DNA of 64,000 nt from Crambe crambe (Eukaryota; Porifera; Demospongiae; Poecilosclerida; Crambeidae): NCBI GenBank assembly GCA_963924555.1, contig OZ004581.1, positions 6,363,338 through 6,427,337 on the forward strand. The letters are read 5' to 3'. The notes below the pieces were generated by a model, which was given only the letters and a program-made list of their open reading frames with translations, had not been told where the DNA came from and ran no database searches. Both the position numbers and the translations under genes were made by a program. Position 1 is the first letter of the stretch. Each line of letters starts with the position of its first letter. Of the stretch, positions 1-64,000 are shown piece after piece.

Positions 1-771
1 AGTCCACACCTTGTTGGTAACATTACCATTTCGCTCCATTCCACCAATCAGCACCAGCTGGGAGTGGTAGGTGGTGAGTGCATAATATTTGGTGGGTGTC
101 TCAAAAATATTCCAAGACTTGAAATCAGTAGAAACAAACAACTTATAAGGATCTTCTGATAATGTACCACCTCCTCCCACGTAAACCTTGCCTTGCAGTG
201 ATACACATTGGGCATTACATATACCCTCTGGAAGTTCACAGCATTCCTCCCAGTGAAGTTCTGCTAGAGGGTGGAAGATATCAACCTGCAAATAGGAGTA
301 AGCTCAATAATTATTGTGTGTGAAGTGTCCATATTAATTGCAAGCGCATGATAGCAACTGGTAGCCGACGAGAATTAACTGCTAGCTAGTCTATCTGTAA
401 CTATAGTGCATTGAATGGTGTCATGCAGACAGTAGGTTAGGCACTTATACTACTCTTTGCACTTGCATAGGCAGCATAGCTAATGTGTAGGCTTAGATAT
501 GACAGCATAATAGCTAATAGGAGTAGCTAGCTACTGTGAATAATGAAGATTAGAGAATCTGGGATTCTTGTTAATTTCCACATTTTTCATGTATAACACA
601 TCAACTTGATGATCTAGCAGCATATCCAACCTTCCTCTGTAGCAGCAGAAAGAGCTTTTAGTCTAGATTATAGTTCTCAATGTACTCAACTATACCAAAA
701 CTACTGATCTTGACCATGACAGTTAACTTACAGATACAATAAGAATTTACCTTGTCCTCCTGCTCTCCCAT
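1..771 (-). CDS. Kelch-repeat gene, 5' part only (paralogue of the 39-47 kb gene)
   Basis: Minus-strand exons at 771-751 (ATG, seven codons, then a GTAAAT donor) and from 285 to the window edge, after a TTTGCAG acceptor. Translation gives MGEQEDK followed by VDIFHPLAELHWEECCELPE and Kelch-like glycine motifs (YVGGGG, LVLIGGM). The gene at 39301 has the same short first exon (MGEKEDK), the same intron phase and nearly the same second exon, so both copies support this model. The intron is about 465 bases here against 1500 bases there. The rest of the protein lies left of the window, so whether it carries Roc-COR and death domains cannot be seen. Kelch blades are protein-binding propellers; the function here is unknown. 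Confidence 0.8.
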
Positions 772-3030
772 ATCTCCAGAGTCAATTTAACTAATAATAT
801 TACTAGTGATCTATCCCGTGAGCCAGCAAGTAGCTGGCATGCTACAGAAGGCCACACTGGGCCTCACTATTAATTTTGATTATGCAATGCACCTCACTGT
901 TTGCTCGATTTTAATTTTTATTATGCAATGCCGGATGTAAGTGTAATTTTTGTGGTTAAATGTTGCAACCACTATTGATGAGATAACAATAAGAAATAAC
1001 TTATGTAGCTAATGTGACATGATGACATCATATATGGGTCACAATGGTGATTCCATTAGAATCATCCATGAACCAGCTCTCCACAGGAACCCCTACATGA
1101 AGTATCATCTCTTTACTCATCATGGGCTCTTACTGCCTTGCTGCACATGTGCAGCAAGGGGTTAAGCAATCTATTGGGATTCAGAAAAATTTAAAATACA
1201 TGCTTGCATATTTTCATACTTACAATACATTTTCTTGAAGTCATAATGCTAAGAACACTCATGGTGGCTTGAATGCATATTTTCTTGCTGGATCTGCCTC
1301 TAAGGCTATCAATTAATTCCATATTGCTGAATATAGATTGCATGTGCGTGTTATCGATCAATCTTTACCAAATTGGGATCCAGTGCCACAGGCTTATTGT
1401 AGTGGGGGCATTGAACTCTATGAGCTCTAGTTCAGGAGAGTGGATACTCTTGACATCATTCTATATGCCGAGTGGTTAAAGGTCACACATCAGGAATGTA
1501 ACCTCAGAACCTCACATGCATGTGCATTATCAAAAAGAACGACACATAGCGAGTCATCATTCTTTTTGTCTTCTCGATTTACCTAACACAAGCACAACCT
1601 ATGGGGACAGGCAGAAGCAAAAGCCCATGCACCCTTCTGTTCATTGTGGCAGAACAATGTCAAGAGTAAGGTTGTTCCGATATAGACATCATGTAGTAGT
1701 TGATAACTTATAGGGAATGACATGTGACTCCTAGTGCAACCTGTCGACAACACAGTAGTTGCCTTTTTAGGCTAAAATTTTTTCCTGAGACTCCTTTTGA
1801 TAATAATTATGGCTGAGGATTTTCGAATCATAATGATTTAGTGACTCAAAATCAACACTACACCTGGAGTCCCACCTCTCCGTACAGAGGGTTTTTGGAA
1901 ATAAAATATTTTGTTAATCATCAAAGGACAATACAGATGAAGAATTACAGGTCTTTTATTTGGTATGGTATGATTATTGTGCAACAATGTCTACAGACTT
2001 CGCTTCACAGCTGCTGAATTTCCATTTTCACTTGGCTTGCATACTATTTTATTATTATTTTGGGCCTTCATTTCTTCAGGTATAGCCCTCTTCGTGATCG
2101 TGGTGACTTCTTAATTGATGGAATCAAAGAAAGTGGACCAGAAGGTTAGGTAAGTTACGTATCTAGTGCCATAATTGAATGTACAAACGTTTACGTACAT
2201 GTGGCAAAACAGTGGCTTTATTTGGATCGATAGAAAAATTTTCGATAGATAGACTGGTTACCGAAATTACCAAATTTTTATCCCCACCAAAATTATCCTG
2301 CTGTACAGTATCTAATAATCAGCAGGTGTTTCATGTTGTATAGACAACTAAAATTGTGCAAGTAAATTATAGAGACATGAACTATTCATCAGGTGAGCTG
2401 TTGCTTATGGTCTGATTATCTGTTCCTCACTCATGGTTGATGAGCAAATAATATATAGGTATGGGTGTCTTACATAGCAAACTATCAGAGAGTACAATAG
2501 TACTCCCTAAGTAGGGATGATACAGATCGCCCCATTGGATTTATAACTCCAGATACTTCCCTCCTACAGTCAGCAACTCCTACCTTGAAGACAGAACACC
2601 TTCAATGTCAAGTATGAAGAGCAGAAGACAAAACAGTATCATTTCATAGCGACTTCTAAAATCGCCGTTTTCATCTGGTCGTTCATCATCACATCAAATG
2701 GTTCATTAAAATTTTATACCATACTATTAAAAATTGACTGCGCTATAATCCTTTACCTTTAACTCAACATGTTCAAAAATAGCACGTCATTTTCTCTCAA
2801 CGTACAACGTGGCAGACTTGACCTCACAAGTAAAACGGATTAGCGAAGCTTTCTCTCTTAATGTTGGTCTCTTGATGCTCAGCTATGCACTAGTCTGGTT
2901 GTGAATCAAGCCTTGATGCAACCATAATAGGCCTTAAAGTAGGTCAATGGCAATCTTATTATCAACCATATAGCTAGATAGCATTAGTCCTTCCAGATCA
3001 GATTGATTTTGGCTTATGATAACCCAATTA
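772..3030. other. Intergenic region, no supported gene
   Basis: Bases ~780-970 are an inverted, diverged copy of ~39080-39270, upstream of the paralogous gene, so the inverted duplication extends beyond the coding exons. Bases ~1690-1760 share the repeat GTAGTTGATAACTTATAGGG with 3270-3300 and 3930-3960. A short exon-like stretch at 2080-2151 (plus strand; TTCTTCAG acceptor, then YSPLRDRGDFLIDGIKESG to a stop) is open but unrecognised and unsupported by any neighbour. Nothing else was identified. Confidence 0.5.
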
Positions 3031-3039
3031 TATATCAAA

Positions 3040-4870
3040 TCACTCAAAGACCTGATGCTACACCTTAATTTCAGATGACAGTGGACTCCTAGAGACTATG
3101 CATATCATGGTGTCTGCAGCAAGTAAAAACATTCCTCTATTACAATAGTAAGGGATGGTGGAGTAAAAGGTCATCATATACATAGTAGTGCCACGTAATG
3201 ATAGATAATGAGTAGCTACTACGTATGAGGTCATCCCAATAAAGATGATGATGAGTAGCTAAAGTAGTAGTCGGTAACTTATAGGGAATGACATGTGATG
3301 TGTCTCACTCCTAGTGCAACCTGTCAACAACACACACATGATTTATGGTGTATGTATCAAAGTATCTCTATAGGAGTGCAAGTGAGGCACAGTAATCAGT
3401 TTCTTCAATGTTAACTCAAGAAGGTCTGGTTAATGCATGGAATGACTCATACTAGTGCATGTGGACACTATACACAAATCACAATTACACTAAATAACAC
3501 AAAATCAAATTACTGCTTCCACTGAACATGTTTAGTCTTCTGACCTCTAAAATTTTATGGTGTATGTCACAACATAATATAATGCTCTGGTACACCTCAC
3601 CTGATGAAGACATTTTCCTACTCATAGATGACAGGACAAGTGGACTCCTAGAGGCCATGCATGTCATGGTGTCTGCATGCAGCAAGTAAGAACATTCCTC
3701 TATAATTGCAAGTGTCCTTGGAGATCACATTAAATTACTGTACCTGATACCACAAAAAAGTGTCTAATTACTCACTGTAATGTGGAACAAACCTTAAACC
3801 TTAAAGGAAAAAAATCAATTATCCCATTATGGAAGACAAAAGTTAGTGTTAGTAGTGCCACATGATAGACAATGAGTATTATGAGGTCATCCCAATATAG
3901 ATGATAAGGTTGTTCAATATAGACATTGTTTATAGTAGTTGATATGTAACTTATAGGGAATGACATGTGATGTGTCTCAATCTGTCAACAACATGCACAC
4001 ACATAATTATGATACATGTATCAAAATTAATAATGAAGAGTTCATTCTCTAAAATTAATGACTGTATTAGTGAGACACAGGTTTCTTTTGTCACTGACTC
4101 AAGGAGGTTTGGTATATGCATGGAGTGACTCATACATAGCTACTAGTGTAGAAGCATGCATGGGACACTGTACACAATAACTCTTTATTTATACTCAAAA
4201 AAGAGATTAAAAATTACTGTCTAAATAAGGACATAATTAAAAGATGACTGCTCATGCAGTGTATACCTCTGAGAGAGGACATCTCTGGAGCTGTATCAGA
4301 TGAAACAAACATATTTTTCCCTGTCAGTGTGTGATGTACACTTCTTATGGTTATAGCACATTCAGAAATCCATTTTAATACAGATACTTTTTAAAAGGAG
4401 GAGTACAAGCATTCATTCAAATGTGATGATCTTTACCAACTACTATTACAGTTCCGCTTACCTGACTTGCGTACATTCTTTCTTGCTCAGGTCAGGATAA
4501 GTTTTATCATAGAGGCCATGCATGGGCATGCATCTCATGGTGTCTGTAGCAAGTAAAACATTCTTTAATAAATACTTCTCAGATACGTCAATTGCTTCAT
4601 GAATCATAAACCAGTTTATGATGCATTTATTAAAGGAGTAGGTAATTACTTTCCCATTATGATAGAGGAGGCACAGAGCTGTACCTACAATGTACTGGTG
4701 ATCCATGCATGTAGTACATGGATCTCTAAAATTAATGACAGTGTAAATTTTGTCACTGACTCAAGGAGGTTTGGTGTATGCATGGAGTGATTCATACTAG
4801 TGTAGAAGCATGCATGGGACCTGTACACAAATCACAATTATACACTGAATAGCAACTTTAACAAACATAA
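3040..4870. repeat. Degenerate tandem repeat, unit ~660 bases
   Basis: Recognisable landmarks recur in the same order. AACTCAAGAAGGTCTGG-like sequence appears at about 3417, 4096 and 4757. GGACTCCTAGAG with ATCATGGTGTCTGCAGCAAG appears near 3080, 3639 and 4510. CTTATAGGGAATGACATG appears near 3279 and 3951. Copies are diverged, with indels. No protein is supported: the short open frames here differ between copies. Confidence 0.6.
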
Positions 4871-5550
4871 CAAAAATAAAAGAAATGTTTCCCTATGGCT
4901 AACTCTTTATTTATACTCAAAAAGAGAATGAAAAATTACTGTCTTAATCATAGTAAATTTACCCTCATTAATTTTAATCTTTAATTTCACTTGTAGTTTA
5001 TAATTTCACTCCTACCCACTGCGTATGTGCAGACTAACCTAGTAACGAAATTTCTGAAGATTGTAGGTAAGCTTGTCTACAGTGTTTTTTTTCAGGGTGA
5101 ATTGTAGGCACTAGGCTTAGTGGATTGTCGGCACGGCTATGCTGAAGTAAGTTTTTTGTGGCAAGCATTACAGGTTCACATAAACAGCTTCCTAAAACAT
5201 TATTATTGTCAATTAAATGGTGGCCATTTTGTTGTGCTGCATGAATTCATGAGGGCTCCTCGGCTAATATTGATTAGTATGATGAAAGCAAGTTGCTGAC
5301 AAATTTTGGTGCATTTATCCGCTCCGTAACAAATTTTCATGAATATTTATTTGCCACTTAGCCACCTGACTATAAGGAACCGAAGGAGTTGAGAATTTTT
5401 AAAATTTATACATAGCTACATTTCACAGAATGTTTTTCCTCATAGATTTACAATTCTTTATTCACAATAGTAGCTAGTAATACAATAGCTAAATACTAAA
5501 TCTCTCAAAATCTACAGTTTAGGTCCATTGAATAGCCAACACTGTAGCTA
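4870..5550. other. AT-rich intergenic sequence
   Basis: No coding exon, RNA gene or clear repeat end was recognised in this stretch. Confidence 0.4.
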
Positions 5551-6017
5551 CTATATTGAGGGCAGTGGAAGAGAGGCTGGAGGCTCTGGGGTATCAGTCA
5601 CCCTCAAGTTTCGGCAGAAAAGCACATCATCAGAGACGCCTAAGCCCATTCTGAACTGCCAAATATAGATTGATTTATTGGGCTCAATAGTGACTGAGAT
5701 ATTCTCTGTAGTCTTGTACGCTTCATTCCAATCTTCTTGTGCTGTCTGGACACTTGCACCGCCAAAACAAGTAAAGAGTGAAAATTGTGATTCGATACTA
5801 GCCTGAACAAGAAAATCAACTTGAAATGACGTGCCTATAGAAACTTTAGAGTCTATACTCCAGTTATTTTCAAGCGACTGGAAGTGTGACTTGTTGTATC
5901 CAGTAGTCTTTTCTACTGATTCAGACCACTCTAGCTTTGAAAATTCACTCGAATTGGTTACAGATTTGATCATCACCCACTTTGGTGTAGAAACACCAAA
6001 GCCAACTGAAATTCCTC
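5551..6017 (-). CDS. Terminal exon of an unrecognised protein
   Basis: An open frame runs from a CTTCCAG acceptor ending at 6018 to a stop at 5551, about 155 residues. The first in-frame Met lies only 15 residues in, so the exon more likely continues an upstream one that was not found. The protein is rich in Ser/Thr/aromatic alternation (GYNKSHFQSLENNWSIDS; then VTIEPNKSIYIWQFRMGLG) and ends in a proline-rich tail. Alternating polar and hydrophobic residues suggest a beta-rich fold. I do not recognise the family. No signal peptide or membrane segment is visible in this exon. It could also be a gene relic. Confidence 0.45.
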
Positions 6018-6810
6018 CTGGAAGGAAATCAATTAGATTCGTGGTTTAGCATTGTACGCTAAATTCTACACGGGAAGGAATCATAGACAGGGGGTCATTT
6101 TTCAGATCTGTAGTTAACCCTTTACCAACCATGAGGGAATGTACTATTTGAGCTTGTACATGCACTGGTAGTGCACATTAATAAAAATATCAACCACATC
6201 CACATTATAATGGTATGCACCTTCACAGTTGCTAAAAACATGGAAGATGATGTCATCAAGTAATATATCATTGAACAATTGATATTCATTTAGCAGATTT
6301 CTTGATATTATCTCCAGACCCTTTCCTTCCATCTGGTTGGCAAGGCTATGCCGGACCAGATCACCAGCCGGCCACCCTACCCTTTGTGTGGCATGGTCAT
6401 GTACGTACATGTAAGGCAGAGTACATATTGGCCATGCCCACTAGCTATAACTGAATAATCTAAGACTAAGAGGCAAGGCTCATTTTCTGCTCCCACCAAA
6501 ACTAGTAACTACAGCTACCTAATAATTGCTTAATTACTTCAGTGATCCCCACAGGCAGTAGCTATAGTCTCGCGAGCCAGCCTGCAGGCAGTAAGCAGAT
6601 AGATTAAGATAGCAAGTAGCTAGTAGTTAATCACTCTAAGGGGGGTGTGATGTATAAATTTAAATTCAGACTCCTGTATGCCTTTAAATACCTATAGCTA
6701 TCAAGTGGAAAAAAATTTAATAAACAGCATCATTCAATCTAATAACTATTAAGAATAGCTATAGATAAAGAGCATCTACGTAAGTTAGAATCATTCAATA
6801 TCACAAAGAA
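6018..6810. other. Intergenic, contains a dispersed repeat end
   Basis: Bases ~6093-6130 (GATCTGTAGTTAACCCTTTA...) match ~12255-12290, just left of the foldback complex, so this is a dispersed repeat. The 88-codon minus-strand frame at 6144-6410 has no recognisable features and is not called as a gene. Confidence 0.4.
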
Positions 6811-6812
6811 AT

Positions 6813-7094
6813 TTAAGCCTCATGTACAGGCTCAGGCCAATCGTATTCCCACACCGGCCCACAGCCTTCACATGCATCACATTTATCACATGCTACTGCA
6901 CATTTGCTGCACTCCCTGCATATTTCATAGGCTGCTGTGCACTCTGGACTCTTCTTGGTCCACATCAACTTCTTAGCATGTGCTTGGAGGGACTCCATGA
7001 GCTGTATGGAGATATCGATGTCGTCTTTTTTTGATTCATGATTCTGAAGAGATTCTGCAGCTTGTGTAGGAGCATGCGGTAGACTTTGTGGAAC
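6813..7094 (-). CDS. Small Cys-rich protein or terminal exon, uncertain
   Basis: The minus-strand frame is open from just after a TGA at ~7096 to a stop at 6813. A possible start at 6998 gives 61 residues. The C-terminal half has a dense cysteine cluster (CRECSKC, CDKCDACEGC) after a basic Lys-rich helix-like segment; the upstream part is polar (HESKKDDIDIS). The CxxC spacing suggests a small metal-binding or disulphide module. The family is unknown. An acceptor near 7093 (CTACACTGAG) would make this a 3' exon. Confidence 0.3.
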   Translation of the reverse strand, partial: VPQSLPHAPTQAAESLQNHESKKDDIDISIQLMESLQAHAKKLMWTKKSPECTAAYEICRECSKCAVACDKCDACEGCGPVWEYDWPEPVHEA

Positions 7095-7483
7095 ACACGA
7101 GACTCAGTGTAGCAGTTGGAAGGTACATTGTTGCTAGTGGCCAGGTGGCTGGAAAAAAACTTGCACGCATGCATGCAATTGTCATCAGTTGGGGGGTGCT
7201 TTAGCACCCCTCTAAATATGCCACTGCTATATCAATTGAGACAAAAAAAATTTCCTTTGAACAGAGATCAGATGCTAACTTAACTCAGCTTCAGCTTTCT
7301 CTAATAGCTAGTGCATTCGCTGGATAATGTAGCACCCCCTTTGACAATTAAAGGCCTAAGGCTAAGGTGCAATTATGACGTCATAATGATGTAAATAAAT
7401 GCGCGTAGTTATAATGTACAATTATTGATAGTACTAGTATAGTAGGAGAGCTACACCAGATTAGATCGAAATCAGGACCGATA

Positions 7484-9391
7484 ATGGCTTCTCTTCTAAA
7501 AGAAACGCCTCGTAAGTATGGTTTTAACTAATATTTAAACCTCTGGATCTAATCAGAGATCTATTAAAATTAATGTTTAGCTACATAATTTTAATTCAGT
7601 AGCTCCTAGGTCTTACTTTAGCAGCTGGCCACAAGCATAAAAGCTTTGTAAAAGCGATAGACGGCTATAGACTCCGTGGAGATGTCCTCAGAGCGGCTAG
7701 CTAGCCAAGTTAGCTATTTATTAATGAAGCCTTATTTAGGATACTGGTGCATAGCACCCACCCTTCCAAGCTTTATAAAAACATCTCTCATATATAGCTC
7801 CTGAAATTACCACTTGAAATCAACTCCATATCCAGAAGACACATATTAGCTCCCTCTCCTCCTTTGATTCTGCCTCTGTAGCCAGTCAAGCTAGTTAGCT
7901 ATAGTGTAAATTCTAGGCAAAGTAGACCAGACAGAGAAAGAAAACATTAGTCTTTATTCCTCTCCAGCGGACTATAATGAAATTAACCAGGGCTATTCCC
8001 CTCCTACATATCAGCAACCAGCTCAGCCTCAGGAACTTCCCCAGGAGGTGAATCCTAACGCATTACCTCAGGGAGGCTATCCTGAAAAGTCCCCTCAAAC
8101 ACCATACCCTGCAGCACAGCCATACCCAGCACAGCCCCAGGGAGCATACCCAGCACAGCCTCAGGGAGCATACCCTGCACAGCCTCAGGGAGCATATCCA
8201 GGACAACCTTACCAAGCAGGGCCGCCTGCATACTCCCAACCTCCCTACCCAGCTCACCCTCAGGGAGTGTACCCTTCTCCTCCTGTTGTGCAGCAGCAGC
8301 AACAAACCAATGTAGTGGTAAGGCATGCATGATCATATAATAATTAAATTGTGACTTTTTCTTTAAGCTTATCCATTGTATTTTCCATGAATATTCATCC
8401 ATCTATCCACAAGAGATTGCTTGATAATAACCATTTTTAGGGATTCTTCTATAATAGCCTATAGCTATTACAACAATTAAAACTTTGACACCTCCCACTC
8501 GTATGCAAGTAAAAAAATAATTAATTAATCTTGTAGGTTGTTAATACACAAAGTCAAGCTGTGCAACCTGTGAGCATTGGCTTCAAACCTCCTAACTACA
8601 TTCGTTGGTCCGTCATCAACATGATTTTCTTTTGTCAGATATTTGGAATAATTGCTCTCATGTATAGCTTGCGGGTAAGGCTGTAATATTGTACAGGACT
8701 CAAACACTTGGTCATATTGCTACACCACCCTACAGTGACTTATTGATAGAGAAAGCATGGTCCAGTAAGATTTTATTTTGTGGTTTATGTGGTATTATAT
8801 GCCCACGTCTGTCTGCTATGCATATACAGTGAAACCTCCCTCCAAGAAGAGGACAACCTCCTAACAAAGGATTGTTAATTGTTAGAGTAAGGAGGTTCCA
8901 CGGTTAAGGGTTCACAGTAAGTGAGGGGAAAAGGGGCTCCATAGTTAGGGGGTTCAAAATGAGAGTGCCTGTTCATGAGGGGGTTCCACAGCGTTCTGCA
9001 CAGAATCCTTGAGTGGTGGCCGAAATTTAATTTGCCATGCCCACTTTATAAGACTACAGTACGTATATTCATTTAGGGGTATCCTTTTGGTCAGATGATC
9101 AAGATATGAGTACAAGCCTAAAGTCGCTACAGCTAACAGAGCTAAGTGGTCGAAATAGCCAAAGTGGCCACTGTCAACCAGTGTGGGCAGAATCCTGGGT
9201 CCATAATGATACATCATCATAATTTTTATTGTTATACTGTACAGGTTGATTCCGCTTGGGCTCGAGGGGATGTTGATGCAGCTCAGCGTAGTTCTCGTTT
9301 TGCTAAGAATTGGAACGTTGCTGCATTTGTTTTTGGCATCGTACTCGTGGGCATTATTGTTGTAGCTGTGGTGGTGTCACGAGTCACCTGA
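7484..9391 (+). CDS. CD225/dispanin-family membrane protein with Pro/Gln-rich N-terminus
   Basis: Four exons: 7484-7511, 7968-8317, 8537-8674 and 9245-9391, all with GT-AG junctions and consistent phase, giving 220 residues. Exon 2 encodes a proline/glutamine-rich cytoplasmic tail with octapeptide repeats (AQPQGAYP three times). Exons 3 and 4 encode the CD225 domain. First comes an intramembrane or membrane helix (RWSVINMIFFCQIFGIIAL), then the conserved loop AWARGD...SRFAKNW, then a second helix (GIVLVGIIVVAVVVSR) at the extreme C-terminus. Family members (dispanins, including the IFITM and PRRT subgroups) sit in plasma or endosomal membranes and affect vesicle trafficking and membrane fusion. 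Which subgroup this belongs to cannot be decided here. The stop TGA is at 9389-9391. No defect was seen, so this is probably a functional gene. Confidence 0.9.
8828..9000. repeat. Mariner-like MITE remnant in intron 3 of the CD225 gene
   Basis: Starts ACAGTGAAACCTCCC and contains repeated GGAGGTTCCAC / GGGGGTTCCACAG segments in inverse orientation, as in mariner/Tigger-type terminal repeats. The copy is degenerate. Confidence 0.4.
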
Positions 9392-9600
9392 ACGACTTAT
9401 TTTTTAAAGTTTTTATTGTTAAATTTTGTGCATGCACGAATCATGTGACGCATGAAACCTTATACCACTTTTTTCGCAGGGCAGTCTCACAAAAAAAGCG
9501 GGGCCTGGGTATGAGGCTAGCATATTCTATTGCCATAAACTGAATGCTACACTAGTGAAAATGAGACCATATCTAAGGAATGCTCTCTGTAAAAGGTATA

Positions 9601-10256
9601 AATTGAATATACCTATATACTCTTCATTAGCCACAGCAGAAGTCCCTCTTCCACCTGCACAACTGAGCATGTTATTCAGGAGTATAATGGCCAAAGGGGG
9701 AAGTGCAAACCGGTGTCACAGGGAATCTGGCATCCCTGAGTAAAATACCCTAGTTGATTTGGCACCTCTTTGGGGAAATAAGCATCCCTGGTACAACTCA
9801 GGGTTTTTGGAACTGAACATGAAGCCTCATGTTCATATATAAAGATTAAAATAGCTGACAATGAAGCTATAACCCTTTCTTTAAAGAAAAGTTAAGCCAC
9901 ACTGTAAAAATGACTGCATGTGATCATGATTGCTATTAGATAATTATTACAATATAGCAAGCTAGTGTAGCTATCTGAATATTCACTGTAAAAATAACAG
10001 TTTACTGCATACCATTTTGTCCCGAATGAAAGTGTTTATTGCACACCATTTTATCCCGAATGAAAGTCCAATTGTGTGTATTGGTGTGCAGTGTATTTGC
10101 TACAGCAAACAAAAGGATGTCCATGACTTACTTTGTTTCAGTGCAGAGAAGCAAGCAGTGGATGGGGTGTGATGGAATGGCTCTTCCCTCCATACTTAAT
10201 ATCAAGGCTTGCACAAATTAAAATTCAATGATGCTGCTGATGATGATGATAATTAA

Positions 10257-10292
<36 letters not shown>

Positions 10293-11008
10293 ATAACTCA
10301 GGTAAATAATAAATAATGAATTGAATATACCTATATACTGTTCATTAGCCACAGCAGAAGTCCCTCTTCCACCTGCACAACTGAGCATGTTATTCAGGAG
10401 TATACTGGCCAAAGGGGGAAGTGCAAACCGGTGTCACAGGGAATCTGGCATCCCTGAGTAAAATACCCAAGTGGATTTGGCACCTCTTTGGGGAAATAGG
10501 CATCCCTGGTACAACTCAGGGTTTTTGGAACTGAACATGAAGCCTCATGTTCATGTAAAATAGCTGACAATGAAGCTATAACCCTTTCTTTGAAGAAAAG
10601 TTAAGCCACACTGTAAAAATGACTGCATGTGATCATGATTGCTATTAGATAATTATTACAATATAGCAAGTGTAGCTACCTGAATATTCACTGTAAAAAT
10701 AACAGTTTACTGCACACCATTTTGTCCTGAATGAAAGTGTTTACACTTTACTGCATACCATTTTGTCCCGAATGAAAGTGTTTACTGCACACCATTTTAT
10801 CCCGAATGAAAGTCCAATTGTGTGTATTGGTGTGCAGTGTATTTGCTACAGCCAACAAAAGGATGTATCCTCATGTCCCATGACTTACAGTGCAGAGAAG
10901 CAAGCAGTGGATGGGGTGTGATGGAACGGCTCTTCCCATATTAATATCAAGGCTTGTACAAAATTAATTAAAATTCGATGATGCTGATGATGATGATGAT
11001 AATAATAC

Positions 11009-11047
<39 letters not shown>

Positions 11048-11050
11048 TTT
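9601..11050. repeat. Tandem duplication of ~718 bases, each copy ending in (AAT)n
   Basis: Copy 1 runs from about 9601 to 10290 and copy 2 from about 10319 to 11050. Both begin GAATATACCTATATACT and contain CATCCCTGGTACAACTCAGG and repeated CATTTTGTCCCGAATGAAAG motifs. Both end with GATGATGATGATAAT followed by an AAT microsatellite (10259-10290 and ~11005-11048). Small indels separate the copies, including an extra CATTTTGTCC unit in copy 2. No coding potential. Confidence 0.8.
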
Positions 11051-12290
11051 AATAATAATGGAACAAGTGTGTTTCCATAAAAAAAACCTAATGCCTCGGC
11101 ACATAGCTACGTACATACATGCATGACTGTGCATACCTAGAAGTAATTAGACCCATTGAGGTGCATTAATTAGAACTGTATAGCATATTCATGGACAAGC
11201 AAAGCGTGTTCAAGCCCCAGTGCTATGTATCTCAAGCAAGCAGCTAGCTAGCTATATTTCTTTGCGGTTTTTACTGCTATTTATTTTTAGTCTTGGTTCT
11301 CACTACTCCTGGTACCTGCTGCCTGATCAGCTGATCATCTGGCATGTAATCTTTGTCATGTTATCGCTATTGTTGATTGGCTAATCTCTTGGTTGTAGTC
11401 TCTGTTCTCGCTCATTATGGTTTTCTTGTTGACATAGTCTCTGTTCTTGCTTTCTTGTTGACGTCTCAAACGATCACGTGTTCACAATCGCCTAGACTGT
11501 AGTCTCTGCTGCTTTGGTTGATGGCTTTCTTGCTGTCTTTTGGCGCTTTCTATGCGATTTCTACATGATTGGCTTCTATTTACAGAAGTTGCAAGTGTTT
11601 CTGATGGCAAGATAGCCTCAGAAACATTAACACGATGCTTTCGGAATGTCCTTTCTTGGAGGGGTTGGAACTACCTGATAGTGGCAGCAAAACAACAATA
11701 ACAACAAACAAAAAACAAACAACAAAACAAACAAAAAACAACAACAAAAACACTATATTGATTTCTACAAGTGACTTACTACTGATCGACTGTCAGTATT
11801 CCAGCAAAACTATCCATACATTTGTAGATCAGATAAACTGAAAAAACAAAAACAAAAAAAAAAACAAAGACTAAAACAACAACAAAAGTTATCAAGCAAG
11901 TCTTTGGCCATCTACCTCCTATAGAATATGAACTGAGCAGTATATATTCCTTAGGTAGGTACGCAGCAACTTGCACACTCCATGCTCCAGTGTTCCATGG
12001 AGTGATAGCATGAAGGCTAGTTCAAATTACTATAGCAACCTTCAATGTATCAGACCCCTTAGATCCCAGCTAGCTGTGTGCACTGACTGTACCAACCAAC
12101 TTTAACCCAATTTTTACTCCCTGAAAATAACCAGCTTTACATCTCACCCATAATACATTAATTTTTCCTTTGGACCATTCCTAGGAATGTTAAATCTCCC
12201 ACATGTAGAACAATGATACAAGTGCCACTAGAACTTAACATACAAAGTAACATTTTCTGATCTGTAATTAACCCTTTACCAACCATGAGG
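11051..12290. other. Intergenic with low-complexity A-rich tracts
   Basis: Contains CAA/AAC-rich tracts at ~11690-11750 and ~11840-11890. No gene recognised. The last ~40 bases match the dispersed repeat at 6093-6130. Confidence 0.4.
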
Positions 12291-12294
12291 CAAT

Positions 12295-14597
12295 AGAGAG
12301 TGCGGTAGCACTCTCTATGTAGGGATGACTCGGACAGCCGCGCGCGCCGCCTATAGACTAATACAAAAGTGAAATTATAGCTCCCCCACTTAGACCTAAC
12401 AAAAGCTACTGTGAATGATTATACAGCCTACTAGAGCCTACTACAATGTGCAGACCAAGTTTCAGGACCAGGGAGCTTAGTGTTTCAGAAATACGGCAAG
12501 CAAGTAAATCGCTGGATTCTTCTTCTTCTCTATCAGAGAGTGCGGTAGCACTCTCTATGTACGTGTAGGGATGACTCGGACGGCCGCGCGCGCCGCCTAT
12601 AGACTAATACAAAAGTGAAATTCTAGTTCCCCCACTTAGACCTAACAAAAGCTACTGTGAATGATTATCCAGCCTACTAGAGCCTACTACAATGTGCAGA
12701 CCAAGTTTCAGGACCAGGGAGCTTACCGTTTCAGAAATACGGCAAGCAGGTAAATCGCTAGATTCTTCTTCTTCTTCTCTATTATTATTATTATTATTAT
12801 TCTTAGACAACCATATCTCTCGAACCACTCAAGCTACAGCTATGATTTCTGGATAAATCCACTCCAAATTCTACGAACTACGATCTTTTCTACTCGTTGA
12901 TCCTCGAAAGAGTCGATGAAAAAGGAGACACTGCGGAGCACAGCACTCGACTAATTCAATTAGGAAGCCATCTTTTCTATAAGGGAAAAAGCATTTCGTG
13001 AAATGAAAAAAGATGTAGGGATGACCACTGCACAAAAAAGTAAGGAAACAAGAAGGATGGAATCTTTGTTCTGTATATCCAGCCAACAATCCCTACATAT
13101 ACGTCGGGTAGCTTCAGATTATAGTGTAGTAATGTACGTACATGTAGGGATTGTTGGCTGGATATACAGAACAAAGATTCCATCCTTCTTGTTTCCTTAC
13201 TTTTTTGTGCAGTGGTCATCCCTACATCTTTTTTCATTTCACGAAATGCTTTTTCCCTTACTTGTTCCTGGTCTTTTTTTCCTCTCTTTTATGGTTTTAG
13301 CTATGTATAGAGTTCATTCTTCTATGTGTATGCAGGGACAGATGAAAGAAGGATAGTTCTCCAATAGCATACCAGCCCAATCACTATCAACGAGTCAAGG
13401 TGGAGGTAGAAGATGCTGAAATAGAGTCTACCTTGTTGAATCTAAATCCCCGAGTCGATACAGTAGTCTATCATCATCATCACTATTCTAGCTACATATA
13501 CCTATACCTAGCTAGCTAGCTAGCTAGAGGCAGCTGAATAATATTATAATTTCGAATAATTGGATATCAAATACATGCGCATGCGTATTATAGAAAAGAT
13601 GGCTTCCTAATTGAATTAGTCGAGTGCTGTGCTCCTTAGTGTCTCCTTTTTCATCGACTCTTTCGAGGATCAACGAGTAGAAAAGATCGTAGTTCGTAGA
13701 ATTTGGAGTGGATTTGTCCAGAAATCATAGCTGTAGCTTGAGTGGTTCGAGAGATATGGTTGTCTAAGAAGAATAATAAGAAGAAGAATAATAATAACAA
13801 GTAAGGGAAAAAGCATTTCGTGAAATGAAAAAAAGATGTAGGGATGACCACTGCTCAAAAAAGTAAGGAAACAAGAAGGATGGAAATGGGATCAATCTTT
13901 CTTCTGTATATCCAGCCAACAATCCCTACATATACACACATTACTACACTATAATCTGAAGTTACCTGACGTATATGTAGGGATTGTTGGCTGGATATAC
14001 AGAAGAAAGATTGATCCCATTTCCATCCTTCTTGTTTCCTTACTTTTTTGAGCAGTGGTCATCCCTACATCTTTTTTTCATTTCACGAAATGCTTTTTCC
14101 CTTACTTGTTCCTGGTCTTTTTTCCTCTCTTTTATGGTTTTAGCTATGATTAGAGTTCATTCTTCTATGTGTATGCAGGGACAGATGAAAGAAGTTCTCC
14201 AATACCAGCCCAATCATTATCCAGTCAAGGTGTTGTGTTGTTGAGCCATACTTGGAGGTCGAAGATGCTGAAATAGAGTCTACCGTGGTGAATCTAAATC
14301 CCCGAATCGATACAGTAGTCTATCATCATCATTATCCAGAGCTAGCTAGCTAGAGACAGCTGAGTAATATTATGATTTCGAATAATTGGATATTCAAATA
14401 CATGCGCATGCGTATTATAGAAAAGATGGCTTCCTAATTGAATTAGTCGAGTGCTGTGCTCCATAGTGTCTCCTTTTTCATCAACTCTTTCGAGGATCAA
14501 CGAGTAGAAAAGATCGTAGTTGGTAGAATTTGGAGTGGATTTGTCCAGAAATCATGGCTGTAGCTTGAGTGGTTCGAGAGATATGGTTGTCTAAGAA

Positions 14598-14635
<38 letters not shown>

Positions 14636-15489
14636 GAGAAGAAGAAGAATATAGCGATTTACCTGCTTGCCGTATTTCTGAAACGGTAAGCTCCCTGGTC
14701 CTGAAACTTGGTCTGCACATTGTAGTAGGCTCTAGTAGGCTGGATAATCATTCACAGTAGCTTTTGTTAGGTCTAAGTGGGAGAACTAGAATTTCACTTT
14801 AGTATTAGTCTATAGGCGGCGCGCGCGGCCGTCCGAGTCATCCCTACATAGAGAGTGCTACCGCACTCTCTGATAATAATAGAGAAGAAGAAGAATATAG
14901 CGATTTACCTGCTTGCCGTATTTCTGAAACGGTAAGCTCCCTGGTCCTGAAACTTGGTCTGCACATTGTAGTAGGCTCTAGTAGGCTGGATAATCATTCA
15001 CAGTAGCTTTTGTTAGGTCTAAGTGGGGGAACTGGAATTTCACTTTTGTATTAGTCTATAGGCGGCGCGCGCGGCCGTCCGAGTCATCCCTACATAGAGA
15101 GTGCTACCGCACTCTCTGATAATACGCATGCATGCGCATGTATTTGATATCCAATTATTCGAAATTATAATATTACTCAGCTATCTCATACAAGCTAGAT
15201 AATGATGATAGACTACTGCATGAACTCGGGGATTAAGATTCACCAATCCATCTACCGGTAGACTCTATTTCAGCATCTTCGACCTCCAAGTATACAACAA
15301 TGACATAACACCTTGACTCGTGGGCTGGTATGCTATTGGAGAACTATTCTTCTTTCATCTGTCCCTGCATACACATAGAAGAATGAACTCTATAGCTACA
15401 TAGCTAAAACCATAAAAGAGAAGAAAAAAGACCAGGAACAAGTAAGGGAAAAATCATTTCCTGAAATGAAAAAAGATGTAGGGATGACC
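12295..15489. mobile_element. Composite palindromic foldback element, left part
   Basis: A ~240-base unit starting with the hairpin AGAGAGTGCGGTAGCACTCT occurs in direct tandem at 12295 and 12535, and twice in inverse orientation at ~14640-14870 and ~14885-15115. Between them, a second module (around CTCGAACCACTCAAGC) occurs forward at ~12810-12990 and inverted at ~13595-13790 and ~14425-14600. A third module (GTAGGGATGACCACTGC...AACAATCCCTAC) forms long hairpins centred near 13115 and 13955. Triplet microsatellites (ATT/AAT) sit at module joints. No transposase is encoded. The open frames here are mirror copies of one another. The right-hand continuation is at 21212-22005. Confidence 0.75.
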
Positions 15490-15756
15490 TGTCATGCCAA
15501 AAGTGGACCGGGAAAAAAGTGGACCCCCCGGTCCACTTTTGGCGGAAAAAAATGGACCGGGGGGTCCACTTTTTTCTGCCAAAAGTGGACCTGCTTTGCC
15601 AAAAGTGGACCTGGTCCATTTTGTCAAGAAAAAAGTGGACCCGGTCCAGTTTTGGCATGGGAAAAAAGTGGACCTGGTCCAGTTTCGCTGTCAAAATCTA
15701 AACAGGTCCGTTTTTGGCAGGGGAAAAAAGTGGACCCGGTGTCAAGTAAAAATGGG

Positions 15757-16030
15757 GACCACCACAAAATGGGGACCCCCATCCCCATTTTTAAGCAATT
15801 TTGGGGACCCTCATCCCCAAATTTATCATAAATATGGGGATCCCTCAAGAATTTTAGGGACCCCCCATTTTTAAGTTATTTTGGGGATCCCCATGCCCAA
15901 ATTAATCATAAATATGGGGATCCCTCAATAATTTTAGGGACCCCCCATTTTTAAGTTATTTTGGGGATCCCCATGCCCAAATTAATCATAAATATGGGGA
16001 TCCCTCAATAATTTTGGGGACCCCCTGATA
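15757..16030. repeat. Subterminal tandem repeat (GGGGATCCC/AATTTTAGGGACC)
   Basis: About three copies of an ~88-base unit containing AAATATGGGGATCCCTCAA and TTTTGGGGATCCCCATGCCC. They lie next to the left end of the nested element, as subterminal repeats of a DNA transposon would. Confidence 0.6.
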
Positions 16031-16179
16031 TGGACAATTTATCGATATTAATGATTTTTTATCTGTAGCTATAGCTATAGCTACTTAGCACACATATTAC
16101 AATACCAAATCCATTTATTATTTTTTTTGTTCTTCCAGCTATGACAGTCCTCAGGAGAATTATCACCAGCTGGCTATAG

Positions 16180-16245
16180 CATGGGTGTAAGAAGCAGGGG
16201 GGCTGGGGGGGGGGGCTTCAGCCCCCCCCACTCAAAATGCACATA
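16180..16245. repeat. G-rich end of a CAG-type hAT/MITE element (single end)
   Basis: GTGTAAGAAGCAGGGGGGCT then a G run and CAGCCCCCCCC resemble the left end of the hAT element at 27745 (GGTAGGAGCAGGGGGG...CCCCCC). No matching opposite end was found nearby. Confidence 0.45.
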
Positions 16246-17002
16246 GGCATTAGTATATGCAAAACAGATGCTGCATGTCAACTAAGTATTAGCTAATAAC
16301 ACCTACTAGCTAAGTATTAACATCACAGAATGAGATGACATTGGTTAATTAAGTATTAGTAACACCTAACTCAGCAGTTAGCTTGGCTCTACTATGGCAC
16401 AGAGGAGAATTCATCGCTCCAATTCAGTTCTCAAATTGATACAGGTAACTATCGATGTAAGATTGCATATGTACATTATAATAAAAATTATTGTATTTGC
16501 AAGTGATGATGCTGGTCCATCTTCAGAGACCTCAATCACAAGCACTGATGCCACTGCATAGGCGGTGGAACAGGTAAGGCCAGTCAGGCCCAGGCCTGAC
16601 CAATATTTTGGGAAAAACAAGATTAATTATTAAGTGGCTATTAAAATATTTTGGGATTAATTATTATGTGGCTATCAATCAATAACTTAAATACATAATG
16701 ATGCTCAAGTATAGCAAACTGTAGAACTTCGGTGTTCTGGGGAATTATGTTTCAATTTTGGGCTTGACCAATCGAATCTTGCTTCCAACACCTCTGCACT
16801 GTTGAGCCAGTTGATGGTACATTGGTATCCAAAAATGGGTGTGGTTAAGGAAAGTGGCTATAGTTATCCAGTGAGAGCCATACACATTCTGGCACTCCCT
16901 TCTCTGAATGTCAAATCCAGAATGCCCACTGCTAGTGAAGTGGGCTGTAATCCTTTCATATTTGGAAATTTTCCCTGAGAAACTTAGTACCAGCTGCATC
17001 AG

Positions 17003-17321
17003 CAGGGGCGGATCTAGAAAAATGAAAAGGGGGGTTCTTTTCTACCGCGCGCGTAGCGCGTGAGCGGAAATTTTTGGAAACCACGCCCACTTTTACGTAA
17101 CCACGCCCCTTTATCGGTAAGTATGGCTGCACTGACGGACGTACCTAAGAGCGTGCGTTAATTAGAATAGTACGGTCGATCGATCGATCGATCGAGCAAC
17201 AGTTATAAATATGCAAGTAGGCAGAGTCTGAGTCTAGCTGTCGGCATTCTTAGTCGAGATTATTGCCCTAAAAAGGGGGGTTCGGACGAACTAAGTCGAA
17301 CCTTCTCTGAATCCGCCCCTG
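17003..17321. mobile_element. CAGGGGCGGATC MITE, 319 bases
   Basis: The terminal inverted repeats are CAGGGGCGGATCTAGA and the complement of TGAATCCGCCCCTG. Target duplication ATCAG (16998-17002 and 17322-17326). Contains a (GATC)n stretch near 17177 and no coding sequence. Same end type and same 5-base duplication length as the elements at 27745, 34327, 34870 and 37979. Confidence 0.85.
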
Positions 17322-17784
17322 ATCAGTAAGCCACTTGCCCTTAGTAAGGCAGTTTTGTCCTCATTAAATCCTTCTTCCAATATTGAACAGGCTTATAAAC
17401 AAGATTACAATAAAATTATTCATGAGTTTACGTTGACATGTTCCAACCTGTGGAAAACTTTAATACAAATGAATTGCTTAGCCACGATAGCTATTATAGC
17501 TACATATTATAGGTTGAAATATATAACCAGGCCAATAATATTTTTTACAGACTAGATCATTGGTTCGGTGCAGCTATCATCATGAATAGTTGCAGCATCT
17601 TCAACCTGCCACAAGCTTGGATTTAGCTCGAGAATTTGCCTTACCTACTCAAATAAAGTCATATAATCGCCTATAGACATAAATGCCCTGCACATGGCTA
17701 TAAACTCTACCCTCATAGTGACAGGGCTATGGAAATGTTAGTTGTGCACCAATTCATGGGTTGTTAATGCACCAGGGTCTCACC

Positions 17785-17795
17785 CTCCCCCCCCC

Positions 17796-17857
<62 letters not shown>
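17785..17857. repeat. Poly(C) followed by (TC)n microsatellite
   Basis: About 22 C residues followed by about 25 TC repeats; could form an i-motif or triplex. Confidence 0.95.
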
Positions 17858-17859
<2 letters not shown>

Positions 17860-18178
17860 ATGGATGATCAATATAAGCCTAAGCCTAAGGGCTCATAGCT
17901 AGCTAATATTATTATAAAACAAGGCTAGCCGCATGCAACTGTTGTTTACTTTATTAGAGTTTACAACTATTATGCCCCAGTTAGTCCACCAGTTTTTTTC
18001 TTAGGGTTATAATTATAGTTTGTCACCCTCAAAGCCTTCAAAGCTGGCATACGCATGCGTGAATGGGCGCGCGGTGAGCATGCATGGGGTCCCTAATTTT
18101 ACAGGGGGGACCCTAATTTTACGATAATTTTGGGGTTGGGGGTCCCCAAATTTATGGGGTCCCTAAATTTACGTGACA

Positions 18179-19590
18179 CCGGTCCAGTTTCGCTGTCAAA
18201 TTCTAAGCAGATCCGTTTTTGGCAGGGGAAAAAAGTGGACCCGGTCCAGTTTCGCTGTCAAAATCCAGGCAAGTCCATTTTTGGCAGGGGAAAAAAGTGG
18301 ACCCGGTCCAGTTTCGCTGTCAAAATCCAGGCAAGTCCATTTTTGGCAGGGGAAAAAAGTGGACCCGGTCCAGTTTCGCTGTCAAAATCCAGGCAGGTCC
18401 ATTTTTGGCAGGGGAAATAAGTGGACCCGGTCCAGTTTCCTGCCGAAATCCAGGCAGGTCCATTTTTTGCAGGGGAAAAAAGTGGACCCGGTCCAGTTTC
18501 GCTGCCGAAATCCAGGCAGGTCCATTTTTGGCAGGGGAAAAAAGTGGACCCGGTCCAGTTTCGCTGTCAAAATCCAGGCAGGTCCATTTTTGGCAGGGGA
18601 AAAAAGTGGACCCGGTCCAGTTTCCTGCCGAAATCCAGGCCGGTCCAATTTTGGCAGGGGAAAAAAGTGGACCCGGTCCATTTTTGGCAAGGGAAAAAAG
18701 TGGACCCGGTCCATTTTTGGCAAGGGAAAAAAGTGGACCCGGTCCAGTTTCGCTGTCAAAATCCAGGCAGGTCCATTTTTGGCAGGGGAAAAAAGTGGAC
18801 TCGGTCCAGTTTCCTGCCGAAATCCAGGCAGGTCCATTTTTGGCAGGGGAAAAAAGTGGACTCGGTCCAGTTTCGCTGTCAAAATCCAGGCAGGTCCATT
18901 TTTGGCAGGGGAAAAAAGTGGACTCGGTCCAGTTTCCTGCCGAAATCCAGGCAGGTCCATTTTTGGCAGGGGAAAAAAGTGGACTCGGTCCAGTTTCCTG
19001 CCGAAATCCAGGCAGGTCCATTTTTGGCAGGGGAAAAAAGTGGACCCGGTCCAGTTTCGCTGTCAAAATCCAGGCAGGTCCATTTTTGGCAGGGGAAAAA
19101 AGTGGACCCGGTCCAGTTTCCTGCCGAAATCCAGGCTGGTCCAATTTTGGCAGGGGAAAAAAGTGGACCCGGTCCAGTTTCCTGCCGAAATCCAGGCAGG
19201 TCCATTTTTGGCAGGGGAAAAAAGTGGACCCGGTCCAGTTTCCTGCCGAAATCCAGGCAGGTCCAATTTTGGCAGGGGAAAAAAGTGGACCCGGTCCAGT
19301 TTCCTGCCGAAATCCAGGCAGGTCCATTTTTGGCAGGGGAAAAAAGTGGACCCGGTCCAGTTTCGCTGTCAAAATCCAGGCAGGTCCATTTTTGGCAGGG
19401 GAAAAAAGTGGACCCGGTCCAGTTTCCTGCTGAAATCCAGGCAGGTCCATTTTTGGCAGGGGAAAAAAGTGGACCCTGTTCCAGTTTCGCTGTCGAAATC
19501 CAAGCAGGTCCATTTTTGGCAGGGGAAAACAGTGGACCTGGTCCAGTTTTGCTGCTGAAATTTAGGCAGGTCCAGTGGACCTGGCTTTGA
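18179..19590. repeat. 62-base satellite array, ~22 copies
   Basis: The unit reads GGTCCAGTTTCGCTGTCAAA, then ATCCAGGCAGGTCCATTTTT, then GGCAGGGGAAAAAAGTGGACCC. Variants alternate between CGCTGTCAAAA (62 bases) and CCTGCCGAAA (61 bases). Each unit holds GGTCCA/TGGACC palindromic steps. Degenerate units also lie at 15500-15739, left of the nested element, so both belong to one original array. Several reading frames on both strands are free of stops over hundreds of codons. That is a property of the repeat, not evidence of a protein. Confidence 0.9.
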
Positions 19591-19639
19591 AGATTAACCC
19601 ACCCTCCTCCCAATAATTATAAGTTAATCAAGTCTATTG

Positions 19640-20700
19640 AAGTTTGTCAAGTTGTTTTTTCCTTGAAAGGATACCTATGTAGGAATATAACTGCATGCTA
19701 TATAAAATTCACTTGTTGACTATCTGGTTATTATTTACATGTAGGACAAGACTACTTTATATCAGATATGTTATTCATGTAATGTCACCAGGCAGCATCT
19801 CAAGTGATATTAGACTTTACTCAAGGGTCACAAATCAAGGAGTGAACATGTGATACAAGATTATGTCATAAGTGAAATCACAATGATGATTACATAACAG
19901 TTAGTAATGATAAAAGTAATAATTAATGTTACTGTCACACACCCCCTCCTCCAGTTAGAGCTTGCCCCGAGCTTACTTTCTTCCATAGTAGAGGGATGGT
20001 CAGATAACTAGGGTAACTCAGATTTAAGTGTACATGAATAATATCATCTTTTGAAGTGTAGACACGTTTTCCTGCAATGCCGGTTGGAGTCACCTCAAAA
20101 ACTCAATATATATAGGGTCCATGCCACAGACGAGATAACTTCTGAAACTTCCCGGACTCTTCCTGAGGAAATCGAAATAGCACTAGACCGCCAATCTTGA
20201 ACTGCATAGGAGAACATTTGTTCACCTTATTATAGTACTTTTTGCAATGCTTCTGGGCTTTCTGGATTGACTGAGTATCTCAGTGAGTTCCTGTCGCATC
20301 GGTAGCCTGTCAGGTCAGCCCCTTCTACCTCATTAGCAGGAAGAAATGCAGCTTCAATAGGATAGCTACCATAAAGAAGGTAAGATGGCTTCTCGCCTGT
20401 TGCCTCATAGGCATCCCATGTAAATACTTGTCCCACTGCTTCTCATAGACATCAACATGCTTGCATATCAGCGTCTTTAGAGTACGAGAGTACGATTAAA
20501 CCTCTCGGTGAGGCCATCACACTGAAGATGGTATGCAGTAGTATTCAATTTCGTAATTCCAAGAAGACTGCATACATCGGTCATCAGGTAGGATAGCTGA
20601 TTGGGTCCCTTCTCCGATAGTAGACTTTCTGGAACACCACACACATGATCTCAGCATCAGTATGTCCACTATTAAACCATACAGCCTTTTGGTCAGGGAT
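19640..20700 (-). pseudogene. Ty3/gypsy 3' fragment: integrase relic, PPT and partial LTR
   Basis: Reading the minus strand from 20700 downward, broken frames show integrase core motifs (GITKLNTTAYHLQCDGLTER, FNRTL), then an AYEATGEKPSYLLYGSYPIE segment, then the integrase C-terminal region (PQEESGKFQKLSRLWHGPY). Frameshifts and an in-frame stop interrupt it. A purine tract (complement of 19942-19953) is followed by TGTGTGACAG, a plausible LTR start at 19941. The retrotransposon is dead. Because it sits in a TGT...ACA DNA element, a Ginger-type transposase (related to gypsy integrase) is the alternative, but the PPT/LTR favours gypsy. Confidence 0.65.
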
Positions 20701-21211
20701 AGGGAAAACCCAAGGTCATCAGAATGATATTTGATTTGATTATTTATTTGAAGAGAATAGCTGGGTAACTTGGTACATAGCTAGCTACAGCTACAGGCAA
20801 ATTTCATGAGCTTCTTTTATAGAGGCCAAAAATCTGGTACAGATACCATAATTATACTGTGCAGTAGATATATAGTATCTATGCTGGTAGCCAGTAAGGC
20901 CATAATTAAGTAGAATCACCATGATTGCATCTAGACTCAACTTCATGCGTAGCTAGCTAAGCTAGCTAGCTATCTACAAGCATAATAAGCACCTATGAAA
21001 AATCAGGTCTTACCACGCTCTTCTTTTTCTTCTTGATGAAAAGAACTCCCTTTCTTACATTGAACATAGCTGCTTTCTCTCCAATAGCTCTCTTTTTGTC
21101 TTGACTACAGTCTGGTGGGTAGCGCTGCTCAGTTATGTATAAGCTGATATGCCCGGATAACTTTTGGTAAAGGCGGTCCACTTTTTTCCCCGGTCCAAAT
21201 TTTTCGTGACA

Positions 21212-22005
21212 GACCACTGCTCAAAAAAGTAAGGAAACAAGGATGGAAATGGGATCAATCTTTGTTCTGTATAGCCAGCCAACAATCCCTACATATACAT
21301 ACATTACTACACTATAATCTGAAGCTACCCGACGTATATGTAGGGATTGTAGGCTGGATATACAGAACAAAGATTGATCCCATTTCGCAGTGGTCATCCC
21401 TACATCTTTTTTCATTTCAGGAAATGATTTTTCCCTTACTTGTTATTATTATTATTATTATTGTTCTTAGACAACACTCAAGCTACAGCTATGATTTCTG
21501 GATAAATCCACTCCAAATTCTACAAACTACGATCTTTTCTACTTGTTGATCCTCGAAAGAGTCAATGAAAAAGGAGACACTACAGAGCACAGCACTCTAC
21601 TAATTCAATTAGGAAGCCATCTTTTCTATAATACGCATGCGCATGTATTAATTTTGATATCCAATTATTCGAAATTATATCAGCTGTCTCTAGCTAGCTA
21701 GCTAGCAATTAGCTCTAGATATGATGATAGACTACTGTATCGACTCGGGGATTTAGATTCACCATGGTAGACTCTATTTCAGCATCTTCGACCTCCAAGT
21801 ATAGCTCAACAATAACACAACACCTTGACTCATTGATTGGGCTGGTATGCTATTGGAGAACTATTCTTCTTTCACTTGTCCCTGCATACACATAGAAGAA
21901 TGAACTCTATACATAGCTAAAGCCATAAAAGAGAGGAAAAAAAGACCAGTGGTCATCCCTACATCTTTTTTCATTTCGCAAAATGCTTTTTCCCTTATAA
22001 TAATC
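21212..22005. mobile_element. Foldback element, right part
   Basis: Continues the element interrupted at 15489: ACCACTGCTCAAAAAAGTAA, a hairpin centred near 21320, an (ATT)n tract, then the CTCAAGCTACAGC module and the module ending in GTCCCTGCATACACATAG in the orientation expected of the right half. Fewer modules are present than on the left, so the element has been rearranged. Confidence 0.65.
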
Positions 22006-22036
22006 AACGTACCGATTTACTCATCAAAATTCTGCT

Positions 22037-22510
22037 TTAGCCATCTGTTAGAGCGGCACCTAGAGGCTGATCTTTTTTGACTAAGGCTCTACTCATGGTG
22101 TCCATACGTACACTTACAGTGGCATCTCCTTTGCATAGGCAAAGCTTAGGCTGACGCTCCAAAAAACACCGAAACCATCCATCAGAGATCCTGTTACATC
22201 TCAGAACACCCTTCTCACGAGCAACTGACTCAGCAATGTTCTTGACTTGAGCTCGAGTCTTACCATAGCCTATCTCACCTACAACTTGTATGAGTTCAGT
22301 TTCAGTCCAATAGGTCTTAGGTGGTTCCATGAGTTACTCTACCAAGGTGCCTATCTTGTAACGTACTTTGTGGAACACCGTGCTCCATAGCCGCTCTTTT
22401 AACAGGATATCCATTCTTCCTTGCTTCTAAGGCAGCTAGCATAGCCTCGTTTGACCACATTTTTCTCTTCTTGGGCCTTCGAAAGTCCAAAATAACAGGA
22501 GCAGACTTAG
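22037..22510 (-). pseudogene. Pogo-type transposase relic (psq HTH + CENP-B HTH)
   Basis: On the minus strand a Pipsqueak-type HTH reads MWSNEAMLAALEARKNG then GVPQSTLQDRHLGRV (start at 22460, preceded by the basic RRPKKRK). The frame is lost near 22319 (HGTT then stop). A second frame continues with TETELIQVVGEIGYG and the CENP-B-type HTH (GWFRCFLERQPKLCLCKGD) to a stop at 22037. In pogo/Tigger-like transposases these two DNA-binding modules precede a DDE domain. The DDE part is missing here, so this is a truncated, frameshifted fragment. Confidence 0.75.
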
Positions 22511-23438
22511 AATGTGGTCACTTTCTGCAAGGCATGGCCAAATAATTTGCTGTAAGAAAACAAAAAACGATCACATCTAACTTCAGACTATCAACATACT
22601 ATTTTTCTAGCTTTAGTAGAGGCGAGAAAGCACGAAGGAAGAAGACTGGACCCGCCACACTAAACTACTTACTCCGTATATCAATAATGATTTCTGTTTT
22701 TGTCTGTGTAGCCTTGGGTGCCGATAATTGTGTCGATAATTGGTCCATGCTGATAATTGGCAGCCCACACTACCACTTTCCATTCCAAATTTCGCGGGTA
22801 AAGTGTGCAATGCACTTTGACCTTTGGTCTATATTGCCTATGGTTCAAAAGGAGTTTAAAAATGCAGGTAAGGTGTGTGATACACATGTGCTGCAAGTAC
22901 ACAGATAAATAAAGTTGGCTACAAAGACTTAGTTTTCTCTGAAATTCATGATCAGATGCTGTATTTACAGATTGGTTGTTTCACAGCCTAGGAATTCAAT
23001 TGCATAGTTTCTTGCATGTATCGTTCGTGAGAGAGAATGAGTCATCCTATTGTGTTGGCCAGACCTCATTGTTATGTAGCTAGCTTGCTGAATGTGATGT
23101 AATCCAGTATACTGAAGTGGGTACTAGGTTCTTTAAGACTTTTGACACAGAATATAATATGCAGCTCATACATTAACTAATCGCAAAAGTCTTTCACTGT
23201 AACTGCTGGTGTAGTCAATAAATTAATAGCTAAGTACTTGGTTGCCTCTGTACATGTTCCAACATCAATATATCGATTTTGTGTGGCCTCCAAACTTCTG
23301 AACAATAAATTAGGCTGGATCATACTATAGAGATATGTACAGATTCTTCTTCTGTACAGAATTGACATTTTTAAAAGTGTGATGCAGTAGGCCCAATATC
23401 CCATAATCTTGATTTACAATCTTTTGTATGTGGCTTGA
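22511..23438. other. Intergenic, no supported gene
   Basis: Short open frames on both strands at 22613-22908 overlap one another and show no family features. Nothing else recognised. Confidence 0.4.
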
Positions 23439-23596
23439 CAGTGGACCCTCGATTATCCGCACAGCTCCCGACAGAAGATAAGAGTAATAAAAGCATTTCG
23501 GCTTGAAATCACCGCTGCAAAAAAAGTAACTTACTGCACACGCACAACGTGTATTCTGAACTTTGACCTTTAATATTTTCAATCCGAGGTCCACTG
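23439..23596. mobile_element. Tigger/mariner-like MITE
   Basis: The left end CAGTGGACCCTCGATTATCC matches the complement of the right end CAATCCGAGGTCCACTG. It abuts the target duplication of the next element. Confidence 0.6.
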
Positions 23597-23602
23597 TTAC
23601 GG

Positions 23603-25884
23603 CATAGATACTATACTCCGCCCCGGGATTGGAAACCGGAGATTTCCCGCGGACACTCCGTGTTGGAGGAGAAATTGCGCGCGAAAATTTGTCGCTATGA
23701 CAATAACCTAAAGCTCTGGCTTTAGAATGGCTTCTTGTTCTACAGCAAGCATACTAGATGAGCTAGAAGGATAAGATAAGCTACAGTACTTACATGTTTG
23801 AATACACTACTTACAAGTATAAACCATCACAATAAGTTTACTAATAAATCTGTTGCTGAAGGCTGTCAATGCTTTATACTAGCAGATGATTCTTTCAAAT
23901 TAGATACTGAAGCTACAAAAAGTTCATATGAAATTGCTGAAAACTATCTCGCTTTAATATCATCGAAAATGAAACTGTCGTTTCAATATTTGAAGCCAGA
24001 CTAACACTGGTGCTAGGTAGCTGCATCGAATGGAGAAGAACAAAACAAAATAAAAACAGAGAGCAAACATGGTCATCTTACCACAAAATATGAGTGTGTG
24101 ATAAGTACCAAATAACAAATCCTGTACGATATTTTATCAGTATAATTTTATTGGACATCACATTTTTAAGGAACTGATAAAGATCTGTCATCCTGTACCT
24201 ACTGTAGCTTCCACTCCACCACCATCATTAACTTACAATGAAAGAAACGCTCTACGATATGTTGCTGGATATATATTCCAAGACTGTTGAAAAAGAAACT
24301 TTCTACTTCAACTCACCCATTGAAAAAGGACATAATTTTGTGCATCAGTGATCTACTGGCTGATGATGGTGATGAAGAAGATGATGATGATGACTCACAT
24401 GACTGGGTAGACCTAGTGGATCGTGGTGGTCTTACCCTAGTAAACAATAAAACATTTGATGTTTTTGTTGCGATAGAATACGAGGTGAGAAACAGACTGG
24501 GAAAAGATATGGAGCTGACAGATGCGTTTATGAAGGAGATAGCAGAAAGCGATCAAGTTGCCTTTTTTTGGTCCCTCTTGAATGAGGAATGGCAAGAGGA
24601 GAGCAGTGTTGCCCTCCTGCATATGGTGGTCAGCCAGTTTTTGGATTTTCCTATGCCTCCTCGTGGATAGAAAACTTTAAGGCCACACATAAGAAAACCA
24701 TGCAAAAATCAAAAGGAATAAGAAAACAACTAATTTCTGAATCTAGTTCCAGTGAGTGTCACCCCAATCATCTTAAATATTGATGTTATAATAATGTACT
24801 TATGGAATAATGTCAGCATCTAGCTACATGCTATACTAATATAACCCAAGAGGCTTTTTAGACACTTTCCGTGGTCTTGGTCTTTTAGGAAGGGGTCTTG
24901 AATTTTCTTTTACTGATGATGTCATTTTGATGAGGTTGGTATCTGCATTTCCAGTACATATTTGCTGGAATCAATTTTTGGTTTCAATAGCTGGAACACT
25001 TGATACCACAGTATAGGTAAATTCCACAATACAATTCACAGGATTCAGCTTGTTGTTGGGAAATGATATGCTCTAAGCCCATTGATCGCTCTCTGCTGCT
25101 GCTTCTTTCTGCACGATCTTCGAGCACTCAAGCGAAACTTCCTTCCACCCATGGCTGATAGAAATAAATACATAGCTAGCCTTATATAGCTTATTATCCC
25201 ATGCACAATGCACAGCTATAGTCATGGTTGTAGTTAGCTAGCTATATATGAATGTGGTGTGACTTTACAGATAGCTGATCAATGTCATAATTTATAGATT
25301 AACAAAAGTGCATCATTACAAGAGTACACCAAATCTTATATTGCTCAAGCGATAATCTAGTCCTAGCTTTAGTATTTGCATGATGGAGCTTTTCTTTTAA
25401 TATTATAGTACTGATGTTCTTCCCCCGACTAGTTAAGACCCTATCATACCTCTAACTGAGTAAAACTAGACTATCATTGTAGCACACTTGTTATAAACAA
25501 GCTCAAGTGATATCCCAATCCTAGTTGCAGCAGATTCATGAAAAAATAATGCTCAAATGCTCCTTATATGGACATTCTTACCCCAACAAGTTCTGTACAT
25601 ATATTTATTTCTTGGAGTGAGAATATCTCTATCCCAAACTGCTTTTGCTCTACTGAATTTATAGCATTAGTAAGTTACCTATGGATACTAAAGTTTGACC
25701 ATCTTTTTACCGTATAGATTCTATTGCTCACCTTATAATAACGAAAAAACCTCCGTTGCTACGGCTTGTTGACGACCGTTACTATACAACACGGAGTGTC
25801 CGCGCATGTTTTGTATTGTTGTAATGGAAAATTTTGGATGCGCAGACTTCGTTTCCAATCCCGGGGCGGAGTATAGTATCTATG
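23603..25884. mobile_element. 2.28 kb transposon with ~33-base TIRs and 7-base duplication
   Basis: The left end begins CATAGATACTATACTCCGCC and continues CCGGGATTGGAAAC; the right end is its inverted copy. Flanks carry GTTACGG (23596-23602 and 25885-25891). Both subterminal regions also share CGCGGACACTCCGTGTTG. Inside is a decayed plus-strand gene (23727-24783). A 7-base duplication is unusual for common superfamilies; P-like elements make 8 and hAT usually 8. Superfamily left open. Confidence 0.8.
23727..24783 (+). pseudogene. Decayed transposon protein of the LRYVAGY type
   Basis: A start (MASCSTASILDELEG) at 23727 is followed by scattered frames: 23798-24004 (GCQCFILADDSFKLDTEATK), then ~24220-24280 (LTYNERNALRYVAGYIF), a shift, then 24287-24670 (STHPLKKDIILCISDLL, an acidic run, DWVDLVDRGGLTLVNN) and, after another shift near 24640, GFSYASSWIENFKATHKK. 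The order and motifs match a multicopy transposon-associated protein family of sponges and fish. At least two frameshifts make this copy non-functional. Its biochemical role is unknown to me. Confidence 0.6.
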
Positions 25885-25891
25885 GTTACGG

Positions 25892-26376
25892 TAATGGAAT
25901 AGTGTCTGGCAGCTGGCAGTTAGCTTTTCTGGGCTGTCAGTCATGGAGATACTGGCAGGCACTTGAAATGTCAGTGCACAAACTTGCAAGGTAGTTTGTT
26001 AGCAGAGCTAGCTATTGCTGCTAGTAACACATGCTCTTAAATTCTATGAAACCTCTCAGCTTAATAGCTCTGTTGTTTTTTTTTGTTTTGTTTTTTTTTT
26101 TTGTTTTTTTTTGTTTTTTTGTTGTTTTTTTTTCAACCTGCTCCTAATCTGGAGTTTGTTCTGCTATAAGGCAATCGATGGGGATTTGTCAAGAGATTCT
26201 GTATCCAGACAATGCCATTTGCACTTGTTACAAGCTAGCACCTAATGGAATAGCTAGCTATTATCATGTCACAATTATAGCTAGATATCAAACATTAATG
26301 GTGCAATCATGAAAACAGTACTCTCCTTAATGTCTGTGGTGTATCTGTGTGGTGACCCACAGGGTTCTAACCTACA
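25892..26376. other. Intergenic with T-rich tract
   Basis: A TTTTG-rich low-complexity tract lies at ~26070-26135. No gene recognised. Confidence 0.4.
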
Positions 26377-26380
26377 TGTA

Positions 26381-26551
26381 CAGGGTTTTGCAGAATCTTT
26401 GCAACAGAACTTGAAGACTGAAAACTCAAGCCATTCCTTATTTGGAAGTATAGTAGCAGAGTAGCTAGAACAATAGGCCTGGACCACAGCAGTATAGCTC
26501 TATCACAATGATTTGAGCATATTCTTGTTGCAAAGATTCTGCAAAACCTTG
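26381..26551. mobile_element. TA-flanked hairpin MITE
   Basis: CAGGGTTTTGCAGAATCTTT at the left is the inverse of AAAGATTCTGCAAAACCTTG at the right; TA on both flanks, as in Tc1/mariner-type MITEs. Confidence 0.7.
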
Positions 26552-26937
26552 TAGTACCAGATCTACAGGTTCATCAGCAAGCAATCAAAGCAGTCAGCTA
26601 CATAGCTAGTCACCAAGCCAATTTTGTATAGAACTTTCTAAGCTACTTTTGCACTCCATAGCAGCACAGAGAAAAGAAGGAAGGAATGGCATTTCTGCAT
26701 GTTTGCTAGCTTTGAACTTGTTATAGCTAGGCATCAGATATAATAGTATTTGGGAACTATTAAACTTCCACTAATATGAAAAAAACAACAACAACAACAA
26801 CAAAACAAACAAAAAAAACAAAAAACAAAAAAAAACACCACTTATTAAGTGAACTGTATACAAAAGTACCACAGTATGGCTCTAAATTTCACTCTATACT
26901 GTGTGATTTATGGCCAAATTAGCAACAGAGTTTGTAG

Positions 26938-27070
26938 CCAGGTGAAATGAAAAAAATGTATGGGATGACCATTGCTCAAAAAAGTAAGGAAACAAGTGGT
27001 AGGATGAAGGATGGAAATGGGATCGATCTTTGTTCTGTATATCCAGCCAACAATCCCTACATATATAGGT
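26938..27070. repeat. Fragment of the foldback element
   Basis: GGTGAAATGAAAAAAATGTA through CCAGCCAACAATCCCTACAT repeats the third module of the 12.3-15.5 kb foldback, without its partner arm. An A-rich CAA tract lies just left, at ~26785-26840. Confidence 0.7.
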
Positions 27071-27204
27071 TGGGTGACCAAAACTCTGGCTACATCAATG
27101 AAATGTGGTATAACCTGTAATAACATTGTAGTAGGATGTTATAAATTGCAAATCTTATTAAATCAACTGCGGTGATGGTTGGGGGTTAAAGTTTCTGGAA
27201 ATTA

Positions 27205-27368
27205 CAGCAGATTGCAGTGATCTTGCAACATGAAATCAAGAACAGCAAAACCAAAATTTACATAGCCTCCTTTCAAATGGCTTTGGAGTTGGGCTACTTG
27301 AAAGGAGGCTATGTAAATTTTGGTTTTGCTGCTCTGGATTTGTATTGCAAGATCACTGCAATCTGCTG
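27205..27368. mobile_element. Near-perfect hairpin MITE (CAGCAGATTGCAGTG)
   Basis: Two arms of about 75 bases (CAGCAGATTGCAGTGATCTT ... AAGATCACTGCAATCTGCTG) around a ~20-base loop, flanked by TA. A related, more diverged copy lies at 52690-52840. Confidence 0.85.
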
Positions 27369-27744
27369 TATGTATAGAGCCCAAGTAAACAACTGAGCCA
27401 CACTGTATCAACCATGTAGGTAGCTAAGTTAGTCTCTTCCAAATCCCTGCCCTTCAAGTGCATCTTCTAATTTTTTATTTATTTCCATAGTAAAATTCAA
27501 GTAACTTGAGTATGGAAAAAGTGTTCTTTGATAAAAGTGGCTTTTGTGTCTACTTGCCAGCTGAGGACAGAGTGTATTCTTTATATAGTTGCTGATTTTC
27601 CTAGCTGGAACTGCCCCTGTGTTAAAAATACACTTTTTAGGAGCTCAAGTGCAACTGCATTTTCTAATTTAAAATACCTGTATAGCTATATATGTATACA
27701 AGGAGCCGAGAACAGGGAGGACATGGAAGAATTATGTTGCTACA

Positions 27745-30605
27745 CAGGGGGGTAGGAGCAGGGGGGTCTGGGGGAGCTCTGGCCCCCCCCCCCCCCACTT
27801 TTTGTCTCTTATGCTACTGACAGTAGTATAAGAACTTGTGGTGGTGTCATTGTGGTTACCACAATAACACCACAACCAGGAGCTAACAGGTTTATGCATG
27901 TCCATTCCTGCTTAGAATACTGAAGCTGTTGATTTTGCAAGCTGATGCAAGTTCAGACCTGCTATCTAGCAAGACTATAGTAATTATAACTAGTGCAGCT
28001 GTGCTAAAGAGTTAGCTACTCAGTAATGGCATCTATGTCTTCAGACTCCGACTCTTCTATAATGACACCTCATCAGCCTAGGCACTTTAAATTTCCACAA
28101 AGGGAATTTGGAGACACTGTCATTGTAAAGAGAAGTTTCCAACCATCATGGTTCGATAGATGGGCATGGCTACACTATGATGAAGGGAGAGACTTAGCAT
28201 TTTGTTTTCTCTGTTATGCAAGCAGCCAAAGAGAAAAAATTACAGTGGGCATTTAATGCTGATGATGCATTCATTTCTCGAGGATTTTCAAATTGGAAAA
28301 AAGCAGTGGCCAAATTTGAAGGACATGAAGGAAGCAAGTGTCACAAAGAATCAGTGCTCAAAATTGTTACAGTGCCATCTACAATGGGTAATGTCGCTGC
28401 ATCTCTCTCAAAACAATGTGAAAAAGAAAAAATTGAAAATCGACACTGTTTTCTGAAAATAGTATCTACTGTGAAGTTATTAGCTCGCCAGGGTCTAGCC
28501 CTTAGGGGTCTACATGGTGATGAAACTAACTCTAACTTCATTCAATTCTTAAAGGCAAGGGGGGAAGATGACTCACGAATCAGGCCCTGGTTGGCTAAGA
28601 AGAGTAACAAATACACATCACCTGAGATCCAGAATGAGATTTTAAAAGTAATGTCATTAAATATTCTTCGTCAGAAAGTAGAATTCCTTCATTCCACTGC
28701 CTTCTGTACTCTTATGATAGATGAGACTACGGATTCATCTAACAAGGAACAAGCTGTCATTTGCATTCGATGGGTTAATAAAGATTTTGAAGCTAATGAA
28801 GAATTTCTCGGTCTTCATGAAGTGGAGTCTACTAATGCTACATCACTCATGGCTATGATACGTGACGTAATGATACGACTAAATCTCTCATTTTCCAAGT
28901 TACGTGGCCAATGCTATGACGGTGCAAGCTCGATGTCTGGGATCAGGACGGGAGTAGCTACTCAGATACAAAAAGAAGAACCCCGTGCAGTGTATACACA
29001 TTGCTATGGACATTCTCTCAACCTGGCATGCAGTGACACCATCAAAAGATGTAAAGTGATGAATGATGCTCTAGATGTTACACAGGAAATCTGTAAACTT
29101 GTGAAAAAATCTCCACACAGAGATGCTCTATTACATCGGATCAAGGAACAGCTTTCAGATAATTCACCTGGAATACGTATTTTGTGCCCCACAAGATGGA
29201 CCATCAGAGCCAAAGTTTTGGGTAGCATTTTGGAAAATTATCATGCCTTGCAGATGCTTTGGGATGAATCTTTGGATCACACCAAAGATCAGGAGATGAA
29301 GTGTAGAATTCGTGGTGTGGCTTCTTACATGAAAACATTTGATTTCTTGTTTGGTGTTATGTTAGGAGAACTCCTCCTCCGCCATTCCGACAACCTTAGC
29401 ATGACACTTCAGTCAAGAAAGAAGTCTGCTGCAGAAGCACAGCAAGTTGTATCAATGACTGTCAAAACACTTGAAACTCTGAGGACTGAAGAGAACTTCG
29501 GATATTTTTGGATGAAGGCCACAAAAACAGCTGATAATCTTAGTGTAAGTGAGCCCAAATTACCAAGGAAGAGAAAAATACCACAAAGGTTTGAGACAAG
29601 TAATGCAAGTGCTGAATTTCACGCAACTGTGGAGCAACACTATCGACAGATGTACTATGAAGCACTGGATCTCATTGTCACTACTATTCGAGAAAGGTTT
29701 GATCAGCCTGGTTATCAGGTGTATTCAAAGTTAGAAGATCTATTACTGAAGTGTGTGGCTAGAAGAAGCTATGAAGAAGAGTTTGAGTTTGTAACATGTT
29801 TCTATGGAGATGACTTCAACCCTGGGCAATTAAAGCTTCACTTAGAAGTGCTGAAAGTTAATTTTCCCAGTGATGATTCTGAAGAGTCCACTCTTAAATC
29901 AGTGCTCACTTATTTTAAGTCACTTTCACCCTCACAGCAAACACTAATATCAGAGGTATGCAAAGTTGCACAACTCATCATAGTGATGCCAGCTTCTAAT
30001 GCTGTAAGCGAAAGTTGCTTCAGTATATTACGGAATATTAAGGACTATTTGCGAACAACAATGACACAAACTCGTTTAAACAGTTTAATGACACTTCACA
30101 TTGAAAAGGATATGACAGATAAACTATCCCGGATTGAAGTAGCAAATGAATTTGTTCAAGGGTCGAATCATCGTAGCAATTATTTTGGCAAATTCATTCC
30201 CAGTGACATTAATAACTTCTAATTAGCATCATCATTGTACCTTAACCTTGAAAAAATTACTAACTTTTGCAAAAACTACTAATTTTTGTTGTTGGCTTTT
30301 TGTTTTTTGTTTTGTTTTTTGTTTAGTTGTTTTTTTTTGTTGTTGTTTTTGTTGTTGTTTTTTGGGGGGGATTGTTGTAAGGAAAACAGTATCAAAAAAT
30401 CTGGGGGAGGAGGGATAGTATGCTGTGTGCACAGACGTAGGAGAGGGTGATCAGCAAAGTTATAGAATAGAGCCTTGTAACCAGGCACCGAAAAGGGCTA
30501 GGTCAATAGAAACACAGAGATGCTCTTATTTGCCTTATGGCCACACAGTATTCTGGGGCTGGTGTGGTAAGCCCCCCCACATCAAAACTGCTTCCTACAC
30601 CCCTG
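27745..30605 (+). mobile_element. hAT-type DNA transposon with 5-base duplication
   Basis: The ends CAGGGGGGTAGGAGC and CTTCCTACACCCCTG are inverted repeats; the flanks carry CTACA (27740-27744 and 30606-30610). The element is 2861 bases and encodes one transposase (28026-30222). G/C-rich subterminal stretches (GGGGGG...CCCCCC) lie inside the left end. Most hAT elements make 8-base duplications, so the 5-base flank is notable. The ends match those of short elements at 17003, 34327, 34870 and 37979. Confidence 0.85.
28026..30222 (+). pseudogene. hAT transposase with TTF-type zinc finger, one frameshift
   Basis: The N-terminal frame (28026-28256) shows the TTF-type zinc finger start (FQPSWFDRWAWLHYDEGRD, FCFLC). 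The frame moves by +1 around 28216-28235, and 28216-30222 then continues NADDAFISRGFSNWKKA and KCHKES. The catalytic region has LMIDETTDSSNKEQ, then CYDGASSMSG, HCYGHSLNLAC and CPTRW. The C-terminal hAT dimerisation region has NAVSESCFSILRNIKDYLR. About 730 residues in all, typical of ZMYM/TTF-type hAT transposases. Apart from the single shift, which could be a base-calling error or a real lesion, the frame is intact over 668 codons, suggesting recent activity. Confidence 0.85.
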
Positions 30606-31370
30606 CTACATGTGTGCATGCAGCATGCACACATGTAGCAACATGATTCTTCCATGTCCTCATGATGCAGTTCCTATCCTATATCTATATGGTGCAATGG
30701 TATGTCAATTCAACCCAGTGGTTTGTTGTTTTGACAAGAGAGAGAGTGACTGCATGACATGGCTGTTTTTGACAGTCAACCCCTCATCTCAGGAGGAGCT
30801 GCTAAAAAAAAAAATTGGGTGAGGAATAGGGATAGACTGAACAGGCCCAGGGAGGAGGGACCCCTTTTTCATTTATAGGAAAATCAAAAATAGCTATACA
30901 GTGATGCAAGCATACAGGCCTGCATGCTGAAGACTTATATATGCCCTCACTGATTCGTTAGTAGTTAACAATTAATTCTGGAATGCTCTATTTATGAGAT
31001 TAACTACTAACATCATGCATACATAGAAAAATAAATAATTAGCTACCTATACAGATAAGAATGGTATCTGAACTAAACTTGCTAGCATAATCACATACCA
31101 GCATCCAATGATGATGCAGAATCCAAAATACTTGGCAAGTATACTCCTGCTCATGATGTACAGCTAGCCTCACCAGTTATGGTCAAGACTATGAGCCCTG
31201 GCAGCTATTATGCTTCCATTACTTCCACAGGAAGTAATATTTAACCATAATTAATGATACAATTTTTTTAAATGAGCATAAAATATTAAAATCCTGAAAT
31301 AATACTATTAGAGAGAATGCAATATCTAAAATAATTATGCTGTCAACAACTTATACACAATCATAGCACT
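30606..31370. other. Intergenic, no supported gene
   Basis: No coding exon seen. A hairpin around 30608-30640 (TACATGTGTGCATG...CATGCACACATGTA) is a short palindrome. Confidence 0.4.
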
Positions 31371-31374
31371 GACA

Positions 31375-32121
31375 TGTCAACTGAACAACACACATGTATT
31401 GTATTATTATTACATAATTATTATGTACATCACTTCTACTGCATCATATCATTATTACATCACTTGTATATATAAAATATATTATACTGTAGATTTCAGG
31501 ATGGTTGTTTGTAAAGAATGAGAAATAGGTAGTGGCTTAGTTAAGGACCTGATCCTTTCATGTCCTATACAATCCATGCAGTTGTGTAAACCATAGGACA
31601 AAATGTATCCACCTATTCCCCAAACCTTCCTGACAACCAACCTGCAATGGACAGTATTACATCACTTGTATTATCACATGGATGGCCAGAATTGAGTACT
31701 GTCCAGGCTATATATTATTGATATTGATCCAAGAAGAGATTGAGTACGTTTGAGGGATTACCTTTTTCAGTAAGACTACACTACATGGTGCTAGAAGTGG
31801 GATCCTGAGCAAACAGAGAAGCCCACACTCCGGAACAGAATCAATAGCTACCTAACAGCTAATGAGAGAGATAACGTGATGGCTGAATCAACCACTACTT
31901 ACCAGGTATCCCCACCAGAACCTTTCAATTTTAAGCACCCACAGGAGTGGCCAAAATGGATCTGTCACTTCGAATGCTTCCAAATTGCTGCTGGATTGAA
32001 CAAAAAACCAGAAGGGGTACAATTGGAAGCAGATGATAGATCATTTATACTTAAACTGAGGCACAAGAAAAAGAATATAAAACAGTTAAGGAAAGTTTGG
32101 GTCAAATTTTGTAAAACATAG
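31375..32121 (+). pseudogene. LTR retrotransposon 5' fragment: LTR, PBS and gag start
   Basis: An AT-rich LTR-like stretch rich in TTACATCACTT ends near 31781 and is followed directly by a candidate tRNA primer site (TGGTGCTAGAAGTGGGAT at ~31782). A gag-like frame starts at ~31876-31879 (TYQVSPPEPFNFKHPQEWPK, then WICHFECFQIAAGL), resembling gag starts of sponge gypsy elements. It loses similarity after about 50 residues and stops at 32121. No pol follows. The LTR is broken by the MITE at 31487. Confidence 0.55.
31487..31652. mobile_element. TA-flanked MITE (CTGTAGATTTCAGGATGGTTG)
   Basis: Left CTGTAGATTTCAGGATGG is the inverse of right CCAACCTGCAATGGACAG with TA flanks. About 150 bases are shared with 52527-52690. 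Confidence 0.65.
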
Positions 32122-33300
32122 AAACATTTCTAATGTGCATAGTTTAATCTCGGGAAGCAGGAGGAAAGGGAGCCAATCTACACGTACATGATTATCTAAT
32201 CATTGTAGGGTTTGAAATTGTGTCAGATAAAAAAGAATGGACTGGAATAGCAGACTGACTGTCATTGCAATTAAGCAGAACCTCATTTCAAATGTATAGC
32301 TATATATATATATATAATAGTCCTGGAATATCATCTCATTACTTATATGACATGTGTAAAGAAAGAAGTGCACCATTAGCTGCTAATTATGAGGTATGTG
32401 GTCCTGCCTAAGATCATTTCACAGGTAGAGTATCTTGGGCAAGATCATTTTACAGAATCCACTCTATTGAAATTATCTTAGGCAGAACTAAATACATAGC
32501 TATATATATACTCTCAATTGGCCAGGAAATGTACACCAACATCAATCCACAACTAAGAAGATGTTTTAGGATGTACGTATATATGACGTGTTTACAGTGG
32601 CGTAGGAAGATGGTTTTCCTTAGGGTGGCCTAGATAATGCGTGCAGATTATGCTAACCTTGAGGGCTGTGGTACATATCCTGAAAAAATTACTTCAATGA
32701 CATCCTGCTCAAAACGACCATGTGTCTACTAACATGACTATGCCTGTGGTTTGTGGCAAGCTGTAAATTGTAATTCTTACTACAAGCACTTTATATCGCT
32801 TGCATTATGCGCAGGGCGCTGCTATAATAAGAATACGCATTGGCAATACCAGTCCACCAACGAAAACTTAGATAGCTACTCATCTCAACTTTGGAATTCA
32901 ACACCTTGCGCGTGTGGGTGTTATTGAGACCTCTTGGACATACTGATTCTTGTTATACCTATATGAGACTGTGAGCAGTAGATAATGTAATCATGCTAGC
33001 TAGAGCTGTTTTATTGTTTGCTTCATGATTCATTTCCATATACCTGCTCTTCAGAAACTTGCTGGATACTCTGTTCCTTGGAAGGTTTATTTGCTTGGTC
33101 ACTAGCAGTTATGTTATGGTGCAGGAGAGGTGCAAATCCCCAATACCAGTCCACCAACGAAAACTTAGATAGCTACTCATCTCAACTTTGGAATTCAACA
33201 CCTTGCGCGTGTGGGTGTTATTGAGAGGTAGGTACTTGTAGTCTGAGCATGCGCAGAAATTTCATTGTGATTAGCTACAAATATTTATAACAGATGATTG
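32122..33300. repeat. Intergenic stretch with an exact 86-base direct repeat
   Basis: Bases 32844-32929 and 33141-33226 are identical (CAATACCAGTCCACCAACGA ... GTGTGGGTGTTATTGAGA) with unrelated sequence between and around them. A single CAG-type MITE end (CAGTGGCGTAGGAAG) is near 32596. No open frame is supported. Confidence 0.7.
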
Positions 33301-33339
33301 GTCTGCTACTTTGAAGGGTCTAATGCAGTGTTCAGTCTT

Positions 33340-33998
33340 TTAGCTTGTCATGTGACCTTGAATTGAGCTGTATGAATTAATATCATACAGATCGAGCCAC
33401 ACTGAGTCATAATTTCTCTCACCTGTGAATCTGGCGATCTCTTCAAACAGTCCTGGATCCATCCTCTGCACACTCTTAGCTATAATCCTCCAGCTTGGCC
33501 TTCCATACTTTTGATAATCATAATTCAACTTTAGCCACTGCCCCAACGTTATATTAAGGCAGACATCAACGTCTCCTGGGTTATTCTTCTTGATGGCCTC
33601 AACAGTGTGTTGCTGAATGCGTAGTTTAGTGGCAAGTACTTCCCACTTGGCAGACAAAGTTTCCACAGTATCAAACACATCACCTAATCCCTGAAATGAA
33701 GAATAATCACACAGTTCAGCAGACAATCGATCAAACCTAACACCCTCACCTAGTGTATTGTCATCAATCGTTGATAAAGTTGAAGATGGTAAAGTTTTAG
33801 GGTTAACTTCAGTAAATTCCTATTATGAAATATCATCTGTACACTCTTCACTAGGCTCAACTGAGTGCAATTAGTAGCCATTCAGTCTTATATGGAATAA
33901 GGGAATTTACTCACATTCTTTGGTTCGGCAGCTGACGGGGAGGTCTTTGACTGATCATCCACAGATTGAGATGGAGACTTTGCAGTGTTAGTTGACAT
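33340..33998 (-). CDS. Single death-domain protein, two exons
   Basis: Exons 33998-33915 (ATG, 28 codons, GTGAGT donor) and 33819-33340 (after a TAATAG acceptor), joined in phase, give 187 residues. The N-terminal ~70 residues are Ser/Thr/Pro-rich and likely disordered. A death domain occupies about 84-172 (LGDVFDTVETLSAKWEVLAT, then QHTVEAIKKNN, then LGQWLKLNYD and PSWRIIAKSVQ), with the usual six-helix spacing and Trp in the helix 5 region. Death domains form homotypic complexes in apoptosis and innate signalling. With no other domain, this could be an adaptor. Alternatively these exons may be the 3' end of the ankyrin-ZU5 gene just upstream on the same strand, because ankyrin-ZU5-DD is a natural combination. 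Confidence 0.75.
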
Positions 33999-34326
33999 AA
34001 ACCATGAAGGGGTGATAGCATGCATCATGGATGGTGGGTCTTACCGGAAGTGGGAGTGGGAAGTTCAAATGTCCAATCCGCTAACTTGCAGTTCTGGTAG
34101 ATTAGAAACAGTACCTGTTACTGCTTTGATGTGAACTATTAACTTTGGAGGGTAGTCAAGAAGGTCTGAAACTCTAATATTTAATAGTTCAGGAAGATGA
34201 ATATCTCTCTTTCGGATCAGCAGGGTATGTTACAACAGAGTCATAGTTATGCTTACATATCTCTTACCTTTGTAGGTTTTTTTATCAAATTATGCTCCAA
34301 TCATTCTCACCAGTGGCACTGATTAC

Positions 34327-34526
34327 CAGTGGTGGATCTAGGAGTGGGCATTTCAGGCACATGCCCCCCCCCCTTTTTGGTGTGGCCACTTAATAAGAAT
34401 TACAGTGGTGCATGACAATTTCCCTAAAAAGGGCCAAAACCAGGTAAAAAAAATTTTCGCACGCAAGCGCGCGGATATTTTGCATCTATGTGCCCCCCCT
34501 TTCTGAAAATCCTGGATCCACCACTG
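34327..34526. mobile_element. CAGTGGTGGATC MITE, 200 bases, inside an exon
   Basis: The ends CAGTGGTGGATCTAGGA and TCCTGGATCCACCACTG are inverted repeats; target duplication ATTAC (34322-34326 and 34527-34531). It carries CCCCCCC-rich subterminal parts. It interrupts a minus-strand exon (acceptor TTTCTTTCAG near 34630; MLEKWEGRSEIIAQMVSEE). Confidence 0.85.
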
Positions 34527-34869
34527 ATTACCACCTCTTCCGATACCATCTGGGCTATGATCTCGCTTCGTCCTTCCCATTTTTCCAGCATACTTGTGTG
34601 TCCCTCCATGATTCTCCTATCACAGTGCTGAAAGAAAGAGTTGGTTATCAGGAAAGTCACTGTGTTAGTATAAACATACTTGAATGTATATGGGATGATA
34701 TAAGCACATGCAAAACACAGCAGACACCTCGAGGGAAAGATTCAAATCACAATATTATAACCTTGCAGAATAATATGATCCATTTCCTGTACACGTACAC
34801 AAAAGGGTTTTTAGGGCTCTACCCAAGCTTTAACTCCGTGACTAACCTTTGGAGAGTTTTGGTGAGCTT

Positions 34870-35108
34870 CAGGGGCAGATCCAGCAATTTTGAAAGGGAG
34901 GGGTCCAACATGCCCCTCCTGTGGAAGCAAAAAATTAGTTAAATTAGCTAGAATCCCTTTAGAGAATAAAACACAAAATGAGTTAATCAAAAAAGTACGT
35001 ATGGAAGTTTGGAATAATCGTCTTCTGTGCTGCATTATAAACTATTAACAACTTGTCAACAAATGCAACTTCAAAATTGGGGGTCTGGACCCCCTGGATC
35101 TGTCCCTG
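34870..35108. mobile_element. CAGGGGCAGATC MITE, 239 bases, inside an exon
   Basis: The ends CAGGGGCAGATCCAG and CTGGATCTGTCCCTG are inverted repeats; target duplication AGCTT (34865-34869 and 35109-35113). It lies in the minus-strand exon that continues from ZU5. Removing it joins DDSES to PKLSK just before a GTTAGT donor. Confidence 0.85.
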
Positions 35109-37007
35109 AGCTTTCTGAGTCATCCACTTCTTCATCTTCATCTTCTTTTCTTTTCCTCTTGCCAATCTTTAACAATCAAAAGTGTCTCAGTGATATTTCT
35201 CCCACCTGGTCTCCAGGTTTGAATATTCCCTTGGCCCCCTGGATCGTTCTGAAGATGTAAACAGGTGGATCAGACTCCCTGTACACAGGGGTGGAGCTAG
35301 CTGAGAGGAACACCATGTCTTCACAATCCTCTTCACTCTTCAAGCAAGCATAGTGATGCATCCTGACTGTGACATCCTTTAAAAATGTCATTCTCCTGCT
35401 GTGTGTGATCAAGTAAGTTGGACTTGCTGACTTGTAGCCGTTTGGTAACTCAAATGGTCCACTGAAGCAAGGATGAATGAACACTTCTTCTTCAATGTTT
35501 AGCGAATTTTCAGGAATGAAGACAGAGATTCCCTTGTCCACTAGCCCACATATCAATGCTTCTCTTGGTGTAATGTGTTCTGCAATAGGCATTTGGTAAA
35601 AGTAAACTCTTGGGTAGTAGGAGTCAATCCCTAAATCAAAATAGGTTGCTAGCTATATTAAAATAATATGAATGATGTGTAGATTAGCTACGTATTTACA
35701 AATATCACTGTTTTTTTCATCCAATAAAGTTTGTAACTATAATGGGAAAAAAATTCACTATGTAGCTACGTACGTGAGAAATAAAATGGCATTCAGTATT
35801 ACTCATATAATCAATTGCAGCTCTACATACCAAATTTTGAAAAAATGAAAAAGTGAGGACTTCATGAGAACAGACATCGAATATGGTATCTCCTTCATAG
35901 TTAGTCAAATGTACATTAGCTCCATATGCTACGAGAAGATCACATATTTCCAGATCTCCAGCTTGTGCTGCATAAACCAGTCATTGTTATCTTGCATATC
36001 AATTTGAGCACCTTTTTCAAGAAGTAGAGAAACAGTATCTGGTCTTCAATTAAAGCTAGCATACATTAGGGCAGTTTCCCTCTGTTATCATGCTGGTCAA
36101 CTTTGATGACGTCCTAACTCTAACAGTAAGGTTCCTTCACTGTTACATTTGCTAACTTTGGCTCTATATTAAAACAGAACCTTAACTGATTCAGTGTGCT
36201 GACCTTTAACTGCTAAATATAGAGGATATAGTTCATTCTTGCTCTGCATATCAACTTGAGCACCTTTGTCTAGTAGCAGTTTGATCATCTTAGTGTGAAG
36301 CAGACCATCCTTTTCCCCCCTGCATGTTGACTTGAGCTCCTTTTTCTATAGCAGTTTGACCACTTCAGTGTGACCATTCTGACATGCTAACATTAAAGCA
36401 GACCATCCATCTTTTTCCTGCATATCAACTTGAGCATCTTTCTCTAGTAACAGTTTGACTACTTCAGCGTGCTCATTCTGACTTGCTAATATTAAAGGAG
36501 ATAATCCATTATTGTTCTGCATATTGACTTGAGCACCTTTCTCTAGTAGCAGTTTGACCACTTCATTCTGACTTGCTAACATTAAAACAGACAATCCATT
36601 ATTGCTCTGCATATTGACTTGAGCACCTTTCTCTAGAAGCAGTTCGACCACTTCAATGTGAAAAACACGACTTGCTAACGCTAAAGCAGACCATCCATAA
36701 TTGTCCTGTATATCTACTTGAGCACCTTTCTCTAGTAGCAGTTTGACCACATCAGTGCGACCATTCTGACTAGCTATCATTAAAACAGACCATCCATCAT
36801 TTTCCTGCACATCAACCTGAGCACCTTTCTCTACTAGCAGTTTAACCACTTCAATGTGAAAAAAATGACTTGCTAACGCTAAAGCAGACCATCCATAATT
36901 GTCCTGTATATCTACTTGAGCATCTTTCTTTAGTAGCAGTTTGACCACATCAGTGCGACCATTCTGACTAGCTATTATTAAAGCAGACCTTCCAGAGCCG
37001 ACCTGCT

Positions 37008-37978
<971 letters not shown>

Positions 37979-38333
37979 CAGTGGAGTAGGAATGGGGGGC
38001 AGGGGGGCAGGGGGGCCACTGCCCCCCCCATACTATAGATGGAGGGGCACTACCCTCCCCCCTCCCCCCCAATAATATGAACAGCTAACTTGAGTATATT
38101 GAAAGTGAAAGTATAGCACCAAGGACCTAGCACCAAGCAATTACATGCATGAATGCTGTCATTGCAGTGTGATGTCAGCAACATTACTGCTGCTGCTTGC
38201 TGACTGTTATCTAATGCATACAGAAGGAAGGATATTTTTTTTAGATATTTGTTGCTATTATAATTATTACTGTGATTAACTTCCTGCCCCCCCCCCCCCC
38301 ATGGCCCATTAAATTCCTATTCCTACTCCACTG
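37979..38333. mobile_element. CAGTGGAGTAGGAAT MITE, 355 bases
   Basis: The ends CAGTGGAGTAGGAAT and ATTCCTACTCCACTG are perfect inverted repeats; target duplication TATAT (37974-37978 and 38334-38338). Subterminal GGGGGGCAGGGGGG and poly(C) resemble the left end of the hAT element at 27745. Confidence 0.9.
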
Positions 38334-38465
38334 TATATCCATCAACAAGAACTTTTTTGTGTGTGTTTATTATGTAGGAGTTCCTATGGAGAGCTTCATG
38401 GATGATTCTGATTACCATTCCTGGAATCACCACAACTGACCCAACATGGATCCTACAAAAATCTA

Positions 38466-38593
38466 CACTCTAAAAATGAAAGTGTGTATTGGAATACGTA
38501 TTCTCTGTAAACAGTAAGGTATAAACTGCATACCTATACTGTTTACAGGGAACATTCCTGTGGTATAAAGTACACACTCTTGTTTTTACAGTG
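38466..38593. mobile_element. TA-flanked hairpin MITE (CACTxTAAAAA)
   Basis: CACTCTAAAAATGAAAGTG at the left pairs with CACTCTTGTTTTTACAGTG at the right; internal CTGTAAACAG/CTGTTTACAG arms pair too; TA on both sides. Same end type as 53322-53557. Confidence 0.7.
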
Positions 38594-39300
38594 TAGGCCA
38601 TGAAGTCATCAGACTCTTGGCATATAGCTAGCTATATTGCATGCATGTCACAACTACAGATGATTATAGCTAATGGGATTAAGGGTTGGAGCTAGAATTA
38701 GGCTTGGGTAGATTATGCCAGCATAATTTTGGGACTTCCTGGAATCAAGCATAATGCCAGAATAATGGGGCATATTTTGAGCATAATGAGCTGCTGCAAG
38801 CCTGAAAACAAAGTCTTTGCTCTCTACTGCCTGAGGTGGTTTCTTGCTACACTGTGACTGTGACAGTGCCTAGCTACCTACCTAAGACCTGAGTCATGAG
38901 TGATCTTCTCACATAATTATACTATATGATATGGACAAGGCTAAGCTACTTCTAGCTCTACTACTGCTACTGGTCAAGCATAATCATTAGCTTATTAGTG
39001 GGAATAATAGGTGAATAATAGGTGGAAATTTTGGAGCATTGTGGAACAGAATAACTGCATCTTATAGTGGTTGCTAATAGATGCAGTCTAACATTTAACC
39101 ACAAAATAATTACCACAAATTACATCCTCAATTCCAATGCTATGGGAGGGGTTGCTATGTAAGTAATTGACTACATGCCATTGCTTCAGTAAACTGTGAG
39201 GCCTAGTGGTGTGGCCCCTGTAGCGTGCCAGCTACTTGCTGGCTCGCGAGGATAGATCTATCTAATCTTCAGTGTGACTAGTTGAATTGACTCTGAAGAT

Positions 39301-42300
39301 ATGGGAGAGAAAGAGGACAAGGTAACTTCTTATTAATAAACAGACTGCTAGCAAAGAAAAAAACTCAGTGAGTGAACTGTCAAAATCAATAGATCTGGTG
39401 TCATAGTGAAAACTGTCCCCAATATTCACACTAGTAAATATAATAATTATCTGGGGGACACTATTCACTAGTGAACTAGCTAGTGAATAGTGTCCCCCGA
39501 ACTAGTGCATAGTCAGTGAATAGTGTCCCCCCCCCCCCCCTCTCAGTGAATAGTATCCCCCCATGAAAGAGACAAATTCACTTGACTGAATTGTCGGTAG
39601 CTAATTTTTATGAGAACTGATCAGCTATTACATACGTATGTACCATTGGCTGGTAAGTAGAAACATTATAACTAGAGTTCATAGAGTTCAATGCCCCGCT
39701 GTAATAAGCCTGTAAAGTGTCTGGTTGAAGCATAATTACCAGCACAACCTGTAATTTTAACATGTGATTTTAAATCTTAAAAAATAGAACCTATGATACC
39801 CATAGGCATGTGCATGTACGTTGTCTAGATAACTTTCTGTGTGCATTTTTGTATCACCCTGCTGAAGGCTAGAGTATTCTGGCTTAAACATCTTATTTAG
39901 TGATTCGTTTCATAAAGCTATTCTTGCTTCACGAAAACATTGTAAGTATGAAGTATGCTGGCAATAAGTGTCGAATAAGGACGTATTTTAGTAGTTATTA
40001 GCTACGAGTTTTCAAAATTTCCTGCCACAGACATAGTCCCAAACGATTGCTTAACCCCTTGAAAGGGGCAATAAAATTACTTCTGCTCTTACGCTTCATT
40101 CTTCCCATCTCATACTGACTTGAGCCAAGAATTAAATGCCATTGCTCAGCAAACGATGATAGTTTAGTGAGGAAGTGTTACTTTTGATTGTTCTATCTGG
40201 AGTCGTGTGCACAAGTACTGATCTGACCACCTTTACCTAAAAATTACTCCTGTTTACTAGCTACTTGGTCAGTTGGCTCTTGTCATACTACTAGAGCCAA
40301 AAATTGCAACCATCTTCTCCATTGCTCAGCAAATACTTACATAGTTTATTTTAATAGTCAGGCCAGCAGAACAGAACACACATTTTTTCCCTAATACATC
40401 ATGTACTAATGTGTAATATTGGCAACCCTTACCCAATACATGCATGCCATTCCTGATTGAGCTGTTGCTGATACCTCAAGATAGTTATAGAGCTTAGAAA
40501 GGCTTCGAATAATTATAGCTAAGTAGTCAGATATGAAAGCTCGTGCATGGAGAATCCAACAGCAGAGAGTCATGTAGAAAAATCACAGGTGGGCTTTCCA
40601 GCATAACTTATAAACTATACACTACTGTGCTACCTTCGGTACCTCCTTGCTCTTCCCTATAGGCTTTAGTTAGTTGGCATTGTTAAAGAGTAGCTACACT
40701 GCACCAATTAAGGCTTACACCACTGGTGCTTTCATTAATTTATAGATAGCAGTTAGCTAGTTCTCATCAGCCACCAGTTGCTATCATGCATTTGCAATTA
40801 CTTCCACATAATAATTTGCAGGTTGATATCTTCCACCCTCTAGCAGAACTTCACTGGGAGGAATGCTGTGAACTTCCAGAGAGTATGTATCATTCCCAGT
40901 GTGTATCACTGCATGGCAAGATTTATGTGGGAGGAGGTTACACATCATCAGGTGATCCTTACAAGCTTTTTATTTCTTCTGATCTGAAGTCTTGGAATAT
41001 TTTCAATACACCCACCAAATACTACGCACTCACCACCTACCACTCCCAGCTGGTGCTGATTGGTGGAATGGAGCGAAATGAGTATTGTACCAACAAGGTG
41101 TGGACTACTGGAGCAGAACGAATTGAATGGCTGTCATCTCTGCCTCCAATGAGAATATCACGCCGCTCTTCATCAGCCATCAATACTCAAAGTAAACAGA
41201 ATCAAGCTGAGTGTATAATTGTTACAGGTGGTTTGAAAACGCCAGGAGTTCGACTGAATACAGTTGAGGTGTTTGTGCAGGGGGAGTGGTCAATTGTGCA
41301 ACCTCTACCTCTTCAATGCTTCTGTATAAAATGCACTATCCATGATGAGATCTTGTACTTGATGGGAAGTTATCAACAAGACAACTCTGTATTATACTGC
41401 GAATTAGACTCTCTCCTGTCATCTAATGATACTCTGTGGAAAACTTTTCGAGTCCCTCTCTACTACTCCAGTTGTGTGACATTTCATCGTCACCTTGTGT
41501 CTGTAGGAGGATCCTCCACCTCCCCCTTATCTAAGATCTATGCCTACTCCCCTCTCACTCGATCCTGGCTGCATGTGGGGGACTTGCCTTTTGAACTTGA
41601 ATCCACTACCTCCACTGTCATCTCAACAGGAGAACTGGTGGTGATAGGTGGAAGGACTACTAATACTTCAAACAGTCGCAAGGTATACAAGGCATCATTA
41701 AAAGGTAAGAATGTGCATCCTCATGACAATCCTCCCATCAAAGAACTGGACTTTTGGTTAGTTGATACCTTCATTCCATATTCCATGGTAGCTCATAAAA
41801 GGTTATGGAGCAATGATTTGGTGGGATTTTTTTTGTACTGTACAACAAAAACAATAAATTATGTTGAGCAATTAAAGTTGGCATGTCACTAAGTGCATGG
41901 CAGTATCCTGATTGATGTTATATGAGCCAGTTTGTTTTTATAGATAGTTGAGCACAAAAATAAGCCAATTCACAAAAAATTCTGTTTCTATATCCCCACA
42001 GTGTCCCCATTCAACCTTGAGAGTCGATTCAGCATGCTTGCACTCTCCAAATTGGAGTATGCAGGAGTCCAGATCATAACATCACTCAAGGCAGTCCTCA
42101 ATCAACTAACAGCACACATTGGAGTTACATACCCTGAAGTTAGTGTTAAGCAGGCTATTGTCGAGTGGGAGTCTGGAAGGAGCCGTTTCTCTCCAACCTG
42201 GAAGTCACTATTCTCTGTACTAAAGAACTTGAATCAAGAGGAACTGAGTCAGCAGATTGAAGACTACCTCTATGGTGAGTCAGAGTTTATTTATTCTAAA

Positions 42301-45300
42301 TAAAAAGTAGGGATGGCTGTGTGTGGTTCAAAAAAGTTCAGCAACAAGGGAGTGAACTTCAGTCAAGTAACCTCTTACCCATCACCAATATTACCAAACT
42401 AAGAGCTAACTATTCTACTTCACTATACTAATACGTAGTTAGATACTGAGCCCTAGGGATCTACAGTATTTAGAAACCTGAGGGCCCTGGGGCGGCTGTA
42501 GCAGCCTGAACGCAGCAAGGCCGCTACTAAGGGCCCAAAGGTTTGTAGATCCCGTTAGTCGAGGTGTCTAACTAAACAGTGAAGTGATCTGTTAAATAGC
42601 TAGCATAGCAACAAATGGCTACGTACATTTAAAGAGCTAGCCAGAGACGTTTATGAACAAACGGCAGCTTACTCAGTCAGTTATCCATTACTGTAAATCG
42701 GGAAATTTTCATTGTTAAAAATAATTCACGGTTGGCTCAAACAACGAAAATTAAACACGTGAAATATTTTCTACAACGGATTATTAAAATATTGAAAATA
42801 TACGGTAGGAAGCACATTGCGTACTAGCTACGTAGCTAGCTTGCAGTCTCTCCTCAAGTATTTGAAGCAGAAGGATGGTCTTCCGGCTATTGCTTGAGCG
42901 AATTGTGAAGTGGAGGCAGAGTTAGTTAGTTCGAGATTTTCTTTCGACCACATGTCCAACAATCATACCTGATTTCTTCACTGCCACCGCGTACCTGTCC
43001 TTTTCATTCGTTGGCTCCCTCACACTCTAGCGTTTCACCTAGATTGGCATCCCACATGTCACGGTACCACGAACACACAGTAAGCGATCTGGAACTCTAC
43101 GCTAGCACTTACCGCCATTTTCTCCATTTTAGTAGTAGTGAAATTTTCATTGTTGAAAATAATTCGCAGATGATTCAAAAAACGAATAATAAACACATCG
43201 AAAAAATAAAACGCGAAGATATTTTACACAAAAATTTCCTGATTTACGGTAAATAAATACGTAGCTAGCCTAGGCAACAAATAGCTATGTCTAAGAGCTA
43301 GCTAGAGATGAACAAAGGGGTGTGGCCTCGCTTGCATCTGCGCAGAGTACCAGTGCAGAATGCCAGCTTGCAGTAACCAGCTACGTAGAAGTGACATCAT
43401 TCATTGGATTTGACCAATCAAGTAGTTAGATTACAGGTTAGCTAAATTGCTGGATTAGGTCAAGCTATCTAAAGGAATGTAGAGAGGGAAATGAAAGTCA
43501 TATTTCCTCCAAATGGCCCCTGTGGCTCAATTTTGACTCATGTTCCCTAAATTATTTTTCTTTTCCAGGTAAACCAGTCAACCTATATCTTGCTGCCTAC
43601 CACCAGATCCTTAAAACACGTGGTTCTTTGGATATGATCTTTCTTAAAATGGTCTTTGTTGGTTCTCCTCGTTTGGGAAAGACAAGTGCTCGTCGCCGTC
43701 TCACAGGAGAGATTGTTGATATCAGCTCAGCTGGAGAACCAGAGCAGCCAAGCACAGGGACAGTTGAGTCGGGACGAACAGTTGTCATCAGAAACCTTAC
43801 CAGCACCACAGCTGTGGTGACTCCAACAGAATGGTTTGCCATCAATAACCTCACAGAAGAGGCAAGCATGCTTCTAGAGTTCATATATGGTCACTCTCGT
43901 CAGCTAAATGAAGATGATGAAGTATCAAGTGTCAATAATGCTTCCATTCCAAAGACTAAGACAGATTTAGACCAAAATGTGAATTCCTCCTCTTCTGCTC
44001 CATTCTCAAATAGTGAGTTTGACTCACCTAATTCAGCCCTCATTTCTTCATCACCAAAACAGAGTGATATTTTTAAATCTCGAGGTATGGGTATGGAAAT
44101 TGCCAACTTGTTTCGTAAGGTTATGGATTCAAAATATTGGAAGGATATCAAGCATTTATTCAAATATACAGCTCTCATAAGAATGGAAGACACGGGAGGC
44201 CAGCCAGAATTCATGGACATGCTCCCGGCTCTGACTATTGGTCCTGCCCTCTACCTGTTGTTCTGTAAGCTCATCGATGAACTTCAGAGTCGCTACACTG
44301 TATCCTACCTCAGTCCCTCAGAAGGACAGTCTACCACTCCAGTAGAGTCCACCTACACTGTTGAAGAAGTCCTACTCACAGCTCTGGCTGGTGTTGCTTG
44401 TCTGAGTTCTCACTCATCATCTGAAGTCAGCAATGATGAGGATTCCATATCCCCACTTACTAAGCAGCACGAGCTTCTATCATCTTCTAAATCAATTGCT
44501 TATATAGTGGGGACTCATAAAGACCTTGTATCTGACCAGCAGGTAGCTGAATTTGATGAGAAGCTGCAACGCATTGTACGGTCCACAGATTTCTTCCACA
44601 AAGATCTTGTTCAGTTTTCATCTGAAAATAGAATGGTGCTCCCCATCGACAATATGACAGGAGGAATGGAAGAAATTAAGAAAATACAAAAGTTTCTGGC
44701 AGAAAGTATTCAACAACACTTCAAGAAGCTGTCTATTCCAGCTGCATGGCTAGTACTGAGCATCTGGCTTCGGAAAAGAGCTGAGAGAATAATCAGCCTG
44801 CAAGATTGCCTTCAACTAGCTGAACAACTTGGTATGACATCAGAAGAATTGAAACTGGCCTTATGGTTTCTCCATCACTATGCTGGGGTCCTAATGTACT
44901 TCCCAGACTTGCCTGAACTCAAAGACACTGTCATCTGTGACATACAGATAGTGTATGACAGTGTTACTAATCTGATTGTCAACACGTTTAGGTTTGGTCC
45001 AGTCAGCAAAGCAAATGCTGAGAAGTTTCGAGAGACAGGACAATTCTCATTGGAGGATATCAGAGGGGCAACTGCCAGTATCTCAGGAGACTACATTCCA
45101 TTGGACCAACTTGTGAAGCTACTGGAATACCTCAATATCATAGCTCCTCTGGTACACCCTGATCCAGAATGTTCTGATAAAAATCCAAAAATTGTCTACT
45201 TCATGCCCTGTGTTCTTCATAATGCTCCAAAGGAAGAGCTTCAGACTTGCCAAAAGAATGACTCCCATTCAGTCCTCCCAGCTTCTCTAATGATTCGATA

Positions 45301-47044
45301 CGAGTGTGGCTTTGTACCCCTTGGTCTCTTTCCTGCCACCATTGCTAACCTCGTTGGAAATGATTCATTCACATTGATCGTCAAAGGAATTAAGAAGAAT
45401 CAAGTCCAGTTTCGATTTGGAGCTGATCATGACAAAGTCACCTTCATATCTCGACCACACTACTATGAGATCCACATCACACGACAAGCAGCTGCTGTCA
45501 CCAAAACACATGAAGTGTGTGGTGCTGTTCGAGAAATCATCGAGTCAACGATCAAGACAGTCACCTCTCGCATGAACTATGCCTTCACTGCCAGCTATCA
45601 GCTTGCATTTGAATGTCCCTCTCACCCTGGAAGGGACCACCTGTGTGTGGTGAACAGCAGAGAGACCTCTCCCCACATGATGGACTGTCTATTCAATATC
45701 AAAGATCCACAGCCATTGGTAATGCAGAGACAGCACATGGTGTGGTTTGGGAAGGTAAGGTTATATTTGATTTGAAACCCTAAAGATTTCCTTAACACAA
45801 GCTGCAATTTTTCTTCTTCATGTAGCCCATGAATGGTGATGGAGATGATATCTCTGGACCTTACCCAACATATCGGTCATGTGAGTTGCTATCTACATAA
45901 TATTATCAATCAGGGTTTCATTTAGGGAGCATCCCCCTTCCCATAAACTATTTAATCCTGAGGCTCTATTGATTGGGGAACCCCCCACATTATTGTTTAT
46001 TTAGATATTAACTGAGTCTCACTCTATAGTTAAATGTTTTTTCACTTCTGTAGTCATCATATTTGTACTTCATGTTATTGTATTGCAGTAGTCAGTACTA
46101 ATCCACTTTGGGATAAAGATATAACAATGAACTATCTGCAACTAATCAAGTACTTGGACCCTGAAACTGGTGAGTGCAGAGAAATCAGAATCCTGGACGA
46201 CTTGGCTCCCTACTGGAAGAAGATAGCTGAGCTTCTTGGCATCCGACCTTCAACCATTAAATCTATTGCAAAACAAGGTTCAGACATTGATTGCTTACGA
46301 GATGTGATTGGAGAATGGCTGGCCAATGCTCCCCAAATGCCCCACTGCAAACACTACTCCGAGAAATGGAGAGGCTTACACAACTTGCTGAAGGATGGCC
46401 GAATGGGAAAGTTGGCAGCAGATATGGAAGCTGCTTTTGATGCTGAGAAAAGTTCAGTCCATGGAAATTATGAGGAAGGTAAATTATCAACAGATTACAG
46501 TAATATTTAGTTAAGCTACTTGAAACATGCTCAAGCTATATATTAATGATGTTGCAGATTCAGGGACTTTAGCATCAAGCCATGCCTCTCTTCCAACTTC
46601 ACACTCGCATATTCCATCAGGTAGCTATGTAGCATCATTCCCTCCCACTTGAAATTGAAATTCATAACAAAGATCCTCCTAAATCTAGAGATTGTAATCT
46701 TATACTACTTAAATGCAGCTGTGGTGACGCTTCAACCAGGTCTCCAAGATAACGTTAACCCCTCCCACCTCCTGTATATGAGACCACACCCACTGGTACT
46801 GTGCAAAGAATTGTGGAGCATTAGTGAAGAGTGGAAAGAGGTTGGCTTGTTCCTGAACCTGGAGGAGAAAAAACTTAAAGAAGTGGAGAAGCATGGAACT
46901 ACTTCTCAGTCATGCATGAAGGAGATGTTAAAGGTGTGGTTGGCCAGAGAACAGCCTCCTCCCACCTGGGTAGCCATTATTGAGGTGCTGGATTTCCTCG
47001 AACATGAAGAATTGGCTTTGACTCTCAGACGAAAAGCATCCTAA
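39301..47044 (+). CDS. Kelch-DD-Roc-COR-DD-DD protein (ROCO-family death-domain protein)
   Basis: Eight exons (39301-39321, 40822-41704, 42002-42274, 43569-45754, 45826-45880, 46089-46478, 46558-46620, 46719-47044) splice in phase to 1398 residues. Residues ~8-300 form Kelch repeats (IYVGGGY, LVLIGGM, CIIVTGG, LVSVGGS, LVVIGGR). Residues ~303-392 look like a weak death-type domain (SPTWKSLFSVLKNLNQEELS). Roc GTPase: P-loop GSPRLGKTS (~424-432), switch DTGGQPEF (~600), G4 THKD (~708). COR region ~760-1080. Two death domains follow (~1145-1255, IRILDDLAPYWKKIAELLGI; ~1300-1398, WSISEEWKEVGLFLNLEEKK). ROCO proteins couple GTP binding to signalling, and death domains recruit partners in cell-death or immune pathways. 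The long Ser-rich insert between P-loop and switch is unusual. The seven-codon first exon is supported by the inverted paralogue; an in-frame ATG at 40786 is the alternative start. Confidence 0.85.
39322..40821. other. Intron 1 of the Kelch-ROCO gene, with CCCCC palindromes
   Basis: About 1.5 kb without supported exons. At 39452-39560 GGGGGACACTATTCACTAG is followed by its inverted copy and two further direct copies of AGTGAATAGTGTCCCCC, with a C run. The corresponding intron of the left-edge paralogue (286-750) is a third as long. Confidence 0.6.
42417..42586. mobile_element. Palindromic MITE in intron 3 of the Kelch-ROCO gene
   Basis: Outer arms CTTCACT...TAGTTAGA / TCTAACTAAACAGTGAAG and inner arms GGGATCTACAG...AACCTGAGGGCCCT / AGGGCCCAAAGGTTTGTAGATCCC form a long hairpin. 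Confidence 0.7.
42691..43249. mobile_element. TA-flanked MITE, CTGTAAATCGGGAAATTTT ends, in intron 3
   Basis: Left CTGTAAATCGGGAAATTTT pairs with right AAATTTCCTGATTTACGG; TA flanks. Internal copies of TTTTCATTGTT(A/G)AAAATAATTC lie near both ends in the same orientation. The 81-codon frame at 43011-43256 lies within it and is not a gene. Confidence 0.65.
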
Positions 47045-47755
47045 CTATGTACCTCATTAATTTTTCTCCATGCATTCATTATTATTTATTTTGTAGTTTT
47101 TTAAACCTCATAGCTTCTGGATATTGTTCTCATTATGATGGCATGTTTTAGTATGAAGTTTCCAGCAAGTTCAGGGTGCATCATGCATTCCAGAGTGCCA
47201 TGGTGGATATCTTGTGTTTCCCCCTAGACTTTGCTCGAGAGATTGGTACAAAAATTAATACTTTGAATTCAGAATTTACTTCCTGAGGATGAACTTCAAC
47301 TTCACATGAACACATGAATTTCAACTGCTAGAGTGGTTTACTGGGGGAGGGAGACAACTAGTGACTCTGAAAACCACGACCCTTATGCGATGCTTTGAGA
47401 ATGGGGCTAGCTGGTCATGTATCAGCTGACTGTTTTGAACCATCTCTGAGACTTCATACTTCATATATCTTTGGACAGTTTTCTTGTATCATGCAATGAT
47501 ATAAACTTGAAGTTGAAACTTCTAGCTGACTTGTAAAGACCATCCAGTCATCCTCCCACCATGGAGCTAAAGACGTTGTCTTGAAAGTCTGTCTTGATAG
47601 ACTAATGGGAACACTTGTGATGATCACACACTGACCCATAATACTGGTAAAAGGTCGCTGTCGTGCCAGACTAAAGGGGAGGGGCTGGCAGCGTTGGTGA
47701 CTAGCCATTAGGGACAGAAAGTTTCCATAGCTTTATAATAGTATTCATAGTTTTG
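47045..47755. other. Intergenic downstream of the Kelch-ROCO gene
   Basis: No exon or repeat end recognised. Confidence 0.4.
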
Positions 47756-47759
47756 ACTC

Positions 47760-49042
<1,283 letters not shown>

Positions 49043-49423
49043 TAAATTTAATCAAGAATGACCAATTGTTATAACTATTATGTTCCATGCTATTCTGTTA
49101 CTTTGAACATGTGCATGTGGTGGGTGGAGATTCATTATGAAAATGCTAGAGGAGGCAAAAAAAATCACAAGTAAGACACACCCTTCCTTTAGGGATCATT
49201 AAGGTCTAATGTGGCCCTCTCAGTCTGCAACATGTTTTTGTTGTTATTGTTTATTAATTCCTATAGTGTATGTAAGTCAGTAGTTCCTTACAAGGTGTAG
49301 CTACAATGTTTCCTTGGAGTATCCAGACCTCTTGGTCCAATCAATTTTGTGTTTGGTAGTTTTATAGCTATAATATCAATGAATCCATACATGACATCGT
49401 CATGCAGTGCTGACAGCTGTATC
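49043..49423. other. Intergenic, nothing recognised
   Basis: No coding or repeat feature supported. Confidence 0.4.
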
Positions 49424-49688
49424 TACAGTCGAACCTTGGTTAACTGGCCACCTTTGTCCAAACTGATATTCTGCTACTGGTTGTTATTGTGATTATGTGC
49501 AAAGCACTCTCTCAAAAAATAAGTTAAATCCACTACACATGCTTTTAGTGCATGTACTGATATTCTGCTACTGGTTGTTATTGTGATTATGTGCAAAGCA
49601 CTCTCTCAAAAAATAAGTTAAATCCACTACACATGCTTTTAGTGCATGTACTAATAACCCAGAAAACTAGGTTCGAGGTTCAACTATA
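49424..49688. mobile_element. Mariner-like MITE with internal 94-base tandem duplication
   Basis: Ends TACAGTCGAACCTTGGTTAA and the inverse, AGGTTCGAGGTTCAACT-ATA. Internally 49462-49555 is repeated almost exactly at 49556-49650 (ACTGATATTCTGCTACTGG...). Confidence 0.65.
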
Positions 49689-49861
49689 CAGCTTATACAA
49701 TTACAACCATGTTTGGATAATTGGCTATGATAATCAATAATGAGATAATCAGATAATTGGATATTAGCTATAAGAAGTATAATTATCAAAAGACTAAAGT
49801 CTTCTTTCTAACTAGCTATTATATATAGTTGTTCTAAAGTTCTGTTCTTTGTTAATGGCTT

Positions 49862-51613
49862 TCAAAAATCAAAGTAGTCGAAGTAGTTATAGGCACCTGG
49901 ACCACTGCTACCACCACAGTATCCACCTCCACTACCACTGCTTCTTGGTGCTGCTTTATTCTGCTTAACAATGCTGTCCTGCATAGCAGGGATGAGAGCC
50001 CTGGTGAAAGCAATCTTGAGCAGTTCCTCTGACGTAGCAATGTCAGGATACTGATTCAAAGCCCACTTCAGGTAGACCATGAACTCCTCCCAGTCGATAC
50101 CTCCGTCACTATCCATATCCAGGGCTTTGAGACCTTTCTTGGAATCTTCACACTCGTAACAGCCAAAGTACGGGGCCATGAAGCCATTGTAGAAGGAGTA
50201 GAACTCGAGGCGATTATCTCCGCACCTTCCTTCGCTGATATCCCACATGTCCCACGTTTCTCGCACCTCTTGGATCAACAGCTTGTGAGCTTCGGACTTC
50301 ACCTTGACCTTTTGAATCATTTCACTCATTTTAGGGGTGAGTTTTCCTCCAGCGCTATCAAAGAGAACAGCCAGCCCCACTGGAGTCATGTACTCTTCTT
50401 TGCGTCCACTGGTGAGGTCTTTGAGCATGACTTTCTTCATATTCTTAGCCATTTCAAGAGTGAACTGCTCATTCTCACCAAAGAGATTGACAAGTCTTTC
50501 CACTATCATTTGTTCAGAGGCAAGTGTAGTGATACGGTTTGGAGGTTTCACTCCATAGAATTCGGCCAGGCTGAATTCAGACTGCCCTCCCATTCCAGAC
50601 CCCAAGTCAAACACTGTATCCAGTGCACGCTCACCATAAATGGTCTGTTTAGGAGGAGGGAGCTCACCAGTGGTGATCTTGGTGATGTTGATTGCAGCCT
50701 GGCGCATAGCGATGCAGTTGAACTTCTTCAAGACCTTCTTATTTCCAGTGCGAACGAGATTCATGACAGTAACAATGGAGCAGGCATGGCCCATACCTGC
50801 CCCTTCTTCAGCTACACTGGCCCACACTCCATCGGCACCATTGCTCAGGCATTCCTGAACAGACGCTTCGCCAAACTCCCACTTCTTGTGGATGTGCACC
50901 AGAAGGTGGCCGGATTGCCAGTTGTATTCATCCATCAGCATGCGTATGCCCTTGGTCCATGCTCCCAACTGCTCAGGCAAGAATTTCCCCATCGGTTCCT
51001 CAAAAACAATCCCGAAAATACGCTTGTGGGGCTTCTTATTGGAGAGGTATTTGACAATATCAAAGACGTAGTTGGGATGTCTGATCATTGACACGGCTAG
51101 ATCACGGAGGTTCACTAGGATCTTGGCATCCCTGAAATGCCTGCGTGTATCCTTAAACCTCCTCTTCAGTAATTGCCGCATCTTGCGTACATCTTCTTGA
51201 CAGGTGAAGTTGGCCAGGTCTATTTCGAAGATGGGATTTGGGATGCCATACTGGATCATCTTCTCCAGTCCCACGGGGAGTTTATCTGGACTCCCTTTCT
51301 CTCTAATCTCAGAGAAAGCAAAGAATTTGCTCATGTCACCTTCCCTTTCAGAGAGCTTTGAAACGAATGCATCATCCACTCTTGTCATGTGGGAAAAAGA
51401 TGCAACAATAATGTGATCATAGCCACATTTCTTCACTTCATCCAAAATGGCCCACTTGTTTTCCAAGGTGTGGGCACGGATCTGACCCACTGTGCTCTCT
51501 CTCAGGGAGTTGTCCAGCACGAACAAATCCATTTCACGAAGTTTGCGTCTCTTCTCAGCATATTTCGACAGCTCTTCTTTAACAGCAGCATTCAGGTGAT
51601 CGTATTCAGACAT
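49862..51613 (-). CDS. HMGL-like DRE-TIM barrel protein with C-terminal EF-hand, intronless
   Basis: A single uninterrupted frame of 583 residues, start at 51613, stop at 49862. Residues ~28-320 resemble the pyruvate carboxyltransferase/HMG-CoA lyase-like DRE-TIM fold. The metal-binding start motif is DNSLREST (residues ~34-41) and an HxH motif sits in LLVHIHKKWEFGEAS, followed by NGADGVWASVAEEGAGMGHA. The family cleaves or forms C-C bonds using a divalent metal; the substrate here is unknown. Residues ~499-510 form a canonical EF-hand loop (DMDSDGGIDWEE), so calcium may regulate it. The tail is Ser/Gly/Tyr-rich (GGGYCGGSSGPGAYNYFDYF). The lack of introns may mean retroposition or an old transfer from a non-animal source. 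The frame is intact and a TATA box lies upstream, so it is probably expressed. Confidence 0.85.
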   Translation of the reverse strand: MSEYDHLNAAVKEELSKYAEKRRKLREMDLFVLDNSLRESTVGQIRAHTLENKWAILDEVKKCGYDHIIVASFSHMTRVDDAFVSKLSEREGDMSKFFAFSEIREKGSPDKLPVGLEKMIQYGIPNPIFEIDLANFTCQEDVRKMRQLLKRRFKDTRRHFRDAKILVNLRDLAVSMIRHPNYVFDIVKYLSNKKPHKRIFGIVFEEPMGKFLPEQLGAWTKGIRMLMDEYNWQSGHLLVHIHKKWEFGEASVQECLSNGADGVWASVAEEGAGMGHACSIVTVMNLVRTGNKKVLKKFNCIAMRQAAINITKITTGELPPPKQTIYGERALDTVFDLGSGMGGQSEFSLAEFYGVKPPNRITTLASEQMIVERLVNLFGENEQFTLEMAKNMKKVMLKDLTSGRKEEYMTPVGLAVLFDSAGGKLTPKMSEMIQKVKVKSEAHKLLIQEVRETWDMWDISEGRCGDNRLEFYSFYNGFMAPYFGCYECEDSKKGLKALDMDSDGGIDWEEFMVYLKWALNQYPDIATSEELLKIAFTRALIPAMQDSIVKQNKAAPRSSGSGGGYCGGSSGPGAYNYFDYFDF

Positions 51614-51698
51614 TATAAATTAGCCTGCTGGAGTTTCTTTTGCTAGTAGATGAAGAGAATTGCAGAGGAGAACTGAGCTGAAGTTCCAAATTGCCTGC

Positions 51699-51705
51699 TT
51701 TTATA
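51699..51705 (-). promoter_or_regulatory. TATA box of the DRE-TIM/EF-hand gene
   Basis: On the minus strand GAGTATAAAAGCAGGC lies about 90 bases upstream of the ATG, the expected place for a TATA element with a short 5' leader. Confidence 0.55.
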
Positions 51706-52230
51706 CTCAAAGTCCTGCACATCCTGCTAAATTCAGGAATATACGTAGCTAGCTCATAGGTGGAAATGAATCTAGCTAATCGGTCCACCTGTAGCTAGAT
51801 CAAAGTCCTGTTGGAGCCCACAAGTCTGCCACATGTAATTTAGCTGGTAATCTTTAGCTTCCTAATAATTAGGTCAGTATCAATGATATTCATGTTTCAG
51901 GTCAACAGCCCACATTGGTACCTCTCTAAAAGCCATTAATTACACAGCTGAGCAGCTGCAGACTTAAAGTGCTTGTACTTGTGATGATTTTGTGGCTAGA
52001 AAATGGACATTTTTGACTCGAAAATAATCCCTACATTTACAACTGCTATAGGCAGTAGATGCAATACATTATACAGCCGGCTAGAATTACTTAACCTTTT
52101 TATTTAGAAGAAATTTTTGGCACTCATTATTATAATAGCCAATAATAACACTGGCCTTATCATGAATAGTACTGTCTATATACGTATAACTATCATAAAA
52201 TACATTAGTTCAGCTCCTGCTTCGATCCTC
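51706..52230. other. Intergenic upstream of the DRE-TIM gene
   Basis: No exon or repeat recognised. Confidence 0.4.
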
Positions 52231-52231
52231 T

Positions 52232-52460
52232 ATCCATGATTATTATTAATAGCTTCCTAGCTCTATCCATATAGTTTAGCTTCCTCTATTCATTAATACA
52301 TTGTTTAGCTTCTTCTACATAATTATTTTAGCTTCCTCTATCCATACTTATCTAGTTTAGCTTCCTCTGTAATTCACACTTAGCTTCCTCTATTCATAGT
52401 TACTTCCTCTATAATCCATACTTAGCTTCCTCTATCCTAGTTTAGCTTCCTCTTATCAGG
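52232..52460. repeat. Minisatellite of TTAGCTTCCTCTATCCATA-type units
   Basis: TAGCTTCCTCTA recurs about ten times at 20-35 base spacing. Irregular and diverged. Confidence 0.75.
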
Positions 52461-52525
52461 CAGATGTGCAGTGTGTTAGTGTAATATTTTGTGGAATATT
52501 CAATCTGTATACTGAGTCAATTGTT

Positions 52526-53040
52526 ACTATAGATTTCAGGATGGTTGTCTACAAAGAATGAGAAATAGGTAGTGGCTTAGCTACAAGGACCTAAGAAACC
52601 TGATCCTTTCTCATGTCCTATACAATCCATGCAGTTGTGTAAACCATAGAACAAAATTAATTGTATCCACCTATTCCAATGGACAGTAGAGTGGATTGCA
52701 GTGATCTTGCACCTAACCAAAATTTACATAGCTTCCTTTAAGTACCCCAACTCTAAAGTCCTTGTAAGGATGCTATGTAAATTTTTGTTTGGTGCTCTGA
52801 ATTTCATGTTGCAAGAGTACTGCATGCAATCCACTGTAGCAATTCTACACTCAGCAGTTACTTATAGACGCCTCCCCTGTGTATCCTGTTGAAGTGCTAA
52901 ACTGAGATAACTTATAGTTATCAGAAGGTGGATGCAATCTACTGTTAACATAACTGCATAATAAGGACATGTTTTCTTAAGTTCATTGTAGTAAACCAAT
53001 TATTACCTATTTCTCATTCCCAACAACTATCCTGTTTGGG
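52526..53040. repeat. Composite inverted repeat containing a CAGTGGATTGCAGTG MITE
   Basis: The left part (ATTTCAGGATGGTTGTCTAC...) is a copy of 31487-31652, and its inverse arm lies at ~52980-53035 (TTACCTATTTCTCATTCC). Between them, 52690-52840 is a hairpin related to the MITE at 27205. Confidence 0.65.
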
Positions 53041-53321
53041 AAACATCAAGGGGACTTGGATCCAGCAGGAATTAGATTGTAATCAGATTCAAATTTTACC
53101 ACCAATTCCAACTGACCAGATTCAAATCACCACCTAGCTATTCCAAAGGAATTCTGGACCAACACCAACAGGAATTTCTGGACCAACACCAACAGATTCC
53201 CAACTGGGAGTTACAACACATTACACATTGATACCCAAGGGCATATCTGCACAATGAATATTTCCTAGAAGAAATGTATCTAAAAATTCATGGCAGGGGG
53301 AAATGTATATATATAGCTATA

Positions 53322-53557
53322 CACTGCAAAAAATGGGATGTTGTGAATGATTATTATTGACCTGTGTGAAATTGACACTGGGTGAATTAGGAACACTCCT
53401 AAAATTTAATTCTTCTATGACACTCCATGCACTGTGCTTTCTACTGTAAGCACAGCAGAAGTATCGTATATAGAGTGTCATGAATGTACACTATAGTACA
53501 CCTGGTGTCAATATTTTGCACAGGCTTATAACAGCCCAATCTTATTTTGTTACAGTG
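53322..53557. mobile_element. TA-flanked MITE (CACTGCAAAAAAT)
   Basis: CACTGCAAAAAATGGGAT pairs with ATCTTATTTTGTTACAGTG; TA flanks. Related ends at 38466-38593. Confidence 0.65.
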
Positions 53558-53626
53558 TAAATGTATAACCTATACATCCATGCATTGTTCATCACTAGTG
53601 CATGATAGGATGGTGCTATCCATGTT

Positions 53627-53657
<31 letters not shown>

Positions 53658-54115
53658 GGATGTTGTATTGTATTAATTAACATTCAAGGAAATTGAGAGG
53701 ATGAAATTAAAAATAATAAATAAACCCTGCTTATATTTCTAAGCTAACATGATAAAAATTTGAGAACTAATTCTATTGAATAAGTAAACCATTTACACCC
53801 ATAGGAATTAATGTATATTCCCTGAAAACACTTCTTCAGGTTCCACTGTAGCTATTTACTTCTGAAAAGATTGTGTGCCCTGCATGCATGATGAGTTAAT
53901 CTTCAGTTAAATATGCCTGAAGAAATGAATGCTCGCCATGCAGCAGGGCTGTAGCCAGGATTTTAGAAAAGGGATGACTGAAGGATATCTGTGCGTGCAA
54001 AAAAGTTTTTTCATGGCCATGTCTAGCTACTTTACCCTAAAACATGCCCATGCACTGATGTTTTCCATTTTTTGATATGAGTGAGGATGGTACCACTTCT
54101 TCACAATCTACTAGC

Positions 54116-54152
<37 letters not shown>
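53627..54152. repeat. Two poly(C) tracts and a MITE end
   Basis: C runs at 53627-53655 (29) and 54119-54152 (34). GGGCTGTAGCCAGGATTTTAG near 53947 looks like one end of another MITE type; its partner was not found. Confidence 0.7.
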
Positions 54153-54153
<1 letters not shown>

Positions 54154-54610
54154 AGGAGGATCACAAGCCAGATAAAATGTTACACATTTTCATTCTCTGA
54201 GGGCAGTGTCAACAGTCTTGCAATGATCAACCTCTCGGTTTTTTATGCATCATATCACTGTATGGTAGCTATCATGTATGTAGGTTAATTTTAGTGGCTT
54301 ATTATATCTACATTTATTGCTTCATTTACTTCTGCTTTCAATTTGAGTGATTCAATTTTGTGCCATTTTCCTTGTATAAACTGTGTCACATTTACTTAGA
54401 GGTAGAGGGAAGGTATAGGCCAAGAAAGTGGTGATACGTTAAATCAGTATATACGCCACTTTTATAACTGGTCAGGCATAGCTGTAGCATGCAGTTTTAC
54501 TGCAGTGAACCTAGAATACTGTGATACTGGGAAGCACATTCCATGACCTTGGGTAAACTGAGCATGCATGCTCACCTGCAATTGTAGCTATTGCTTTCCC
54601 CTGATGCTAG

Positions 54611-54761
54611 TAAAGTGGTCTCTGGATTATAGGACCACACCTTGGGATGGCAGAAAGTGGAAAGTGGTTTTATAATTATTGCTATAATAGAAGGATAAAT
54701 AAAAGGACCAATGGTCTAATAAGGCAGGGTGCAGGGGTCTTATAATCCAGGGATCACTGTA
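54611..54761. mobile_element. TA-flanked mariner-like MITE
   Basis: GTGGTCTCTGGATTATAGGA pairs with TCTTATAATCCAGGGATCAC. Confidence 0.65.
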
Positions 54762-55244
54762 CTCTTTGTCATGTGCATGTGTGTATAATGCCTATAGTTG
54801 ATGGGTTTGGTCTGGCCTTCGATGTTTCTGGTCTCTTGAGGAACTAATGGAAGCAACTGAACATGAATAGTGTTAAGGTATCTGATAGATGAATTATTCA
54901 ACTTTCCAGGAATTGTTGAGTATGCTAGATTGGTATAATTATTCACTCAACGATTTCATCTATCAGAGAAGAAATATTAATTAGAATGTCAGGAAGGTCA
55001 TTGTGTTCACAATAATTATGCATCACTAGCACTCCACATGCTGACATCAATAATTTATTGAGGAAGCAAATCCTTAGCTACTATTCCTTTGCTATAATTA
55101 TTTCCTGAATCAAGGGGATGGGGGGGGGGGGGTGCTCAAGCCCACTGAGCTGCCTGCTGGCTACAGGCCTGTGCAGGACACTTTTCAGGCTGAGAAGTTC
55201 TATATTCAATAAGGAAATTTTCCATGGAACTGTTGATACACTTA

Positions 55245-55355
55245 ATCAGTACAGTATGCTTATGAAAACATGGCCCTGAAATTTTATTGGTGCTAAAAAT
55301 GTGCCCTGAAGTATTTTTATTAGCACATCTTTTCATAAGCATACTGTACTTATTA
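55245..55355. mobile_element. Short hairpin MITE
   Basis: TACAGTATGCTTATGAAAA pairs with TTTTCATAAGCATACTGTA; TA at each end. Confidence 0.75.
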
Positions 55356-55597
55356 ATTAATACACTTATAATATTAAAACTGTTTCATGACTTATTATTA
55401 TGCCACCAATTTAAACACTATTAATAATTAGCATACCATGCCATTGGCTCCTGGAGCAGAATCTTGGAAATAAATTCATTTGCATTATGCAAATTCTTTC
55501 TTCCATCCTTATGGTGACATCATCGGCTGACTGAGCATGCATGCTCACCCCATAATAACTGTGTATGTAGTAACTATATAAATCAGAGTTGCCAGCA

Positions 55598-56240
55598 ATG
55601 ATGTTTTACTTTATTTTTATAGTTTTGGTGAGTACTCATGCCTGTCAACAAAATTCTACACTTCCAGTTGTAGTCTCTACAGCTGTAATTTGTGGAACAG
55701 CATCTGGAGTCTGTCCTTCTGCTGAAGTTATAGAAGCAGAGAGTATAAGAAGTCAATAATATCTTGGATAATATAGCAAAATCAGAACTGTTTTCCATGT
55801 TCATGTGGTGGTCATGGAGAATGGACTAGGATTGCCTTCCTCAACATGACAGACCTCACTCAACAATGTCCCACTAATTGGAGTCTTACTACTTCACCAA
55901 TCAGAGCTTGTGGTCGATCATCCACTAATGGTAGGACGTGTGATTCAGCTTTCTTCCCATCTAATGGTCGTTACTACTCACATGTGTGTGGAAGAATCAT
56001 CGGATATCAAAAGGGCTCACCGAATGCTTTTGAACCATCAATACTAGGGAATCCTGGCTTGGAGGATCCATATATGGATGGTGTCTCTCTCACATATGGT
56101 GCAGCAAATTTATGACAACATATTTGGTCATTTCCATCTGCCTACTATGAAACAGATTCAAATTACCAAGCAAGTGTTAACTGTCCTTGTACAAACAGCA
56201 ATGTAAGCTGGCAACACAGTTACAGAGGAGAAATTTAGCT
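55598..56240 (+). pseudogene. Relic of a secreted Cys-rich sponge/cnidarian protein
   Basis: The start at 55598 gives a signal-peptide-like N-terminus (MMFYFIFIVLVSTHAC) and runs to a stop at 55757. A shifted frame then continues CPCSCGGHGEWTRIAF, QCPTNWSLTTSPIRACGRSS, CDSAFFPSNGRYYSHVCGR and DPYMDGVSLTYGAANL, hits TGA at 56113 and resumes HIWSFPSAYYETDSNYQASV, NCPCTN. The motif order (CxCGG.GEWTR, CGRSS, CDS, CGR, DGVSLTYG, IWSF, CPC) matches an uncharacterised secreted family that I recall as expanded in sponges and cnidarians. Three lesions make it a pseudogene. Confidence 0.65.
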
Positions 56241-57072
56241 AAACATAGCGAATTATTTCTTTGAGTTTTGTAAGCACTGTATGATGAATTAACTATCAAG
56301 TTCATGAAAAATGGTTGTTTCGGGGGAGGAACTGGTAAAGGGACTACACAACCGTCATGAGAAGATTGGTAAAGGGTATTATGAATACAAACTTAATGTG
56401 TATGACCACAGTATGCATCCAGTTGTTGCTGGTATAGTTATAAAATAAATTACTTGTTTAATGGATTTCCCTTCGACACTTGTAGCTACATACGTACATA
56501 GTATAGCTACTGTGTATACTAGAACCCATGCTCAAAGAGATGTCATTACAGTATGATGCATAGTAGCTATACTGAGGTATACAGAGTAGTATACAAGTTT
56601 ATATTTTTAGTTTATTTTGTCCTGTCTGCCTACAAAAAGTCCTTTCGAGCTTTCAAGTAATGTACAATTGACCCTCCCAGCCATTCTGATTAGCTATATA
56701 CATGCTAATAACATTGCTACCATTTACCACCAATAATATTACGTATGATAATTTTAACCAATTAAAAAAAATAATTGCTTATCACATATCCAAACTGGAG
56801 TTTATCTACTATAGATGCTGATCACACAATGCATGTGGTACGTGATCATCACATCAAAAAAAAACAACAACAACATTCAATGTACATGGAACATCCAAAT
56901 TGTTAATATGGAGGAGGGGTGGGTTATCTAGGCCTCACCCTGTTAACTGAAAGGTTTTTCTTATAATTATTATATATATTTGGGACTGTCTGACACAATT
57001 GACATTAATGTTTAACCATGATCAGAACTCTAGAGTGTAGCTAACTGGATGTAATCTATTAATTTGCTGCAG
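56241..57072. other. Intergenic, no gene recognised
   Basis: AT-rich, with a short CAA tract near 56860. Nothing supported. Confidence 0.4.
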
Positions 57073-57538
<466 letters not shown>

Positions 57539-57988
57539 TAATAGAAGTGCATATTAAGATAAAAGTGTGGGGAAACTAGAAGATCTAATAATAAGTGGAA
57601 AAAAAACAGTCATTAATACATGTAATTTGTTATCACTAGAAGTGCATATCATCCTGCATACTGTACCTCTGAATGGTAGGGCCATATTATAATCTAGCTA
57701 CTATGTTACTGAGAGTTGGAAAAATTTTAGTTCTCCTCTCCACCAAGCTGAACACCATGTGTATGAAATATCAAAAAATGGCCAAAATGTGAACCTATAA
57801 CCATTGTGCAGGCGGCTTCATGAATTCAATATGGCGGAGAAATGTTAATCAAAAATTGCATGGCAGCTAGCTATTGGCATGTTTATTTTTTAGAAAAAAG
57901 GCTCTTCATCTTATCTTGCTAAGGTGTTATGAAAGGGCCTCCTCGTGAAAAGACTGCCACAAATTACATTAATAAAAGATACCCTCAT

Positions 57989-58250
57989 TCATCCATCTTC
58001 TTCTTCATCTGGTGCGGATACTTTGATGAATTCATAGTTATGACCAGAATGATCCTTGACAGTGCAGTGGAGACAGATGAGACAGCTGCAATCAAAACAG
58101 TAGATGTTCATGGGCTGGTTGTGCTTTGTACAAATCTGAAGAGGAGACTCCTGAGTAACGATCTTTTTAGCTCCTCCATTTTCAAGCTCATCAAAAGTAA
58201 CAACCTTATGCCCAGAAAGCTAGCCTTCCTCATGCTATCGATAGCACTGC
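57989..58250 (-). pseudogene. B-box zinc-finger (TRIM-type) exon relic
   Basis: The minus strand reads HKVVTFDELENGG, then a B-box pattern CTKHNQPMNIYCFDCSCLIC followed by LHCTVKDHSGHNYEFIK, to a stop at 57989. Cysteine/histidine spacing (CxxH, CxxC, CxxC, HxxH) fits a B-box type 2. Upstream (higher coordinates) an in-frame TAG appears near 58250 and no RING or coiled coil was found. TRIM-type proteins are often ubiquitin ligases; this fragment alone cannot be one. The 200-codon plus-strand frame over the same bases is a shadow. Confidence 0.6.
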
Positions 58251-58535
58251 AGATTGCATCGAGTCATATCACTGTTAAAAATGAGGTGTATGATTACACC
58301 TTTTTAGGTGCTTCAGGTGACATTATGCCTGAGCACCCTTTAATGATGTTTGAACACACCCTTTGGTATTATGTATTGAACACCCTACAGGTGCAGTGTA
58401 GCACCTTAATAACTTTCACATGCACCCTAGAGGGTGTAGCTATAACACCTGATAGGTTGAAAGAGGAACACCTTGTATCGTTTATTAAACACCCTACAGA
58501 GTATGTCATAACACCTGAATATGCAAATTGAAACA

Positions 58536-58539
58536 CTTC

Positions 58540-58589
<50 letters not shown>

Positions 58590-58590
58590 T
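58536..58590. repeat. (AAT)n microsatellite
   Basis: About 16 AAT repeats just downstream of the SAM-domain gene. Confidence 0.95.
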
Positions 58591-58622
58591 TATTATATAT
58601 AATACAGCACAATAATGTACAA

Positions 58623-60701
58623 CTATATTATACTCATTTTATTAAGGTTGGAGACAAGTTTAGAAGTGGGTAATGGTACTTGCTGCCCATCTTTCAACTC
58701 AAATACAAAATGTTGAAAGAAAATAAAAAATGGAGCTAAAGATTTTGGGTACACTATGTCGTAAACAAAGTATACAACAATAAGGTCCAATAAACTGTCT
58801 TTGAATGACTTGGATTCTATTATTGTACTGCTTTCACCGGCAATAAAATATTGTGCGTTGTCAGTACCAATTTTTCCAAGCACAATGATATATGGTGTCA
58901 TCTGAGCTATATCAGCGACTTTTCTGTTTACATCAACGTCACAGTCCTATAAAATTTGATAGGTGAATTATCATAACAGAACCAGAGTGAATTATTTGGG
59001 TACAGATCTGGTGTCAGTGGGATGCAAAATTTCCACATTGGCATTATGGTTATGGAATTTGCAATTCGAACAGCAAGAGCTCTCATGCAGTAAGGCTTAA
59101 GATTCACCTATTCCAAATGGAGCCCAATGTACTGCTACTTTTCTACACATAATTATGTATAGCTACATAGCCTCACCTCAAAAGTGAAAATAAGAGAGTA
59201 TCCTTGTGGAATTCCCCTAGTATACAGTAGCTTCATTAGTATGGTAATACATGTGCCACATTTGAAGTCTGTAAAAGCAATCATAATAATTCAAGACAAA
59301 AATGTAACAGAAATGCAATTTCTTACCAGAATCATCAACGATCTCATCACTATTAACATCAAGCTCGTGAAGTAGATCTTTAATTTGTCTTCTAGTGGCA
59401 GCTTCTACTTTTGCAAAGGCAAATATTTTCCCTTTCCAAGAGGACCAGGAATCCATCAAGGTTGTTACTCTGTCATTTATACCAGTAATAGTTTTAAACT
59501 CTCGGTAAAGCTACAAGATGAGGACATAATCAATTGATACATGAGAAAATTCACAAACTTACAGCTTTTGTAGTACTTAAAGGTGGAAAAGCTTCAATGA
59601 TTTCAATTATATATGGATGCCTTTCATCAATCCATTTACGCCGACCAGCAAAAGTTATTTCCATTAAGTCTTTAATCAGTGCATGATTTTTCTTCCTCTT
59701 ATCACACTCTTGATTTAGTTCAGTTACCTTCAGCGTGTATTCTTCTTCTGGGAGACCGTTACTTGATTCCATCCTCAATCGTTTCTTTGGGGGTTCACTC
59801 TTACTTGATTTGGAAGATGACTCGCTCTCATGACCTCCTCTTCTGAAGTTCTTAAAACTGTTCCTTAGCCCCATTTTCCATGATCCCTGTATTGTTATTG
59901 TAGTTATATATCATTATTATTCCAAAGGTTTACTTACCCAACCACTTCCAAGCGGATCTGCCAGTTTATTGTATTTCTTCACTAGCTTCTCACAGACAGT
60001 TTCATACTGGAGATGATTCGGTGTTGGTGTATGCTGCAATACAAGGGTACGCAGAACTCGTACTATCTCAGAGCGTGCTTTTGAAGAAACGACACCAGAG
60101 TCAATTGCATCACGAACAGCAGAGCTGAATGAGACAGGTTCAGGTATAACAAACTTTTGAAGCCATTGGTAATTTGGAGAGGATTGAGGTGGGGGTTCTT
60201 TAGTCTATAAGAAATCACAAACTGAGTTAGAATATATAATCATTTGTAGCAATAAAACCCTTGCCTTAACAGCCAAATACAAGTATAGTCCATATACTCT
60301 ATGGCTATAGGTATAATAGAATATGCTTAACCTTTGGTGTTTTTTCCTGAGGTTGATGCTGCTGAACTTCTTTATCTTTTGGAGCAATCTAATGAAATGA
60401 TAAAGTGAGTGGCTAACTTGATGCATTCTTAAGTCTACAGACTAGAAATTATAGAACCACTTACTTCTTTTTTAAGAGTCCTCATCAGTTCTTTTAATTT
60501 GATCCGAATACCCATTACTGGAACAAGTTCTTTAAGGTCCTCTTCCTCCAAGGCCAAGAAAGTTGACCCTGAAATCTCATTTTCTTCAAATTTGTGGCAC
60601 ACACTCTCTGAAAATTCAAGGTCTTGTAGGTAGTCAGAGAATTGGCTAACATTCAACTGTAGCACAGAAATGGCAGGCATCAGATCCAGAGTGTTCGCCA
60701 T
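58623..60701 (-). CDS. SAM-domain protein of the SAMD3-like multicopy type
   Basis: Minus-strand exons 60701-60465, 60388-60332, 60204-59938, 59886-59563, 59510-59327 and, after an exon I could not resolve near 59107-58980, 58946-58623 (stop). The first exon encodes a SAM domain (FSDYLQDLEFSESVCHKFEE, then LALEEEDLKELVPVMGIRIK). Exons 3-4 carry ARSEIVRVLRTLVLQHT, YETVCEKLVKKYNKLADPLG and SWKMGLRNSFKNFRR, typical of the repeated SAMD3-like genes of sponges and fish, then KRMRMESS-type basic and IKDLMEITFAGRRKWIDERH. The last exon has GTDNAQYFIAGES and VYDIVYP. SAM domains mediate oligomerisation; the rest has no known activity. Shares a 121-base promoter with the C2H2 gene, and the pair may be transposon-derived. 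Confidence 0.7.
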
Positions 60702-60822
60702 ATGCTTTGTGCAGCTGCTCGATTGTGCGCTTACGGCTGCTCGAACGACTGCGCATGCGCTTACACGCGAGCGCGGGCTATTCGCGCGGATAGGTACGTG
60801 AAGCCAGGTGAAGCCTACTAAA
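60702..60822. promoter_or_regulatory. Bidirectional GC-rich promoter with NRF1-like site
   Basis: 121 bases separate the two divergent start codons. The stretch is far more GC- and CpG-rich than its surroundings and contains TGCGCATGCGC (60750-60760), a perfect palindromic NRF1-type site, plus several CGCG steps. No TATA box was seen, which fits a CpG-type divergent promoter. Confidence 0.55.
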
Positions 60823-62609
60823 ATGGAAGGTCCATATAGACTGCTCTGCACCGTTTGCGAGTCCTATCGTACTAATAAACTTCGTGACTTACTCCAGCAT
60901 ATACGTATCCTTCATGCTCATCAGCCAGGCCTTATTATTAGGTGTGGAATTGGAGGGTGCCACAAGACATATTCGAACTTTGGTACCTTTCAAAATCATA
61001 TCTCAGCTTACCATAGTACCGAGCAGAATCCAACGAATATAGCTCAGACTTTTGATGACTTGGATGATGAGGATATATCTGATGAATTGCATCATGAACT
61101 GGACCCTGATGAACCAGAAGAACAGTGTGTACATGTGCCACTACCTGATCTCCAAAAATCAGCCGCACTTTTGTTACTAAAATTGAAGGAGCACCACAAA
61201 CTTACCCAAAAAGCTGTGCAGGTAAACAACAGTGTGCACTCGATTATGATTTATTGTATATTATTTATTTATAGGCAACTATTGAAGGCATCACATTGCT
61301 GTGGCAAAGTTATCTCTCCAACATTCATTCTTGTGTGTCTAATGTGCTGATAGAAGATGGAGTTAACAAAGAATCACTTTCCAAACTGGATAAGATATTC
61401 CAAAGTACTGGTACTTTTGGTAATCCATTTGCTGGGCTTTTAACTCAGCATCAACAAACGAAGTACTATAAAGAAGAGTTTGGACTAATAGTAAGTTAAT
61501 TTCATGGGGTGGAGTCTCTGTGATGAAGGCATAATAATTATCAAAGGAACCAGTTCGGGTAACACTCGGAAAAAAGCGTGTGTGGAAGGGGTTAGGACAG
61601 AAACGGAAATGCTTGGAAGTGTGTGACACCTTTATGTACATCCCCCTCCTGAAAACTATTCAAGTCTTATTGAACAACAAGGCCATTAGAGATCAGGTAT
61701 TTTTTTATACTTTAATCATATTATAATTATTATAGCTATGCCTTCAGATTGAAAATGGCCATTTATCTTCAAGTGGCTACATGGAAGACTTTTGTGATGG
61801 GACAGTGTTTAAGTCACACCCTCTATTCTCTGTCCATGGCCACGGTCTCCAACTCTTTTTATACTACGACGATGTAGAGGTTTGCAACCCACTAGGATCC
61901 AAAAGAAAAATCCATAAACTAGGTACGTTAGTAACATATACACTGTTAAGATAGGGGTACTGAAATGTGTTACCCCATAGAGATATAGGTAACCCATTTC
62001 CATGACTTGACTTAGGTTTCCATGGAAACAGTTCTGACATCATGACTTGTACTCATGATGATTACAAATTACAAAAGATTAAAGGTATCCATGGGAACCA
62101 GCTGTGGATCATGGAGCACCCTAGGGTATAATATATGTATACTCCTTGGCTATAATACCACATTCAATAGGTTTCTTCTATTTCACCCTTGGAAACATAA
62201 TTCCGAAGAATCGATCAAAGATTTCTTCGATACAACTTTTAGCCATCGCAAAGAAATCAGTGATTGATGAATATGGAATTGATGCTGTGCTGAAATCAAT
62301 TGTGGAGGACCTCAAGAAGTTGGTATGTTTTATGTTGCTAATATTGCTGTGTACATTATAGCTATTTCAAGCTAAGGGTACTGGACTATTAAAACCCGAG
62401 TCATTTTTTATTAATTATAGGAAGATGGTTTTACCTTTCATATCGAAGATCATGTGTTGGGGTTCACTCACAGACGCGGGAGTTTGGAAAGAATAATCGC
62501 AGTAGGTCAGAATCAGCTTTTTCAAAATAAGAAAATCACTTGGACTGACTATATAGCTACTATGACACAATTCAAATACTGGATGGAATGTATGATGTGT
62601 GCATGTTGA
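60823..62609 (+). CDS. C2H2 zinc-finger protein of a multicopy, probably transposon-derived family
   Basis: Six exons (60823-61221, 61275-61490, 61547-61696, 61748-61922, 62171-62322, 62421-62609) splice in phase to 426 residues. The N-terminus has two C2H2-like fingers (CTVCESYRTN...HIRILH; CGIGGCHKTYSNFG...HISAYH), then an acidic linker. Later exons carry FVYI-type motifs seen as CDTFMYIPLLKTIQVLL, then HGHGLQLFLYYDDVEVCNPL, GSKRKIHKLG, FYFTLGNIIPKNRSKISSIQ and GIDAVLKSIVEDLKKL. That order is characteristic of uncharacterised repeated genes in sponges, cnidarians and fish. The last exon departs from the family after EDGFTFHIEDHVLGF, so the C-terminus is truncated or frameshifted. DNA binding is likely; catalysis is unknown. 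Confidence 0.7.
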
Positions 62610-62643
62610 TTAAAGTGATTATTATGTTCAAAGTTATATTTTA

Positions 62644-63999
62644 TCAGCATTGTTCTGTGTTGATGACTTGGGAATGACTATTCCCAACACCCCTCTCCAC
62701 CTCTCCTGGGCGTAAGCCGATGTCTTTTTTGTCTTCCTCCCAGGCTTGTCGTGATAAGCCGTCGGCATTGCCATTACTTACTCCAGCTCGGTGCACAACT
62801 GTGAAAGAGTACGGCTGAAGGGATAAAGCCCACCTTGTCAAGCGATGGTTTGAATTGTGCATTCTGTTGAGGAATTGTAAGGCACTGTGGTCAGTCATGA
62901 TCGTAAATTCCTGTCCAAGCAGATAGACATCGAAATGTTTGAGAGAATTCACAATTGCAAGTAGTTCCTTTTCTGTGGCCGAGTATCTTGTTTCTCGCGG
63001 CAAAAGCTTTCTTGAGAAATATGCAATTGGATGATCAAATCCTTCTTCATCCTTCTGGCTAAGGACTCCACCAACTCCTCGTTCTGAAGCATCTGTTTGG
63101 AGATAAAATCGCTTGCTGTAATCTGGACATTTTCTGATTGGTTTTCGGATAAGGAATTCCTTGAGATGTTCGAAGGCATCTTGGTGTGCTTGGGTCCATT
63201 TCACTTTCTGCGGTTGGTCTTTGGATGTAAGGTCAGATAAACATGCAGACAGAGATGCGAAATTTGGAATAAATTTTCTGTAATATCCGACAAGTCCCAA
63301 GTATGATCTGACATCTTTCTTTGTTAGTGGTCGAATAAAGTTTTTGATGGCATGAATCTTGGCTTCGTCTGGCTTGATATTTCCTAGTCCGATGACATGC
63401 CCCAGGTAAGAACAGGTAGCCATACCAAAGTTGCATTTGGAAGGTTTTGCTGTAAGCCCAGCGGTCCTCAAGCGGTTGAAAATTTCAGTCAGGTGGTTAA
63501 TGTGGTCATTCCAGGTAGTACTGAAGACAACAATGTCATCTAGATATGCGGCTGCATACTCGTGTGTACCTGATAGAATCCTGTCCATCAATCTCTGGAA
63601 TGTAGATGGTGCATTCTTTAGCCCAAAGGGCATAACTTTGAAACGAAACTTTCCAAGTGGTGAAGTGAATGTTGTCTTGTCGATGTCCTCTGTGTTGACT
63701 GGCACTTGATAATAGCCCTTGGATAGATCCAGTGTTGTGATGAATGCTGCATTTCCAATATTGTCCAGAAGAGTATCAATTCTTGGCATAGGATAGGGGT
63801 CATCTGTTGTGGCCATGTTAAGTTTTCGATAATCAACACATATTCGAACTGTTCCGTCTTTCTTCTTAATTGTCACAATTGGTGATGCCCATGGTGCATC
63901 AGATGGCTCGATGATGTCTAGTTTCAGTAACTCCTCCACTTCCTTTCTCACACCTGCCATCCATGGTTGAGGAATTCTCCTTGGATGCTGATGAATGGG
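62644..63999 (-). CDS. Ty3/gypsy pol: reverse transcriptase and RNase H (partial, runs off window)
   Basis: The minus-strand frame is open from the window edge to 62644, at least 451 residues. RT motifs in order: PSDAPWASPIVTIKKKDG, DYRKLN, TLDLSKGYYQVPV, PFGLKNAPSTFQRLMD, AYLDDIVVFS (the catalytic YxDD), YLGHVI, SYLGLVGYYRKFIPNFA. RNase H: FYLQTDASERGVGGVLSQ, YFSRKL, ATEKELLAIV, TDHSAL, NGNADGLSR. About 35 residues later the frame ends over a purine tract (complement of ~62690-62708) followed by TGTTGGGAATAG, a plausible 3' LTR start at 62689. No integrase lies between RNase H and the LTR. The frame is intact, suggesting a young copy. Confidence 0.85.
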   Translation of the reverse strand, partial: PIHQHPRRIPQPWMAGVRKEVEELLKLDIIEPSDAPWASPIVTIKKKDGTVRICVDYRKLNMATTDDPYPMPRIDTLLDNIGNAAFITTLDLSKGYYQVPVNTEDIDKTTFTSPLGKFRFKVMPFGLKNAPSTFQRLMDRILSGTHEYAAAYLDDIVVFSTTWNDHINHLTEIFNRLRTAGLTAKPSKCNFGMATCSYLGHVIGLGNIKPDEAKIHAIKNFIRPLTKKDVRSYLGLVGYYRKFIPNFASLSACLSDLTSKDQPQKVKWTQAHQDAFEHLKEFLIRKPIRKCPDYSKRFYLQTDASERGVGGVLSQKDEEGFDHPIAYFSRKLLPRETRYSATEKELLAIVNSLKHFDVYLLGQEFTIMTDHSALQFLNRMHNSNHRLTRWALSLQPYSFTVVHRAGVSNGNADGLSRQAWEEDKKDIGLRPGEVERGVGNSHSQVINTEQC

Positions 64000-64000
64000 T

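Follow-up and report, generated by a model that had tools for sequence, protein, structure and literature searches.

The window, a stretch of 64,000 nucleotides from the sponge Crambe crambe, contains at positions 39301..47044 a gene predicted to join a Kelch propeller to a Roc-COR GTPase region and death domains, which raises the question of whether this is a single gene and what such a protein could do. The eight-exon model proposed from sequence alone was upheld, since its 1,398 codons form a continuous reading frame across seven GT-AG junctions, all on the + strand. Exon 1 (39301..39321) contributes 7 codons with the start ATG and a GT donor; the ATG, frame and donor were all present in paralog L013, while paralog L014 had the donor and a shorter in-frame start. 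Exons 5 (45826..45880) and 7 (46558..46620) are linkers, both bounded by GT-AG junctions and in frame. A Pfam scan of the 1,398-aa model at E values up to 10 revealed no matches to kinase, ankyrin, NACHT, NB-ARC, LRR, BTB, BACK or F-box domains.

Exon 2 (40822..41704, + strand; residues 8-301) certainly contains Kelch repeats, and the profile scan agrees with the proposed propeller, as Kelch_1 and Kelch_6 matched all 21 scanned Kelch exons. The repeat register predicts six blades. The closest solved structures were designed Kelch proteins, followed by human BTB-Kelch propellers, including Keap1 and KLHL12.

The putative Roc-COR region is encoded by exon 4 (43569..45754, + strand; residues 393-1121). 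Three motifs were read from the sequence on the + strand. Six columns of the P-loop GSPRLGKTS (43661..43687) were invariant in all 16 rows of the family alignment, in which 10 rows from contig C6 span only the first part of the region and L007 lacks the end. In the switch II motif DTGGQPEF (44189..44212), D was invariant and T and G were near-invariant among paralogs, with variants such as DAGGQPEL (L007) and DTGGHPEL (L025). The G4-like motif GTHKD (44510..44524) was kept in all six alignment rows covering the site. Pfam Roc matched 5 of the 16 family pieces at E<=1 (best E 0.0039), and the bit scores of two pieces, 16.4 and 13, were both under the cut-off of 27. COR-A matched 6 of 16 members with a best E of 8.5e-8, and these are presumably the six long members; exon 4 itself gave E 1.1e-6, below the cut-off, and the bit scores of four pieces were all under the threshold of 35.3. 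A 443-aa version of exon 4, from which two poorly conserved stretches and the end had been removed, reached 30 bits for COR-A and had no Pfam Roc match at E<=0.1. The AlphaFold2 model built on the 16-row alignment was unusable (pLDDT 32), and the alignment profile retrieved a single PDB row, dihydroxyacetone kinase, at E 0.86. An AG is located near the Roc acceptor site in 17 of 18 rows. The Roc-COR assignment is a putative one: the conserved P-loop, DTGGQ and THKD motifs support it, while the Roc and COR-A bit scores given above stay under the Pfam cut-offs.

The sequence-only reading counted two or three death domains, of which one is clear. Exon 8 (46719..47044, + strand), which also carries the stop codon, scored 27 bits with Pfam Death, exceeding the cut-off of 22.6 bits, while exon 6 (46089..46478, + strand) reached only 15.8 bits and represents a weak death domain; the two exons share 25% identity across 51 aa. 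Exon 3 (42002..42274, + strand; residues 302-392), located between Kelch and Roc, gave a death-fold-like model in structure prediction. Its assignment as a Pfam Death domain was ruled out, with matches in 0 of 22 copies. Alignment by hhalign linked exon 3 to exon 8 (P 0.00019, 40 columns, probability 48%) and to exon 6 (P 0.0012, probability 19%), which is only suggestive of kinship with these death domains. Sequence searches of PDB with exons 3, 6 and 8 returned no significant match; for exon 8, the FADD death domain appeared at a non-significant E of 0.24.

The architecture had been regarded as a single unusual one, but it is shared in whole or in part by about 50 loci. Exon 3 was found downstream of 46 of the genome's 50 close Kelch loci, Roc-COR of 43, and both of 41, in the order Kelch, exon 3, Roc-COR on the same strand. 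The main array consists of 24 copies arranged head to tail over ~0.28 Mb. As a control, 13 Kelch exons of lower similarity were taken from the 82 rows with less than 42% identity, and none of them was linked to exon 3 and Roc-COR. An unrelated Kelch array of this genome lies on contig C13 at 2.19-2.45 Mb. The window gene is one of about fifty relatives in this genome that couple a Kelch propeller, in whole or in part, with a GTPase-like Roc-COR region. These counts also bear on the idea that the model merges two adjacent genes, one for Kelch and one for Roc-COR and death domains. Such an artefact would fit the 18 of 61 Roc-COR loci without such a Kelch exon upstream, but it is highly improbable given the gene order kept at 41 of 50 Kelch loci and the splice sites flanking the Kelch exon and exon 3, which are intact in 19 of 19 copies. 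The C-terminal part is seen less often: among the best 22 of 142 matches, an exon-8-like death-domain exon lies within 12 kb of 9 of the 50 Kelch loci, namely 3 of the 24 main-array copies, 1 other C6 copy and 5 loci elsewhere, including the window gene. Within the same best 22 of 142 matches, the three main-array exons each hold an internal stop, and that of the other C6 copy has none.

Evolution of the Kelch exon was analyzed in 19 copies from one contig (C6). Its dN/dS was 1.24 (bootstrap 0.92–1.63), compared with 0.49 for exon 3 in the same copies; the first part of Roc, compared in 18 copies, gave 0.47. By tree-free counts, the whole-exon N/S of the C6 copies was 1.02, that is, neutral. 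The excess was concentrated on one face of the propeller, defined as positions homologous to the Keap1 ligand pocket, with pocket residues taken from the docking tables of PMC12029559. A hand register of 48 such positions yielded a dN/dS of 3.45 on the face and 0.65 in the remaining Kelch exon. Since the hand register was fixed after the alignment had been viewed, an automatic register free of this bias was obtained by alignment to a Keap1-derived repeat; its 40 positions gave 3.37 on the face and 0.87 elsewhere, although it assigned the blade 3 turn pair to different residues and did not capture the one in blade 5. None of 300 circular shifts reached the observed mean face entropy in either register. 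Of 37 columns with entropy >=1.5, 30 fell within the 48 face positions and 7 off the defined face. Tree-free event counts were 195 N and 25 S on the face and 151 N and 80 S in the rest (Fisher p 3.9e-9), and the face N excess over the neutral ratio was significant (p 1.1e-4). All 19 face strings were different, with a mean identity of 43% on the face and 91% elsewhere. The face test has internal controls in exon 3, Roc and the remainder of the Kelch exon, and these comparisons demonstrate that selection has diversified the predicted ligand face in the C6 sister copies. A diversity-generating retroelement was rejected as the cause of the variation, because changes at codon positions 1 and 2 involve all four bases and not adenine sites alone.

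Could the face loops be merely unconstrained, in an array that is decaying and has no receptor role? Some family members do contain stops, as do the matched main-array death-domain exons (one each), and loop variation is frequent in many families. This explanation is nevertheless very unlikely, since relaxed constraint yields a dN/dS of up to 1, compared with 3.4 on the face, and the remaining Kelch exon is constrained at 0.65. Moreover, the compared copies are open in Kelch and exon 3 (19/19) and in the first part of Roc (18/18), and their splice sites are intact.

The window gene belongs to a subfamily of its own, sampled by nine members, which varies most at the same face positions, with a face dN/dS not above 1. 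Face entropy was 1.54 versus 0.47 elsewhere, and dN/dS was 0.90 versus 0.40, with 0.52 for the whole Kelch exon; without the two most distant members the face value was 1.29. Of 300 circular shifts, none reached the observed entropy for the 48 positions and one did so for turn pairs alone (three without the two most distant members). The proposal that Kelch acts as a ligand sensor thus has strong evolutionary support, coming from C6 diversification at the homologue of the Keap1 pocket and from variation of the window subfamily at the same positions.

The Kelch exon has also moved. Two Roc types differ at a pS of 0.62, while Kelch pS was 0.067 between the types and 0.062–0.070 within them, and the intron between Kelch and exon 3 is 98% identical throughout, across both types. 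Judged from these distances, the Kelch exon has been swapped between the two Roc types.

Taken together, these genes probably constitute a family of NLR-like receptors in which a diversifying Kelch sensor is combined with a Roc-COR switch and a death-fold output, and which are likely to recognize microbes or non-self. We infer a ligand, the switch and the output for the family as follows. The protein would be intracellular, and its Kelch propeller would bind a ligand by the same face as Keap1; in the C6 sister copies this face is under diversifying selection, and the Kelch exon has been traded between the two Roc types. Ligand binding may alter the nucleotide state of Roc-COR, after which the death folds could recruit an adaptor. 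Recognition of microbes or non-self is suggested by analogy with NLR receptors. The same design could instead serve allorecognition between conspecific individuals, and the face strings, different in all 19 copies compared, are in line with this. Fungal NLRs with diversifying WD propellers likewise serve non-self recognition (PMC4986451). We nevertheless consider this role unlikely: in allorecognition systems, a small number of loci typically carry extreme allelic variation, while the variation seen here is between loci.

Another explanation is that the face binds fast-evolving endogenous partners and that the family acts in the control of cell death or development, not as immune receptors. 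Kelch propellers often act as substrate adaptors, and the closest solved structures, the designed proteins aside, include Keap1 and KLHL12. However, BTB, BACK and F-box matches are missing from the model, and a 24-copy tandem expansion with face-focused diversification is the usual pattern of recognition genes, which makes this explanation rather improbable. Returning to the NLR-like receptor family, a bolder version, to which we assign slightly less than an even chance, is that the Kelch cassette, which has been swapped among two or more Roc-COR backbones and whose face is under selection to change, forms a specificity repertoire wired to death-fold signalling. An early-branching animal would then have a GTPase-based equivalent of NLR immunity, or a molecular means of telling self from non-self.

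Among animals, the large variable receptor families described so far are mostly built on LRR, Ig, SRCR or NACHT parts. In the titles and abstract openings of the non-subscription papers searched, no animal family joining Kelch, Roc-COR and death domains was reported, nor any animal Kelch face that diversifies. Here, a Kelch sensor tied to a Roc-COR region resembles a recognition repertoire in three respects: it occurs in many copies, selection is focused on its face, and it has been exchanged between backbones. The variable face predicts the residues touching the ligand and therefore makes a ligand search practical, and the ROCO family (LRRK2, DAPK1) gains an animal setting for testing a defence role.

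Like the ROCO proteins LRRK2, DAPK1, MASL1 and GbpC, the window gene product has a central, though putative, Roc-COR. Kelch motifs are listed among ROCO flanking domains, and DAPK1 likewise has a death domain after Roc-COR (both from PMC6320773). The window gene product differs from these proteins in the N-terminal Kelch, the death-fold-like domain before Roc, one clear and one weak death domain after COR, and the lack of kinase or LRR matches; its family also numbers ~50 loci and has a propeller face that diversifies. BTB-Kelch adaptors such as Keap1 share the propeller and a ligand pocket at homologous positions, but the window gene has no BTB or BACK match and joins Kelch to Roc-COR and death folds. 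Animal NLRs, including sponge expansions, resemble its proposed layout of a repeat sensor, an NTP switch and a death-fold output, while the window gene lacks NACHT and LRR matches and its predicted switch is of the GTPase type; in the sponge Dysidea avara, 126 NACHT+LRR genes were reported, 25 with an N-terminal death domain (PMC12909245). Bacterial AP-GTPase (Roco) conflict proteins combine AP-GTPase and COR with a fast-evolving N-terminal repeat sensor, as described in PMC8195603, but they are prokaryotic, with an LRR sensor and varied effector domains. The DAPK family carries an N-terminal protein kinase and ankyrin repeats, neither of which has a match in the model. The fungal NWD/NLR receptors HET-D and HET-R have WD repeats in place of Kelch and an NLR nucleotide-binding domain in place of Roc-COR, and they are not known to carry animal death domains. 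They share with the sponge family a propeller sensor, positive selection at a few interaction-surface positions per repeat and repeat exchange between genes (PMC4986451); fungal NLRs with diversifying propellers, rather than DAPK, are the nearest parallel in evolutionary style.

The 143-Mb genome (119 contigs) was searched with exons 2 (Kelch propeller), 3 (death-fold-like domain), 4 (Roc-COR) and 8 (C-terminal death domain) of the window gene; the locus counts are lower bounds because the best candidates alone were scored. After merging, at least 50 Kelch loci were found at ≥42% identity. Kelch, exon 3 and Roc-COR are linked: exon 3 lay within 3 kb downstream of at least 46 of the 50 loci and Roc-COR within 9 kb downstream of at least 43, while neither was found near any of 13 distant Kelch exons taken from the 82 with <42% identity. 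Contig C6 carries at least 24 Kelch loci at 8.38-8.69 Mb, arranged head to tail on a single strand with a spacing of 8.7-18 kb (the main array). The GTPase motifs are conserved, the splice sites flanking Kelch and exon 3 are intact in 19 of 19 copies, and the paralog L013 retains the exon 1 ATG, frame and donor. Among the best candidates scored, 18 of 61 Roc-COR loci lacked such a Kelch. Contig C18 contains six more Roc-COR loci (0.50-0.90 Mb), about 45% identical and with no Kelch exon of this kind upstream.

The Kelch-DD-Roc-COR-DD-DD architecture proposed in the sequence-only reading is partly confirmed. Its first part recurs, with exon 3 and Roc-COR together downstream in at least 41 of the 50 loci. 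When the best 22 of 142 exon 8 matches were used, 9 of the 50 loci had an exon resembling exon 8 at a distance of up to 12 kb. Among these best matches, the nine comprise three main-array copies, one other C6 copy and five elsewhere, including the window gene. Each of the three main-array matches has a stop inside, and the other C6 copy has none. The case for the family copies is weakest at the output domains.

Diversification in the C6 copies is centred on the face, the Kelch positions homologous to the Keap1 ligand pocket. In Keap1 this pocket consists of two residues per blade in an RRSG-like turn plus the loop after each GG. The pocket residues themselves are those in the docking tables of PMC12029559. 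The sample comprised 19 distinct C6 Kelch exons (20 fetched, one duplicate), 15 of them in the main array, and these copies are under diversifying selection. Kelch exon dN/dS was 1.24 (bootstrap 0.92-1.63), compared with 0.49 for exon 3 of the C6 copies and 0.47 for the first part of Roc (18 copies). Face dN/dS was 3.45 versus 0.65 for the rest in a hand register, set once the alignment had been seen, and 3.37 versus 0.87 in an automatic, imperfect alignment to a Keap1-derived repeat; with both registers, 0 of 300 circular shifts matched the observed face entropy. Thirty of the 37 columns with entropy ≥1.5 were on the face and seven off it, and face pN/pS was 2.40-3.58 over 60 subsamples, each of 14 of the 19 sequences. 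In a tree-free count, the face had 195 non-synonymous and 25 synonymous events and the rest had 151 and 80 (Fisher p 3.9e-9); the ratio for the whole Kelch exon was a neutral 1.02.

The branch of the window gene was represented by nine members (the window gene and L011-L018; L010 was excluded because it has a stop). The same 48 face positions had an entropy of 1.54 versus 0.47 for the rest (0 of 300 shifts), and dN/dS was 0.90 versus 0.40, or 1.29 versus 0.45 once the two most distant members were removed. For the turn pairs alone, the observed entropy was reached by 1 of 300 shifts with all nine members and by 3 of 300 with those two removed. Given this face dN/dS of 0.90 and the turn-pair shifts, diversifying selection is only suggested for this branch.

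Kelch exons have been exchanged between two Roc types, represented by 8 and 10 of the 18 copies with Roc in reach. Roc synonymous differences are 0.13 and 0.08 within types and 0.62 between. The Kelch exon differs by 0.06-0.07 both within and between types, and the intron separating it from exon 3 shows 98% identity across all copies of both types. Exon 3 lies between these two patterns (0.11 and 0.09 within types, 0.15 between). Identity of the following intron drops from 92-94% within types to 73% between. The 700 bases 5' of Kelch show no Roc-type split (0.78, 0.71, 0.75). When the Kelch exon is divided into sixths, their pairwise distances are poorly correlated (-0.10 to 0.47). The four-gamete test failed for 944 of the 2,485 informative pairs of sites. 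The simplest reading of these sequences is that the Kelch exon moved from one backbone to another, the boundary of the exchange lying in or close to exon 3, and is itself mosaic; recurrent face mutation may add to the mosaic signal.

A second family member overlaps the window start on the minus strand (C1:6356547-6363622), with the 5' part of its Kelch exon at 1-285; its exon 3, Roc-COR and last death-domain exon continue beyond the window. On the minus strand, an ankyrin-repeat frame with seven Ank stretches (36346-37005; E 5.1e-57) is followed after 2.5 kb by a weak death-domain frame (33340-33819; E 0.0041); the two perhaps form one ankyrin-death gene in head-to-head orientation to the Kelch gene. 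At family locus L007, a frame upstream of the Roc-COR exon (1-942, C1:1426059 onward) resembles part of NLRP3 (E 0.0035), and Pfam gave no match to it at E≤0.01. This frame could be a neighbouring gene or part of an NLR-Roc-COR fusion. The window also contains a plus-strand hAT-type transposase frame (28198-30222; DUF4371 E 4e-28, Dimer_Tnp_hAT 2e-6), about 86 imperfect copies of the 9-base unit TGAGTCCAG (47769-48537), 0.7 kb beyond the Kelch gene's stop codon, a 62-base unit repeated about 22 times (18179-19574), which overlaps long open reading frames on each strand, and a weak minus-strand SAM domain (60435-60863; E 0.0017, below the cut-off).

In the most likely mechanism, the Kelch face would bind a changing ligand, binding could alter the nucleotide state of Roc-COR, and clustered death folds might then recruit an adaptor. 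In a two-sponge study, two tables each include one Kelch-motif gene, possibly a member of this family, with a negative change after microbial stimuli (PMC6208332). The combination of Kelch and Roc-COR is in itself not new, since Kelch is listed among ROCO flanking domains in a 2018 review (PMC6320773). In evolutionary style, the closest precedent is the fungal NWD family as described in PMC4986451: its WD propellers show concerted evolution, and in each repeat four positions on the interaction surface are under positive selection.
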